Made by a program: the position numbers and the translations under genes
Shown: positions 1 through 64,000 of the stretch, piece by piece
How the letters are laid out: each line of letters begins with the position of its first letter
Position numbering within the stretch: position 1 is the stretch's first letter
NCBI GenBank assembly: GCA_015655075.1
Contig: JAATFT010000033.1
Location: forward strand, 1 to 64,000
DNA length: 64,000 nt
DNA from: Clostridiales bacterium
GTDB taxonomy: Bacteria > Bacillota > Clostridia > Lachnospirales > Lachnospiraceae
Direction of reading: 5' to 3'
The notes under the pieces: model-generated
Database searches by the model: none
Told to the model about the DNA's origin: nothing
What the model saw: the letters and a program-made list of their open reading frames with translations, nothing else

Positions 1-270
1 AACGACTTCAGGCTCTTCTTGTATCGCGTTTCAATCCGGCCGAGTCAAGTATAATAAAGTTCGCAGTTTCGTAAAGGTATAGAAAAACCATTGGGACTCC
101 GATAAAATGAACGATGTCGAGATATTCAAAGAAAGATTTGATATCCGACGGCTCATGGAAAGAATACCTCAGGTCTCACAGATTTGCTGTTGAAATGTAT
201 ATAAGCCGAATCCGAATAATTATTTATTTTTGCATCCGCAAGCGTTTTCTTAAGCGGCATAACTTTCTCA

Positions 271-372
271 TCAGCAAACCGCTTGCTGAAAAAATGATAA
301 GGAGGTGTAGCATGTTTTTACTAATGAGCATAATTCTGTATCGTCGTCTATTATGAGTATTTTATTCATCAT
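271..372 (-). pseudogene. N-terminal fragment of a response regulator (MMNKILIIDDDTELCSLVKTC then unrelated sequence and stop)
   Basis: Minus-strand translation gives a canonical receiver-domain start (KILIIDDD) that stops matching after ~20 aa. Confidence 0.55.
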
Positions 373-399
373 GAGTTTTTCCTCTTATACCGTTTATCT

Positions 400-525
400 T
401 CAGGTTTCGTTGCATCTTTTGGTATGAGGATTGACTTTATAGACACGAGGTTTCTTTTCCTTTGGTGCCTGTTTTTCTTTATTCTGATTTTTTCTAAATT
501 TCATTATTGAATCTTCTTTTCTCAT
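400..525 (-). pseudogene. N-terminal fragment of a Tn916 Orf13/TcpC-like conjugal transfer protein
   Basis: MRKEDSIMKFRKNQNKEKQAPKEKKPRVYKVNPHTKR then CNET stop; start overlaps the Orf14-like stop (ATGA), as in intact Tn916-family elements. Confidence 0.6.
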
Positions 526-641
526 TTTTTGATTCGTCCTGCTCCGACTATATGCTGTTGCCAGTAGGAGCTTGTTAAGTCGGCATAACTGATAGGATCT
601 CCTGCGTGAAACATTCGGTTATTGCCTAGATAAAAGTGTGG
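522..641 (-). pseudogene. C-terminal fragment of a Tn916 Orf14-like NlpC/P60 cell-wall hydrolase
   Basis: Minus-strand frame reads HFYLGNNRMFHAGDPISYADLTSSYWQQHIVGAGRIKK*; starts directly after the stop of the upstream DUF961 gene. Confidence 0.65.
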
Positions 642-1025
642 CTATTTGTCCGTAGCAGGTTCTTTCTTAGGTGGTTGTGGATTTTTAAAAGAGTTAGAGT
701 TTTTCATCAATACAATATCATCAGCCTTGATATACCAATCTACATCCACCCCTTGAAAGGTAGCAGTAGCGACAGTGTCCGCAATCGGATTGATGATTTC
801 CACCCGTGTGTTATAGTCAAATTCTTTCAAAGGAACACTGGCTGGAATACTCACTTGTATCATGCGTTCTTGTCCTTTAGATTTAAGGTCATAGGTATGT
901 TCCTTGATTTCATCTGATACCGTACCATCTTCATTTTGTACTCGTACTTCACGACGGAGTGCAGAGAATTTCAATTCCCCAAACGTAGCGTCTTTATTTA
1001 ATACAATGCCATTAGGTAATCTCAT
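642..1025 (-). CDS. DUF961 family protein, Tn916 Orf22-like
   Basis: MRLPNGIVLNKDATFGELKFSALRREVR...; second of two adjacent DUF961-type genes. Confidence 0.8.
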   Translation of the reverse strand: MRLPNGIVLNKDATFGELKFSALRREVRVQNEDGTVSDEIKEHTYDLKSKGQERMIQVSIPASVPLKEFDYNTRVEIINPIADTVATATFQGVDVDWYIKADDIVLMKNSNSFKNPQPPKKEPATDK

Positions 1026-1043
1026 AATATTTCCTCTCTTTCT

Positions 1044-1358
1044 TTATTCTTTAATCATGTCATCAGTATGCAAAATATAATTGGTAAAACCACGAGTGCC
1101 GATTTTATAGCCCTTTGTGGTAATACGTGGATTGATTAACTTCACACGTTCCTCAAAGGCGAAATGTTTTTCCCCAGCTTCAGCAGGAAGTACCACTACA
1201 ATATCATCTGCCCTTTGAACGTCAGAGTAGAGGTTATAGCTTCGAGATAAGACGGTTAGTTGTCCGTTGATTCTTCGCTGTTCGATTTTATCCTCGCCAG
1301 CGTATTCCAAATTTCCAAAAGTTTTCTCCATGTCGGGAATCACAAATTTAAGTTCCAT
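1044..1358 (-). CDS. DUF961 family protein, Tn916 Orf23-like
   Basis: MELKFVIPDMEKTFGNLEYAGEDKIEQRRINGQLTVLSRSYNLYSDVQRADDIVVVLP... Confidence 0.8.
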   Translation of the reverse strand: MELKFVIPDMEKTFGNLEYAGEDKIEQRRINGQLTVLSRSYNLYSDVQRADDIVVVLPAEAGEKHFAFEERVKLINPRITTKGYKIGTRGFTNYILHTDDMIKE

Positions 1359-1493
1359 ATTTTTACCTATCCTTTCTGTTTTATGGTTGAATGAATCTTA
1401 TTTGTTGTGGTCATACACGGTGGGGAACGACCTTTAGTTTCTTGTTTTGGTGTTTTCGTAGTATCACGTCCTTTCAAAATTGGGTAAAAAAAT

Positions 1494-1517
1494 AGACACC
1501 TCATTTTTGAAGTGTCT
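1494..1517. terminator. Stem-loop AGACACCTCA-tttt-TGAAGTGTCT
   Basis: 10-bp arms with one G-T wobble; T/A-rich flanks. Confidence 0.5.
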
Positions 1518-1701
1518 ACCTTTTACATATTCAATTTTTTATTGGAAGTATCTGTGTTTCTTCTCTTTTCAAGGATAAATCGTCGTATCAAAGCTCATTC
1601 ATAAGTAGTAAATTGATTGGTTTTGTCCTTGATAAAGTTTGATAAGTCCAGTGTTTATACGGATAATTCGATTTTCATACTATTTTAATAACAAAAAGAT
1701 A

Positions 1702-1730
1702 TTGACATCGACATAAAATAAGTGTACTAT
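1702..1730 (+). promoter_or_regulatory. Sigma-A-type promoter TTGACA-17-TACTAT upstream of the GntR gene; the overlapping GTGTACTATATAACTAGTTCACTA resembles a YtrA-type operator
   Basis: Direct motif match; spacing 17. Confidence 0.7.
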
Positions 1731-1786
1731 ATAACTAGTTCACTAATGACAAAGTGCAGCGAGCAGTTTTTAGAATACTTAACCCT

Positions 1787-1868
1787 ACAAGTAAGTTCCC
1801 CGCTTCTTAGCGAAGCGTAAGCGGTGGGTTTGTGACTTACTTGTTTCGGTCGGAGAGTGGGCTCCGAC
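1787..1868 (+). other. Structured leader or mobile-element end: hairpins ACAAGTAAGT...ACTTACTTGT and GTCGGAG...CTCCGAC
   Basis: Two perfect-arm inverted repeats between promoter and GntR start. Confidence 0.45.
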
Positions 1869-1955
1869 TGAAATACCAGCATAGCAGGTATGGTTATGAG
1901 CAAGTAGCACAGGGGGAGTTTCTGAGAGTACTCTATTAAAGAAAGGAGGAAGCGA

Positions 1956-2324
1956 ATGGAATTTGACAATAATATTCCAATATATCTTCAGGTTATTCAT
2001 GATATAAAAAAGGATATGGTGAACGGTGTTTTGGCCATGGGAGAGAAGCTTCCGTCCGGGAGGGAACTGGCTTTCAAATATAAAATAAATCCCAATACCG
2101 CAAACCGTATTTATAAGGAGATGGAAGCGGAAGAAATATGTTTTACAAAAAGAGGGCGGGGCACCTATGTTACGGAGGATAAAGAAAAAATGAAAAATGT
2201 CAGGGAAGAGATGGCGGGTTCCCTCCTTGCCAATTTTTTTGAAGGCATGAGGCAGTTAGGATTTACAAAAGAAGAGGTAATACAATTGCTGGAAAATAAA
2301 TATGATGCAAACAATAAACAGTAA
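1956..2324 (+). CDS. GntR family (YtrA-like) transcriptional regulator
   Basis: NNIPIYLQVIHDIKKDMVNGVLAMGEKLPSGRELAFKYKINPNTANRIYKEME. Confidence 0.85.
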   Translation: MEFDNNIPIYLQVIHDIKKDMVNGVLAMGEKLPSGRELAFKYKINPNTANRIYKEMEAEEICFTKRGRGTYVTEDKEKMKNVREEMAGSLLANFFEGMRQLGFTKEEVIQLLENKYDANNKQ

Positions 2325-2443
2325 TTCATTGGGAATTTCCATATCCCAGAACAATAGGAAATGGCCTGATAAGGAAGAGATTCAGTTAAAATCGGCAGCC
2401 GCCTCCGGCGGATGTGCCCAATATGCATAATAGGAGTGTGAAT

Positions 2444-3133
2444 ATGATATTACAATGTAATGATCTGGTTAAAAAGTACATCAACAAAACAGCAGTAAAC
2501 GGCATTAATTTTGATGCGGAAAAAGGCAAAATCTATGCTTTGCTCGGGCCTAACGGAAGCGGTAAAACTACCCTCATGAAAATAATCGCGGGATTGGTAA
2601 AACCAACCAGCGGCACCCTTACGTATAAAGGAAACCCAATCGGGGTGGAATCCAAGAAAAGAGTGGCATATATGTCTACGGAACCGTTTTTCTATAATTT
2701 TATGTCCGTGGAAGACGTGGGTAAATATTATAAGGATTTCTTTGAGGATTTTGATGTAAAGCGTTATGAAGAATTAATTGAAAGAATGGAATTGGGAATG
2801 AAGGATAAAACAAAAACCCTGTCCTCCGGTCTGGCGGCTAAGCTGAAAATAGCGGCTACCCTGGCCAGAAAAGCCGAACTCTATATGCTGGATGAGCCGC
2901 TCAATGGAATTGATATTATAGCAAGGGAAAAGATTATTAATACGATACTGGAATCTGCAAGGGAAGATTCCAGCATGTTAATTTCCAGCCATTTGGTGGA
3001 TGAACTGGAAAAGATTATAGACAATGCGGTGTTCATAAAAAACGGCTCTGTCGTTTTATACGGCGATGCAGAAGAACTGCGTGCCTCCCATGGCAAATCA
3101 ATTGTAGAATTATACAAGGAAATCTATGCATAA
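2444..3133 (+). CDS. ABC transporter ATP-binding protein
   Basis: Walker A GPNGSGKTT, Walker B LYMLDEPLNGID; start set to the MILQCNDLVKKY Met. Confidence 0.9.
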   Translation: MILQCNDLVKKYINKTAVNGINFDAEKGKIYALLGPNGSGKTTLMKIIAGLVKPTSGTLTYKGNPIGVESKKRVAYMSTEPFFYNFMSVEDVGKYYKDFFEDFDVKRYEELIERMELGMKDKTKTLSSGLAAKLKIAATLARKAELYMLDEPLNGIDIIAREKIINTILESAREDSSMLISSHLVDELEKIIDNAVFIKNGSVVLYGDAEELRASHGKSIVELYKEIYA

Positions 3134-3255
3134 AAGGGAAATGTGAAGAAAAAGACATCTTCCTGTTATTCTTAAGATGCCGCTTAGCGGCATCATGACG
3201 GGAAGGTTGAAAGAAAAAATAATACGAAGAAAGGCAAATGCAATGGGTGAAAAAA

Positions 3256-4011
3256 ATGTTAAAATTAATGAAATATGAATTTAGAAAACAGGCGTTTTCA
3301 AAGCTTATCATTTTAATTTTAGTGGGATTAATCGAAATATTATTCTTTTTTGGGGTAGTAACGGACAATGAAGAAATGATAGCCGTTGCTATGGGATTTT
3401 TAGCTATATTTACAGGAGGTGCGCTATTTTTCCTGGCGTTTGAGTCCATCCTAACTTATTCAAACGACCTAAAGCAGAAAAGCAGCTATATGCTGTTTTT
3501 AACGCCGAATACCAGTTACAGTATTGTAGGCGCCAAAGTTTTATCAGCAGGGCTTCAGATTATCCTGGCAGGCATAGTCTTCTTTGTCATATTTGCAATA
3601 AACGGCGGAGTGCTGATTGTAAAATATGATGCAATTGCGGAGGTGAAGAAGATGATATTACAATTGGCAGATCAGTTTTTTCAATTAAAAATTAGATTTA
3701 CTGACATAGCGTCCGTTGTTGGACAAGTGATAATAAGCTGGATCAGTACAATAACAGTTGCATTTTTCTCAATTACTTTAAGTACAACGTTTTTAGCCAA
3801 CAAAAAGTTTAAAGGTATGGTAAGCTTTATTATATTTATTGTATTAAATGTATTATATAATAAAATTACCGATTTGATTCTTGGTGATGTTACAAAGTAT
3901 TCGGCCAATGTCAGCACCTATTTTATCGGGAATAGTATCATTTTGCTTGCCGCCATTATTCTCACCTATATGGGCACCGCATGGATGCTTGATAAAAAGG
4001 TAAGTGTATAA
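3256..4011 (+). CDS. ABC-2 type membrane permease
   Basis: Multi-TM hydrophobic protein immediately downstream of the ATPase. Confidence 0.75.
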   Translation: MLKLMKYEFRKQAFSKLIILILVGLIEILFFFGVVTDNEEMIAVAMGFLAIFTGGALFFLAFESILTYSNDLKQKSSYMLFLTPNTSYSIVGAKVLSAGLQIILAGIVFFVIFAINGGVLIVKYDAIAEVKKMILQLADQFFQLKIRFTDIASVVGQVIISWISTITVAFFSITLSTTFLANKKFKGMVSFIIFIVLNVLYNKITDLILGDVTKYSANVSTYFIGNSIILLAAIILTYMGTAWMLDKKVSV

Positions 4012-4028
4012 CATTTGTATTATCTGGT

Positions 4029-4061
4029 GCGACGTCAAAAATATTTGTATTTTGACGTCGC
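4029..4061. other. Perfect 12-bp inverted repeat GCGACGTCAAAA / TTTTGACGTCGC downstream of the ABC operon
   Basis: Direct reading; no following T-run, so terminator function is uncertain. Confidence 0.5.
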
Positions 4062-4370
4062 AGGCTATTCATATCAGGGTGAATCATCACAATTTCTTAA
4101 AAGAACAGATGATTTGCCCTAATTCTTTAGTTTTAAGCTCGGGGTGTTTCATTTAGGCTAAGCAGACATCACAGGAATAAGCTTAGGAGTGTTAAATATA
4201 TCCGCCGTTATTGAGAGCCTCAGAAAGAGAAAAGAATCAGATACCGGTTAAATAGAGACAGCCGGATTCAAAAAACAGGACTGACGATTCCTGTTAACCC
4301 TGTTTTTAAAAGTAAACACACTCCAGGCAGCGGAAAGGCGGGCAATTTTCGTGCTAATGTATGGAAACAA

Positions 4371-6695
4371 TCACTCAACGCTTTTCAGCGAAGCCACCAT
4401 ATCAATGCTTTTGAATTTTCGCCCCATGACATAATTAACAAGCATTGTGAATGCAAGCATAAAAACGAAACCTACAGCGATGCTGAAAACAGCAATTAAC
4501 GGCGAAATTTCCAAATCCGGCGTTGTCGCCTGATCAAGTATGGCGCGAAGCAGCAAAGTGCCGATGATGTAGCCAAAAGGCAACCCAAATACGGTAATCC
4601 AAATGTTTTCGCGCAGTACCAGCCTTTTCATCTCATTTCTATGAAATCCCAAGACTTTCAGCGTCGCAAGCTCACGGGTTCTCTCATAGTAGTTCATGCG
4701 CCCAAGTACCATCATAACGGCAAAGGCAAGCAGGCCGGAAAACAAAATTAATATAACTTGAAAACCCTGCAAACTTTCTAAAACAATCAGCATGTTGTCT
4801 CGCATTTCTTCCTTTGTTTCGACCAGTGAAATTCTCGGATCACTTTTCAGTTTATTTAAGTCAAGCTCCTGCCCGTTTATCAGCAGCGTCCTTACAAGGA
4901 ACGGGAGGTCTGATACCTTTGAAAAAGCGGTTTTACCTATATAGACTTCATTTCCCACAGGAAAATCCACAATACTCGCAACTTTCAGTGCGATGACTGT
5001 TCCATCCAGGCTTTCTGCCGTGACCGTATCACCTACATCCACATTAAGAGCGTTCGCCATTCTTGGAGTGATCAGCGCCCCGTCCTCCGGCAAATGGACT
5101 GCGTTGCCCTCTGTGTCCTTGAAGTTGAGGCTTTTTTGCCTATCATCCATCACGACAAGATAGGGGCTCTGTACATTGCCGCCTTCACCATACAGATAAA
5201 CGCTGAACGCCATTGTCGCATCGATATTCCGTGCACTGTTCAGCATATCATAAATATCGGAAAGCTGTTCGCCGGTCGAGGGAGTTCGGAGCTTGATTTC
5301 CAAGTTATACTGTACTGTTTCATCAAATGCCTTGTCGAGCATCGCGTTAATAGAATTCATCAGCCCGAAGCCACACAGAATCAGGGAAGTGGAGCCGATA
5401 ATGCCGACAAGCCCCATGAGCATCCGCACCTTGTTACGGAACAGGTTTCTTGTCACGATTTTTCCGCTGAAACTTAAGCTGCGCCAAAATGGTGCGATTC
5501 GTTCCAGCAGAATCCGGTGACCATGTGCCGGCGGCTTTGGCCGCATCAGCGCAGCAGGTGTCAATTTAAGTGATTTACGGCAGGAGAGCATTGTTGCACC
5601 GCAGGTAACCGCCGCCACGCAGAGTACCGACATGAAGAAGTGCGGCGTAAAGGGCGTGACACCGGTCGCTTCTATTGTGTAATAGGTAATCCCAATGCTG
5701 TACAGGGATTCTGCAATCAGGTATCTGGCAATGACCCATCCCAAAATCATGCTTGGAATGGTGATCAATCCCCCCAAAAGCGCGTATCGTCCTGTGATTT
5801 TCTTTTTGGAGTAGCCTAAAGAACGAAGTGTTCCCAAATGCTGGCGCTGATTCTCCATCATGCGGGATACGGTAATCCATGTCACAAGGGCCGCCGTCAG
5901 AAAAAAAGCGATGGAAAACAATAGCCCAATTTGTTTTACACCGGTCATAGCGTCTGCAACCTTTCGGTAGCTTGTCTGATGATGGCGGCTGAGAATATTG
6001 GTGCCTTCAAACGTTTCACGTACTTTATTCGAAATTTCTTCTTGTGAAAGATTTGCTCCTTCATGGACAGTCAGGATGATTTCATTGAAAGCAACGTCCG
6101 GTAAAGAGGAAGCGTTTGTGTAGGCAAATCCATATTTGTGGTAGTCGGGAATGGTTAAACCTTCCGGTGCATAGTAGACGTACTCCACATCGCGGACAAT
6201 CCCTTTGATCAGCCATTGCGTCTGCCTGTCATCTTCTCCCGTTGTAATCCTATCGCCGACAGACAGTCCGTGGGCCTGGGCAAAGCGGTTGTCAAGCAAA
6301 AGGGCGTTTGTTTCACTTCCGTCCAGCTTGCTGCCGTCCAAAAGCTCCGGCATATTGATTATGGCCGCTTCATCAACTGCATGTATATGAAGCACCGCGC
6401 CTGAGGCACCGGGCAGTGAAATGTCGGTTACTTTCCGGCGCTGTGCCTCTTGGATTTCGGCCAAAGACCGTATGTTATCCAAGTCGGAAGCGGAAATTTC
6501 CGCTTTATAAATCCAGTAATCAGCAAGATTTGCGCGCTTGTAATAATCGGCCACTTCATTTTCAACCGTACTCACATACAGGTTTATGCCGCTAAACAGG
6601 GCAATCCCCAGCGAACATATGCACACGATCGCAAAAAATGACCAGCGGTTTTCCCTCGTGTCCCGAAAAACCTTCTTTTGAAGCATATCTACCAT
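4371..6695 (-). CDS. FtsX-like ABC transporter permease (774 aa)
   Basis: Two FtsX-type TM blocks, e.g. ALVTWITVSRMMENQRQHLGTLRSLGYSKKKI and LGRMNYYERTRELATLKVLGF. Confidence 0.9.
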   Translation of the reverse strand: MVDMLQKKVFRDTRENRWSFFAIVCICSLGIALFSGINLYVSTVENEVADYYKRANLADYWIYKAEISASDLDNIRSLAEIQEAQRRKVTDISLPGASGAVLHIHAVDEAAIINMPELLDGSKLDGSETNALLLDNRFAQAHGLSVGDRITTGEDDRQTQWLIKGIVRDVEYVYYAPEGLTIPDYHKYGFAYTNASSLPDVAFNEIILTVHEGANLSQEEISNKVRETFEGTNILSRHHQTSYRKVADAMTGVKQIGLLFSIAFFLTAALVTWITVSRMMENQRQHLGTLRSLGYSKKKITGRYALLGGLITIPSMILGWVIARYLIAESLYSIGITYYTIEATGVTPFTPHFFMSVLCVAAVTCGATMLSCRKSLKLTPAALMRPKPPAHGHRILLERIAPFWRSLSFSGKIVTRNLFRNKVRMLMGLVGIIGSTSLILCGFGLMNSINAMLDKAFDETVQYNLEIKLRTPSTGEQLSDIYDMLNSARNIDATMAFSVYLYGEGGNVQSPYLVVMDDRQKSLNFKDTEGNAVHLPEDGALITPRMANALNVDVGDTVTAESLDGTVIALKVASIVDFPVGNEVYIGKTAFSKVSDLPFLVRTLLINGQELDLNKLKSDPRISLVETKEEMRDNMLIVLESLQGFQVILILFSGLLAFAVMMVLGRMNYYERTRELATLKVLGFHRNEMKRLVLRENIWITVFGLPFGYIIGTLLLRAILDQATTPDLEISPLIAVFSIAVGFVFMLAFTMLVNYVMGRKFKSIDMVASLKSVE

Positions 6696-7438
6696 TTGAT
6701 TCCCTCCAAATCCGCGAGAGATTCCTGTACGCTTTCCCTGACCAACTTGCCGTTTTTCATTTCAATCAGCCGGTTGGCAATCGGCACCAAAAGAGAATTG
6801 TGTGTGACGATAATCACGGTTTTTCCCATCTTGCGGCTTATGTCGGACAAAACCCCGAGAATGGTTTTGCCCGTTTCGGTATCCAATGCGCCGGTAGGCT
6901 CGTCGCAGAGAAGCAAGTCCGGGTTTTTGCAGACAGCCCTCGCAATTGCGACGCGCTGCTGCTCGCCGCCCGAAAGCTGCGCCGGAAAATTATGAATCCT
7001 ATCTTTTAAGCCTACAATCCGTAAGGCTTCCTCCGGCTCCAGCGGCGATTTGCATACCTGCTTTGCAAGCTCGACATTCTCGACGGCAGTCAGATTCGGT
7101 ATGAGATTGTAGAACTGAAAAACGAACCCGATTTTGTAACGCCGATAGTCGGTCAATTCTAAATCATTCATCGTTGTAATGTCCTGCTCCGCAAAAAGTA
7201 TTTTCCCGGAGGTAGCAGTTTCCATGCCTCCCAACAGGTTCAGCACGGTGGTTTTACCCGCCCCGCTGGGACCGAGTATGATGCAAAGCTCACCACTGCC
7301 GACCCTAAACGATACCTGATTTGCCGCGCGAATGCTCACCTCGCCCATCTTGTAATCCTTACTCACGTTATTAAAAATAATATCCGCCATGTCTACGCCT
7401 CTTTCAATATATGAACTATAATTTCTTTTGTGGTTCAT
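6689..7438 (-). CDS. ABC transporter ATP-binding protein (LolD/MacB type)
   Basis: GPSGAGKTT, LSGGEQQRVAIARA, LLLCDEPTGALD; overlaps the permease start by 7 bp. Confidence 0.93.
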   Translation of the reverse strand: MNHKRNYSSYIERGVDMADIIFNNVSKDYKMGEVSIRAANQVSFRVGSGELCIILGPSGAGKTTVLNLLGGMETATSGKILFAEQDITTMNDLELTDYRRYKIGFVFQFYNLIPNLTAVENVELAKQVCKSPLEPEEALRIVGLKDRIHNFPAQLSGGEQQRVAIARAVCKNPDLLLCDEPTGALDTETGKTILGVLSDISRKMGKTVIIVTHNSLLVPIANRLIEMKNGKLVRESVQESLADLEGIKW

Positions 7439-7442
7439 ATAT
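7407..7442. promoter_or_regulatory. Palindrome ATATATGAAC-N16-GTTCATATAT in the divergent ABC/TetR intergenic region, candidate operator
   Basis: 10-bp perfect inverted repeat; a further half-site-like TATAGTTCAT lies at about 7505. Confidence 0.55.
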
Positions 7443-7523
7443 TACCATATTCGGCATTGACGTGTCAAGGGGTTTGTGTTAAAATATGTACATTAAAGGT
7501 TTTTATAGTTCATAATTATAGAG

Positions 7524-8144
7524 GTGATTTCATTGGACGGTTTTGAAAGAAGAAGAAATGATAAGAAAAAAGCCATCATGCAGACGGCTTTGAAGTTGTT
7601 TGATCAATATGGGTTTGACAGGGTAACGGTAACCGAAATTGCGGAAAAAGCGCATGTTTCTAAGGTTTCCGTCTACAAATTTTTTGAGAGCAAGGACAAC
7701 CTCCGGCGTATCATCATAAAGGATATGCTGGATGGAAGCATCGAAAAAATAAAGGCCCTGCTTGAAAAAGAGGGGAACTTCATTGATAAAGTTGAGGAAT
7801 ATATTCAAATCCGAACCTGGTATTATGGCGAATATAGCTTGCAATTCTTTTTTGACGCCATTGAAAGCGACCCAGAGCTCCGGGAATACCTCGATGATTT
7901 CAACGCCGCCAATAAACGGTTTTTTATGACATTCATAGAGGATGGTAAACGTTCCGGCGTTTTTTCGCCGGATGCATCCGACACCGCTATCGAGATCTAT
8001 ATTGATATGATTCAAACGTATTTATTGCATAACAGGGAAATCCGGAACAGGATTGAGCGCAATCCCAAATTAGTGCGGGAGCTCAATATGCTATTTATGG
8101 ATGGGTTGATCAGGGGAAAAGATATTGATCCTTTAGTTAAATGA
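7524..8144 (+). CDS. TetR/AcrR family transcriptional regulator
   Basis: KKAIMQTALKLFDQYGFDRVTVTEIAEKAHVSKVSVYKFFESKDNL. Confidence 0.9.
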   Translation: MISLDGFERRRNDKKKAIMQTALKLFDQYGFDRVTVTEIAEKAHVSKVSVYKFFESKDNLRRIIIKDMLDGSIEKIKALLEKEGNFIDKVEEYIQIRTWYYGEYSLQFFFDAIESDPELREYLDDFNAANKRFFMTFIEDGKRSGVFSPDASDTAIEIYIDMIQTYLLHNREIRNRIERNPKLVRELNMLFMDGLIRGKDIDPLVK

Positions 8145-8365
8145 TTTCTTAGAAATTCTGGCAGTTTCCAGCTGCGACTTGTACAGGCAGCGAAGTTCTC
8201 TCATTAAAATGACATCATAGTAATCTGAATTCCTGCTACAGAAAAATGTCTTATCTGATGGAAGGCTCGGGTTTTGTAAGATTTTAAGGTTCCAAAACTA
8301 AGCTCGAAGTTTCTTAGTCGCTGCATAGCAGTTTCAATAAGTTCTTTTTTCAATATCTGTTCCAT
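8145..8365 (-). pseudogene. Frameshifted N-terminal fragment resembling a tyrosine-recombinase-type integrase
   Basis: Minus strand: MEQILKKELIETAMQRLRNFELSFGTLKSYKTRAFHQIRHFSVA, frameshift, NSDYYDVILMRELRCLYKSQLETARISKKSFN*; preceded by a GGAGG RBS. Confidence 0.4.
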
Positions 8366-8567
8366 ATATACCTCCATAAAATAAATTTGACTGCTGTCAA
8401 TTTAAATATCATGTATAAGGCCTTGGAATTATAAAGAAAGAAAAATGGGATTGACAAATATAACACAGACTCGTATTATAAAATTCGGATTAAATTATAG
8501 GTAATATAAAAAATGATAACAGCAATATATAAAACGGGAGTCAAAAACGGAAAGGCATGGATGTTAT

Positions 8568-9692
8568 ATGATTTATTTAGATTATGCGGCTAATACACCG
8601 GTAGACAAAGAGGTATTGGATACATTTTATGATATTTCTTTAGAATATATAGGCAATCCTAATTCACCCCACAGTTTAGGCAATAAGGCAGGGCTGCGGA
8701 TGGAACAATCCACGAAGCAGATTGCGGGTCTGCTGGGAGCCAAAGAAAACGAAGTAATTTATACCTCGGGAGCCAGTGAATCCAACAATCTGGCCATAAA
8801 AGGCATAGCAAACAGTTATAGGAGATATGGAAAACACATTATTACCACATATTTGGAGCATGCCTCCGTGACCGGTCCGGTGACTGCTTTGCAAAATGAT
8901 GGTTTTGAAGTGGATTTTGTTAATCTGACGGAGAACGGGCAGATAGATTTAGAGCATTTGAAAGAGTTGATAAGAGAGGATACCATACTGGTTTCCGTTT
9001 GTCTGGTGGACAGTGAAGTAGGAACCATACAACCGGTCGGCGATATCAGCAGAATTATGGAAGGTAAATCTCACTGCTTTTTTCATGTGGATGCCACCCA
9101 GGGGGTGGGTAAGATACCGGTGAGCTTTAAAAATATGGATCTAATGACATTTTCCGGCCATAAGTTTTATGGGTTAAACGGGTGCGGCGTACTGATAAAA
9201 AAGGAATCCGTTATGCTGGAACCCTTGATTCACGGAGGATTGAGTACTACAACCTTCCGCAGCGGGACCCCCATGCTTGCGCTTGGAGCGGCTACGGAAA
9301 AAGCGCTTACCATAGCTTTAGATAATCTTACCTCCCGCTATGATTATGTGAAGGCGTTCAACATAAAATTACGCGAGGCATTCAAAGCTTATAATAATAT
9401 TAAGATAAATACCCCCGCGGAAGGTTCCCCCTATCTATTAAATATCAGTATAAAAGGGGTAAATACCAATCAACTCCAGAACGAGTTAAGTAACAGAGGT
9501 ATTTGTGTGGCTACCAAATCCGCCTGCTGTGCGCCTAGTACGGTATCCAGGCCGGTATATGCGATGACAAAGGACAGAAAGCTGGCGTTATCCACCTTGC
9601 GTATCAGTTTAAGCCATTTAACGACGGAGGAAGAGATTAATTTATTTCTGGATTGCTTTAAACAGGTATTACAGGTGAAACATAAGTCATAA
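8568..9692 (+). CDS. Cysteine desulfurase (class V aminotransferase, NifS/IscS-like)
   Basis: IYLDYAANTPV, SGASESNNLAIKG, HVDATQGVGKIP, FSGHKFYGLNGCGVL, SACCAPS. Confidence 0.92.
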   Translation: MIYLDYAANTPVDKEVLDTFYDISLEYIGNPNSPHSLGNKAGLRMEQSTKQIAGLLGAKENEVIYTSGASESNNLAIKGIANSYRRYGKHIITTYLEHASVTGPVTALQNDGFEVDFVNLTENGQIDLEHLKELIREDTILVSVCLVDSEVGTIQPVGDISRIMEGKSHCFFHVDATQGVGKIPVSFKNMDLMTFSGHKFYGLNGCGVLIKKESVMLEPLIHGGLSTTTFRSGTPMLALGAATEKALTIALDNLTSRYDYVKAFNIKLREAFKAYNNIKINTPAEGSPYLLNISIKGVNTNQLQNELSNRGICVATKSACCAPSTVSRPVYAMTKDRKLALSTLRISLSHLTTEEEINLFLDCFKQVLQVKHKS

Positions 9693-9765
9693 CGGGTTTA
9701 TACGGCTTTCATGAATCTGGAGGCGGTATCGGCGTATAATTAAAGAGGTTAGACGGGAGCGGATT

Positions 9766-10623
9766 ATGGAAAATTATATAGATGTGGAAAGAAGTATAAT
9801 AAAAAAATTCCGGAAAGAAATATGGAGAAAATTCATTACGGCGGTGAATGAATACCAATTGATACAGGAAGGGGATAAAATAGCCGTATGTATATCCGGA
9901 GGTAAGGATTCCATGCTTCTGGCAAAATGTATGCAGGAGCTGCAAAGACATGGAAGGGTTAAATTTGACATTGTGTTTCTGGTCATGAATCCCGGCTATA
10001 ATGAGTATAACAAACAGGTTATATTAAATAATGCAGAGTATTTAAATATTCCCATCCACATGTTTGAAACCGATATTTTTAATATCGTTGCGGCAGTGGA
10101 AGAGTCACCGTGCTATCTGTGTGCAAAAATGCGCAGGGGATATCTTTATAAACATGCAAAGGGACTGGGCTGTAATAAAATAGCCTTGGGCCATCATTTT
10201 GACGATGTGATTGAAACCGTTTTAATGAGTATGTTTTACAGCGGCCAGATGAAAGGGATGATGCCGAAGCTTCACAGCACCAATTATGAAGGCATGGAAT
10301 TGATCCGGCCGCTGTATATGGTAAAGGAAGCGGATATCATTGCATGGAGAAAATACAACAGCCTTCAGTTCATCCAGTGTGCCTGCCGTTTTACGGAAAA
10401 CTGCATGCTGGGGGATAACGGCAGAGGTTCCAAACGTCAGGAAATGAAGGAATTAATTAAGAAATTCAGACAGACGAACTCTATTATCGATATGAATATT
10501 TTCAGAAGTATCCATAATGTAAATTTAGACACTCTGATAGGTTATCAAAAGAAACACGAAATGCATAGTTTCCTGGAGGATTATGAGAGGGATACCGCCG
10601 CGGCAAATTCTGAAGATGATTAG
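9766..10623 (+). CDS. TtcA-like PP-loop ATPase, putative tRNA thiolation protein
   Basis: CISGGKDSMLLAKCMQ PP-loop; CYLCAKMRRGYLY; LGHHFDDVIET; CRFTENC. Confidence 0.85.
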   Translation: MENYIDVERSIIKKFRKEIWRKFITAVNEYQLIQEGDKIAVCISGGKDSMLLAKCMQELQRHGRVKFDIVFLVMNPGYNEYNKQVILNNAEYLNIPIHMFETDIFNIVAAVEESPCYLCAKMRRGYLYKHAKGLGCNKIALGHHFDDVIETVLMSMFYSGQMKGMMPKLHSTNYEGMELIRPLYMVKEADIIAWRKYNSLQFIQCACRFTENCMLGDNGRGSKRQEMKELIKKFRQTNSIIDMNIFRSIHNVNLDTLIGYQKKHEMHSFLEDYERDTAAANSEDD

Positions 10624-10695
10624 AGTAAGGAGTAAGGTGTAAGGGTTATATTATCTACAATGATAAAAGAATACAGAAAATAAGCAGGAGAAGTC

Positions 10696-11721
10696 ATGAC
10701 AAAACGAGATTTTAATTTTTATTTACCGGAGGAATTGATTGCCCAGGATCCGTTAGAGGACCGCGCCGGCTCAAGGCTGTTGGTTCTTAATAAGGATACC
10801 GGAGAAACGGAACATAGAATATTTAAGGATATTATAGATTACCTGGAACCGGGGGATTGTCTGGTAATAAACAATACTAAGGTAATACCTGCCAGACTGA
10901 TTGGCCAAAAGGAGCAAACCGGGGCTAGGTGTGAAATTCTCCTGCTTAAGAGGCAGGAAAATGATACATGGGAAGCACTGGTAAAACCGGGTAAAAAGGC
11001 CAGGGTCGGTACCAAAATAAGCTTTGGAGGAGGCTTATTGACAGGCGAGATTATTAAGATTGTAGAGGAAGGCAACCGGATAATAAAATTTTATTATGAA
11101 GGTATCTTTGAAGAAATCCTGGATCAGCTGGGACAAATGCCTCTGCCGCCTTATATTACCCATCCGCTGAAGGATAAAAACCGTTACCAGACCGTATATG
11201 CGAAACTGGAAGGCTCGGCTGCGGCACCTACGGCAGGCCTGCACTTTACAAAAGAATTATTGGAGCAGATTGAGGATAAGGGAATTATCATAGCCAATGT
11301 TACACTGCATGTGGGACTTGGAACCTTCCGGCCGGTAAAAGAAGAGGATATATTAAAACACCATATGCATTCGGAATTTTATCAAATTGAACCATCGGAA
11401 GGGGAGAAAATAAATCGGATCAAAAAAAACGGGGGCAGGATTATTTGCGTGGGTACCACCAGCTGCAGAACCGTGGAATCGGCGGCGGATGAAAACGGCT
11501 TTGTAAAACAGGGAAGCGGGAATACGGAGATATTTATTTATCCCGGATATGAATTTAAGGTGCTGGATGCTTTGATCACCAATTTCCATCTGCCGGAATC
11601 CACGCTGATTATGCTGGCGTCGGCTCTTGCGGGAAGAGAGCATATCCTGAAGGCCTATGAATTGGCGGTAAAGGAACGTTACCGCTTCTTCAGCTTTGGG
11701 GATGCCATGTTTATTGTTTAA
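10696..11721 (+). CDS. queA: S-adenosylmethionine:tRNA ribosyltransferase-isomerase
   Basis: [52 protein letters not shown]. Confidence 0.97.
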
Positions 11722-13016
11722 CTGCGTATCAATCCTTTTAAATCCCAATAAAAACCGGGATAAGATATGTCTATGCATTCGGCTTTCAATATTTCGGTTT
11801 CACCTTCCGCGGCCAGTGCGGCAATGGCAAAGGACATGGCAATCCGGTGATCCAGTTTGCTGTCGATTATCCCGCCTTTAAGAGATTTTCCTCCATCGAT
11901 AATCATTCCGTCCTCCGTGGCCGTAGCCTTGGCACCCATCAGGGATAAATTCCGGACCATGACGTCAATTCGGTTGGATTCCTTCACCTTAAGCTCGGCC
12001 GCATCCTTTATTACGGTTTTACCCTTGGCAAAGCATGCCATAACTGCAATGACAGGCAGTTCGTCAATAAGGGTCGGGATAAGGCTTCCGTCAATTTTTG
12101 TCCCCTTTAATTCACTGTGACGGACCAGGATGTCCCCCACTGCTTCGGAATCTGTATTACGGATATTTTCTATTTCGATCTGAGCACCCATTTGCCTGCA
12201 TACCCTTAAGATACCGTCCCTGGTTGGATTAATACCCACATCTTTAATCAGAATCTTTGAACCTGGAATAATCAGGCCGGCGGCTATAAAATAGGCGGCT
12301 GAAGAAATATCGCCGGGAACTGTAATTTTTGCCCCGCGGAGTCTGGGCTCCGGCAGGATAGTCGCCGTGGTGCCCTGATTCCTTATGTCCGCACCCAGCA
12401 TACGCAGCATTAATTCCGTATGGTTTCTGGATACATAAGGCTCCGTCACGGATGTAGGTCCGTCGCCATACAGACCGGCCAGTAAAACTGCGGATTTAAC
12501 CTGGGCGGAGGCCACCGGAGACTGGTAAGGGATACCGTGGAGCGCACCTTTTCGGCCCTTTATCGAAAGGGGAGCACAGCCATTATTGCCTATACTCTTT
12601 ATATCTGCGCCCATTCGGGTTAAGGGGGTTATTATCCTGTCCATGGGGCGTTTTTTTATGGAATCGTCCCCCGTTACAGTAGCGGAAAACGGCTGGCCGC
12701 ATAAGATGCCGGACATCAGGCGCATAGTAGTACCGCTGTTGCCCACATCCAGGGCATCCGCAGGCTGTTTTAAGCCGTAAAGCCCTCTGCCGGAAACCAC
12801 CACCCGGCCGCCGGAAGGGTCTTTTTCTATAGAAATTCCCATATTTTGAAAGCACCTTATTGTGGACAAACAATCGGCTCCGCCTAGAAAATGGGTTATT
12901 TCAGTGATCCCTTCCGCCAAAGCACCCAGCATGACGGCTCTGTGGGAAATGGATTTATCACCGGGGACCGTAATTTCACCTTTTAATGCATTTGCTTTTT
13001 GTAATATCATTTTCAA
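11718..13016 (-). CDS. aroA: 3-phosphoshikimate 1-carboxyvinyltransferase (EPSP synthase)
   Basis: [55 protein letters not shown]. Confidence 0.97.
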
Positions 13017-13046
13017 ACTCCCATCCTCCGATCATTCATAGGTTTA

Positions 13047-14156
13047 CTACCTTTCGTAAACAGTATAACGGTATTTTTTTAATAGTTCAACTGCCAGCAG
13101 GGAAGACTCTTCCTCATAAAATTCAATCCGAAGCACACCCTGCTGGAATTCCCTGTTATGAATAATGCCGATATTTTTTATATTGATCCGGTTGGTGGCC
13201 AAAAGAGTGGCAACGGTAGCAATAGCGCCGGCTTCATCCACAATGTCCAGATAGATCTCAAATACCTTCTTCATCATTCCGGCGGCTTTACCCGGAATTA
13301 AATCCCTGTATTCGCCGGCCGTATGAAAGAACTGGTAAAGATAATTCTCATCCATCCGTTCCAGTGCGTTGGAAAATGCTTTTAAGTAAAGGATATATTG
13401 ATTGAGAAAATGTTTTATGCTTTCCGTATTGGTTAAACAGATATTCTGCCACATAACGGGGGAGGAGGACGCAATGCGGGTAATATCCTTAAAACCGCCG
13501 GCAGCCAGGGTGCGCATTTTTTCAGAGGCATCGTCGGAATCCTTTACCAGATTTACCAGGCCTGCGGCAATAATATGGGGCACATGACTGATGGCCGCAG
13601 TGATGTCATCATGTTCTTTTGGGCTTAAAATCAACGGGATAGCGCCCATTGACTGAACAATTTCATATAGCTTATTCAGCATTTCAGGCGGGGTTTCCTC
13701 CGTAGGAGTTAATATATAGTAAGCATTCTTAAAAAGCTTACTATGGGAATTTTGGTAACCGGTTTTTTCTGAACCGGCCATGGGATGCCCACCGATAAAC
13801 TGATGGTTTAAGCTCAATTCTTCTACCGCGGTATGTATATTTTTTTTAACGCTGCCCACATCGGTTAAAATACAGTCGGGCTTAATTATATTCTTTAACC
13901 GGGATAAATAAGAGATATTGGATAATACGGGAGCACATAAAAATATAATATCGCAGGAGGGAAAACCTTCCTCCAGATCATAATAAATATGATCCAGCAC
14001 CCTAGCCGAAACTGCGTCCATAAGACCGTTCCCTGTTTTATTCTTATTATAATGAAAGGCGATTAAAGTGCTTTTTGGGTTAATTTCTTTTAATGCACGG
14101 GCAATGGAACCGCCGATTAAGCCAAAGCCAATAAAGCCTGCCGTTATATCATTCAT
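13047..14156 (-). CDS. tyrA: Prephenate dehydrogenase with a C-terminal ACT-like region
   Basis: GFIGFGLIGGSIARALKE, FIGGHPMAGSEKTGYQNS, AGAIATVATLLATNRINIKNIGI. Confidence 0.93.
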   Translation of the reverse strand: MNDITAGFIGFGLIGGSIARALKEINPKSTLIAFHYNKNKTGNGLMDAVSARVLDHIYYDLEEGFPSCDIIFLCAPVLSNISYLSRLKNIIKPDCILTDVGSVKKNIHTAVEELSLNHQFIGGHPMAGSEKTGYQNSHSKLFKNAYYILTPTEETPPEMLNKLYEIVQSMGAIPLILSPKEHDDITAAISHVPHIIAAGLVNLVKDSDDASEKMRTLAAGGFKDITRIASSSPVMWQNICLTNTESIKHFLNQYILYLKAFSNALERMDENYLYQFFHTAGEYRDLIPGKAAGMMKKVFEIYLDIVDEAGAIATVATLLATNRINIKNIGIIHNREFQQGVLRIEFYEEESSLLAVELLKKYRYTVYER

Positions 14157-14173
14157 ATGCTATCTCCTGGGGG

Positions 14174-15187
14174 TTAGAACTTTTTACCCATTAAGGCGGC
14201 CAAAGGCCTGATCTTAGAACATAATTCCAGAAGCTCCTGGAAGGTAAGGGACTGCGGACCGTCGGAAAGTGCAATGGCCGGATTGGGATGGGTTTCAATC
14301 ATGAGACCGTCGGCCCCTACGGCAACCGCACTCATGGCTAAGGGCTTTACATACATTCTCACACCGGAGGCATGACTGGGATCTACAATAATCGGCAGAT
14401 GACTCTTGTTTTTTATAACCGGAACCGCACTGATGTCTAACGTATTCCGGGTAGCCGTTTCAAAGGTACGTATACCCCGTTCGCATAATACTACGTTGGG
14501 ATTGCCTTCTGCAATAATATATTCGGAGGCGTTTAACCACTCGTCAATGGTGGCCGACAATCCCCGTTTTAGTAATACGGGGAGGCCGGTTTTGCCTGCT
14601 TCTTTCAGCAGATAAAAGTTCTGCATATTTCTTGCCCCGATCTGAAGCATATCCACATATTTTACCGCCGCTTCAATGGCTGCTAAACTGGTTACTTCAC
14701 ATACGACGGGGAGGCCGGTTTCCTCCCTGGCTTCTTTCATAAATTTAATACCTTCTTCTTCTAAGCCCTGAAAAGCATAAGGAGAAGTCCTTGGCTTATA
14801 TGCGCCGCCGCGGAGAATATGGGCTCCGGCTTTTTTAACGGCATGGGCTGTTTCTATCAGCTGTGCCCTGCTTTCCACCGCACATGGACCGGACATGACA
14901 ATTAATTCGTCCCCTCCGATGGATACGTTGCCTACTTTTATGACGGAAGGTTCCGGATGAAATTTTTTATTTGCCAGCTTATAGCTTTCCGTAACCGGGA
15001 CAATTTTATCAACATCTTCGGCAATTTCAAGATTCTGATCCTGAAGCTTCGACTTATCGCCCACCACGCCGATGACGGTTACTTCCTTGCCGTTGGATAT
15101 GTGGGCGGTAAGACCTTTTCCTTCAATAATTCCAGTAATGTTTTGGATGGATTCCCTTTTGGCATTTGGTTTCATTACAATTATCAT
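14174..15187 (-). CDS. aroF: 3-deoxy-7-phosphoheptulonate synthase
   Basis: MSGPCAVESRAQLIETAHAVKKAGAHILRGGAYKPRTSPYAFQGLEEEG. Confidence 0.95.
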   Translation of the reverse strand: MIIVMKPNAKRESIQNITGIIEGKGLTAHISNGKEVTVIGVVGDKSKLQDQNLEIAEDVDKIVPVTESYKLANKKFHPEPSVIKVGNVSIGGDELIVMSGPCAVESRAQLIETAHAVKKAGAHILRGGAYKPRTSPYAFQGLEEEGIKFMKEAREETGLPVVCEVTSLAAIEAAVKYVDMLQIGARNMQNFYLLKEAGKTGLPVLLKRGLSATIDEWLNASEYIIAEGNPNVVLCERGIRTFETATRNTLDISAVPVIKNKSHLPIIVDPSHASGVRMYVKPLAMSAVAVGADGLMIETHPNPAIALSDGPQSLTFQELLELCSKIRPLAALMGKKF

Positions 15188-15390
15188 ATATACTTATATA
15201 CCTGGACCTTTCTTAGTTGAAGTTATCTTCAAACCACGTAATTATGTATTAATTGACTGCTTTGGACGGCAGTTATGTATTGCTGACTTTCATTCTACCC
15301 TAAACCGGTTATTATGTCAATAGTGTAATACATTAAAGTGTAACAGTTTAAAGCGTAACGTTTTAATGTATAAAACTTAGATTTAAGAAT

Positions 15391-15590
15391 CTGCGCCGGA
15401 GTCGGGCAAGCCAAGCTCTTTCTTGTCGAATAGGAAATGGCATCCTATTCGATAAAAAACCGGAAAAACCTGCCGGGGGATGCGCATGACGCTTGCAAGG
15501 TATGTGTCCCGAAGCGACCAAGCATCAGAATTTGTCACTGAAGTGACGGCGCGTCAACGCAGAGTTTGCTGCGCAAACACTTTTTTATTA
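15391..15590. repeat. Hairpin repeat family B, copy 1
   Basis: GTCGAATAGGA...TCCTATTCGAT hairpin, then GCCGGGGGATGCGCATGACG, GTCACTGAAGTGAC, AGTTTGCTGCGCAAAC + T-run; shared with 41336-41470 and 56862-56974. Confidence 0.8.
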
Positions 15591-15760
15591 TAATGTTACA
15601 CATTTTAATGTTTGATATAAATATATTTGTTAAACTGCTATAAAATAGTTGTAATATCTGACAGCTTTTAGTAAAATGTAGACATGGGGATTAAACTTAA
15701 TATCCCGGTGGCATACAGTTTTAGGATGTAGAAAAATATTATGTAATGGAGGAAAAAAGG

Positions 15761-17851
15761 ATGAATGTTTACACTTCAGAAAAGATTCGAAACGTTGTAT
15801 TGTTAGGCCATGGTGGCTGTGGCAAGACTACTTTAGTCGAAGCCATGGCCTACACAACAGGAATTACAAAGCGTCAAGGTAAGGTAGAAGAGGGAAATAC
15901 CATCAGTGATTATGATAAGGAAGAAGTGAAACGTCTTTTTTCAATCAGCACCACAGTGGTACCCGTTATTTGGGAGGATACCAAGATTAATATTTTGGAT
16001 ACTCCGGGTTATTTTGATTTTGTCGGGGAAGTGGAGGAAGCATTGAATGCTGCCGATGCTGCAGTCATTGTGATTGCTGCCAAATCTGGCGTGGAGGTCG
16101 GAACCATAAAGGCATGGGATTATTGTGAAAAGCATAACCTGCCAAGAATGTTTTTTGTTACGGATATGGATGATGATAATGCAAGCTATCGTCAGGTTGT
16201 TGAGGATTTAACTAATATTTACGGAAAAAAAATTGCCCCATTTCATATACCCATACGGGAGAATGAAAAGTTTGTCGGATTTGTAAATGTGGTTAAAATG
16301 GCCGGCAGGAGATTTACGGATACGGGTAAGTATGAAGAATGTGAAATCCCGGATTATTCCATGGAAAATTTAACCAAGTTTCGTGAAACTCTGCTGGAAG
16401 CGGTTGCAGAGACCAGTGAAGAATTAATGGAAAAATATTTTGCAGGAGAGGAATTTACCCAGGAAGAAATTTCTCTTGCACTTCGTAATAATGTAATAGA
16501 TGGAAACTTAGTTCCGGTACTGATGGGTTCCGGTTTATATGCCCAGGGAGCGGCCATGCTTTTGCAGGCTATTGAGAAATATTTCCCGGCGCCGGATAAG
16601 AAGGAGATTACGGGAACGAATTTAAAGACCAGGGAAGCTTTTAAAGCGGATTATAATGAAAAACTACCCATGACGGCAAGAGTGTTTAAAACCATAGCCG
16701 ATCCGTTCATCGGTAAATTTTCTTTATTTAAAATTTGCTCCGGTGTTTTAAAGTCCGATTCCGTAATTTATAATGCGGATAAAGATACGGAAGAAAAAGT
16801 TTCCCGACTCTATGTATTAAGAGGAAAGGAGCAGATGGAAGTCGGTGAACTCCATGCCGGAGACATCGGAGCCCTTGGTAAATTATCGGATACGGTAACC
16901 GGCGATACCCTTTCCACCAAGACGGCGCCCGTTATTTATGAACGTCAGGAAATGCCGAAACCTTATACCTATCAGCGTTATAAGACTAAAAATAAAGGGG
17001 ATGATGACAAGGTATCCCAGGCTTTAGCCAAATTAATGGATGAGGATCTGACCCTTAAAGCGGTTAACGATAAAGAAAACAGGCAGACTTTATTATATGG
17101 TATCGGAGACCAGCAGTTAGATGTTGTGGTGAGTAAACTCCAGGCAAAATATAAGGTTGAGATAGATATTACAAAACCCAGGATACCTTTTAGGGAGACC
17201 TTGCGTAAAAAAGTCAGGGTGCAGGGTAAGTACAAGAAACAGTCCGGCGGACATGGCCAATACGGAGATGTGCACATTGAATTTGAACCTTCCGGCAATA
17301 TGGAGCAGTCCTATGAATTTGTCGAAAAGATATTCGGCGGTTCCGTACCAAGGAATTATTTTCCGGCAGTTGAAAAGGGAATTGCCGAGTGTGTATTAAA
17401 AGGCCCCCTTGCCGGCTATCCGGTTGTGGGATTAAAGGCTACTTTAGTGGACGGCTCTTATCATCCGGTGGATTCTTCCGAAATGGCTTTTAAGATGGCA
17501 ACCATTCAAGCTTTCAAACAGGGTTTTATGCTGGCCTCTCCGGTGCTTTTAGAGCCCATTGCTTCTCTAAGAGTAGTTATGCCGGATAAATATACGGGTG
17601 ATATCATGGGTGATTTAAACAAACGCCGGGGCAGGGTACTGGGCATGAATCCCCTTCAGGGAGGCAAACAGGAAATATTGGCTGACGTTCCTCTTTCTGA
17701 AATATACGGTTATTCCACCGATCTTCGCTCCATGACCGGGGGGGCGGGGGATTTCTCCTATGAATTCAACCGTTATGAGCAGGCGCCGTCGGATATCCAG
17801 AAGAAGATAATTGAAGATAATGAGAAAGAATTAGCAGCAAGCGGTGAATAA
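15761..17851 (+). CDS. Elongation factor G-like translational GTPase
   Basis: VVLLGHGGCGKTTLVEAM, NILDTPGYFDFVGEVEEAL, SGGHGQYGDVHIEFEP, YGYSTDLRSMTGGAGDFSYEF; start set to MNVYTSEKIRN. Confidence 0.92.
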   Translation: MNVYTSEKIRNVVLLGHGGCGKTTLVEAMAYTTGITKRQGKVEEGNTISDYDKEEVKRLFSISTTVVPVIWEDTKINILDTPGYFDFVGEVEEALNAADAAVIVIAAKSGVEVGTIKAWDYCEKHNLPRMFFVTDMDDDNASYRQVVEDLTNIYGKKIAPFHIPIRENEKFVGFVNVVKMAGRRFTDTGKYEECEIPDYSMENLTKFRETLLEAVAETSEELMEKYFAGEEFTQEEISLALRNNVIDGNLVPVLMGSGLYAQGAAMLLQAIEKYFPAPDKKEITGTNLKTREAFKADYNEKLPMTARVFKTIADPFIGKFSLFKICSGVLKSDSVIYNADKDTEEKVSRLYVLRGKEQMEVGELHAGDIGALGKLSDTVTGDTLSTKTAPVIYERQEMPKPYTYQRYKTKNKGDDDKVSQALAKLMDEDLTLKAVNDKENRQTLLYGIGDQQLDVVVSKLQAKYKVEIDITKPRIPFRETLRKKVRVQGKYKKQSGGHGQYGDVHIEFEPSGNMEQSYEFVEKIFGGSVPRNYFPAVEKGIAECVLKGPLAGYPVVGLKATLVDGSYHPVDSSEMAFKMATIQAFKQGFMLASPVLLEPIASLRVVMPDKYTGDIMGDLNKRRGRVLGMNPLQGGKQEILADVPLSEIYGYSTDLRSMTGGAGDFSYEFNRYEQAPSDIQKKIIEDNEKELAASGE

Positions 17852-17997
17852 GCGGAAACTGAAAATATTTTATTATAATTTTCAGAAAATTAAGGTTTTA
17901 AAAATACTGTGGGTACAAGGGGAATGGCTTGTACCCATGGTGTTTTTTGTACACTCCGAAATGTAAAAATAATAAAAAAGCAGGTGCAATAGGTATG

Positions 17998-18278
17998 CTG
18001 TTAAGCATTTTACTGGTAGATGATGAAGAAGAAGTCAGAAAGAGCATTGTTAAAAAAATTGAGTGGGAAAAAATGGGGTTTCAATTGGCGGGGATGCCGA
18101 AAACGGGGAGGAAGCTTTAGAGTTGGTTGAAAAATTAGAGCCGGATGTGGTATTAACTGATATCAGGATGTCTTATATGGATGGATTGGTTCTGGCAGAA
18201 AAACTTAAACAGCAATATTGAGCTAGGTAATTCACAGATAATCATTACTGGATTTGAAATTGGAGAGGATAATAAGTG
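17998..18278 (+). pseudogene. Decayed response regulator (receiver domain), with a frameshift in a G-run and further decay
   Basis: [32 protein letters not shown], then +1 frame [42 protein letters not shown], then QIIITGFEIGEDNK in another frame. Confidence 0.85.
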
Positions 18279-18339
18279 CCATTAATATCGCCTTGGCTAT
18301 ATGCTTTTTTATTCGTCAATCTTTTTTTGTTACAGAAAA

Positions 18340-18379
18340 AAACAGATATTTCTAAGACATTTAGAATTCATCTGTTTTT
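18340..18379. terminator. Stem-loop AAAAACAGAT...ATCTGTTTTT
   Basis: Perfect arms with T-run, positioned at the 3' side of the GntR gene. Confidence 0.7.
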
Positions 18380-18386
18380 CTTATCT

Positions 18387-19154
18387 TTAATTATTTTTAA
18401 AATATTGCGGATATTTTTCCCTGATTTGCTTTTGTTCCTCCAATGAATAGCCGCTTAAATGTTTATCAATGACAAGACGGGCCAGTTCCTTATCCTTTCT
18501 TTTCACTGCCTCTATGATACTCTGGTGCTCATCCACAATTCTTCTGTCATGAATTGCATTTAGTCTAAGACTCCGAATCCGGTCAAAATGAATGGAAAGA
18601 CAATCTTTTACAAAAAGTGCAGCTTCTTTCTCACAAATCTGAAAAAACTTTTTATGAAATTTGTTATCTTCCTCTAATAGCTGTGCAGACGCACCATTCT
18701 CCAAATAAAATTCCTGCATTTTCATCATCATTTGCAATTCATCAATATCCTGTTGTGTCACTTTTTCACACGCTTCTTCAATTACTGCACGCTCAATGGC
18801 AAGTCTGACAAATCTGGCATCATTTGCTAAATCAAAATCAACATATGACACTATACTTCCAATTTGGGGATATACTTCTATTATTTTCTCACTGTTTAAC
18901 TCCAATAGCGCTTCGCGAATCGGTGTTCTGCTTATTCCTAACTGCCCGGCCAGTTCGTTGATATTAATAGCGGAACCGGGAGCTAAATCAAACGATATTA
19001 TATTTTCTTTTATTACAGACAATGCATATTCTCTTGCTGCCTCGCCCGCGTGCTTTCGACGTATTTTCATTCTATATACCCTTTTATTTTCTGTAAGTCT
19101 TTTTATCAATATAATATCGAATGTAGATCTTTCTGTCAACATCTTACATTCCAT
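18387..19154 (-). CDS. GntR family (FadR/FCD type) transcriptional regulator
   Basis: INELAGQLGISRTPIREALLELNSEKIIEVYPQIGSIVSYVD. Confidence 0.9.
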   Translation of the reverse strand: MECKMLTERSTFDIILIKRLTENKRVYRMKIRRKHAGEAAREYALSVIKENIISFDLAPGSAININELAGQLGISRTPIREALLELNSEKIIEVYPQIGSIVSYVDFDLANDARFVRLAIERAVIEEACEKVTQQDIDELQMMMKMQEFYLENGASAQLLEEDNKFHKKFFQICEKEAALFVKDCLSIHFDRIRSLRLNAIHDRRIVDEHQSIIEAVKRKDKELARLVIDKHLSGYSLEEQKQIREKYPQYFKNN

Positions 19155-19200
19155 TTTTGCTATTGTCTGTTAAATATTCTTCTAAATATTTTTCTCTTTT

Positions 19201-20232
19201 TCAATCAAATGTCAGAACTACTTTTCGAATGGATGGCTTCTTACTGTCAATAAAGTCAAAGGCTTTTTGTGCATCCAAAACCGGAAAGGTATGTGAAACA
19301 CTACCTTTTAAATCTAAATTTCCCTCATTAATTAAATCAATTGCTTCCTGGAATTTTTTATTTTGCAGTCTGGAGCCTCTGACGTCTAATTCCTTTGAGG
19401 TAATAGAATACTGCGTAATTTCTGTCGGTGCCACAGAAAATCCCATTGTAATTACCCTTCCTGCATTTCCGGTCAAATTTAAAAGTGTGGTCAGAGAATC
19501 GTTATAGCAAACAGCATCAATAGAAACAGTCGGTCCATATCCTCCCGTATATTCTTTAATCTTTGATTCTATATCCTCCTTCAATAAATTGATTGTATAA
19601 TGAGCACCATGCTCCATTGCTTCCTGCAATTTTTCTTCAATTACATCTCCCACTATAATTGTGGCTCCTGATAAACGTGCAATCTTTAAAATACTGCTTC
19701 CCAGAGCACCACAGCCCAATAAAAACAGTGTATCCTCCTTGCTTAGTTCCGCTCTGGAGCAGCTTTGAATGGCAATGGTTGTGGGTTCGATCATAACAGC
19801 ATCCTCATTAGAAAGATTTTTGGGAAGAATATAGCAATCCTCTTGCGGTACTGCAATGTATTCCTGATATCCTCCATCAATATGTACTCCTCTTACTTTA
19901 AGATTATGGCATACATTACCTCTGTTGATTTTGCAGGCATAACATTCGCCGCATTTTACTACCTGGTCTACAATTACCCGGTCTCCTGCCTTCACTTTCG
20001 TAACTCCTGCCCCCACCTCTTCTACTTCTCCTACCATCTCATGTCCTATGACTCTGGGATATACCGCTGCCGCATTGGTTCCATGATAAATTCCCATATC
20101 AGAACCGCAAATACCGGCAGCTTTCATTTTAATCAGCACATTGTCTGTTTCTGTAATAACTGGTTTTTGTAAATCCACTACTTTTAATTGGTAGGGCTCT
20201 ACAATCTGTATTCCTTTCATAATTATATCCAT
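19201..20232 (-). CDS. Zinc-dependent alcohol/polyol dehydrogenase (MDR family)
   Basis: AAGICGSDMGIYHG, VIGHEMVGEVEEVGAGVTKVKAGDRV, CGECYACKINRGNVC. Confidence 0.9.
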   Translation of the reverse strand: MDIIMKGIQIVEPYQLKVVDLQKPVITETDNVLIKMKAAGICGSDMGIYHGTNAAAVYPRVIGHEMVGEVEEVGAGVTKVKAGDRVIVDQVVKCGECYACKINRGNVCHNLKVRGVHIDGGYQEYIAVPQEDCYILPKNLSNEDAVMIEPTTIAIQSCSRAELSKEDTLFLLGCGALGSSILKIARLSGATIIVGDVIEEKLQEAMEHGAHYTINLLKEDIESKIKEYTGGYGPTVSIDAVCYNDSLTTLLNLTGNAGRVITMGFSVAPTEITQYSITSKELDVRGSRLQNKKFQEAIDLINEGNLDLKGSVSHTFPVLDAQKAFDFIDSKKPSIRKVVLTFD

Positions 20233-20241
20233 TCCTTTCTA

Positions 20242-21177
20242 CTATTTTTTTTTCGATGAATTACTAACGGATGCCACTAAAATAAGCACTAAAAACGCTC
20301 CTAAAATAAGTTTCTGAAATCCGGGAGATAAGCGTGCCGCATTCAAGAAGGTAGTCATAAAAGACATCATTAAGGATCCAAGACATACTCCTGCCACATT
20401 GGATTTTCCTCCTGACGCTGCGGTTCCGCCTACAAAGGCCGCTGCAATGGATGGCAGAAAATAGGTAGAGCCCATATCCTGAAATGCTCCTCCGATGAAA
20501 GCACCGCAAAGTACTCCTGCAAGACCACACAGGGCTCCCCCTAAGGTAAATGCCGCAACAATTATAAAATTCACATTAATTCCTGTATACTTTGCCGCAG
20601 TCCTATTTTGTCCCGTGGCATGCAGCTGCTTTCCATATTTCGTCTTATATAAAAGAACGGCAAGCAAAAGAGCTACAATAATACAAATTACCGTCAGCAT
20701 AGAGAAGCCATGAAAATTACTATTGATAAATGATACAAATTCTGAATTAGGCAACGTTTTCATTTTAGGGGCCGCCAGCAAAACAACGGTAAATATAATG
20801 TAACCCGTGGCCAATGTAGTAATCATCGCCGGAACCTTCAAGTAAATGTTAATCACTCCGTTTGCAAGGCCGCACAGTGCACCGACCAAAACTGCCGCTG
20901 CCAGTCCAAGCAAAATATTTGTATTCATCAGGTGGCTGGATACATACGCACACAAAGTTAAAATATAGGTTTGAGACAAATCAATGGCACCATCTCCTCC
21001 TGTAACTACAATCATTTGAGCCAAGGCAAGAAGCAAAGCAAATGTCGCCAGCTTGCTGCTGGAAAATAATAGGTTCATACCGAATTTTCCTGAAACTATA
21101 CCAATTAAACCCCATAATAGAACAGAACCTAAAAGCGGCCAGATAAATTCATATTGATTTAACGCCTTTTTAATCAT
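20242..21177 (-). CDS. ABC sugar-type transporter permease (RbsC-like)
   Basis: ALAQMIVVTGGDGAIDLSQ, YGKQLHATGQNRTAAKYTGINV; start overlaps the upstream stop (ATGA). Confidence 0.88.
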   Translation of the reverse strand: MIKKALNQYEFIWPLLGSVLLWGLIGIVSGKFGMNLLFSSSKLATFALLLALAQMIVVTGGDGAIDLSQTYILTLCAYVSSHLMNTNILLGLAAAVLVGALCGLANGVINIYLKVPAMITTLATGYIIFTVVLLAAPKMKTLPNSEFVSFINSNFHGFSMLTVICIIVALLLAVLLYKTKYGKQLHATGQNRTAAKYTGINVNFIIVAAFTLGGALCGLAGVLCGAFIGGAFQDMGSTYFLPSIAAAFVGGTAASGGKSNVAGVCLGSLMMSFMTTFLNAARLSPGFQKLILGAFLVLILVASVSNSSKKK

Positions 21178-23651
21178 TTCGCACCCTCCTTTTTATGGGA
21201 TATTAATTTAATCGCCAAAACAAAGATTAAAATAAATCCGGTCACAGCTGTTTGAAAATTCGAATCCACTCTTAACGAGGTGAGCAGGGTCGTTATAAAG
21301 GACATGGCGATTGCTCCCGCTGCAACGCCTGCCGGCGTTACAAGACCTCCTGCCATCTCGCATCCGCCAAGAATAATGGTAGCAATACTTAACATACAAT
21401 AGGAGACGGCAGCATTTGCGTCTGCACCAAGACATACCGCAGTGAAAGACATCCCTGCAAAAATTACCATAACCGCTGAAATAGCATAATTAGTCATTTT
21501 GGCTCTTAAATAGGACCAGCCGGAGCGTTCTACTGCAATAGGGTTATTTCCGATTCCCCGAAGTATCATCCCGTATTTTGCCCGATATAAAATATACCAG
21601 GAGACAGCTGCCGCTATTATCAAAATTATGATCGGCATAGGAATAACCGGAAACTTAAATTTATAAATTGCATTTAACCATTCGGGAGAATATCCTCCTG
21701 GAGTCGGAGCAAAAATCAGAGCAAAACCAAGCCATATAAATTGTGCTCCCAGGGTAACTACAATGGCAGGAATGTTTCTTACATGCACCAACGCTCCCAT
21801 AAGAGAATAAGCGGCTATAAAAATAAGCAGTGCCATAATTCCAAATATCGGATTGCTTGTTAGTACAACTGCCACCAGTACATTAATCAGACCAATGGAA
21901 TATCCGTTTCCCATATCAATATCTCCGGAGACGACAATAAACATTTGTCCAAGTGCAGCAAAAACAAGGGGAACCGCCGACCCCATCAGCATACGAAGTC
22001 CTGAATAAGACAATATGTTAGGATTCATATATGCATTAACTAAAATCATGATCAGCATGGTTGCGACAGGCAGCATAGCTCTGGAGCCCGTAACAGCCGA
22101 TAACCAATTATGTTTTTTATTATGATTTGTCTGTTTCTTATGTACGACTTCTTTAAAGGAGGCTTTCACAATATTAGCTACGGTAATTTCCAGGGCATTA
22201 AGCTCCTCTGTAATTTCGCCTTTATGCATGATATAGGCCCGGTCACATATTTCAATCTCTGCGTCCTCCGTACTATATAAAAGAAAAGATTTCCCTTCTT
22301 TTTTTGCTTCCTCCAAAAGTCCGTAAATTTCTTGTTTCGTTCCGATATCAACTCCTGCAGTAGGATCATTTAATATAATGAAATCCGCTCCTGATACAAT
22401 TCCTCTTGCAATTAAAGCCTTTTGCTGATTTCCTCCGCTTAAAGACATAATCGGGCTATGTATTCCCTCTGCTCTGAATTTCAGCTTATCGTACCAGTGT
22501 TTTGTCAAGTCTTGTGCAATTTTCTTATTTAAAAGAAGTCCTTTTTTTACTTGATCCAGATTCGAAATCAAGATGTTGTTGTGAATATCCCAAAGGGGAA
22601 AGACCCCTGCCTTTGCACGATCCCCGCTTACATAAGCTACCGTTGAATTAAGTTTAATTCCATTTTTACTTGACTTCTCCATGCGCTTTCTGGCTTCGAA
22701 AATAGCATTAAGAAGTTGTGTCTGTCCCGAACCAACAAGACCGGAAAGCCCTACAATTTCTCCCTTCTTTACTTCCATGTCAATGTTGTAGAGGGATTTT
22801 GTAGTCAAATTTTTAATATCCAGAATTATTTCATTGGATTTTTTTTGAATACTTTCCTTATCGCTTTTATTGCTCTTATTTTCTCCTCCAAGCATTTGTA
22901 TCAATTCCTGTGTCTGTATTTCATCCGGAATACATTCTCCCATATTCTGCCCGTTTCTCATCAGCACAATGCGGTCTGATACTTCTTTGATTTCATCCAG
23001 TTTATGAGAAATATAAATAACCGCAATTCCTTTATTACTCAATTCTTTTACTGCTTTTTGAAGCTGGCGGGCTTTATCCGTAGATAATGCGGAGGTAGGC
23101 TCATCTAAAATCAATATCTTTAGATTTTCCATCATTAGAGTCTTGCATGTTTCTACAATTTGTTTTTCAGCCAATGTTAATTTTTCTACTGCCATCATCA
23201 CATCTATATTATTATTGGGAAAGTATTGCTCTAATAAATCCTTTGCCTCTTTTTTTGCTTTCTTTCTCCAGTATCGTTTGCTTAACAAGCCATGGTCAAT
23301 ATTTAACATAGCAAAATTCTCATAGACACTCAGATTACTGCATAAGGATAAATCCTGATAGGCACATGAAATCCCTATTTCCTTTGCTTCCTTTGTTGTA
23401 TATCTGGAAAGTTCCTGACTCCTTACCTTGATCTGTCCGCCGGTCGGTGGTAAAATACCTGTAATGATCTTCATCAATGTAGATTTTCCTGCACCGTTTG
23501 AACCGACAAGACCGATTACCTCGCCTTCGTAAATATCTAAATGAACTTTTTGAAGTGCCTTCGTAACACCGAAAAACTTATCTATTTCAACTAACTCCAT
23601 ATATGGAGATTGTTCTTGCTTTCTTTTCACACCATCACACTCCTTTTTCAT
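21174..23651 (-). CDS. Fused sugar-type ABC transporter: tandem ATPase (RbsA-like) plus C-terminal permease (RbsC-like), 825 aa
   Basis: VGLVGSNGAGKSTLMKIITG, ILILDEPTSALS, MSLSGGNQQKALIARG, then RAMLPVATMLIMILVNAYMNPN...FIVVSGDIDMGNGYSIGLINVLVA permease region in the same ORF. Confidence 0.9.
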   Translation of the reverse strand: MKKECDGVKRKQEQSPYMELVEIDKFFGVTKALQKVHLDIYEGEVIGLVGSNGAGKSTLMKIITGILPPTGGQIKVRSQELSRYTTKEAKEIGISCAYQDLSLCSNLSVYENFAMLNIDHGLLSKRYWRKKAKKEAKDLLEQYFPNNNIDVMMAVEKLTLAEKQIVETCKTLMMENLKILILDEPTSALSTDKARQLQKAVKELSNKGIAVIYISHKLDEIKEVSDRIVLMRNGQNMGECIPDEIQTQELIQMLGGENKSNKSDKESIQKKSNEIILDIKNLTTKSLYNIDMEVKKGEIVGLSGLVGSGQTQLLNAIFEARKRMEKSSKNGIKLNSTVAYVSGDRAKAGVFPLWDIHNNILISNLDQVKKGLLLNKKIAQDLTKHWYDKLKFRAEGIHSPIMSLSGGNQQKALIARGIVSGADFIILNDPTAGVDIGTKQEIYGLLEEAKKEGKSFLLYSTEDAEIEICDRAYIMHKGEITEELNALEITVANIVKASFKEVVHKKQTNHNKKHNWLSAVTGSRAMLPVATMLIMILVNAYMNPNILSYSGLRMLMGSAVPLVFAALGQMFIVVSGDIDMGNGYSIGLINVLVAVVLTSNPIFGIMALLIFIAAYSLMGALVHVRNIPAIVVTLGAQFIWLGFALIFAPTPGGYSPEWLNAIYKFKFPVIPMPIIILIIAAAVSWYILYRAKYGMILRGIGNNPIAVERSGWSYLRAKMTNYAISAVMVIFAGMSFTAVCLGADANAAVSYCMLSIATIILGGCEMAGGLVTPAGVAAGAIAMSFITTLLTSLRVDSNFQTAVTGFILIFVLAIKLISHKKEGAK

Positions 23652-24393
23652 TCGATTCTACAAATGCCGCAATACGAATCGGAGAGCCTGAGCCTCCTTT
23701 AAATTTATTGGCTAAACCGATTATATAAATAATAGGCGGTAATTTTTTTAAATTGCACATATTTTCAATAATCGGTATATTATTTCCTAATAAAATCTCA
23801 TGACACACATATTCATCTACGCCGAATGCATCCAGAGATAATGTATCGCACCCTACTGCCGAAACCTTTTTATCCAGAAAATATTGTGCAGCTTCCTTGG
23901 ATACTCCCGGCCAATCAGTCAGAAAATCAGCCCCTTCTTTACCCAGGGCATATTTTTCTTCCCATCCAAAGCGTATTATGACGATATCTCCCTTTTGGAT
24001 CTCACCATTCTTTTTTTCGAACTCTTTTACCTGTTCCAATGTTAATACATCTTTTTTAGCAACATTATCGGCATTGATTACCATACCTCTTCCCATCACG
24101 GAAGTAATGTCTAATTCATCTATTCCTTTTGCGCCCTTCACAAAATGCTTAGGGGCATCTATATGTGTTCCCGAATGTTCCCCCAGACTAATCATGCGAT
24201 GCATGGAAGCTCCACCCTGATCGTATGTTTCATACACAATTGTTCCGTATCTGGGATGCGTCGGCCATACCGGCATATTTTCTTCCAATGTGTAGCTTAA
24301 ATCAATAATTTGTAAATCTTTTCTTAGCTGTTCCATCATAATAATAAATTGATTATTCATTGATATCACGCCATCTATGATGCTTTGCATCAT
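23635..24393 (-). CDS. Cyclase family protein (kynurenine formamidase-like fold)
   Basis: IDLSYTLEENMPVWPTHPRY, LGEHSGTHIDAPKHF. Confidence 0.88.
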   Translation of the reverse strand: MMQSIIDGVISMNNQFIIMMEQLRKDLQIIDLSYTLEENMPVWPTHPRYGTIVYETYDQGGASMHRMISLGEHSGTHIDAPKHFVKGAKGIDELDITSVMGRGMVINADNVAKKDVLTLEQVKEFEKKNGEIQKGDIVIIRFGWEEKYALGKEGADFLTDWPGVSKEAAQYFLDKKVSAVGCDTLSLDAFGVDEYVCHEILLGNNIPIIENMCNLKKLPPIIYIIGLANKFKGGSGSPIRIAAFVESNEKGV

Positions 24394-24512
24394 TTTCCTT
24401 TCCTAAAATACCTATTCATATATTATCTTTATTTTGTTTTCCGGCATCCTGATTTTTTAGTTACCAGCTAAGCCGCCGCCTTATACAAACGGCGGCTTTA
24501 ATAAAAACAGGT

Positions 24513-25619
24513 TTATTGATATAGATTTTCTCTAATCCAATCTCTGTCATAGGTAGGACAGGAAATATCCTCGTCTGCTACATCTGCATAATCTCCTACC
24601 TGCTCTGCCGTAACGATACCGAAAGGATGAGTCATGTCTTTTGGTACATCCATTCCATTTAAAATATCAACTGCAACATAGACTCCGGAAGCTCCAATCC
24701 ACGGATTAGAAGATACGGATATGGTGTCATATCCTTTTGGTGCATCATTTGCCCACCATTTTAAAAAGTATCCTCTGTTATCACCGCCAATTACAGGCAA
24801 ATCAAGTCCCGCTGATTCAAACGCCTGTACTGCTGCATAGGAATCTCCTCCTTGTGTTACAACACCGTCCACCTTATCTAATGTAGGCAATACGGAGGCC
24901 AATTCGGATTGTGCCTTAGAGCCTGTCCAGTCTGTATAGATCTCTGCAACTACATTGATATCAGGATATTTTTCAAGTACCTCCATTACACCCTGATGAG
25001 CAATTTCATCAAACTGGGAGCCTGCCGTTCCACGTAGTTCAATCAGATTACCTTTACCGCCCATAGCTTTAGCCACATACTCTGTTAATGCACTCATTTG
25101 CGATATCGTATCAAAATTAATTTGATAGCAAAGATCTGCTGTAGAATCGACTGGTCCGTCATTAATTATGATACAAGGAATTCCTGCCTCAGAAGCCTCC
25201 TCAATCGCACCGTTTAAAGCAGTGGCAGAACCCGGATCGATGATAATGGCATCCACACCCTGAGTAATGAAATTCTGGATTTGCTGAACCTGGGTAGAAT
25301 TATTCTGGTTTGCTTCTGCTATAATGAAATCACTGACTTCTCCTGATGCCTTTAATTCTTCTACTGTTTCATTCATGTACTTTTCCATTGCCTGACGATA
25401 GGTATTTCCGTTATAGGAATTAGTAAATCCTATTACATAGCTTTTGCCTGACTCTGCAGTATCCGAAACCTCACTTTCGCTGCTTTGGGTATCCTCGCTC
25501 ACCGTTGATGTGTTGTCTGTCACAGAGGAATCTTCTGAACTCTTGCTGCCGCACCCGGCCATAGAAGCAACCATAGTCAAAACCACAAGTGCTGAAATTA
25601 ATTTTTTTCCCTTTTTCAT
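24513..25619 (-). CDS. Sugar-type ABC transporter substrate-binding lipoprotein
   Basis: Lipobox VASMAGCGSK; IGFTNSYNGNTYRQAMEKYMNE, ITQGVDAIIIDPGSATALNGAIEEASEAGIPCIIIND. Confidence 0.92.
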   Translation of the reverse strand: MKKGKKLISALVVLTMVASMAGCGSKSSEDSSVTDNTSTVSEDTQSSESEVSDTAESGKSYVIGFTNSYNGNTYRQAMEKYMNETVEELKASGEVSDFIIAEANQNNSTQVQQIQNFITQGVDAIIIDPGSATALNGAIEEASEAGIPCIIINDGPVDSTADLCYQINFDTISQMSALTEYVAKAMGGKGNLIELRGTAGSQFDEIAHQGVMEVLEKYPDINVVAEIYTDWTGSKAQSELASVLPTLDKVDGVVTQGGDSYAAVQAFESAGLDLPVIGGDNRGYFLKWWANDAPKGYDTISVSSNPWIGASGVYVAVDILNGMDVPKDMTHPFGIVTAEQVGDYADVADEDISCPTYDRDWIRENLYQ

Positions 25620-26080
25620 CCTTTTCTTTTCTCCTTTTCTCCTTTTGTTTTATTAAAATACCATGATTATGGTATCTCAATCGTTAATTTCTATATTTTA
25701 TTTTTCTATACATGTTTTTTTATATACAAATTCATGCTAATATACTAGCATACTATTATATCTTTGTCTATATTATTGCATTTTATTTTTAAAATTTTAA
25801 TAATTATATTTAATTTATATATTTTTTCATTTCTTATCGGCAAATTTCTTCATTTATCCACATATTTCTCTGCATGACAGTAACTTGCTGTGGAGTAATT
25901 CGACTTAAAGGTATTTTGGCACGCAGTGCCTTTTTAATTTATAGGAATTTCGGATAACTTTCTATAAGTCAAAAAAAGAACAAAGTATTTATTTTCAAAT
26001 ACTCTGTTCTTATAGTTTTAAAATATTAATATCTTAACTAAATAATATTGTTTTATCGGCTTCCTATCTGTTTTTCATTA

Positions 26081-26506
26081 TCAATATGCAGTTTTCAATG
26101 CCTTGGCTAACACAACCGGATCCTTCTTAAATGGTGTAACCGGACATATCTTAGCGGTTGGCAATCCTAGAATGTGTTTGAAAAATGCTTGTGCCGGGCT
26201 GGATGCTCCACTTTGTGGGAGGCAAGGAGCGATTTTGGGTGCGTAGTGGTGCTACGCTCCCAAAATTGCGACGCAGAATACCGCAAAGTGGGGCGGTCAG
26301 AGCGGTGCAATGATTTTTCAAACACGCTTTAGAAGCTTATATACTGCGATCCTTGCAGCCCTTACGGAATACTCTTCTGTAAATACCATATCCTCCGGGA
26401 TTTCAACAAATTGACTGATCATAGCAAAGTTGGTTGAGTTTTCCGGCGCTACCTGTGGCTTGTCTGTCATTTTTCTAGGCTGGAATTGTGCGTCGGTGTA
26501 TGGCAT
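26081..26506 (-). pseudogene. C-terminal fragment of oleate hydratase, interrupted by repeat element A copy 1
   Basis: Minus strand MPYTDAQFQPRKMTDKPQVAPENSTNFAMISQFVEIPEDMVFTEEYSVRAARIAVYKLL [insert 26171-26329] LGLPTAKICPVTPFKKDPVVLAKALKTAY*. Confidence 0.8.
26171..26329. mobile_element. MITE-like element A, copy 1 (about 159 bp), flanked by TAG direct repeats
   Basis: Terminal inverted repeats GTGTTTGAAAAAT.../...ATTTTTCAAACAC; internal stems CCACTTTG/CAAAGTGG, TTTTGGG/CCCAAAA, GCGTAG/CTACGC; splits an oleate-hydratase frame. Confidence 0.8.
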
Positions 26507-26508
26507 TG

Positions 26509-26586
26509 CCTCCCTTGGGAATGCTAATTGGATTTGTTATTGTGTCAGCCGAGCCGGCCGTTCATGTTTTGAATGAACAGGTGAAT
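26509..26586 (+). pseudogene. Small fragment resembling a DUF1538 membrane protein
   Basis: Plus strand PPLGMLIGFVIVSAEPAVHVLNEQVN, no flanking continuation. Confidence 0.5.
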
Positions 26587-27299
26587 CACCCTATACAGGC
26601 ATTGACAAATGCCTTAAAAATATTTAACGCATCTTCACTGGTATAAAATAAATGCTCGGGATGCCATTGTACTCCAAGAAAGAATCTATGCCCGGGAAGA
26701 TAAAGGGCTTCAATCAGGGAATCGGGGGAAACTCCGGCTGTTTTTAAAGAGGGGGCCAAATCCCTGACCGCCTGGTGATGAAAGCTGTTTACCTTAATAG
26801 ATTCTTTTGATAAAATACGGGAAAGCAAAGTTTCTTCCTTAATGATGACACTATGGGTTAAGACGGAATTGCCGGATTGCTGGGAATGGGCCAGGGGTAA
26901 CTTAGAGGAAAACTGGGCGGGTATATCCTGATATAAAGTACCCCCTAAAAATACATTTAAAACCTGAATACCCCGGCAGATTCCCAGAATGGGCTTATTG
27001 GATTCCATGGCGATCTGAAATAAATTTTCCTCCATTTTATCTCTTACCGGAACAACGACTCCGCACTGCCTTATGGTTTCTTCCCCAAAACGGAAGGGAT
27101 CAATATCGGGTCCTCCGGTAAATAAAAATCCGTCGCATACATCGGCCGCTGTTTTTAATTCTTCCTTTGTGGCCTGTAAAGGCAGTAATACGGGAACACC
27201 GCCTGCAGCCCGGACGGCTTCCGGATAATTGGGGCCAATCCATACCCTGTTTTTTTCATAGTCATACTGGGGAGTTAAGCCTATAATTGGTTTTCTCAT
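26586..27299 (-). CDS. Gamma-glutamyl-gamma-aminobutyrate hydrolase family protein (class I glutamine amidotransferase-like)
   Basis: PIIGLTPQYDY, LFTGGPDIDPFRFGEE, PILGICRGIQVLNVFLGGTLYQDI, GVQWHPEHL. Confidence 0.93.
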   Translation of the reverse strand: MRKPIIGLTPQYDYEKNRVWIGPNYPEAVRAAGGVPVLLPLQATKEELKTAADVCDGFLFTGGPDIDPFRFGEETIRQCGVVVPVRDKMEENLFQIAMESNKPILGICRGIQVLNVFLGGTLYQDIPAQFSSKLPLAHSQQSGNSVLTHSVIIKEETLLSRILSKESIKVNSFHHQAVRDLAPSLKTAGVSPDSLIEALYLPGHRFFLGVQWHPEHLFYTSEDALNIFKAFVNACIG

Positions 27300-27315
27300 G
27301 ACATCACACTCTTTC

Positions 27316-28206
27316 TTATACTATATCTATAGTATATGCCGCTTCAAACTGTTTGCCGGCTTTTAAATGATTTCCCCACTCTTTTTCTTCAAAGCTTCCG
27401 TTAAAGTCACTGCTGTCGCAGCGGCCGTACCAGGGTTCAATACAGATAAAAGGGGCGTTTTTGCCTGCCGGTGACCACAGTCCGAATAAAGGAGCATCAA
27501 AATGAACCGTTACATAAGGGATTTTCTTAGAATCAGCGAGGGAAACCGAATGGGACTGATTATTTTCTATAATAAGGGCATCCTGATCAAAAAGGTGGGG
27601 ATCTATTTTAAGAAAACCGTTCTCCGTATTCAGTACAGCCTGTTCCGAATATGGTTTCTTAACCGCTAACCCTTTATTGTTAACCAGAAGGTAGTGAATA
27701 GGAGCGTCATTATCAAAGAAAATATAATAATCGCTTTGGCTTTGGCCTTCTATAAGAGGGCACATAAATGCGGGATGGGCGCCAATGGAAAAAAACATGT
27801 CACCAAGACCTTGATTGATAACCTTCCACATAACGGTAATCCTTCTGTGTGTCAGCCGATAACCGATTTCCAAAGCAAATTCAAACGGATATACTTTTAA
27901 GGTTTCTTTCGTCCAATTAAGGCGAAACCAAATTTCAGAATCCGTATTACGAAGCGGGGTAAATTCCAGATCTCTGGCAAAACCATGCTGAGGTAAAGAA
28001 TATACTTTGCCGCGGTAATGATAGCTTTGATTTTTAAGGCTTCCCACAACAGGGAAAAGTACCGGCGAACGGCGTTTCCAATAAGCGGGATCTCCCTTCC
28101 ACAGATATTCTCTGTTTGCAGCATTATCCGTAATTCCGGTTAGCTCCGCACCAAAGCTGCTGATTTTAAGAGTGAGATCGTTGTTTTTTAATATTTGAAC
28201 AGACAT
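27316..28206 (-). CDS. Aldose 1-epimerase family protein
   Basis: GAELTGITDNAANREYLWKGDPAYWKRRSPVLFPVVGSLKNQSYHYRGKVYSLPQHGFARD, FSIGAHPAFMCP. Confidence 0.92.
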   Translation of the reverse strand: MSVQILKNNDLTLKISSFGAELTGITDNAANREYLWKGDPAYWKRRSPVLFPVVGSLKNQSYHYRGKVYSLPQHGFARDLEFTPLRNTDSEIWFRLNWTKETLKVYPFEFALEIGYRLTHRRITVMWKVINQGLGDMFFSIGAHPAFMCPLIEGQSQSDYYIFFDNDAPIHYLLVNNKGLAVKKPYSEQAVLNTENGFLKIDPHLFDQDALIIENNQSHSVSLADSKKIPYVTVHFDAPLFGLWSPAGKNAPFICIEPWYGRCDSSDFNGSFEEKEWGNHLKAGKQFEAAYTIDIV

Positions 28207-28360
28207 AATACCTCCTGATTTCTGCTGAAATTCCCGTCTTGCTGAAAATTTTTCAGAGTCTATTTTTGAATATTTTTTTTATAATTACGCATATTGTAAC
28301 ATGAGATTAATTTATTTTCCATCCCTGTTTATCATCAATCATCAATATAATGAAGCAGTC

Positions 28361-28408
28361 GTTACTATTCACAGATCTGCTGATTTTTGCAGAGCTGTGA
28401 ATAGTAAC
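28361..28408. repeat. Long inverted repeat GTTACTATTCACAGATCTGC / GCAGAGCTGTGAATAGTAAC
   Basis: 20-nt arms with a 2-nt internal mismatch, 8-nt loop, no following T-run. Confidence 0.7.
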
Positions 28409-28558
28409 AAGCAGCCCAATAATTATGTGCCCCAAGTTTTTCCAAAAGTTACCGCCGACAGGTCACTCTTGCCAAATACAATAAGCTTCTGCTATAATGA
28501 TGATACAGAGCTATAATGATGAAACAGAAATAGTGATACTATAACCCGGAGGTATAGA

Positions 28559-29092
28559 ATGCTTCAAAGATTTTATCCAGATGAATGTGCGGATTCCGCC
28601 TATGACATTAATTACAAAGCCCTCTACGAGCAGGGTTACCGGGGGCTGCTTTTTGATATCGATAATACTTTAGTAGAGCATGATGCGGATGCAGATGAAA
28701 GAGCTAAAAAGCTAATGGAAAAGTTAAAACAAATAGGATTTCAAATCTGTCTGATTTCCAATAATAGAGAGGAACGGGTAAAGCGGTTTAACAAGGACAT
28801 ACAGGTTAAGTATATTTATAAGGCCAATAAACCGGCCGTAAAAATTTATTATAAAGCGGTACAAATGATGAAAACAAAAATATCTGCGGTGGTTTTTATC
28901 GGCGACCAGTTATTTACGGATATATATGGCGCCAAACGTGCGGGTATAAAATGTTTTTTTGTAAAACCCATTGGTCAGGAAAAAGAAATACAGATAATAT
29001 TAAAACGGTATTTAGAAAGAATCGTACTATATTTTTACAGAAGACAATATAGGGATAAGCGGTTAAGGCGGAAAAGAGGAATACATGAATAA
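28559..29092 (+). CDS. YqeG family HAD-superfamily phosphatase
   Basis: GLLFDIDNTLVEHDADADERA, ISNNREERVKRF, FIGDQLFTDIYGAKRAG. Confidence 0.9.
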   Translation: MLQRFYPDECADSAYDINYKALYEQGYRGLLFDIDNTLVEHDADADERAKKLMEKLKQIGFQICLISNNREERVKRFNKDIQVKYIYKANKPAVKIYYKAVQMMKTKISAVVFIGDQLFTDIYGAKRAGIKCFFVKPIGQEKEIQIILKRYLERIVLYFYRRQYRDKRLRRKRGIHE

Positions 29093-29630
29093 TATAGTTT
29101 TAATCGGTTTTATGGGTAGCGGTAAAACAAGTGTGGGAATTCGGCTGGCAAAAAAGCTTGCTTTTCGTTTCATGGATACCGACCTGATTATTGAGGAAGG
29201 CTGTAAAAGAACAATCAGCAGTGTTTTTGAGGAAGAAGGAGAAGAATTTTTCCGCGAATTAGAAACAAAAACCATCAGGGATTTTATAGGGAAGCTGAAA
29301 GATACGGTCCTTTCCGTAGGCGGGGGACTTCCTGTACAGACTGGCAACGGAAGACTGTTACGGCAGTTGGGACAGGTTGTTTATCTTAAAACTTCCAGGG
29401 AAACAATAATAAGACGCTTATCCGGCGACGACACCAGACCTTTGCTCTCCGGTGATAATACGGAGGAACAGATTGACGCTTTGTTAAAATTCAGAGCACC
29501 TATTTATGAAGCGGCTGCCCATATAACCGTTATCACGAACGGCAGAAAGTTTGACGAAATAATAGATGAAATTATGATGAGAACAGGAGTTAACCATGAA
29601 GTTATTAGTCATAAACGGACCAAATCTTAA
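29085..29630 (+). CDS. aroK: Shikimate kinase
   Basis: IVLIGFMGSGKTSVGIRLAKKLAFRFMDTDLIIE, VLSVGGGLPV. Confidence 0.94.
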   Translation: MNNIVLIGFMGSGKTSVGIRLAKKLAFRFMDTDLIIEEGCKRTISSVFEEEGEEFFRELETKTIRDFIGKLKDTVLSVGGGLPVQTGNGRLLRQLGQVVYLKTSRETIIRRLSGDDTRPLLSGDNTEEQIDALLKFRAPIYEAAAHITVITNGRKFDEIIDEIMMRTGVNHEVISHKRTKS

Positions 29631-30036
29631 TTTTTTGGGAATCCGGGAAAAATCAATTTACGGTAATCAGGATTTTAAATACCTGCTGTCTTTACTAAGT
29701 GAAAAGGCTGAAAAAGAGAATATTACCATTGACACCTTTCAAAGCAACGGGGAAGGTGAAATTATCGACCGTATTCAGAAAGCATATTTTGACGGAACCC
29801 AGGGGATTATTATAAATCCGGGGGCATTTACTCATTACGGCTATGCGGTAAGAGATGCACTGGCATCCGTGGACATGCCCATAATTGAGGTACATATTTC
29901 CAATGTCCATAAAAGAGAGGAATTTCGGAATGTATCAGTGACTGCTCCCGCATGTACCGGGCAGATAGTGGGCTTGGGGCTTTACGGTTATATTTTGGCA
30001 GTGGATGGGGTTATTAATCTGCTCCGACAGTCTTAA
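29596..30036 (+). CDS. aroQ: Type II 3-dehydroquinate dehydratase
   Basis: LLVINGPNLNFLGIREKSIYG, IINPGAFTHYGYAVRDAL, EVHISNVHKREEFR. Confidence 0.95.
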   Translation: MKLLVINGPNLNFLGIREKSIYGNQDFKYLLSLLSEKAEKENITIDTFQSNGEGEIIDRIQKAYFDGTQGIIINPGAFTHYGYAVRDALASVDMPIIEVHISNVHKREEFRNVSVTAPACTGQIVGLGLYGYILAVDGVINLLRQS

Positions 30037-30042
30037 GACTGG

Positions 30043-30193
30043 AATGTGTCTGAAAAATGCTTGTGCCGTGCTGGATGCTTCACTTTGTGTGAGGTAAGGA
30101 GCTATTTTGGGAGGGGGCTACGTTTCAAACCTCGACGCAGTATACCGCAAAGTGGAGCGGTCAGAACGGTACAATGAGTTTTCAGACACCCCC
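30043..30193. mobile_element. MITE-like element A, copy 2 (about 151 bp)
   Basis: Same order of motifs as 26171-26329: AATGTGTCTGAAAAATGCTTGTGCCG...CCGCAAAGTGGAGCGGTCAGAACGGTACAATGAGTTTTCAGACAC; terminal stem co-varies (T-A in copy 1, C-G here). Confidence 0.8.
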
Positions 30194-30349
30194 TAAGAGA
30201 TAAGGAAATTTATCCGATAATTTTGTTGCATTTGGCGGGCAATGAAAAGTATCGGATAATTTTATGTATTTTAGACAAAAAACATGTAGAATATGCAAGT
30301 ACTATTGTAAATAGAAGTGAACCATATATAATAAAATTTGTAATATAAG

Positions 30350-30480
30350 TATTCAGTCCGGTACTATGTTACCTGTAAGCTATTTTACCGTAGTTTTATG
30401 AGAATGCAGGATACTGGAGACAAAACAAGGGGGTTTTGCCTGTTTTACGGCATCACCGTAATTTTTGACCGGCAGGATTG
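30350..30480 (+). ncRNA. Candidate structured non-coding RNA
   Basis: ORF-poor, nested inverted repeats CAAAAC/GTTTTG, TTACGG/CCGTAA and a long-range CCGGT/ACCGG pairing; strand inferred from neighbouring genes. Confidence 0.45.
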
Positions 30481-30553
30481 AATAATTACATTATAAAGCA
30501 ATTTGTTACAGTATCAAAGTAACCGTATAGTTTTTTTAAAGGAGGGTTTTGAA

Positions 30554-30700
30554 ATGGAAATTGTTCAGGAAAGGGTTTGGATGGAAGCAGCAAAAACGGC
30601 TTATCAAATGGCTGACCCGACAATGGACGCAGCGGCTTGTTTATCAATGGAAGAAGGAGTGGATTTATCTATTGAAGTACAGGCATTAGGAATTTATTAG
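30554..30700 (+). CDS. 48-aa small protein of unknown function
   Basis: AAAGGAGGGTTTTGAA RBS then MEIVQERVWMEAAKTAYQMADPTMDAAACLSMEEGVDLSIEVQALGIY*. Confidence 0.55.
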   Translation: MEIVQERVWMEAAKTAYQMADPTMDAAACLSMEEGVDLSIEVQALGIY

Positions 30701-30740
30701 GATCAGCCAGACTGATAACCTCCCGAAGGGTGGTGATGTA

Positions 30741-30842
30741 ATGGTTACGTATGATTCTTTATTCTTAATGCTTCAGTTTGGCATGATACTTTTAGCAATG
30801 CTTACCTTTATCGACAATAGGAGCAATAAACGCAAAAGATAA
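30741..30842 (+). CDS. Short holin-like toxin-type peptide (33 aa; type I toxin-antitoxin toxin-like)
   Basis: MVTYDSLFLMLQFGMILLAMLTFIDNRSNKRKR*, preceded by CCTCCCGAAGGGTGGTGAT, a hairpin that can mask the RBS. Confidence 0.7.
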   Translation: MVTYDSLFLMLQFGMILLAMLTFIDNRSNKRKR

Positions 30843-31203
30843 TATTAATGTATGCATGCATGATACCAATAAAGAAAATTAACGCAGTACTTCATACATA
30901 AGTGAATTAATGTCGGCTTTTTCATAACTGGTAATATGTGTTAATCAATTTTCGGGAAAAATTTTTAGTAAAATGCAAAAAAAAACTTAAGAAAATTTAT
31001 GGAATCAGGAGGTTTATGTATACAGCATATTCATCACAACACAAATGGAGAAGTCCTCTCCTTGATTTTATTGGACAATTGATTTATAATTTAATTGGCA
31101 TAATTGTGAAAAATTTGTGAATAATTCATTTTTAAATAATTGTTCACAAATTTTTCGCATTCTAAGAGTAATATAGTGTTGTTAGAGTCCAATTTAGAGT
31201 AAT

Positions 31204-31263
31204 CTCGGAAACTCTTTGTATGCAGATTTGTGCCGCAAAGATGCGTACAGGGGAGTTTCCGAG
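31204..31263 (+). promoter_or_regulatory. Leader hairpin CTCGGAAACTC...GAGTTTCCGAG with extended inner pairing, upstream of the Gld-type ABC operon
   Basis: 11-bp perfect arms; inner TGTATGCA/TGCGTACA wobble-paired arms. Confidence 0.6.
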
Positions 31264-31295
31264 AGTGCTCATTTAATTTAAGGAGGAGAAAAAAC

Positions 31296-32375
31296 TTGAT
31301 AGAAGTTAATAATTTAGTCAAAAGGTTTGGGGATCATTTGGCGGTGGATAATCTAAGCTTTACGGTTGAAAAAGGTCAGATACTTGGCTTTTTGGGACCA
31401 AACGGAGCAGGGAAATCCACTACTATGAATATTGTCACAGGTTATATATCGGCAACGGAAGGTTCCGTGATAATCAATGGCCATGATATTTTTGACGAGC
31501 CGGAGGAAGCGAAAAAATGTATTGGATATTTACCTGAATTACCGCCTCTATATCAGGATATGACCGTAAAGGAATACCTTAATTTTGTAGCAGATCTTAA
31601 AATGGTAAAGAAATCAGAAAAAAATAAGATGATTGCAAAGATTATAGGTATGACGAAAATTGCAGACGTATCAGAGCGTCTGATTAAGCAGTTATCCAAG
31701 GGATTTAAACAGAGAGTAGGGTTGGCACAGGCTATGATGGGGTTTCCGGATGTATTGATTTTAGACGAGCCTACAGTGGGTTTAGATCCCATGCAAATTA
31801 TTGAAATCAGGGATTTGATAAAGAGATTGAGTAAAGATCATACCATTATCTTAAGCTCTCACATATTATCGGAGGTCAGCGCAGTTTGTGATACGGTTAT
31901 GATCATTAACAAAGGAAAACTAATTGTCAGCGACACACCGGATAACTTATCCAAACACATTGGCGGTTCCAACGGATTACATTTACAGATTAAGGGCGAT
32001 AAAGAAAAAATTAACGCAGCATTATCTGATATTGAAGAGATAACTAAAATTGATTATGAATCCGGAGCAAAAGACGGCATAATTACATTAACTGCTTATT
32101 GCAGTGAAGACAACGATATCCGTGAAGCAGTCTTTTATGCTTTAAGCGACGCCAGATGTCCTATTTTGAATATGCAATCCTCCAATATGTCTCTGGAAGA
32201 TATCTTTTTAGAGGTGACACAGTCAAAAGGCAGGAATAAACATGGACAGGGATTAGGAAGAAGGAAAAACGGTCCGGTTAAATCCAATGAGGCCCCGTCC
32301 CAAGCGGCTACCGACCAGGTTGCAGCTTTGCAAAAGGAGCAGAATCAAGAAACTGAAAGTGAGGAGGAAAATTAA
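31296..32375 (+). CDS. ABC transporter ATP-binding protein (GldA-like)
   Basis: IEVNNLVKRFGDHLAVDNLSF, GFLGPNGAGKSTTMNIVTGYI; TTG start after AAGGAGGAG. Confidence 0.93.
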   Translation: MIEVNNLVKRFGDHLAVDNLSFTVEKGQILGFLGPNGAGKSTTMNIVTGYISATEGSVIINGHDIFDEPEEAKKCIGYLPELPPLYQDMTVKEYLNFVADLKMVKKSEKNKMIAKIIGMTKIADVSERLIKQLSKGFKQRVGLAQAMMGFPDVLILDEPTVGLDPMQIIEIRDLIKRLSKDHTIILSSHILSEVSAVCDTVMIINKGKLIVSDTPDNLSKHIGGSNGLHLQIKGDKEKINAALSDIEEITKIDYESGAKDGIITLTAYCSEDNDIREAVFYALSDARCPILNMQSSNMSLEDIFLEVTQSKGRNKHGQGLGRRKNGPVKSNEAPSQAATDQVAALQKEQNQETESEEEN

Positions 32376-32377
32376 AG

Positions 32378-33241
32378 ATGCTGGCGATTTATAAGAAAGA
32401 ATTAAAGTCTTATTTTACATCCATGACCGGATATGTGTTTATTGCATTCTTTTTAGTAATCATCGGTATATATTATGTGATTTACAACATGATCCAGTTA
32501 TATGCCAATTTTGAATATGTATTATCCAGTGTTTCCTTTATATTTATTTTATTAGTACCTATATTGACAATGCGCCTCATGGCGGAAGAGAATAAGCAAA
32601 AGACGGATCAGTTGCTGTTTACTTCCCCTTTGCCGGTGGGTAAAATCATTGCCGGTAAATATTTTGCCGTACTTACCGTGTTTTTAACTGTAATGGGAAT
32701 CATAAGCTTATATCCATTAATCCTGATGCAATTCGGAACTTTATCCTTAAAGGTTGCCTATGGCTCCATCCTGGGATTTTTCTTATTGGGTGCGGCTTAT
32801 ATAGCAATCGGTTTGTTTATCTCTGCATTAACCGAAAGCCAGGTAGTTGCCGCGGTGGTTTCCTTTGTGGTAATATTGATTACGGCATTGATGGATGGCA
32901 TTGTCAATCTGCTGCCTAAGGATAAAAAGTCAGCCTGGATTATTTTATCAATTATTATAATAGTACTCTGCTGGCTTGCCTATCTTATGATGAACAATCT
33001 GACAATATCCCTCTCTGCCGGAATTATTGCGGAAGTTGTACTTACGGTATTTTATTTAATCAAACCCACCGTATTTGACGGACTGGTGTCAAGAGTATTT
33101 AATTGGTTTTCTGTAATTGCAAGATTTGATAATTATACACAAGGAGTACTGGATTTATCCTCCGCGGTTTATTTTATCAGTATTGTATTTCTGTTCCAGT
33201 TCTTAACGGTTCAGGCAATTAAGAAACGCAGATGGAGCTAA
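32378..33241 (+). CDS. ABC-2 type permease (GldF-like)
   Basis: MLAIYKKELKSYFTSMTGYVFIAFFLVIIGIYY; MAEENKQKTDQLLFTSPL. Confidence 0.9.
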   Translation: MLAIYKKELKSYFTSMTGYVFIAFFLVIIGIYYVIYNMIQLYANFEYVLSSVSFIFILLVPILTMRLMAEENKQKTDQLLFTSPLPVGKIIAGKYFAVLTVFLTVMGIISLYPLILMQFGTLSLKVAYGSILGFFLLGAAYIAIGLFISALTESQVVAAVVSFVVILITALMDGIVNLLPKDKKSAWIILSIIIIVLCWLAYLMMNNLTISLSAGIIAEVVLTVFYLIKPTVFDGLVSRVFNWFSVIARFDNYTQGVLDLSSAVYFISIVFLFQFLTVQAIKKRRWS

Positions 33242-33250
33242 GGAAGGGGG

Positions 33251-35005
33251 ATGAAAAAGATGAAAGATAGGAACAACGAAAATCAGGATAATTTAAATCA
33301 GGATAATCAAATCCAGGATGAATTAAATGAGACGAAGGCAAATCAGGCCGATTTAGATAAGACGGAAGAAAATCAGGATGAATTAAATCGGGAGGAGGCA
33401 AATCAGGCCGAATTAAATGAGACGAAAACAAACCAGGCCGAATTAAATCAGGCGGAAATAGATCAGGCAGGATTGAATCAGGAGGAAATAAGTCAGGACG
33501 AATTATATCAAAACGAGACAGAGCAGGATGAATTGGATCAGGAGGAGGCAGATGGAAAAAATATTGAAAAAATAAGCGCTTTATCTAAATTTAAGGCCTC
33601 CTTTACATCAAAAAAATTCAGGGGCGGCGCCTATGCAACCGTAATATCGGTAATTGTCATTATTATGGTATTGCTGGTTAATCTATTTGTCACCCAGTTA
33701 AATATTAAAATAGACATAAGCAAGGAAGGCATGTATACCTTAACCGATACCACTAAGGATTATGTTAAAGGCTTAAAGGATGATATTACCATTTATTATA
33801 TGGTTCAGACTGGTAATGAAGATGAGACCTTAACCGAAATCGTAGATAAATATGAAGACCTTTCCGATAAGATTAAAGTGGAATATAAGGATCCCGTATT
33901 ATATCCCAATTTTGCATCCGGCTATACGGATGACGAGGTTACCAACAACAGTTTGATAGTAGTCAATAATGCCAATAAGAGAGCCAAATATATAGACGTC
34001 AGCGATATGTATCAGACTCAGATTGATTACAGTACGTACCAGAGTCAGACAACCGGTATTGACGCGGAAGGTCAGGTGACTTCAGCACTGCAATATGTTA
34101 CCACAGAGGATCTTCCGGTTATGTATATGGTAGAGGGACACGGAGAAACAGAAATCGGAGATACCCTGACTTCTTCTTTGGCTAAGGTAAATGTAACCAC
34201 CAAAACACTATCCACCTTAACCGTTGAAAATATACCGGACGACTGCTCCATCCTTTTTATAAACGGGCCTCAGCAGGACTATACGGAGGATGAAATTGCC
34301 ATGGTAAAGGATTACCTGGCAGAAGGCGGAGACGCTATTATTTTAGTGGATTATGCCGCTGAAGGCTTGGATAATTTTGACGGCTTAATGAATTATTATG
34401 GAATCAATTTTGTTAACGGTATCGTATTGGAAGAAGAACAGGGCTACTACATGGGCCAATATGTCAATAACCTGGTGCCCAATGTTAACAGCCATGATAT
34501 AACCTCCTCCATAATATCCGAAAATACCTCCGTGGTTGCTCCTACCGCAGTCGGTATACAGACATTGGATACAAAGAGAAGCACCACACAGATAGATCCG
34601 CTGCTTACAACGTCCGACAGCGCTTACTCAAAAGTTGACGTAAATTCCAGTACAGTGGAAAAGCAGGAGGAAGATATTGACGGACCGTTTGATCTTGGAG
34701 TGGCAATAACAGAGGATTATAACGATATTGAATCCAAATTAGTAGTGCTCGGTTCTTCTTTACTGATTGATGAGAGCATGATGTCCTATCCGTCCATCGG
34801 CAACCTGGATTTAATATTAAATTCCGTTAATTTTGTTTCCGATAAGGAAAGCAATCTTGCCATACGTACCAGAAGCCTTGTACCGGAGTATTTAACTATG
34901 AACGCGGCGCAGGTTAATTTCTGGGCTATTGTAGTTGTTGTGGTAATACCGGTATTTATCTTGGCGTTCGGCGGATTTATCTGCGTCAGAAGGAGGAAGA
35001 AATAA
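33251..35005 (+). CDS. GldG-like ABC-type auxiliary protein with a repetitive N-terminal extension
   Basis: TVISVIVIIMVLLVNLFVTQLNIKIDISKEGMYTLTDTTKDYVKGL; MYMVEGHGETEI; preceded by nine decapeptide repeats. Confidence 0.88.
   Translation: MKKMKDRNNENQDNLNQDNQIQDELNETKANQADLDKTEENQDELNREEANQAELNETKTNQAELNQAEIDQAGLNQEEISQDELYQNETEQDELDQEEADGKNIEKISALSKFKASFTSKKFRGGAYATVISVIVIIMVLLVNLFVTQLNIKIDISKEGMYTLTDTTKDYVKGLKDDITIYYMVQTGNEDETLTEIVDKYEDLSDKIKVEYKDPVLYPNFASGYTDDEVTNNSLIVVNNANKRAKYIDVSDMYQTQIDYSTYQSQTTGIDAEGQVTSALQYVTTEDLPVMYMVEGHGETEIGDTLTSSLAKVNVTTKTLSTLTVENIPDDCSILFINGPQQDYTEDEIAMVKDYLAEGGDAIILVDYAAEGLDNFDGLMNYYGINFVNGIVLEEEQGYYMGQYVNNLVPNVNSHDITSSIISENTSVVAPTAVGIQTLDTKRSTTQIDPLLTTSDSAYSKVDVNSSTVEKQEEDIDGPFDLGVAITEDYNDIESKLVVLGSSLLIDESMMSYPSIGNLDLILNSVNFVSDKESNLAIRTRSLVPEYLTMNAAQVNFWAIVVVVVIPVFILAFGGFICVRRRKK
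33281..33550 (+). repeat. Nine imperfect 30-nt (10-aa) tandem repeats, consensus NQxELNxxEx
   Basis: NQDNLNQDNQ/IQDELNETKA/NQADLDKTEE/NQDELNREEA/NQAELNETKT/NQAELNQAEI/DQAGLNQEEI/SQDELYQNET/EQDELDQEEA. Confidence 0.9.
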
Positions 35006-36546
35006 TGGCAGGCAGTAAGAAAAAGAAAAGTTTCACGCTTGTTGTATTGCTGATTGCTATGTTTGTTATGATTGGAGCCTGCTTTTGGCTGATAAGATAT
35101 AACGATAAGAAGGCCGCAAAGGAAAGTGAAGAATCCACCGAGGAGACAGAAACCATAGCCAATGTTGATGTCGACTCCATTCAGACCGTCTATTTTAAGA
35201 ATGAGAGCAATGAGATGACTCTTGTAAAGGCAGATGACGGAACCTGGAAAAATTCAGAAGATGAACTGTTCCCGGTTAACCAGACCTATGCCCAAAATAT
35301 GGTGAACGCTTTTACGGATTTAACCTCTACGAGAACAATAACGGAAGGCGTGGATGATTTATCAAACTTTGGTTTGGATCAACCCGCAATTTCAGTTACC
35401 GTAACGGATAAAGACGGGAAAAAAACCAGCATCGCACTGGGCGGTGAAGCTCCGGTTGTCGGCGGCTATTATGCGGCTTTAAACGAAGAAAATACGGTCT
35501 ACGTTGTTTCAGACTCTTTTTATAACAATTTTATATATAGTTTAACGGAAATGGTCGCAGTGGAAACCATTCCCTCCATTACGGCGGCCAATATTACCCA
35601 TCTGACAGTTGAAAATGAGGACAAAACGGGATTCGAGATTCTCTATGATGAAAATGAGACGTATGATTTTACCGGAACGTCACATTGGTCCATGTTACAG
35701 CCATATAAAACGCCGGTTGCCGCCGACACAGATGCTGTCAGTACCTTATTGGAGAATTATTCAAACATATCTTTTAGTACCTGTGTTGACTATAATGCCA
35801 AGGATCTTAGCAAATACGGCTTAGAGGAGCCGGCTGCTTTGGTTTCCCTGGAATATTTTGAAGAATATACCAAGGATTCCGATACGACGGATAGCGGTAA
35901 TACCGGTGAAACGACGGACGGCAATACGGAGGATGAGAAAGACGAAAAAAAGAAGCTGTATTACAATTTGGACCTGCTGATCGGATCTAAAGATTCGGAC
36001 GGTAATTATTATGCCAAAACCAAGGATTCCAACGCAGTTCATACCATGAGTGCGGATACGGTTGAAAAGTTAATTAATATTGATGCTTATAGCAACGTGG
36101 ACCATTATGTTAACCTGGTCAGCCTGGATTCCATAAATGAGCTTGATATCAGCTTCGGCGGAGAAACCTATACCCTGACCACGGAAAAAGTGGAAGCAAC
36201 CGCTGATGATACGCAGTCAGGTGATGATAGCGATAAAGAAGTGACAAATTATTATTTTAACGGTACAAAAGTAGAGGAAGATAAATTTAAAGAATTATAT
36301 CAGTTAATTATTTCTCCCACTACGGAACGTGAAATACCGGACGAATATTTTGAAAGCAGTACAGAGCAGACTCCGTATATGACTTTAACCTATCATCTCA
36401 CTGCCGGGGACACCATAAGCATATCCTATAAACCTTATGATGACAGTTACTATGTGGTGAATACCAATGGGGTGGAATATTTCTTAACCGACTTGAGAAA
36501 AGTAAACGATATAGCGGATGGCGTTGCGGATTTTCTGGAAAAATAA
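35005..36546 (+). CDS. DUF4340-type protein associated with the Gld-like ABC operon
   Basis: IETVYF-like DSIQTVYFKNESNEMTLVKADDGTWKNSEDELFPVNQTYAQNMVNAFTDLTSTRTI; TTSHWS-like repeats; stop/start overlap with the upstream gene. Confidence 0.82.
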   Translation: MAGSKKKKSFTLVVLLIAMFVMIGACFWLIRYNDKKAAKESEESTEETETIANVDVDSIQTVYFKNESNEMTLVKADDGTWKNSEDELFPVNQTYAQNMVNAFTDLTSTRTITEGVDDLSNFGLDQPAISVTVTDKDGKKTSIALGGEAPVVGGYYAALNEENTVYVVSDSFYNNFIYSLTEMVAVETIPSITAANITHLTVENEDKTGFEILYDENETYDFTGTSHWSMLQPYKTPVAADTDAVSTLLENYSNISFSTCVDYNAKDLSKYGLEEPAALVSLEYFEEYTKDSDTTDSGNTGETTDGNTEDEKDEKKKLYYNLDLLIGSKDSDGNYYAKTKDSNAVHTMSADTVEKLINIDAYSNVDHYVNLVSLDSINELDISFGGETYTLTTEKVEATADDTQSGDDSDKEVTNYYFNGTKVEEDKFKELYQLIISPTTEREIPDEYFESSTEQTPYMTLTYHLTAGDTISISYKPYDDSYYVVNTNGVEYFLTDLRKVNDIADGVADFLEK

Positions 36547-36592
36547 GTTATATATCTTCAGTTTGTTTGATTTATAGGCCTGTTTTCTTTCT

Positions 36593-36642
36593 AAGCCTGC
36601 TTAAACTTTTAGTCCTGTACTTAAGTTTAAACAGGCTTTTTG
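36593..36642 (+). terminator. Stem-loop AAGCCTGCTTAAA...GTTTAAACAGGCTTTTT
   Basis: Inverted repeat followed by a T-run downstream of the DUF4340-type gene. Confidence 0.7.
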
Positions 36643-36774
36643 GCCTTTTGCAACCGGAATGCGGTAAAAGACGAACATTAACAATGGGAATTTTATTGAC
36701 ATATTCTTAAATATCTCGTATATAATTGTAATACAAGCAGTAAGAAATAAAAGTATAGCGCCACGGGAGCTAAT

Positions 36775-39294
36775 ATGAAAAAAAGATTATGGTTGATGGG
36801 TATCTGCATCTGCGTACTTATTATTATATTTGCCGGAAATATATATAGACAGCTGAATCAGGACAGGGAATCGGGGACGGGAAGACAGGAAAAAGTATTA
36901 AATGACGGGGGCAGAATGACGGTAAAAGAAGCCATACGGTTACTTGGTTTTCTTGGAATCAGCGGGGATGAGCTTAAGGAAGCCGTGGGATTAAAAGAGG
37001 AAACAAAGCTGTCTGAAGGGGATGAGGCGTACTTTAAGTTCAGCGAGTGTATGGCTGTACTTGAAATCATATGCAAGGAGCTCAATATTGATAAAGGGAA
37101 AATATTGGATAAGCTTTCCTTTCAATTACAGGCAGGGGAAGGTAACCGGATTATGCAGTCCGAAGAATTTTTAAACTTTTATGAGAGCGTCCTGTCAGTT
37201 CTGCCGAAGGAAAATGTGCCTGTAACACAAAAGACGTTGTTTGTATTGGGCAAATCCGCCGGTGCGGAAGCCGGTTCAGAGGACACCGTGGTCACGGATC
37301 AAGGTAATTTTACATACAAGGATACGACAAGCTATGTAAATTTATATACCGACGGAGTCCTGAACCTGGGGATTAAAAATAACAGTTCCACAAAAGGAGA
37401 AGTAGATGAGAAAGAGGTATCTAAAGAGACATCTTATGAAGAATCTTTGGAGGGACAGCCTCTTACCACAGGCGGCTGGTTTCAGCCGGAGGATTATGCC
37501 GACTGCAAAATAGTTGCCATGGTAAGCGGCTCTGTGCTGGTGTATGTAAAGGATATTTTAAATGAGGAAACCGTTCTTCACAATGTCTTTATTACCTCCG
37601 GAAAAAATACTGCCGTATCCGCTTTTTTAAACAATATATCCAGAAATTTTAATACCAGATATAAATTATCCAAGGACATTGAGGAACAAATCGGCGACCT
37701 TGTAATTCAGGATAAAAAAATTGTTAAAATAAGCATTAAACCGGATAAAATCAGCGGGAAAGTGTTGGTTGCGAACCAGGATTATATTGAAATAGAGGGT
37801 TATGGTAAGATCGATTTAGATGAATATTATAAAATCTATAAAATATACGGTGAGCCGTCCATGGAGGTAACCAATAGTATCCTGGTAGGTTATGAAGCTA
37901 CGGATTTCGTGGTGGCGGACGGAAAAATCGCAGCGGCCCTGATAAAGGAGACCATTAAGGCAAAAGACATCCGGGTTTTAATAAAGACAAATGATTTTAA
38001 AGATATTTATCATAACAAGGTACAATTAACGGCGGACAAAGATTTTACCATTACGGCGGGGGATGTGGTAAAAAACTATAAGGCGGGTAAAAAAATAACA
38101 ATTAATCCGAATAATACGTTATTGAAAAAAGGAAGAATCCGGGTCGAATCGAAATCGGAAAACGGTAAAATCACGTTGCTATCCATAAAACGTTCCGGTA
38201 AAACCCCCGCCTATCGCGGGGCCATGGAAATAGAATCCGGGTCGGACGGATTGATTATTATCAACGAGCTCTCCATAGAAGAATATCTGTATGGGGTAAT
38301 CCCTAGTGAAATGCCGTCGGCATATGGACTTGAAGCCTTAAAAGTTCAGGCCATATGTGCCAGAAGTTATGCATATAATCAAATATTTGCCAACGGCTAC
38401 AGCGAATTCGGTGCCCATGTGGATGACAGCGTAGATTACCAGGTTTATAACAATATTGCGGAAAATGAAGATACCATCCTGGCGGTAAAGGATACCTACG
38501 GCAAGGTGATCCAGTATAAGGATGCTGTGATCACGGCGTATTATTTTTCCACATCCTGCGGATATACCGCTTCTCTAAGTGAGGTGTGGGGAAGCAAAAG
38601 TGTTGATTATCTTGTTGGAAGACTCCAGACCGTCTACAATGTGGTGGATGGAAAAGCAGTTTATACTACCACAGGTTCTGCAGGGGAAGTAAACTTTTCG
38701 TCGGAAGATGCATTCAGGGATTTTATACTGAAACCGCCCAAGGATACTTATGACAGTGAATTTGCCTGGTATCGCTGGGATGTTACTATTTCAAAAGACG
38801 ATTTAAAGAAATCCATAGATAAAAGTTTAGCAAGCCGGTACAATGCCAATCCGGATTTGATACAGACCCTGGTAGGGGGAAAGGTAAATGATAATCCTAA
38901 GTATGAAAGCAAGGCGGTAAGTACCATCGGAACGGTTAAGGATGTGCGGGTAAGTAAGCGGGAAAAAAGCGGAATTTTATCTGCCGTTATATTGGTAGGC
39001 TCCGAATGTACGGTTAAAGTACAGTCGGAATATAATATCAGAACCCTTCTTGCCCCCGGTCAGAATGAAGTAACCAGGCAGGATGACAGTACGGTTGCCG
39101 ATTTAAGTATGCTGCCCAGCGCATTTTTTATAATGGATAAATCGGAAAAGAATATCACCTTTCACGGCGGCGGATACGGCCACGGAGTGGGCATGAGCCA
39201 GAATGGGGTAAAAGCAATGGCCGATTCCGGCAAGGACTATGGGGAAATCATTAAACACTATTACAACGGGGTGGATATCGGATCTATTTATTAA
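36775..39294 (+). CDS. SpoIID/LytB domain protein
   Basis: NELSIEEYLYGVIPSEMPSAYGLEALKVQAICARSYAYNQ, CGYTASLSEVWG, HGGGYGHGVGMSQNGVKAMADSGKDYGEIIKHYYNGV. Confidence 0.93.
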   Translation: MKKRLWLMGICICVLIIIFAGNIYRQLNQDRESGTGRQEKVLNDGGRMTVKEAIRLLGFLGISGDELKEAVGLKEETKLSEGDEAYFKFSECMAVLEIICKELNIDKGKILDKLSFQLQAGEGNRIMQSEEFLNFYESVLSVLPKENVPVTQKTLFVLGKSAGAEAGSEDTVVTDQGNFTYKDTTSYVNLYTDGVLNLGIKNNSSTKGEVDEKEVSKETSYEESLEGQPLTTGGWFQPEDYADCKIVAMVSGSVLVYVKDILNEETVLHNVFITSGKNTAVSAFLNNISRNFNTRYKLSKDIEEQIGDLVIQDKKIVKISIKPDKISGKVLVANQDYIEIEGYGKIDLDEYYKIYKIYGEPSMEVTNSILVGYEATDFVVADGKIAAALIKETIKAKDIRVLIKTNDFKDIYHNKVQLTADKDFTITAGDVVKNYKAGKKITINPNNTLLKKGRIRVESKSENGKITLLSIKRSGKTPAYRGAMEIESGSDGLIIINELSIEEYLYGVIPSEMPSAYGLEALKVQAICARSYAYNQIFANGYSEFGAHVDDSVDYQVYNNIAENEDTILAVKDTYGKVIQYKDAVITAYYFSTSCGYTASLSEVWGSKSVDYLVGRLQTVYNVVDGKAVYTTTGSAGEVNFSSEDAFRDFILKPPKDTYDSEFAWYRWDVTISKDDLKKSIDKSLASRYNANPDLIQTLVGGKVNDNPKYESKAVSTIGTVKDVRVSKREKSGILSAVILVGSECTVKVQSEYNIRTLLAPGQNEVTRQDDSTVADLSMLPSAFFIMDKSEKNITFHGGGYGHGVGMSQNGVKAMADSGKDYGEIIKHYYNGVDIGSIY

Positions 39295-39303
39295 AGCGCC
39301 CGT

Positions 39304-40269
39304 TTACTTGTGCTTGGGAGTACCCGGCGCGTTTTTATGGATATGGGTGTGGTCTGAAGAGGAAAATTTTCCGCTGTATTTAAGCGTTTTTCTGTGTTTA
39401 AAAATATATCCTAAATAGTAGATCAGATCTCCCGAGGAAAGTATAACATTTATTTCCCCCCCGATGAAAAGAATGTGCATGCAGAAGTAGAACCATAACA
39501 TAAAAAGCACAATGGCGGTAAGACTCCCGTACATTCTGGAGTAATTACTCATATTGTCGATATAAAAGGAATATAGATAGGAAAAACCCATCCATCCCGC
39601 GGCGGATACCACCGCGCCGGGAAGCTCTTTATATATCCGGGTGGAACGATTGGGGATGACAATATACATAAGCAAAAAGAAAAGTGTGAGTATAAATAAG
39701 CCGGCTATGGTCCGAATACTGATGATAATTAAAGCAAGATCCCTGAGTATGGGAATTTTGCTTTCAATCCAGACATATAACCGGTTTCCGAAAACTAATA
39801 TGGTTAAAGTTATAATCATCATGACGGCAAAAATAAAAGTATAGACGGAAGAGAGGAGCCGAAGTTTAAAGTAGCTTCTGGTTTCCTTTATACCGTAGAC
39901 GGAGTTTAAGCCTTTTACGATAGCCAGTATTCCCTGGGAAGCAGACCATAGTGTAGTAATGGCAGTAATCGAGATAATGGTACCGGAAGCGTTATCATGA
40001 ACCTCCGATATAATACTTATGATTAATGAAGTTATACTGCCTGGAAATATCTGAATTAAGGTGGACATCAGCACACTTTCCGTAATGGGCAGATACTGGA
40101 TCAGGGTTAATAACAGCATAATAAACGGAAAAAAAGATATCATCACAAAAAAAGCTGCCTGTGCGGAAAATGCCGAAACAAAATCATCCTTTACTTTTCT
40201 GTTAAATGCCCGAATAATTTTATAAATTGAAATTGCAATATTCATAAGATACCTCGCCGGATATTCCAC
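39304..40269 (-). CDS. YihY/virulence factor BrkB family membrane protein
   Basis: FVSAFSAQAAFFVMISFFPFIMLLLTLIQYLP; LWSASQGILAIVKGLNSVYGIKETRSYFKLRL. Confidence 0.92.
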   Translation of the reverse strand: MEYPARYLMNIAISIYKIIRAFNRKVKDDFVSAFSAQAAFFVMISFFPFIMLLLTLIQYLPITESVLMSTLIQIFPGSITSLIISIISEVHDNASGTIISITAITTLWSASQGILAIVKGLNSVYGIKETRSYFKLRLLSSVYTFIFAVMMIITLTILVFGNRLYVWIESKIPILRDLALIIISIRTIAGLFILTLFFLLMYIVIPNRSTRIYKELPGAVVSAAGWMGFSYLYSFYIDNMSNYSRMYGSLTAIVLFMLWFYFCMHILFIGGEINVILSSGDLIYYLGYIFKHRKTLKYSGKFSSSDHTHIHKNAPGTPKHK

Positions 40270-40458
40270 CTCAAAAGTGTAATATCGTGATTATATTTTA
40301 GTATATGTAATCGATTGGAACCTTAGTCTAAAGACAGGTTACTTTTATAAAATTATACCATTATTTAACATGAAAGTGTAAAAAATTTTACATTCCCTAA
40401 AATAAGAATTCACCGCACATGGGACTTTAGCCGGTTGTTTCTTGAGGGTATACAAAAA

Positions 40459-40482
40459 GGAGAGGTAGCCCTCTCCTTTTAA
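40459..40482. terminator. Hairpin AAAAGGAGAGG-tagc-CCTCTCCTTTT
   Basis: Near-perfect bidirectional hairpin with A/T flanks. Confidence 0.7.
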
Positions 40483-40505
40483 TCTATGAGTACTCTCTAT
40501 TAGAA

Positions 40506-40874
40506 TTATGATATTTTCTGTAATATCGAACTATGTTCCGAAACTACTTTTTCCAAAAGTTCAATATCACTTTTCATAGTCTCATGTTCCAGGACTGCCT
40601 GTTCATAACGGATAGCTGATGGGAGATAATTTTCTGCCAATAGTTTCATACCTGGCCTGATTTCGTTCTCCAGAATGACGTTAATTTTAGAGAACCTTTC
40701 TTCCATTCTAATTTCTAAAGAATCAACCCGTTGGGTTATGTTAGTTTCTAAATTGGTCACGTTGCTCTCTAAATTAGTCATGTTGGTTTCTAATTTATTT
40801 AGCCGTTCGTCAATGGGTTGTAATTTCTTATCCATCATATCAGATATGGCTAACAATAATTCATTATCACTCAT
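40506..40874 (-). CDS. Coiled-coil hypothetical protein with LETNxTN heptad repeats
   Basis: KLETNMTNLESNVTNLETNITQRVDSLEIRMEERF; upstream AGGAGG. Confidence 0.7.
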   Translation of the reverse strand: MSDNELLLAISDMMDKKLQPIDERLNKLETNMTNLESNVTNLETNITQRVDSLEIRMEERFSKINVILENEIRPGMKLLAENYLPSAIRYEQAVLEHETMKSDIELLEKVVSEHSSILQKIS

Positions 40875-41019
40875 CTTATCTATCCTCCTTTTCCATTAAT
40901 ATAATAATTATAACACAGCATAATAAAGAAGTCTAGTTTAACATGAGAAAATCTCATTATTAAATCCGCCCTTGACAACACAAAATATTATGCTAAAATT
41001 AATTCATATATGTAAAAGG

Positions 41020-41338
41020 CTGTGAAGGTGTAATGCATACCGCATAGGAGATAGCTGTTTTCTAGCAGAGAGAGGAAGTCACCGGCTGAAAGCTTCCTTA
41101 AGTTCAGATAGTTATTGATTTTCCCACCGGAGCCGCATCTTTGAAACAGACCAGTAGGAGATGACGTGAAGGCACGTTACGCTGTTTTGAGCGCTTATGC
41201 AATAGGATTGCGATGTATATACATTTTAATCGTATTACATAGGAATTTGGGTGGTACCGCGGAATACACAGCTGCTAAGGCTTGTATTATCATGTATGAT
41301 AGTTAATCCGTCCCTGTTTTTCAGGGATGGATTTTTTA
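41020..41338 (+). promoter_or_regulatory. T-box leader of pheST, with terminator at the 3' end
   Basis: T-box sequence TTTGGGTGGTACCGCGG, terminator ATCCGTCCCTGtttttCAGGGATGGATTTTTT; candidate Phe specifier TTC at 41121-41123. Confidence 0.93.
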
Positions 41339-41470
41339 TTGAATAGAAAACTGCGTCCTATTCGATAAAAAACCGCCGGGGGATGCGCAGACGTCCCAAT
41401 GGAAGTTTGTCACTGAAGTGACAGCGGAGTCAGCGCCAGAGTCTGGCGAGCCGGACTCTTTCTTATCGAA
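41336..41470. repeat. Hairpin repeat family B, copy 2
   Basis: TTTATTGAATAG...CTATTCGATAAA, CCGCCGGGGGATGCGCAGACG, GTCACTGAAGTGAC, AGAGTCTGGCGAGCCGGACTCTTTCTT. Confidence 0.8.
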
Positions 41471-41585
41471 AAATTTGAGAGGAAATTCCGTGAATCTCAA
41501 ATAAAAAGTATTCCAGGTATGCAATTGCCAATATGCAATGGGAGCAAGTGTTATAAGAGCACTCTATAAAAGAAAGGAGATCGAC

Positions 41586-42605
41586 ATGAAAGAAAAATTA
41601 AAAGCCATAGTAGAGGAAGCATTAGAGAAAATAAAAGATTCACAAGAGCTAGACAAATTAAATGAAATCAGGGTTGCTTTTTTAGGCAAAAAAGGTGAAC
41701 TAACAGAAATTTTAAAGTCCATGAAAGACGTGGAGCCACAGGAGAGACCCGTAATCGGACAACTGGTGAATGAAGCCAGGAGCATACTGGAAGACAATCT
41801 GGATGAGAAAAAAAAATACTTTGCCCAAAAATTAAGGAGGGAACAAATTCTTAAGGAAACCATAGATGTTACCCTTCCGGCTAAAAAACCCATGATAGGA
41901 CACCGTCATCCCAATTCCATTGCACTGGAGGAAGTTGAGAGAATCTTTGTAGGAATGGGCTATGAAGTAGTGGAAGGGCCTGAAGTGGAATATGATTACT
42001 ACAATTTTGAAGCCTTAAATATTCCGGCTAACCATCCGGCCAGAGACGAGCAGGATACCTTCTATGTTACCGGCGATATTTTATTGAGAACCCAGACTTC
42101 TCCGGTTCAGGTAAGGGAAATGGAAAAGGGCAGGCTGCCTATAAGAATCATAGCTCCCGGCAGGGTGTTCCGCTCCGATGCAGTAGACGCAACCCATTCT
42201 CCCAGTTTTCATCAGATCGAAGGGCTGGTTATCGATAGAAATATTACCTTTGCAGACTTAAAAGGAACTCTTGCTGAATTTGCGAAACAATTATTTGGTG
42301 AAAATACCAGGGTAAAATTCAGGCCTCATCATTTCCCTTTTACAGAACCCAGCGCGGAAGTCGATGTTACCTGCTTTAAATGCCAAGGTGAGGGCTGCCG
42401 TTTCTGTAAAGGTTCCGGCTGGATTGAAATTCTAGGCTGCGGTATGGTGCATCCCAGGGTGCTTAAAATGAGCGGAATAGATCCCAAGCAGTATTCAGGT
42501 TTTGCCTTTGGCGTAGGTTTGGAACGTATTGCATTGTTAAAATATGAAATTGACGATATGAGATTGCTCTACGAAAACGACGTAAGATTTTTAAAGCAGT
42601 TTTAA
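41586..42605 (+). CDS. pheS: Phenylalanyl-tRNA synthetase alpha subunit
   Basis: RHPNSIALEEVERIFVGMGYEVVEGPEVEYDYYNFEALNIPANHPARDEQDTFY; start set to MKEKLKAIVEE. Confidence 0.97.
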   Translation: MKEKLKAIVEEALEKIKDSQELDKLNEIRVAFLGKKGELTEILKSMKDVEPQERPVIGQLVNEARSILEDNLDEKKKYFAQKLRREQILKETIDVTLPAKKPMIGHRHPNSIALEEVERIFVGMGYEVVEGPEVEYDYYNFEALNIPANHPARDEQDTFYVTGDILLRTQTSPVQVREMEKGRLPIRIIAPGRVFRSDAVDATHSPSFHQIEGLVIDRNITFADLKGTLAEFAKQLFGENTRVKFRPHHFPFTEPSAEVDVTCFKCQGEGCRFCKGSGWIEILGCGMVHPRVLKMSGIDPKQYSGFAFGVGLERIALLKYEIDDMRLLYENDVRFLKQF

Positions 42606-42716
42606 CCTTATAAGCAAACAGTACAGCGGATCCGGAATATCCACGGAATATCCGCTTTGAACGGTTTATTGAAAGATTGGCGGAATAGAAAATTCATCAT
42701 AGGAGGTTTAAATGAA

Positions 42717-45155
42717 ATGAACACACCATTATCATGGATTAAAGCATATGTACCGGAGCTTGACGTAACGGCGCAGGAATATACCGACGGTATGACGTTA
42801 AGCGGTACGAAAGTAGAAGGCTACGAACAGCTGGATGGGGATTTGGATAAAATTGTGGTGGGTAAAATTTTAAAGATAGAAAAACACCCGGACGCGGATA
42901 AATTGATTGTATGTCAGGTGCAGATTACGGAAGAAGGAGATACGGTGCAGATTGTAACCGGGGCCCCCAATGTGAAGGAAGGGGATATCGTACCGGTGGT
43001 ACTGGAAGGAGGCCGTGTTGCGGGCGGTCATGACGGCAGTAAAACTCCGGGGGGAATAAAGATTAAGAAAGGTAAGCTTCGCGGGGTGGAGTCCTGCGGT
43101 ATGATGTGCTCTATTGAAGAAATGGGTTCCAGTAAAGATATGTATCCGGATGCGCCGGATAACGGAATTTATATTTTCAGTGATATTCCTGCATATGACG
43201 GTATTCGGATTGGTTCCAGTGCAGTGGAAGCACTGGGGCTTAACGATGTGGTTTTTGAATATGAAATTACCTCAAACCGCGTGGACTGCTTTGGGGTATT
43301 GGGAATAGCAAGAGAAGCGGCCGCAACCTTCGGTAAAAGTTTTCATCCTCCAGTTGTAAAAGTATCGGGAAATCATGAAAATGCCGCCGATTATATTTCC
43401 GTTGAAATACAAGATAAAGATCTCTGCAGCCGTTATGTGGCAAGAATTGTAAAGAATATCAAGCTCGGACCGTCTCCTTTGTGGATGCAGAGAAAATTAG
43501 CCGCCTGCGGAATCCGACCAATCAATAATCTGGTGGATATTACCAATTATGTTATGGAGGAATATTCCCAGCCTATGCATGCTTACGACCTTAACCTGGT
43601 GGCGGGTAAAAAAATCATTGTCCGAAGAGGTAAGGACGGGGAAGAGTTCCAGACTTTGGACGGTCAGGTAAGAAAAATAGATTCTTCCGTCTTAATGATA
43701 TGCGATGGAGAAAAGCCGGTTGGCATTGCAGGTATTATGGGCGGAGAAAATTCCAAAATTACGGATATGGTTAATACTTTATTATTTGAAGCAGCCTGCT
43801 TTAATGGAACCAATATCCGTTTATCGGGTAAAAAGCTTGGACTTAGGACGGATGCGGCCGCTAAATTTGAAAAGGGTTTGGATCCTAACACTGCTATGGA
43901 AGCTATAAACCGCGCCTGCCAGCTAATTGAAGAATTAGGGGCGGGAGAAGTGGTGGGAGGAGCCGTAGACATCTATCCTACGGCAAGGACCTCCAGAAGG
44001 GTGCCTTTTAGAGCGGACCGTACCAATAAAATATTGGGAACCAGTATAGACAAAGAAACCATGATCGGTTATTTTAAGAAAATAGATTTGGATTATGACG
44101 AAACAACCGGTGAAGTCATTGTCCCAAGCTGGAGACAGGATGTGGAAAGCCAGGCGGATCTGGATGAAGAAGTGGCGCGTTTCTATGGCTATGACAATAT
44201 TCCCACTACCCTACCCACCGGGGAAGCGACTACGGGTAAATTGTCCTTTAAATTACGTGTGGAAAATATGGCAAGGAACATTGCGGAACAGTTCGGTTTT
44301 AACGAAGGCATGAATTACTCCTTTGAAAGTCCGAAGGTATTCGATAAGCTATTGATTCCGGCTGGTGACAAGCTGCGTGAAAATGTGGTGATTTCCAATC
44401 CGCCAGGGGAAGATTTCAGTATTATGAGAACCGTTTCCTTAAACGGCATGTTAAATTCTCTTTCTACCAATTTTAACAGAAGGAATAAGAATGTCCGCTT
44501 ATATGAACTTGGAAATATTTATCTGCCTAAAGCACTTCCGCTTACGGAGCTTCCGGAGGAAAGGATGCAGTTTACCCTTGGAATGTATGGGTCAGGTGAT
44601 TTCTTTGACTTAAAGGGCGTAGTGGAAGAATTTTTAGAAAAAGTCGGTATGAAGAAACTGGTATCCTATGACCCCAAAGCAGGAAAAACCTATTTCCATC
44701 CGGGCCGCCAGGCCAATATTATTTATGAGAATACCGTAATCGGTTATATGGGAGAGGTACATCCGGATGTGCTGGATAATTATGAAATTGGTGAAAAAGC
44801 CTATGCCGCCGTGCTGGATATGCCGGAAATCGTTTCCCGTGCAGCCTTTGACGTAAAATATAAGGGAATTGCCAGGTATCCTGCGGTTTCCCGTGATATC
44901 AGCATGGTTATGCCGAGAAAAATATTAGCAGGGGATGTGGAGGCAGTCCTCCGCAAAAACGGCGGACAGATTCTGGAAAGCTATCATTTATTTGATATTT
45001 ATGAAGGAAGTCAGATAAAAGAAGGCTATAAGTCCATGGCATATTCCATCAGTTTCCGTGCCAAGGACAGGACCCTTGAGGACAAGGACGTAACACAAGT
45101 CATGAAAAGAATCCTGGACGGACTGAGTAAATTAGGCGTTGAATTAAGACAGTAG
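42717..45155 (+). CDS. pheT: Phenylalanyl-tRNA synthetase beta subunit
   Basis: MNTPLSWIKAYVPELDVTAQEYTDGMTLSGTKVEGYE; VDITNYVMEEYSQPMHAYDL. Confidence 0.96.
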   Translation: MNTPLSWIKAYVPELDVTAQEYTDGMTLSGTKVEGYEQLDGDLDKIVVGKILKIEKHPDADKLIVCQVQITEEGDTVQIVTGAPNVKEGDIVPVVLEGGRVAGGHDGSKTPGGIKIKKGKLRGVESCGMMCSIEEMGSSKDMYPDAPDNGIYIFSDIPAYDGIRIGSSAVEALGLNDVVFEYEITSNRVDCFGVLGIAREAAATFGKSFHPPVVKVSGNHENAADYISVEIQDKDLCSRYVARIVKNIKLGPSPLWMQRKLAACGIRPINNLVDITNYVMEEYSQPMHAYDLNLVAGKKIIVRRGKDGEEFQTLDGQVRKIDSSVLMICDGEKPVGIAGIMGGENSKITDMVNTLLFEAACFNGTNIRLSGKKLGLRTDAAAKFEKGLDPNTAMEAINRACQLIEELGAGEVVGGAVDIYPTARTSRRVPFRADRTNKILGTSIDKETMIGYFKKIDLDYDETTGEVIVPSWRQDVESQADLDEEVARFYGYDNIPTTLPTGEATTGKLSFKLRVENMARNIAEQFGFNEGMNYSFESPKVFDKLLIPAGDKLRENVVISNPPGEDFSIMRTVSLNGMLNSLSTNFNRRNKNVRLYELGNIYLPKALPLTELPEERMQFTLGMYGSGDFFDLKGVVEEFLEKVGMKKLVSYDPKAGKTYFHPGRQANIIYENTVIGYMGEVHPDVLDNYEIGEKAYAAVLDMPEIVSRAAFDVKYKGIARYPAVSRDISMVMPRKILAGDVEAVLRKNGGQILESYHLFDIYEGSQIKEGYKSMAYSISFRAKDRTLEDKDVTQVMKRILDGLSKLGVELRQ

Positions 45156-45279
45156 GACTTTGTTTTATCAACATAAGACTCTTTCTTATTTAAATTTTTT
45201 CTTATATTTTTATAAAAAAATGCCGATAAAATTATTATCGGTAATGAATTCAAAACCCAATTGCAAAGGAGGAGACAAA

Positions 45280-47835
45280 ATGAAGAAATCCCTGTTTCAT
45301 TGGAAAGCATTTTTATTGGCATTGCTTTTGTCCGTATCGGTGCTTCCGGCTGACAGTGTCTTGGTTTATGCGGCGGCAAAGCCTGTCATGTCGGTGACGT
45401 CCAAAACGGTAATTGGCGTGGATCAGGAATTTAAACTGTCAATTAAGAATTTAACGAAATCCAGGGTAAAATCTGCTAAGTGGTATTCCACCAATAAAAA
45501 GGTGATAACGGTATCCGGCGGCTCTGTCATGTCGCAAGGAAAAGGAACCGCTTATATTAAGTGTAAGATTACCTATAAGAACGGAACTGTCATAACCCCG
45601 TTCTGTAAGGTAACCGTTAAAATCCCGGCAACGGCCATCGAAATTACCAATGCTCAGGATGATATATCCAATAACGGCAGGCAGGTCATTGCGGTAGGGG
45701 ATACGTATGATTTTAACAGTGTACTTACCCCTGCCAATGCGGATAATTACATAACTTACACCATTAGCAACACCGATTATGCCACGGTGGATAAAAAGGG
45801 TATTGTTACCGGAAAGAAACCCGGTTTTGTAACCCTAACCGCTAAAGCCAACTTAAAAAAGCCGGCGGACTATCAGAACCTGTTGGATAATGTCGTTGAG
45901 TTAAAGGACAGCATAAATATTGAAATCGTACCAAAAACGGCGGGTGTTGCCAGTGTGGAAGCGACGGACACGACAACTCTGGAGGTGACCTTTGATAAAG
46001 CAATTAATGAAAGCACCCTGATGAATGGTAATAATAAGCTTTTAAACAATATAACCATAACGGCCAAGGCGGACGGCAACGGCATGACTGCCAGCGGCTT
46101 AGGAATCTTAACCGGCAGCCTTTCTTCGGACAATAAGACGTTAACCATTACGACTTCCGGTTATTTCAACGGTTTATACGGAGTTAAATTTTCAAGCAAT
46201 ATACGGACTGCGGACGGCGAACCCTTGATGGAATATTATGAGACACTGTCTCTGTACGATACCACGCCGCCTTCCTTTAAAGATTACTCGGTGGATGACA
46301 CCGGATTGGTTGCATCCGTTAACTTCAGTGAATCCTTAAATTATTCCGGCATGGTGATAAAAGACGTGGAGCTGGTTACAAATAATACGACGGCAAAAGC
46401 TTCCACGCTTAGCAGATTAGGTCAGAAATCCAATTATAAAGCTTCGAATAACGGTAAATCCTTAACCATTGATCTATCCCAGATGTCTTCTGTCGACCAG
46501 GATAAGATATTTAAAATCGTATTTTCCGGATTAAGGGACAGAGCGGGCAATTATCCTGACAATAATCAGATTACGGCTTATCTGGCTACGGATACTTCCC
46601 CTAAACCTCAGTCTAAACTGGTATCCCTGAAACGTACCGATTTTAATACCCTGACGGCAACCTTTACGAGAGCTATCCAGACTCCCGGAAGAGTATTATT
46701 AAGCAATGGCGAGGTAATTACCGGTGTTGTAAAAGAGGATGATTCCAAACAGGTTACTTACACCCTGGATTCCGAATCCGCAAAACTTACCGGTAAACAG
46801 GAAGTAAACATCGGATACTGGGACAGCTATAATGTAAAAGATTCGGATGATTCCGCCGACGATTATAAAGAAGTGGAAGTCAACTTCACCATTGATTCCA
46901 CGGTGCCGGAATTAAGCGATTACGAACTTGTTGTGGAGACGGATGACGAGGAACCTGTATACAACCTGATATTAACCTTTGACAAGGAGGTAACCCTCAT
47001 TGACGATGACGGAACCTTAAGCGCCAAACTGGTGACGGACGACGGGGAAGTATACACCAATTATGATATCGGATATACCGCGGATGCGGATGATACCTTG
47101 GTAACGGTAATTCTGGACAGAGATGATTTTGATGAACCCGGCACCTATACTATCACCATTCCGGAAGAATTTGTCGAGGATGAATACGGCAATACAAACC
47201 CTGAAACAAGCGTTAAGGTTAATAATACGGAGGGTTCATCCACTGCCTTGCCGCAGCCGGTGGAAATTATTCAATCGGAGGAGGAGGCAAGTATTATTTA
47301 TGTAACCTTTGCCAAGCAGGTGGACGAAGATATGGCAGAGGACTTAGATAATTATGATATAGACGGAGCCGATATTATTTCGGCAGAGCTGACTGATAAC
47401 AGTTCCGGCGGCGCTACGGTGGAATTGACCTTAGAACCCGGCTGCATAACAGAGAACTCAAGGTATACCATAACAGTTTCAGGAATTACCGGATATCATA
47501 ATACCTATACGGAGATGGAAGAATATGAAACAAAGGTTTATCTCCATGAAAATGAAGGCCCAACCATAGAGAATATTGATTATTCTTATCCTATAACCAT
47601 AACGATAACCTTCGATGAAACCCTGGCAGGAACGGCGAGCTTTAAAGTTCTTCAGGACGGTGCGGATTTGGCGGATTACTCTGAAATAAGCGGAAAAAAG
47701 GTAATTATTACCCTGGAGGATAAACCTGTCATGGATGAATCCGTCACGATTGTTCCCACAAGCTATAATCACATAACGGATAAATATGGAAATGCTGCCG
47801 AAATTGATTCGGACTCCATAGTACCAACAAAATAA
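45280..47835 (+). CDS. Secreted surface protein with Ig-like domains (paralog 1)
   Basis: Signal peptide MKKSLFHWKAFLLALLLSVSVLPADSVLVYAA; Big-type KSAKWYSTNKKVITVSGGSVMSQGKGTAYIKC. Confidence 0.8.
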   Translation: MKKSLFHWKAFLLALLLSVSVLPADSVLVYAAAKPVMSVTSKTVIGVDQEFKLSIKNLTKSRVKSAKWYSTNKKVITVSGGSVMSQGKGTAYIKCKITYKNGTVITPFCKVTVKIPATAIEITNAQDDISNNGRQVIAVGDTYDFNSVLTPANADNYITYTISNTDYATVDKKGIVTGKKPGFVTLTAKANLKKPADYQNLLDNVVELKDSINIEIVPKTAGVASVEATDTTTLEVTFDKAINESTLMNGNNKLLNNITITAKADGNGMTASGLGILTGSLSSDNKTLTITTSGYFNGLYGVKFSSNIRTADGEPLMEYYETLSLYDTTPPSFKDYSVDDTGLVASVNFSESLNYSGMVIKDVELVTNNTTAKASTLSRLGQKSNYKASNNGKSLTIDLSQMSSVDQDKIFKIVFSGLRDRAGNYPDNNQITAYLATDTSPKPQSKLVSLKRTDFNTLTATFTRAIQTPGRVLLSNGEVITGVVKEDDSKQVTYTLDSESAKLTGKQEVNIGYWDSYNVKDSDDSADDYKEVEVNFTIDSTVPELSDYELVVETDDEEPVYNLILTFDKEVTLIDDDGTLSAKLVTDDGEVYTNYDIGYTADADDTLVTVILDRDDFDEPGTYTITIPEEFVEDEYGNTNPETSVKVNNTEGSSTALPQPVEIIQSEEEASIIYVTFAKQVDEDMAEDLDNYDIDGADIISAELTDNSSGGATVELTLEPGCITENSRYTITVSGITGYHNTYTEMEEYETKVYLHENEGPTIENIDYSYPITITITFDETLAGTASFKVLQDGADLADYSEISGKKVIITLEDKPVMDESVTIVPTSYNHITDKYGNAAEIDSDSIVPTK

Positions 47836-47864
47836 ATATCCCTGATTCAATCTAAGCGCACTCT

Positions 47865-47930
47865 CGGAATAAAAAGGGGGCTTTTGCAAAGCAGCTGAGT
47901 AAGCCGCAAAACAAAAGCTCCCCTTTTTTA
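47865..47930 (+). terminator. Long stem-loop AAAAAGGGGGCTTTTG...CAAAAGCTCCCCTTTTTT
   Basis: Inverted repeat with T-run downstream of paralog 1. Confidence 0.75.
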
Positions 47931-48252
47931 ATAAAGATACCCGCAAAGAGCATATCCGTTTCATGTGCTGCCGGATGCCTGATACGAAAAGAGGCAGTAC
48001 TACCGCAATTGAATACAAACAAAAAAGGTAAATATAAATTATTACAAATAATAAAAGTGAAATTTAATAAAATTATAACATTTAATGAAAATTTAGACAA
48101 TATTTTGACAAATGTAGGAATTATAATGTAAAATAGTAATGAAATATTGTCTGATTGTACAAGCTGCGGGTAAGCACCGGTTTGGGAAGAAAGGGCGATA
48201 GGCGATAAAGGTTTATTTTGAAAAAGGATTTATATAATAGGAGGAACGAAGA

Positions 48253-50790
48253 ATGAAAAGACGGATGCAAAAATGGATGGGAATTTTACTTGCCGTCCTA
48301 CTGATTACATCAATATTCCCTGCAAATGGAGTAATATCACTTGCCGCAACGAAACCAAGTTTATCCATGACTTCCAAGACACTCACCGGGGTGGGGGCGG
48401 CATTTACCTTATCGGTCAAGAATCTGGACAGAACAAAGGTAAAATCAACGGTATGGTATACAAAGAATAAGAGTGTTGCTACCGTAGATTCTTCCACCGG
48501 TTATGTAACTTCTACAGGAAAGGGAAGCACTTATATTAAATGCAGAATTACATATAAAGACGGGACCATACGGTATCCCGCCTGCAAAGTAACGGTTAAA
48601 ATTCCGGCAACGGCAATCCGCATTACCAATACTCCGGAAGAAGGCATGAATAATTTCGCAATCACGGTGGGGGACACCATGGATTTTAACAGTGTGCTTA
48701 CACCAAGTAATGCCAGTGATTTAATAACCTATTCCACCGATAATACCAATTATGCAACAGTTGATAAAAGGGGGATTGTTACAGCTTTAAAGGCCGGTAT
48801 TGTCCGTCTGACGGCTACGGCTTCCATGACAAAAGCCAAGGCTTCCTCCAGTCTGGTAAAAGATACGGTTAATATTCAGATCGTTGAAAAATCAGTCGGC
48901 GTTAAAAGCGCGGAATTGACGGATTCCACCGCCTTAACCATAACCTTTGACGGTGCAGTCAGCGAATCGACGGTAATTGATGAGGACGGTGAACTTCTTG
49001 ACAGCGTATCCATTAAGGCCATGACAGACGGGGAGGGCGATACGGCGGATAAGCTGGGAAATTTAACCGCCAAGTTATCTTCGGATGGGAAAACCTTGAC
49101 GATTACGTCCGAGAATGCTTTTAACGGACTTTATGGACTGCATCTTACAGACAGTATCCAAACTACGGACGGAACGGCTTTAACGGAATATTATAAAAAC
49201 TTGGAATTATACGATACCAAACCACCTTATTTTAAAGATTATGAAGTGGATGATACCGGATTAATTGTTACCCTGGAATTCAGTGAAGCCATGAATTTCA
49301 GTAATATGTCAATTTCCAAGGTAAGCCTGGTAAAGTCCAAGCTGACTGCGGAATCTTCCACCCTAAGTTTATTAAAGACCAAGTCAAATTATGTGAAATC
49401 CGATGACGGCAAATCTTTGACCATTGATTTAACCGATATGGATTCGGACGACCAGAATAAGACTTTTGCCGTAGTATTCTCCGGATTAAAGGATAAAGCC
49501 GGCAATTACCCGAGCAATTCCATTTTAACCGCCTATGTGGCAACGGATACGACGGAAAAAGCCCAGGCTAAATTAAAAACCCTGACACGTACCGGTTATT
49601 ATACGCTGACTGCCACCTTTTCAAGGGCAATCAAGACTCCGGGTGAGGTTTTGCTTAGTAATGGCAAAACAATTGATGGGAAAGTGGATAAAAATGACAG
49701 TAAGGTAGTCAATTTTACTCTGGATTCTTCTTCGGCTAAACTTACCGGTTCACAGAAAGTTTCCATTGGCTATTGGGACAGTTATAATGTAAAGGATTCG
49801 GATGATACCGCAGATGATTACACAAAAAAAACAGTTAATTTTACTGTTGATAAGGATGAACCGGAGTTAAAAACTTATAAACTTACTAAGAAAGACAAGG
49901 ATGACAATGTCGCCTATGTTTTAACCTTAACTTATGATAAAAATGTTATTTTAGCCAGTGATTCGGGAAAATTCACTTCCAAACTTGTTACCCTGAATAA
50001 AGATATCTACTCCCAGAAAAAACTCGAATATACGGCTTCCGTAAAGGATAAGGTTGTAACGGTTAACCTGGATAAAGAACAGTTTGATGAAAACGGAACT
50101 TACACCATAACCATTCCGGAAGGATTTGTAAAGGATAATTTTAATAATGAAAGTAAAAAAAGAGAAATTTCCGTGAATCGAACCGGGACGGCGGGAACAG
50201 AGCTGCCGGCGCCGGAAAGCGTGAAACAATCTTCGGATGATCCGGGCATCGTTCTGGTTACCTTTGAGAATAAGATCGATGAAACCACGGCAGAAAATAA
50301 GGGCAACTATACTATTTCAGGAGTGAATATATCAAAGGCGGAATTGGTTGAAAATAATTCCGGCGGAGCCATCGTCCATCTGACACTGAAAGAAGGAGCC
50401 GTTACGGTAACGGCTACTTATGCCGTAACCATAAAGGGTATTAAAGGATACGGTGATTCCTATACGGAAATGGATAAATATGAGACCACCTTATTATTAT
50501 ATGAAAATGAAGGACCATCCATAACCAAAGTAACCTATAGTTACCCAAGCAAGGTAAAGATAACCTTTGACGAAGCGATTGAAGGAACTGCAAGCTTTAA
50601 TGTTATTCAGGACGGGGAAGATCTGGCGGAGGACTTTGCAATCAGCGGAAGTACCGTTACCATTACTTTAAGCGAAGTACCGGAAATGGGTGTAAAGATG
50701 AAGATTACTCCCACAAGCTCAAATGCCATAACAGATTCTTCCGGCAATAAAGCGACCATATCCACAAAATATGTAACGCCGGACAATTAA
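48253..50790 (+). CDS. Secreted surface protein with Ig-like domains (paralog 2)
   Basis: Signal peptide MKRRMQKWMGILLAVLLITSIFPANGVISLAA; colinear with the 45280-47835 product through IGYWDSYNVKDSDD and the C-terminus. Confidence 0.82.
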   Translation: MKRRMQKWMGILLAVLLITSIFPANGVISLAATKPSLSMTSKTLTGVGAAFTLSVKNLDRTKVKSTVWYTKNKSVATVDSSTGYVTSTGKGSTYIKCRITYKDGTIRYPACKVTVKIPATAIRITNTPEEGMNNFAITVGDTMDFNSVLTPSNASDLITYSTDNTNYATVDKRGIVTALKAGIVRLTATASMTKAKASSSLVKDTVNIQIVEKSVGVKSAELTDSTALTITFDGAVSESTVIDEDGELLDSVSIKAMTDGEGDTADKLGNLTAKLSSDGKTLTITSENAFNGLYGLHLTDSIQTTDGTALTEYYKNLELYDTKPPYFKDYEVDDTGLIVTLEFSEAMNFSNMSISKVSLVKSKLTAESSTLSLLKTKSNYVKSDDGKSLTIDLTDMDSDDQNKTFAVVFSGLKDKAGNYPSNSILTAYVATDTTEKAQAKLKTLTRTGYYTLTATFSRAIKTPGEVLLSNGKTIDGKVDKNDSKVVNFTLDSSSAKLTGSQKVSIGYWDSYNVKDSDDTADDYTKKTVNFTVDKDEPELKTYKLTKKDKDDNVAYVLTLTYDKNVILASDSGKFTSKLVTLNKDIYSQKKLEYTASVKDKVVTVNLDKEQFDENGTYTITIPEGFVKDNFNNESKKREISVNRTGTAGTELPAPESVKQSSDDPGIVLVTFENKIDETTAENKGNYTISGVNISKAELVENNSGGAIVHLTLKEGAVTVTATYAVTIKGIKGYGDSYTEMDKYETTLLLYENEGPSITKVTYSYPSKVKITFDEAIEGTASFNVIQDGEDLAEDFAISGSTVTITLSEVPEMGVKMKITPTSSNAITDSSGNKATISTKYVTPDN

Positions 50791-50895
50791 TTAAAAATTT
50801 TCAAAGTCAAAGAGCTGTCAGCTGCGGGCTGGCGGCTCTTTTGTGCGACGGGCAGTCGCACAAGAAAAGCAATGCCAAAGCAAAACCGCTCTTCC

Positions 50896-50987
50896 TGCCC
50901 TGTTAATTCTATGAAACCAACCGGGATTTGATGAAAAAGGCAGGCTGCTATTTTACAACTGCCCTGTTAATACTATGAAACCAACCG
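50896..50987. repeat. Two direct 28-nt repeats TGCCCTGTTAAT(T/A)CTATGAAACCAACCG, 64-bp period
   Basis: 50896-50923 and 50960-50987, one mismatch. Confidence 0.9.
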
Positions 50988-50988
50988 T

Positions 50989-51748
50989 TTATTTTACGGT
51001 GACGGTACACTTATATTTTTTACCGTATAAGAAAGCTGTTATCGTTGCCGTCCCCTTACATTTAGCAGTAATCTTTCCTGTGCTGCTTACCGCTGCAATC
51101 TTTTTATTACTTGACTTCCAGGAGCTTCTTCCCAGACTGTTCAGCTTTAATTGCAGGGTATCTCCGGGAGAAAGAGTTGCTTTTGTCCTGGTTAAAGCCA
51201 GCTTTTTATAATTAAATTTATTGTCTGCGGCATAGGCGGATACATAGGAGTTTTTCACTCCATAAAAGGTAAGTTTTTTACTGCATCCTTCAAAGGCCTG
51301 GTCGGTTAGTGCTTTACATTTTAGAAAGGCACCGCTCGCAATGGTGGTAACCGAATCCGTCATGGTAACCTTTTTCAGATTGGAGCAGGATGTAAACGCC
51401 TCTGCTCCAATCGTGATAACGGATTTAGGGATTGTTACAGACAGGATATCTTTATTTTAAGTTCTCACAACCAAAGAAAGCATCCCTATCGATTGAAGTA
51501 ACCGTACCTGGAATAGTAACCTTAATCAGTTCCTTATTCCCCTGAAATACACCATTTGCAATCCTGCTTACCGTATCGGGTATTGTGATTTCTGCGGAAC
51601 TTCCGTTATATGATACAAGCACACCCTTCCTGATTTCAAAATCACTGTCACTTGCTCCCGTTTTTTGGGAATATATTTGAGAATATAATAATATGGGCAG
51701 TATGATCAGAATAATACAAAATATTATTATTAATTTTCTTTTTTTCAT
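50989..51748 (-). pseudogene. BspA-type leucine-rich repeat protein with C-terminal Ig-like domain, frameshifted
   Basis: 51748-51452 ...AFFGCENLK*; +1 frame continues KDILSVTIPKSVITIGAEAFTSCSNLKKVTMTDSVTTIASGAF...; break in an A-run (T-run at 51455-51458 on + strand). Confidence 0.8.
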
Positions 51749-52349
51749 AAAATCTCCTTTTCACGGTTTTAAATGCTTTCTCTTCACGCAATCCTATTTT
51801 TCATGGTTATAACTCTTAGATATCTTATAATTCGCAGGGACTCCCCGCAGTACAGAAAAACAAACGGGAGTCCCCTTGCGAATTATCGGATATTTTACCG
51901 GGTGCTGCTGATTTCCTCATCATAAACAGCATCTTTATCTGTTATGTAAAAGCCTGATACGGAGCAGCATAATAGTTAATTCCGGTTCTTCTAAATATTG
52001 TCGGTTTTTGTTATATTTTTATAACAACAGATTTCCATAATTATGCAATGTTTTTTATCTGTTCTACATTAATAACCGCCGGCTTAATTCACCAGTCTGC
52101 TTATACCGGTTTTCCAAATGGATATCATTTTAACAGAGTATTTACGAATACGGCTGGCATCACACGGGGAAGTACCGGGATACTTTGCAATCGTAAGGGT
52201 CAAATAGCAAATACCCGGACTCTTTTTTATAAACCAGAAGCTTACGTTTATCCGGTACCGGCATAATTTTTCCGCCGCCGCGCTTTTGGGCTTTTTCTCG
52301 TTTATTACCCCTTTACGTAATGTAAGATTTGTTTTATAATGAGTGAGAT

Positions 52350-52847
52350 ATGAAAGCACACTGGAGGAAAAAGTCATTGAAATCAATTAGCAGAACAGTC
52401 GTTATGTCGGTATGCCGCGTGCTGTTTGTACTGTATATCATATTATTAGCTTATTTTTTGTTTTTTAGCGAACGTTATGGACGAACGATAACTTCGGATG
52501 AATATAAATTTAATTTAAAATTGTTTAAAGAAGTAAGGCGTTTTATTTTATACCGGAAAGAGCTTGGATTAGAAAGCTTTATTGTTAATATATTTGGAAA
52601 TGTTCTGGCATTTGTGCCGTTTGGCTTTGTTTTGCCTATCATAAGTATAAGTAACAGAAAATTACTGAATATAACCTTATTAAGTCTTGAATTCAGCCTG
52701 ACCATAGAGCTTATCCAATTAATTTTTAAGGTCGGAATTTTTGACGTGGATGATATTTTTATGAACACAATCGGTGGGATACTGGGAGGTATCTGCTTTA
52801 TTATATGCCATAAATTAGTTAAATCAATTAAAAAGCTGGGGAGATAA
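52350..52847 (+). CDS. VanZ-like family protein
   Basis: NIFGNVLAFVPFGFVLPIIS, LTIELIQLIFKVGIFDVDDIFMNTIGGILGG. Confidence 0.88.
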   Translation: MKAHWRKKSLKSISRTVVMSVCRVLFVLYIILLAYFLFFSERYGRTITSDEYKFNLKLFKEVRRFILYRKELGLESFIVNIFGNVLAFVPFGFVLPIISISNRKLLNITLLSLEFSLTIELIQLIFKVGIFDVDDIFMNTIGGILGGICFIICHKLVKSIKKLGR

Positions 52848-52852
52848 ATTGC

Positions 52853-53221
52853 TTGCAAATTGTTTACAGGAAAGGTGAGGTAGGGAGGAGGACTATGTTT
52901 AAACGTAAAAAAGATGTATTTAAATTTACAGACAGAAGTCATTCCGTAAGGGGACTAATATCAATTATTGCGGGGGGCATTTCCCTCGTTACCCTGTTGG
53001 TTTTATCTGTTATTTCCAGTTTTTCTAAAGGAAACGGCGGCCTGATAATAGGGGTAATCGGGATGCTGTCGTTTGCAATATCCGTCGCAGGCTTTATACT
53101 TGGCATAAAGGGCTGCAGGGAAAAGGAAATCTATTATACCGCTCCTATAACAGGAATGGTCTTAAATGGTTTCCTGTCCATTATATTTTTTGTGTTATAT
53201 ATGATGGGCATTATTATATAG
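52853..53221 (+). CDS. Small membrane protein of unknown function
   Basis: Three predicted TM segments; GGAGGAGG RBS upstream of an internal MFKRKKDVFKF Met at 52895. Confidence 0.65.
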   Translation: MQIVYRKGEVGRRTMFKRKKDVFKFTDRSHSVRGLISIIAGGISLVTLLVLSVISSFSKGNGGLIIGVIGMLSFAISVAGFILGIKGCREKEIYYTAPITGMVLNGFLSIIFFVLYMMGIII

Positions 53222-53369
53222 TATAAGCAATTAACTTGCAGTTAATTATAGTAAGGGTATTTTATATAATTTTACTATATTAAAGAAATTTATTATATAA
53301 AAGCGGTATGAAAGGTCACTTGTTCAGTACAAGCTTTAAGGATTTGAAACCAATCAGACAGGAGCAGCT

Positions 53370-53987
53370 ATGACAAGATTAGAACAGCAGATGCAGTTTA
53401 TTTTGGAAGTGGATAAGTTAAAAAATATCACCAGACAGACTTATATTGCGGATGGAAGCAGAAAGGAAGATGATGCGGAGCATTCCTGGCATTTGGCGTT
53501 AATGTGTATCCTTTTAAGCGAATATGCCAATGAAAAAATAGATGTATTAAAAACCGTGGCAATGGTTCTGATACATGATATTGTTGAGATTGACGCTGGG
53601 GATACCTACGCTTACGACGAGTTGGGGAACCAGTCGAAAAGAGAGAGGGAAACGGCAGCGGCGGACAGAATATTTGACCTGCTGCCCTATGACCAGGCGG
53701 CATATGTAAAAGAGTTATGGGAAGAATTTGAATCAGGCGAAACACCGGAGGCTAAATTTGCCAACACCCTGGATAAATGCCAGCCCGCATTACTTAACGA
53801 TAAATCCGGGGGCAGATCCTGGAGGGAGCATGAAGTGAAGGAAAGCCAGATTAAAAATAGGAATGCAGATACCTTTAAAGGGTCTGATAAATTATGGAAT
53901 TATGTAAGGAATATAATAGAGAAAAATACCAGGAATGGAAATATTAAAGCGGATGGGTACGAAGATGAAATACACAGAATTATTTAG
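53370..53987 (+). CDS. HD domain-containing phosphohydrolase (YfbR-like)
   Basis: RKEDDAEHSWHLALMCILLSEYA, VAMVLIHDIVEIDAGDTYAYDE. Confidence 0.9.
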   Translation: MTRLEQQMQFILEVDKLKNITRQTYIADGSRKEDDAEHSWHLALMCILLSEYANEKIDVLKTVAMVLIHDIVEIDAGDTYAYDELGNQSKRERETAAADRIFDLLPYDQAAYVKELWEEFESGETPEAKFANTLDKCQPALLNDKSGGRSWREHEVKESQIKNRNADTFKGSDKLWNYVRNIIEKNTRNGNIKADGYEDEIHRII

Positions 53988-56037
53988 AGATGGCAATGAG
54001 AAAATCAGAGAACGTTATGATTTATCCATGGAACGAACAGAGGCTATTTTAAAAGAGCAGGCGGTAAAAGGACCGGCCGGGGATTATTTCTTGAGTGTTG
54101 CCGCTTTTATTTTACAGATTAAGGAATTAGTAACCCTGGTTGAAAAAGATAGATTAAGCCGGATGTCCATGGAGGAATTGAAGAAATTAAATTATGAATT
54201 ATATAAGGATATTCTTCCGGGAAAATATGAATACAGTTATGCCAATCCCAGGTATGCGGTACAAAAATTGGGAAAAAAATATGGTAAGCTCCTGACCTTT
54301 TTATATGCTGAAATTCGGGGAATGATTGTCTATGCCTACGAATGCAGACTATGGGATATTACGGTTTATCTGGAGCTGTTTATAGAGAGTTATAATTATT
54401 TTGAAGAAGAGGACGAGTATACTTTTAAAGATGTCAGGCGGGCTATTTATGACTTTATCAGCGATTACACCGGGGATATGCTGGAATACCGGACCAGGGA
54501 ACTATTGGATTCCCGGTTGTCTTTTGTAAAGGATATTATTACGGACTGGGATTTAAGAGATTTAAGATATTTATATCAATTTGGTGAATATATCTGCGAA
54601 AATGAGTTAAGAATGGCGGAATTCCTGAACAGCCTTTCAGAAGAGGAAGTAAAGGCAATGGCCTTCACCTACACCGAAGGATACCGAAGAGGCTTTGAGA
54701 AAGCAGGAATCGATTTGAACAAAAAGGATACTGTAAATATACGTTATAGTATTGGCTTTGAAAGAATGCTTCTGTACGCTTTTGACTATTTTGCAGAAAT
54801 GGGGCTTAAGCCTGTCATTTATCGGGCGGCAGTTAATAATGTAAGTAAGAGGCAGCATTTAAAAATCGGTTATCATTCCACGGGGCCCAATAAACAATAT
54901 AATTATGACCATCGTTTTGATAACGGTCTGTATTTGGACAGGGCATATTGTGACCGGAAGCTTAGAGGTCTTTACAAGGCCTATGAAAAGTATAAAAAAG
55001 AGGCGGCACTTTATGCCGGGCCGGCTGTAATAGAGGTATTCGGAGAAAAAAATTTTGCGCCGGAAAATAAGGCGGAAGCAATCAGACTGGACAAAAGGCA
55101 GCAGAAATTATACGTATGGTACAACCGGGATGCGGGCTTAACTGTCAATGAATATATCAAAGGGGAAGAAACCAGCTTTACCATCATAGCATACCCCATT
55201 CCTGAAATCGGGGACCGGTTTAAGGAGATATTTGCCGAAACGGTGAAAGTAAATACCCTGGATAATCAGATGTATAAAAAAATCCAGCAGTCCATCATTG
55301 ACGTTCTGGATCAGGGCGAATATGTAAGGATACTTGGCAGAGGAAGAAACCGGACTGATATTAAAGTGATGCTGTATGACCTGACGGATCCTGCAAGGGA
55401 AAGTATTTTTGAAAACTGCACCGGTGATGTCAATATACCGATTGGAGAAGTCTTTACTTCACCAAAACTTTCCGGTACCAATGGAACTGTGCACGTAACT
55501 TCAGTTTATTTAAACGGATTGGAATACCTGGACTTGTCCTTTAGCTTTGAGGATGGCAGAATAAGTTCCTATTCCTGCAAAAACTTTGAGTCAGAAGAAG
55601 AAAGCAAACGCTTTGTCAAGGAAAATCTGATGTATAATCACGACACCCTGCCTCTGGGTGAGTTTGCGATCGGAACCAATACCACCGCATATGTAATGGC
55701 GCAAAAATATCACATAGGCGTTAAACTGCCCATCCTCATAGCGGAAAAAACAGGACCCCATTTTGCAGTAGGAGATACCTGCTATAAAATGAGTGAGGAT
55801 TTGAAATTATATAATCCGGACGGAAAGCAGATTGTGGCAAAGGATAATGAGATATCCATATTGAGAAAAACAGACGCAGACAAAGCTTATTTTAACTGCC
55901 ATACGGATATTACCATACCTTATGACGAACTTGGTGAAATAACAGTTTATAAAAAGAACGGCGGGACGGCCCCAATTATAAAGGATGGGAAATTTATACT
56001 TCCCGGTACCGAAAAATTAAACGAAGCTTTCCGATAA
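53935..56037 (+). CDS. M29-type aminopeptidase with a long N-terminal extension
   Basis: C-terminal half NIPIGEVFTSPKLSGTNGTVHVTSVYLNGLEYLDLSFSFEDGRI...LPLGEFAIGTNT...AEKTGPHFAVGDTCY is M29-like; the true start may be downstream of the HD gene overlap. Confidence 0.75.
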   Translation: MEILKRMGTKMKYTELFRDGNEKIRERYDLSMERTEAILKEQAVKGPAGDYFLSVAAFILQIKELVTLVEKDRLSRMSMEELKKLNYELYKDILPGKYEYSYANPRYAVQKLGKKYGKLLTFLYAEIRGMIVYAYECRLWDITVYLELFIESYNYFEEEDEYTFKDVRRAIYDFISDYTGDMLEYRTRELLDSRLSFVKDIITDWDLRDLRYLYQFGEYICENELRMAEFLNSLSEEEVKAMAFTYTEGYRRGFEKAGIDLNKKDTVNIRYSIGFERMLLYAFDYFAEMGLKPVIYRAAVNNVSKRQHLKIGYHSTGPNKQYNYDHRFDNGLYLDRAYCDRKLRGLYKAYEKYKKEAALYAGPAVIEVFGEKNFAPENKAEAIRLDKRQQKLYVWYNRDAGLTVNEYIKGEETSFTIIAYPIPEIGDRFKEIFAETVKVNTLDNQMYKKIQQSIIDVLDQGEYVRILGRGRNRTDIKVMLYDLTDPARESIFENCTGDVNIPIGEVFTSPKLSGTNGTVHVTSVYLNGLEYLDLSFSFEDGRISSYSCKNFESEEESKRFVKENLMYNHDTLPLGEFAIGTNTTAYVMAQKYHIGVKLPILIAEKTGPHFAVGDTCYKMSEDLKLYNPDGKQIVAKDNEISILRKTDADKAYFNCHTDITIPYDELGEITVYKKNGGTAPIIKDGKFILPGTEKLNEAFR

Positions 56038-56262
56038 AATTATATTATAGGAACAAAAAATATGTTCCTATAATCGGATGGACGGCGGATAAAGCCCCGC
56101 CTTTTATCGGAAATTGAAAGGCAATTTCCGATAAGTTATATTATAGGAACAAAGACCATGTTCCTATAGTCGGATGCAGGTTGGTAAAAAACACCCCTTT
56201 TTATCAGAAGATAAAGCATCTGACCATAAGTTTTATTATAGGAACGAAAATATAGAGAATGA
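56033..56262 (+). repeat. Three tandem hairpin units (about 96-bp period) between the M29 gene and purE
   Basis: TATAGGAACAAA...GTTCCTATA at 56046 and 56142, third TATAGGAACGAAA at 56237; secondary hairpin TTATCGGAAATT/AATTTCCGATAA. Confidence 0.85.
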
Positions 56263-56278
56263 AAGCGAGGATGATACA

Positions 56279-56794
56279 ATGGCAGCAAAAGTAGGAATAG
56301 TAATGGGAAGCGATTCGGATCTTCCTGTCATGAGTAAAGCGGCGGAAATATTGGATATATTAAAAATTGAATATGATATTACCGTAATATCTGCCCACAG
56401 AATGCCGGATATATTCTTTCATTATGCAAAATCGGCGGAAGAAAAAGGCTATAAGGTAATCATTGCAGGCGCCGGCGGAGCTGCGCATTTGCCGGGCATG
56501 ACGGCGGCAATTTTTCCGATGCCTGTAATTGGGGTCCCCATAATGACCAAGTCTTTAGGCGGTGTGGATTCCCTCTATTCCATCGTTTCGATGCCAGGTG
56601 GTATTCCTGTGGCGACGGTTGCAATTAACGGGGCTTTAAATGCCGGTCTGTTAGCAGCTAAAATTCTGGCAACTTCCGACCCGGAATTGCTGGAACGCAT
56701 TAAGGCCTATGGGGAAGGTTTAAAAGACAGCGTTCTGGCTAAAGCGGATAAATTAGAAAAAATGGGTTATGAAGCCTATTTAAAGAATATGTAA
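56279..56794 (+). CDS. purE: 5-(carboxyamino)imidazole ribonucleotide mutase
   Basis: KVGIVMGSDSDLPVMSKAAEIL, SAHRMPD, AGAGGAAHLPGMTAA. Confidence 0.96.
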   Translation: MAAKVGIVMGSDSDLPVMSKAAEILDILKIEYDITVISAHRMPDIFFHYAKSAEEKGYKVIIAGAGGAAHLPGMTAAIFPMPVIGVPIMTKSLGGVDSLYSIVSMPGGIPVATVAINGALNAGLLAAKILATSDPELLERIKAYGEGLKDSVLAKADKLEKMGYEAYLKNM

Positions 56795-56861
56795 TACGGC
56801 TTAAATATCCCGCCCGGATTGCAGGAAGACGGATATATCTCATTTACTGATAAAAGGGAAT

Positions 56862-56974
56862 ATTTTATCGAATAGGAAATTGCGGCCTATTCGATAAAAT
56901 ACCCGCCGGGGGATTCGCATGACGCGGCCAAGCGCCAGCACAGAGTTTGCTTTGCAAACTTTTTTTTATTAATA
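56862..56974. repeat. Hairpin repeat family B, copy 3
   Basis: ATTTTATCGAATAGG/CCTATTCGATAAAAT (15-bp perfect arms), CCGCCGGGGGATTCGCATGACGC, AGTTTGCtttGCAAACT + T8. Confidence 0.82.
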
Positions 56975-57089
56975 ACACTTATAAACAATATAAGAAAATA
57001 ATGAAATTAAAAGCCGGGACAAATAATATGGGTTATGATAAAATAGGAAACAGATAATAGCTCTGTATATCTTTTAAGGAGGATTTACC

Positions 57090-58115
57090 ATGGATTATAA
57101 AAAGGCGGGAGTAGATATTGAAGCCGGTTACAAAGCTGTTGCTCTTATGAAGGAGCATATTAAGGAAACCATGCGCAGTGAAGTATTAACCGGAATCGGC
57201 GGATTTTCGGGTGCATTTTCCTTAGAGGGCTTTAAAAATATGGAACGGCCCGCTCTGGTCGCCGGCACGGACGGTGTGGGAACGAAGTTAAAACTGGCAT
57301 TTATTTTGGATAAACACGATACCGTGGGTATAGACTGCGTGGCTATGTGTGTCAACGATATTGCCTGTACAGGCGGTCAGCCTTTATTCTTCCTGGATTA
57401 TATTGCCTGTGGTAAAAATGAGCCGGGAAAGATTGCAACCATCGTAAGCGGAGTGGCAGAAGGCTGCAAGCAGGCAGGCGCCGCTTTAATCGGAGGTGAA
57501 ACGGCGGAAATGCCGGGTTTCTATCCGGAAAATGAATATGACCTGGCAGGTTTTGCAGTTGGTATTGTGGACCAGGGGCGATTTATTAACGGAAAAGATT
57601 TAAAGGCGGGGGACGCCATCATCGGAATTGCTTCATCCGGTATCCACAGCAACGGCTATTCTCTTGTACGTAGCGTATTTAACATGAAACGGGAAGCTTT
57701 GGACACTTATTATGAAGCTTTGGGTGCCACTCTTGGAGAAGTTCTGTTAACCCCTACGAAAATTTATGTAAAAGCTTTAAAAGACCTGAAAACGGCAGGA
57801 GTAACTGTTAAGGCCTGCAGCCATATAACCGGCGGAGGATTTTATGAAAATATCCCCAGAATGTTATGCGACGGAATGCATGGGGTAATTTATAAAGACA
57901 GTTATGTTGTTCCTCCCATTTTTCATATGCTCTCCACGGACGGGGATATTGAAGAAAAGGTAATGTATAATACTTACAATATGGGAATCGGGATGATGAT
58001 TGCCACAGACAGTAGGGAAGCGGACAAAGCCGTAAAATTATTACTGGAAAGCGGAGAGGCTGCTTATATTGTAGGTGAGGTGAAAGCCGGGGAGAAAGGT
58101 GTAACCGTATGTTAA
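57090..58115 (+). CDS. purM: Phosphoribosylformylglycinamidine cyclo-ligase
   Basis: [46 protein letters not shown]. Confidence 0.97.
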
Positions 58116-58750
58116 GAATCGCAGTTTTAGTATCCGGCGGGGGGACCAACCTTCAGGCAATTATGGACGGTATAGAGCAGGGCAGGATAACCAATGCAAG
58201 GATAGAGACGGTTATCAGCAGTAAAGGCGGGGTATATGCCTTAGAACGGGCCCGCAGCCGCAAAATTAAGACCTCCGTTATTTCACCTGATGACTATGAC
58301 GGCAGGGAAGAATTCAGCCGGGCGTTATTGTCAGAAATAAAAAGACTCCGGGTAGATTTAATCGTTTTGGCGGGATATCTTGTAATTATACCTGAAATTT
58401 TAATTCATGATTACCGGAATAAAATTATTAATATCCATCCGTCCTTAATCCCTGCTTTTTGCGGGCCGGGTTATTACGGACTGCGGGTTCACGAAGCGGT
58501 GCTGAAAAAGGGGGTGAAAATTACGGGAGCTACGGTTCATTTTGTAGATGAAGGTACGGATACCGGGCCGATTATCCTTCAGAAGGCAGTAAAAGTATAT
58601 GAGGATGACACGCCGGAAGTTTTACAGAGAAGAGTTATGGAAGAAGCGGAATGGCTAATATTACCCCAGGCTATACAATTAATGGCAGACAATAAAATAC
58701 AGGTAAAAAATAATAAGGTATATATATCAGGCAATAGAGAGAGCAATTAA
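58109..58750 (+). CDS. purN: Phosphoribosylglycinamide formyltransferase
   Basis: [60 protein letters not shown]. Confidence 0.96.
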
Positions 58751-58841
58751 GGCGGAAGTATTAACTGCCGCGGCGGAAATTGCCATTTAGATAAAGCAGC
58801 CAAGATAGGCATGGATATAGTGAGAAAGGGAAGGATATAAC

Positions 58842-60113
58842 ATGAAGATATTAATCGTTGGCAGCGGCGGCAGAGAACATGCCATTGCCCATAAAGTTTC
58901 ACAAAGCAAACTTGCGGATCAGTTATATTGTGCACCCGGAAATGCAGGAATAGAGGAATACGCCACTTGTGTGGATATCGGTGTCATGGATTTTGACGGA
59001 CTGGCTGCTTTTGCGGAAAGAGAGAAGATTGATTTAACTGTCATAGGCCCGGATGACCCCCTGGTGGCAGGGATTGCGGATGTATTTGAAGCCAAAAACC
59101 TGCGAATCTTCGGACCTGGAAAAAACGCCGCTATTATTGAGGGTTCTAAGGCATTTTCCAAGGAGCTTATGAAAAAATATAATATACCCACCGCGGCTTA
59201 TGAGATTTTTGATTCTCCCCAGGCCGCCTACGCCTATCTGGATATCTGTAAGTTTCCCGTTGTTTTAAAAGCCGACGGTTTGGCCCTTGGCAAGGGTGTT
59301 TTAATCTGCAACAGTTTAGAGGAAGCGAAAGCCGGTGTTAAGACGATTATGGTGGACAAGCAGTTTGGAGCTGCCGGCGACCGGCTGGTGGTGGAAGAAT
59401 TCATGACAGGAAGGGAAGTTTCCGTATTGGCTTTTTGTGACGGCACCAACATAATTCCCATGACGAGCGCCCAGGACCACAAACGTGCAAAAGACGGCGA
59501 TAAGGGGTTAAATACCGGAGGGATGGGTGCATTTTCACCGAGTCCTTTTTATACTCCCGAAGTGGATGCATTTTGTAAACGGTATATCTATCAGGCAACC
59601 ATGGAAGCCATGAAGGCGGAGGGAAGAGATTTTAAGGGCATTTTATTCTTTGGTTTAATGTTAACGCAGAACGGTACCAAAGTTTTGGAATACAATGCAA
59701 GATTTGGCGACCCGGAGGCTCAGGTAGTTCTTCCCCGCATGAAAAATGATATTGTTGAAGTATTTAATGCCTGCATTGACGGAAAGCTTGATCGTGTTAA
59801 GCTGGAATTTGAAGATAATGCCGCAGTTTGTGTCATTCTGGCTTCAGAAGGGTATCCTGTACATTATGAAAAGGGATTTTCGATAAAAGGTTTAGAAAGT
59901 TTTAAAGATAAAGACGGATTTTATGCCTTCCATGCCGGTACCCGGAAAACGGAAACGGGTATCGTAACCAACGGCGGGCGTGTCCTTGGAATAACCGCAA
60001 CCGGTAAGGATTTAAGGGAAGCCAGAAGAAATGCCTATATGGCGGCCGGTTGGGTTACCTTTGAAAATAAATATATGAGAAACGATATTGGTAAGGCGAT
60101 TGACGAAGCCTGA
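58842..60113 (+). CDS. purD: Phosphoribosylamine-glycine ligase
   Basis: MKILIVGSGGREHAIAHKV, FPVVLKADGLALGKGVLIC, NTGGMGAFSPSPFYT. Confidence 0.97.
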   Translation: MKILIVGSGGREHAIAHKVSQSKLADQLYCAPGNAGIEEYATCVDIGVMDFDGLAAFAEREKIDLTVIGPDDPLVAGIADVFEAKNLRIFGPGKNAAIIEGSKAFSKELMKKYNIPTAAYEIFDSPQAAYAYLDICKFPVVLKADGLALGKGVLICNSLEEAKAGVKTIMVDKQFGAAGDRLVVEEFMTGREVSVLAFCDGTNIIPMTSAQDHKRAKDGDKGLNTGGMGAFSPSPFYTPEVDAFCKRYIYQATMEAMKAEGRDFKGILFFGLMLTQNGTKVLEYNARFGDPEAQVVLPRMKNDIVEVFNACIDGKLDRVKLEFEDNAAVCVILASEGYPVHYEKGFSIKGLESFKDKDGFYAFHAGTRKTETGIVTNGGRVLGITATGKDLREARRNAYMAAGWVTFENKYMRNDIGKAIDEA

Positions 60114-60170
60114 TCCACTTTCTTTCTCCGCTTCTTTTACGGCGGGTATCCCGCCGTTTAAATTCTGACG

Positions 60171-60216
60171 GCAGCTGACTGTCCCGGCGGATAGGCCGGA
60201 CGCGGCTGCCGTTTTA
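60171..60216 (+). terminator. Stem-loop ACGGCAGC...GCTGCCGTTTT downstream of purD
   Basis: 8-bp arms followed by TTTT. Confidence 0.65.
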
Positions 60217-60370
60217 TCCCCTGCTTTCATGTCAATCGGCATGGCAGCTTCTTTTCTTGAAATAATTACATTATTTCCTAATTTCTTGATAATTTGACAT
60301 ATATTATGAAAAATGTCACAGAAATGCCATATGTAACCTGTAATATAATGAAAAAGTGTAAAGTAACGCG

Positions 60371-60506
60371 TGTACTGTATCATTGACATCTTGACAAACA
60401 ACTTGCCTTCCTTTCCATCTGCTGCGTTGTCGTCAATTATTCCTCTGCCTTGCAAGCTGAAGATGAATTCTTCGTTATTTGTCTAAGCATCAATGATACA
60501 GCATAC
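60371..60506. repeat. Large imperfect palindrome, possible MITE-like or decayed element
   Basis: CTGTATCATTGA...GACAAA at the left, TTTGTC...TCAATGATACAG at the right, about 136 bp overall. Confidence 0.65.
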
Positions 60507-60667
60507 GATTCAGCCGTTGTTACCTGCAGGCAATTTTCATAGTTTTACAGAATATGCGCAAAGTATTTTTCGGAATAATACGATATATGTTATAAAAGGT
60601 TAAATTTAATTTTCCGGGTATGCCAAACCGGCAGGGTTAACTTGAGAACCTCAGGAGGAAGCAGGAA

Positions 60668-62968
60668 ATGAAAAAAAGTACATTAGGCAAGTGGATTGTT
60701 ATAATACTAAGTCTGGTAATAATATACCCTCAGGGAATTGCATTAAAATCAACAGGGGCAATTGCCGCGACTTCCGGCACGGTCACGGCGGCAAGTTTGA
60801 ATGTGCGTTCAGGGCCGGGAACCAATTATGATAAAGTCCAGGTGAATGGAAGTAACGCCTATCTGAAAAAGGGTGATAAATTAACAATTATAGGTACAAA
60901 AAGCGGATGGTATAAAATATCCTTTACCTTTAGCGGGAAAAAATTACAGGGATATGTAATGGATGATTATGTTAAAATAACGGGCACCACATCGCCCACC
61001 GCCACAGCAAAATCCACGGCCACTCCCACTCCCACTCCTGCCGCTGCTGCTTCAACGGGAAAGGTGGTATCGGATTTTAAAATTGCAGGAAGCGTAACCG
61101 CCACCAACTTAAATGTGCGTCAGAAGCCGTCTACCACAAGTACGAAAATTGTCTCTATTCCTAAAAAACAAAAGGTGACCGTACTCAATGAAGTAATGTC
61201 CGGAACGAAAAAGTGGTATCGGATCACTACTAAAGTAAACAATAAATCAAAAACCGGTTATGTATTAAGCGACTATATTAAATTGACTCTTTCCTCCGGC
61301 ATTAAGGCTGCCGTCAACAGTAAGACCAAGGTCAAATTAAGAACCGGTGCCGGCGCCAGTTATAAATATCTTACCAATAAGAAAGGGAGTACCATATCTT
61401 TAAGTAATAAGAAAGCAGTGACAATAACGAAAGAGGTAACGGATTCCAAAGGCAAAAAGTGGTTTAAGGTATCCTTTACGGTAAGCAGTGTAAGCTACAG
61501 CGGATATATCTTAGCAAATCAGGTTTTAATAAAGTCCACGGCGGCGACGGCAACTCCCACTCCCACACCGACCGCAACGCCCAAACCCAGCGCAACGGTT
61601 AAGCCAACGGCAACGCCCACGCCGGCCGTAACAGCAACCCCGACGCCGACAGGCAGTGTAACTCCCACACCTACCTCGTCGGATGTACTTACCGATGAAG
61701 AATTTGAATCAAAGATGGACAGTGAAGGATTTCCTGAAAGTTATAAACCTTATTTAAGGGATATGCATCAGATACATCCAAGCTGGGTCTTTGAGGCATT
61801 TCAGACGGGGCTTGACTGGGATACGGCAATTCAAAAAGAGAGCGTACTGGGGGTCAACTTAATTTCTAATGGAAAAAGCGTGGAATGGAAATCCTTAGAG
61901 TCGGGGGCTTATAACTGGGCGACAGACAGCTTTATCCCCTTTGACGGGTCTACCTGGGTCACTTCTTCAAAGGCTGCACTGGAATATTACATGGACCCGA
62001 GAAATTTTTTGAGTGAGAAAGGAATTTTTCAATTTGAGCTCCTTACCTATAAAAGTGAATATCAGGACTTAACCGGAGTGGAAGGAATCCTTTATAACAC
62101 TCCCTTATATAACGCTTCTTATTCTTATGAGGATGATTCCGGGAAAACGGTGGAACATACCTATTCGGAAACCTTTATGAATGCGGCTGAATATTCCGGA
62201 GTCAGTCCGTACCATTTAGCCAGCAGGGTTAAACAGGAGGTGGTTACGGGAACGACCACTTTAAGTTCCAGTGTGTCGGGAGCCGTTTCCGGTCTGGAGG
62301 GATTATATAATTTCTATAATATCGGAGCATACAACAGCACCACTGCAGGAGGCGCCGTAGCCAACGGATTAAAATACGCCAAGAACGGTACCACAAACCA
62401 GACCTTAAACGCACTATACTTAATACCCTGGGACAATCCTTATGATTCCATTGTAGGCGGCGCTTACATAATCGGAAGTAATTATATTAAAAGAGGCCAG
62501 GATACCACATATCTGCAGAAATTCAATATGACACCGACTTCCACCTATTCCCACCAATATATGGCGAATATTGAAGCTCCCAATGCAGAATCCAAAAAAA
62601 CATTTGATGCATATAGTGTAATGGAAGATATTCCTATTGTATTCAGTATACCGGTATATGAAGATATGCCGGAAACAGCTTCACCCATACCGGAAACGGC
62701 ATATAATCCCAATAATTGGCTAAAAACTTTAAAAGTGGACGGTTACAGCTTAACTCCGACTTTTGACTTAAAAAAAGATCAGACTTATTCCGTAATAGTT
62801 GAATCGGATATCTCAGAAATTAATGTTACTGCAACTGCAGTCAGCAAAAAAGCCAGTATATCCGGTACCGGATGTATTTCCTTGGATGAAGGAAATAATG
62901 AAATTGTTATTAAAGTCACGGCAGAAAACGGTGATATAAGGGAATATCTGATTAATGTTGTGAGATAA
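60668..62968 (+). CDS. Secreted SH3-repeat protein with glucosaminidase-type domain and C-terminal cadherin-like beta-sandwich domain
   Basis: SH3 repeats ASLNVRSGPGTNYDKV, TNLNVRQKPSTTSTKI; TPTPTATPKP linker; VEGILYNTPLYNASYSY...SRVKQEV; LKVDGYSLTPTFDL...NGDIREYLINVVR. Confidence 0.88.
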   Translation: MKKSTLGKWIVIILSLVIIYPQGIALKSTGAIAATSGTVTAASLNVRSGPGTNYDKVQVNGSNAYLKKGDKLTIIGTKSGWYKISFTFSGKKLQGYVMDDYVKITGTTSPTATAKSTATPTPTPAAAASTGKVVSDFKIAGSVTATNLNVRQKPSTTSTKIVSIPKKQKVTVLNEVMSGTKKWYRITTKVNNKSKTGYVLSDYIKLTLSSGIKAAVNSKTKVKLRTGAGASYKYLTNKKGSTISLSNKKAVTITKEVTDSKGKKWFKVSFTVSSVSYSGYILANQVLIKSTAATATPTPTPTATPKPSATVKPTATPTPAVTATPTPTGSVTPTPTSSDVLTDEEFESKMDSEGFPESYKPYLRDMHQIHPSWVFEAFQTGLDWDTAIQKESVLGVNLISNGKSVEWKSLESGAYNWATDSFIPFDGSTWVTSSKAALEYYMDPRNFLSEKGIFQFELLTYKSEYQDLTGVEGILYNTPLYNASYSYEDDSGKTVEHTYSETFMNAAEYSGVSPYHLASRVKQEVVTGTTTLSSSVSGAVSGLEGLYNFYNIGAYNSTTAGGAVANGLKYAKNGTTNQTLNALYLIPWDNPYDSIVGGAYIIGSNYIKRGQDTTYLQKFNMTPTSTYSHQYMANIEAPNAESKKTFDAYSVMEDIPIVFSIPVYEDMPETASPIPETAYNPNNWLKTLKVDGYSLTPTFDLKKDQTYSVIVESDISEINVTATAVSKKASISGTGCISLDEGNNEIVIKVTAENGDIREYLINVVR

Positions 62969-63009
62969 AATACAGCGCGGTAGTCTGCAGCAGGATATTT
63001 GGACCTGTC

Positions 63010-63085
63010 CTAAACTTTGTTAAAAAGCACTTATGATTGAAAAAATTCATATAAGTGCATGAATCAGGGTTAGGACAGGTTCTTT
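63010..63085 (+). terminator. Nested stem-loop ACCTGTCCTAA...TTAGGACAGGT with inner GCACTTAT.../ATAAGTGC
   Basis: Nested perfect arms followed by TTCTTTTT. Confidence 0.75.
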
Positions 63086-63280
63086 TTATATGAAAATATT
63101 GAAAGAAAATATGGTATAATGAAAGCGTAGTGAGGAATTGATTCCGAAGGTCGCAACAAGATCATGAACATGTTTTTAGTTCATGATAGGTACACGTTTT
63201 ATGTTTATCATATAGAGAAAGGAAGCCACATACGGATTTTTCAAATTTATATGTTGTGGCAAATGTAAAGGGGGATACAA

Positions 63281-64000
63281 ATGAAGAATTATAAAAAAAA
63301 TTATAGAAAACAATTCCTTTATGTTTTATTATTAATATTGTTTTTATTGCCTCATTCCATATGTCAGGCCGCCAGTGCAAATTTAACTTTGGGGGCGGAC
63401 ACGGAATCGGCTGTGGTCGGCGATGATATTACAGTAAATCTTTCCATATCCTCGGATGCCATGCTGGGAGATTTTGAAGCATTTATAACATATAATGCAG
63501 ATATACTGGAATTTAAAAATGATGCTTCCTTTATTGCCGGCGGAGAGGGTTTATTAAAGCTGACCGATAAAAATACGGTAAATAAAGAAACTTCCAGAAA
63601 ATATATTATGAGATTTACGGCAAAAGCCATGGGCGTCAGTGAAATAGCCATAAAGGATAAAGCTGAAATATATGATCTGGAGTCGGGGCTTGCCATGTCG
63701 GTGTCCAGCAACCGGCTGGATATCCGTGTATCGGCAGCCAAAACGGCGTCGGATAATGCAAATCTAAAAAGTTTAAAATTAAGTCCAGGTATTTTATCAC
63801 CGGAATTTGATAAGGATATTACCGAATACACGGCTGATTTAAGCTATGAGGATGAAAAACTCATTCTAAGTGCGGTTCCGGAAGATGACAATGCAAAAGT
63901 AACCATTGAAGGTAATGAAAAGCTGATAGTAGGCAATAATAAAATTATGGTAAAAGTAAAGGCGGAATCCGGTGACACAAAGGTATACCGCATTACAGCA
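63281..64000 (+). CDS. Secreted cohesin-type domain protein with cadherin-like beta-sandwich domain, 3' truncated by window end
   Basis: MKNYKKNYRKQFLYVLLLILFLLPHSICQAASANLTLGADTESAVVGDDITVNLSISSDAMLGDFEAFITYNADILEF...; no stop before 64000. Confidence 0.75.
   Translation, partial: MKNYKKNYRKQFLYVLLLILFLLPHSICQAASANLTLGADTESAVVGDDITVNLSISSDAMLGDFEAFITYNADILEFKNDASFIAGGEGLLKLTDKNTVNKETSRKYIMRFTAKAMGVSEIAIKDKAEIYDLESGLAMSVSSNRLDIRVSAAKTASDNANLKSLKLSPGILSPEFDKDITEYTADLSYEDEKLILSAVPEDDNAKVTIEGNEKLIVGNNKIMVKVKAESGDTKVYRITA

Follow-up and report, generated by a model that had tools for sequence, protein, structure and literature searches.

A palindromic MITE with ends of the IS5/IS427 type inserted in an oleate hydratase remnant of a Clostridiales bacterium

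What interrupts the end of the oleate hydratase-like reading frame on the minus strand of this DNA, and what could have brought it there? The stretch analyzed, referred to here as the window (64,000 nucleotides), is part of contig C48 in an assembly of 4.51 Mb and 98 contigs that is 78.6% complete. At 26168-26331, a 160-bp body lies between two TA copies. The features of the locus are as follows.

26170..26329, plus strand: MITE body, a 160-bp imperfect palindrome, GCTT end to the left (near-identical sequence at 40 scored places of the same genome; copy alignment and consensus; fold)
26168..26169, no strand: TA target-site duplication, left (flank statistics, empty sites)
26330..26331, no strand: TA target-site duplication, right (flank statistics, empty sites)
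26170..26186, plus strand: left terminal inverted repeat GAATGTGTTTGAAAAAT (terminal-repeat pattern match)
26313..26329, minus strand: right terminal inverted repeat, in minus-strand reading AAGCGTGTTTGAAAAAT (terminal-repeat pattern match)
26332..26506, minus strand: oleate hydratase remnant upstream of the insertion (frame common with ORF 26318-26506; PF06100 positions 440-495 of 495; alignments)
26081..26167, minus strand: last codons and stop of the remnant, downstream of the insertion (29-residue match to an intact gene of G037, E = 1.8e-8; alignment)
26318..26320, minus strand: in-frame TGA supplied by the element (frame reading with and without the insert)

With the insert present, the minus-strand frame ends in ...YKLLKRV at the TGA of 26318-26320. 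The ORF 26318-26506 corresponds to the C-terminus of the oleate hydratase family (profile match to PF06100, 440-495/495, E = 4e-24). Once the 162 bp from 26168 to 26329 are taken out, one TA being kept, the frame reads ...ARIAVYKLLGLPTAKICPVTPFKKDPVVLAKALKTAY up to its stop. This joined frame is identical at 68 of 87 positions, gap-free across the junction, to the product of an intact oleate hydratase gene from another family of the same order (L062). Compared with the copy in the congener G001 (L077), 55 of 86 residues are identical, with a one-residue gap just beyond the junction. The initial annotation had proposed to remove 26171-26329 plus one TAG; this yields the same joined sequence, and its empty-site reconstruction is correct. 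It had also stated that the segment is not ancestral, which the intact oleate hydratases of relatives bear out, as they lack the element. The opposite view, that the segment belonged to the oleate hydratase locus from the start and that no insertion took place, has practically no probability left: besides these intact genes, the same sequence occurs at many unrelated places, and we found nothing in favor of this view.

The gene that was hit is itself incomplete. As the first ~440 positions of PF06100 are missing at the locus, it is 5'-truncated and is a fragment with or without the insertion. The oleate hydratase family is present in 11 of the 15 genomes of the genus, with one to three copies per relative and an apparently full-length copy in the 10 besides the genome studied. 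In the latter, the family is represented only by the remnant at the insertion and by an N-terminal piece at C63:5-343 (L073), which belongs to another oleate hydratase gene and is ended by the contig end. Because the element hit a gene fragment, the consequence of the insertion for the host was probably small.

Both ends of the element match TAGAGYGTGTTTGAAAAAT with one mismatch each (26168-26186 on the plus strand and 26313-26331 on the minus strand), for a chance expectation of 0.06 matches in the window at up to three mismatches. The element is short and non-coding, with terminal inverted repeats of ~17-19 bp and a palindromic interior. We determined the target-site duplication from the 72 copies of the same genome that are bordered by TA on both sides. 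The left TA is preceded by C in 59, T in 11, and A in 2, and is followed, inside the element, by G in 68; the right TA is followed by G in 49, A in 20, T in 2, and C in 1. Since the inner-left and outer-right bases disagree, the duplication is TA, within a Y-TA-R target, and neither TAG nor CTAG. The 3-bp TAG duplication proposed initially is ruled out by these flanks: the apparent TAG repeat at 26168-26331 comes from the initial G of the element on one side and, by chance, from a G following the target TA on the other. The insertion as such stands, and its body is corrected to 26170-26329 (160 bp). A second locus agrees with a duplication of TA. There, a copy (L274, 17678-17841) is inserted at the stop codon of a gene for a sugar-transporter permease, and the equivalent locus of G001 has both flanks and a single TA, without the element. 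G006, G007, and G010 also lack it at this locus, their downstream flanks being more diverged.

The same terminal repeat was found 417 times in the genome at up to two mismatches, and never with the reversed-pattern control. Copies were read in 2.01 Mb, under half of the total, where 105 paired elements were identified (52 per Mb); the element is one of some 200 copies. From TA to TA, 69 of the 105 measure 164-165 bp, and the shorter elements seem to have lost internal parts of the hairpin. Most copies are intergenic, an ORF of at least 100 amino acids in the joined flanks spanning the site in 13 of the 105. Seven contigs (C96, C58, C5, C17, C47, C60, and C85) start at or inside a copy, which makes the repeat a probable cause of assembly breaks.

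Among 60 relatives, only G001 has the terminal repeat in high number (49); elsewhere in the genus it is sparse. Other Lachnospiraceae have it abundantly: we counted 191 ends in Anaerobutyricum hallii DSM 3353 (G061), 313 in G062, and 243 in G063, and the matches listed among named genomes include Blautia wexlerae, Eubacterium plexicaudatum, and MAGs of Roseburia and Acetatifactor. Full-length elements of other Lachnospiraceae have the 164-bp size and the same plan, with ~60-66% identity to the consensus of the genome studied. Searches of plasmids gave no match to the repeat, and no Rfam family matched at the gathering score. We found neither an occurrence of the repeat string in the literature nor a report on such MITEs in Lachnospiraceae, and a 2024 review of MITEs does not mention Clostridia.

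Several other repeats were seen in the course of these searches. A second family (TAGTGYRCTGACAAGTTGATA..., for example in L257, L262, and L291) has 21 core matches in 1.95 Mb of the same genome, and several of its copies directly abut an end of the MITE. Solitary terminal repeats, with a partial or absent interior (L093 2508, L123 10912, L124 4419, L129 1809 and 3552), stand a short distance upstream of ORFs and carry TTGAAA, similar to a -35 box. Identical or closely similar ends (TAGAGCGTGTTTGAAAA) border unrelated interiors in L096 and L097 (G053, from a different family of the order), in L157 of Desulfonema magnum, and in L172 of a Deltaproteobacteria MAG, which suggests that this end sequence is widespread.

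Which transposase might move such an element? In the genome studied, profile searches with PF13340 and PF13358 gave no match, and none of three loci matching PF01609 has MITE ends. Widely spaced pairs of terminal repeats turned out to enclose host genes between two MITEs, and a 1430-bp repeat pair in L173 contains a sensor-kinase-like ORF and no transposase. PF13340 matches in ten other repeat-carrying genomes led to two complete elements, one of 884 bp in A. hallii (L334, 949-1832) and one of 846 bp in Lachnospiraceae UBA7179 (L335, 982-1827). Both carry TAGAGCGYGTTTGAAAAA at their two ends and have TA on either side in a Y-TA-R context, a putative 2-bp duplication. Each has two ORFs, encoding DUF4096 (PF13340) and DDE_Tnp_1 (PF01609) domains and assigned to the IS5 family by NCBIfam (NF033580); the orfA products are 72% identical. 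Between the two ORFs, a run of A followed by G constitutes a putative frameshift motif. From their sequence, these partner elements are members of the IS5 family, of the IS427 type. The MITE and the IS copies seen have only the ~19 terminal bases in common, and the MITE is therefore not a plain internal deletion of these IS copies. A subfamily with the end TAGGGCGTGTCTGAAAACT was also noted (L259 16702-16866 and L300 15353-15511; L085 from ~1350 to 1861); in the congener G011, a similar end adjoins a decayed IS5-type (DUF4096) transposase.

Traces of an autonomous element exist in the genome studied as well. By local tblastn, the last 33-34 residues of orfB were found at three contig ends (the starts of C41 and C26 and the end of C44). 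All three agree in this DNA and continue into TAGAGCGTGTTTGAAAAATCGTGAGC (read outside in), with different flanks. It is thus very probable that the genome contains several autonomous copies, nearly identical to one another, at which the assembly broke. We found no complete copy in the assembly, which we attribute to these breaks and to the 78.6% completeness.

We infer that an IS427-type transposase moves the MITE. It would insert the 160-bp body into the TA of a Y-TA-R target, with duplication of the TA. In the present case, the element landed in what was left of the 3' part of an oleate hydratase gene already lacking its 5' part in the sequence as it stands, and it brought an in-frame stop. 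We give a probability of about 0.9 to this overall reading, an IS5/IS427-type MITE mobilized by a matching transposase and inserted with a TA duplication into the remnant. The family is new but of a known kind, a mini-transposon moved by the enzyme of a full-size relative. The initial description of a MITE-like insertion in an oleate hydratase remnant thus withstands comparison with the intact genes of relatives, the genome-wide search for copies, and the search for transposases with matching ends, complete in L334 and L335 and partial at the three contig ends.

A transposase of the IS630/Tc1 type, as proposed for RUP, would also account for the TA duplication, and transposases matching PF13358 are present in seven of ten repeat-carrying genomes. 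However, no PF13358 locus is bounded by the repeat, save for nearby ordinary MITE copies, the genome studied gave no PF13358 match, and it is IS5-type elements that carry the exact MITE ends. We consider mobilization by such an enzyme very improbable.

Published Paracoccus elements of the IS427 group measure 832-865 bp, mostly generate 2-bp duplications, and contain two ORFs that overlap and are accompanied by a frameshift motif (PMC3281130). The partner IS fits this group in size and in its two-ORF layout (PMC3281130), and the MITE has the terminal repeat and probably the TA duplication in common with the partner, but differs in being 160 bp long and non-coding and in sharing only its ends with the IS copies seen. 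RUP of Streptococcus pneumoniae is likewise a small TA-targeting element with an IS partner that has common ends (PMC2229807), but this partner is IS630-Spn1 and not an IS5/IS427-type element. ERIC/IRU of enterobacteria are also short, non-coding imperfect palindromes with TA ends and a target duplication, found over related genera and with an RNA forming one long stem-loop (PMC2229807, PMC2267715). They are unrelated in sequence and host, ERIC has a listed terminal inverted repeat of 7 bp, compared with ~17-19 bp here, and in the present case a transposase with matching ends has been identified. The Correia/NEMIS repeats of Neisseria resemble the MITE by their TA termini and terminal repeats of ~24 bp (PMC2229807). 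Their ends and host are unrelated to those of the present MITE. Their size variants arise by internal deletion, as those of the element described here seem to do.

One feature, the strand-biased conservation of structure, goes beyond the ordinary for such a MITE, and it is the only one. The whole 160-bp body folds on the plus strand at -92.2 kcal/mol (z -10.9) and on the minus strand at -64.1 kcal/mol, and the better-folding strand is the same one in each of the 77 full-length copies, with a mean margin of ~30 kcal/mol. In 22 elements from many genomes, the hairpin pairing is kept in 94.8% of cells, against 33-55% in slid controls, and both partners have changed in 27 of 56 pairs, a number reached in none of 500 shuffles. 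With pairing assigned by sequence symmetry and not by energy, transition-type mismatches on the better-folding strand are G.U rather than A.C in a ratio of 524:103 among copies of the same genome and 197:34 in other genomes. Counted as distinct pair states, the ratio is 43:19 (p = 0.003, relatedness ignored). As many G.U positions are not the same between lineages, plain inheritance is an incomplete explanation.

These observations could indicate that the hairpin is a structured RNA element in transcripts (a terminator, an RNase site, or a stability element) whose copies are retained for that role, as proposed for ERIC and Correia repeats. The strong fold, the covarying pairing, the better-folding strand common to all full-length copies, and the G.U excess in other genomes speak for such a role. 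We nevertheless regard it as unlikely: copies next to tandem genes split 27:27 between the two orientations, Rfam offers no match, new variants within the genome comprise 40 G.U and 40 A.C with no trend by frequency, and the element remains an inserted mobile element with empty sites at two loci. Resting copies look unconstrained, and the G.U bias seems to belong to propagating lineages. A rare-versus-common test for G.U selection was suggestive at 48 copies, and the effect was lost at 85 copies.

We keep the IS5/IS427-type MITE as the main reading and add to it, tentatively, that the hairpin of one defined strand may function as a single-stranded structure, in RNA or ssDNA, and be kept as such in propagating Lachnospiraceae lineages besides its role as an IS5-type substrate. 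The reading we prefer, no less tentative, is that it may act in the propagation of the element itself, for example on the transposase, a transposition intermediate, or its own transcript, rather than on a neighboring gene.

A concrete MITE/IS pair accounts for hundreds of palindromic repeats in gut Lachnospiraceae, including A. hallii, and probably for some of the assembly breaks in these genomes. With its covariation and strand bias, the hairpin offers a way to test whether a MITE mobilized by a DDE transposase relies on a single-strand structure as well.
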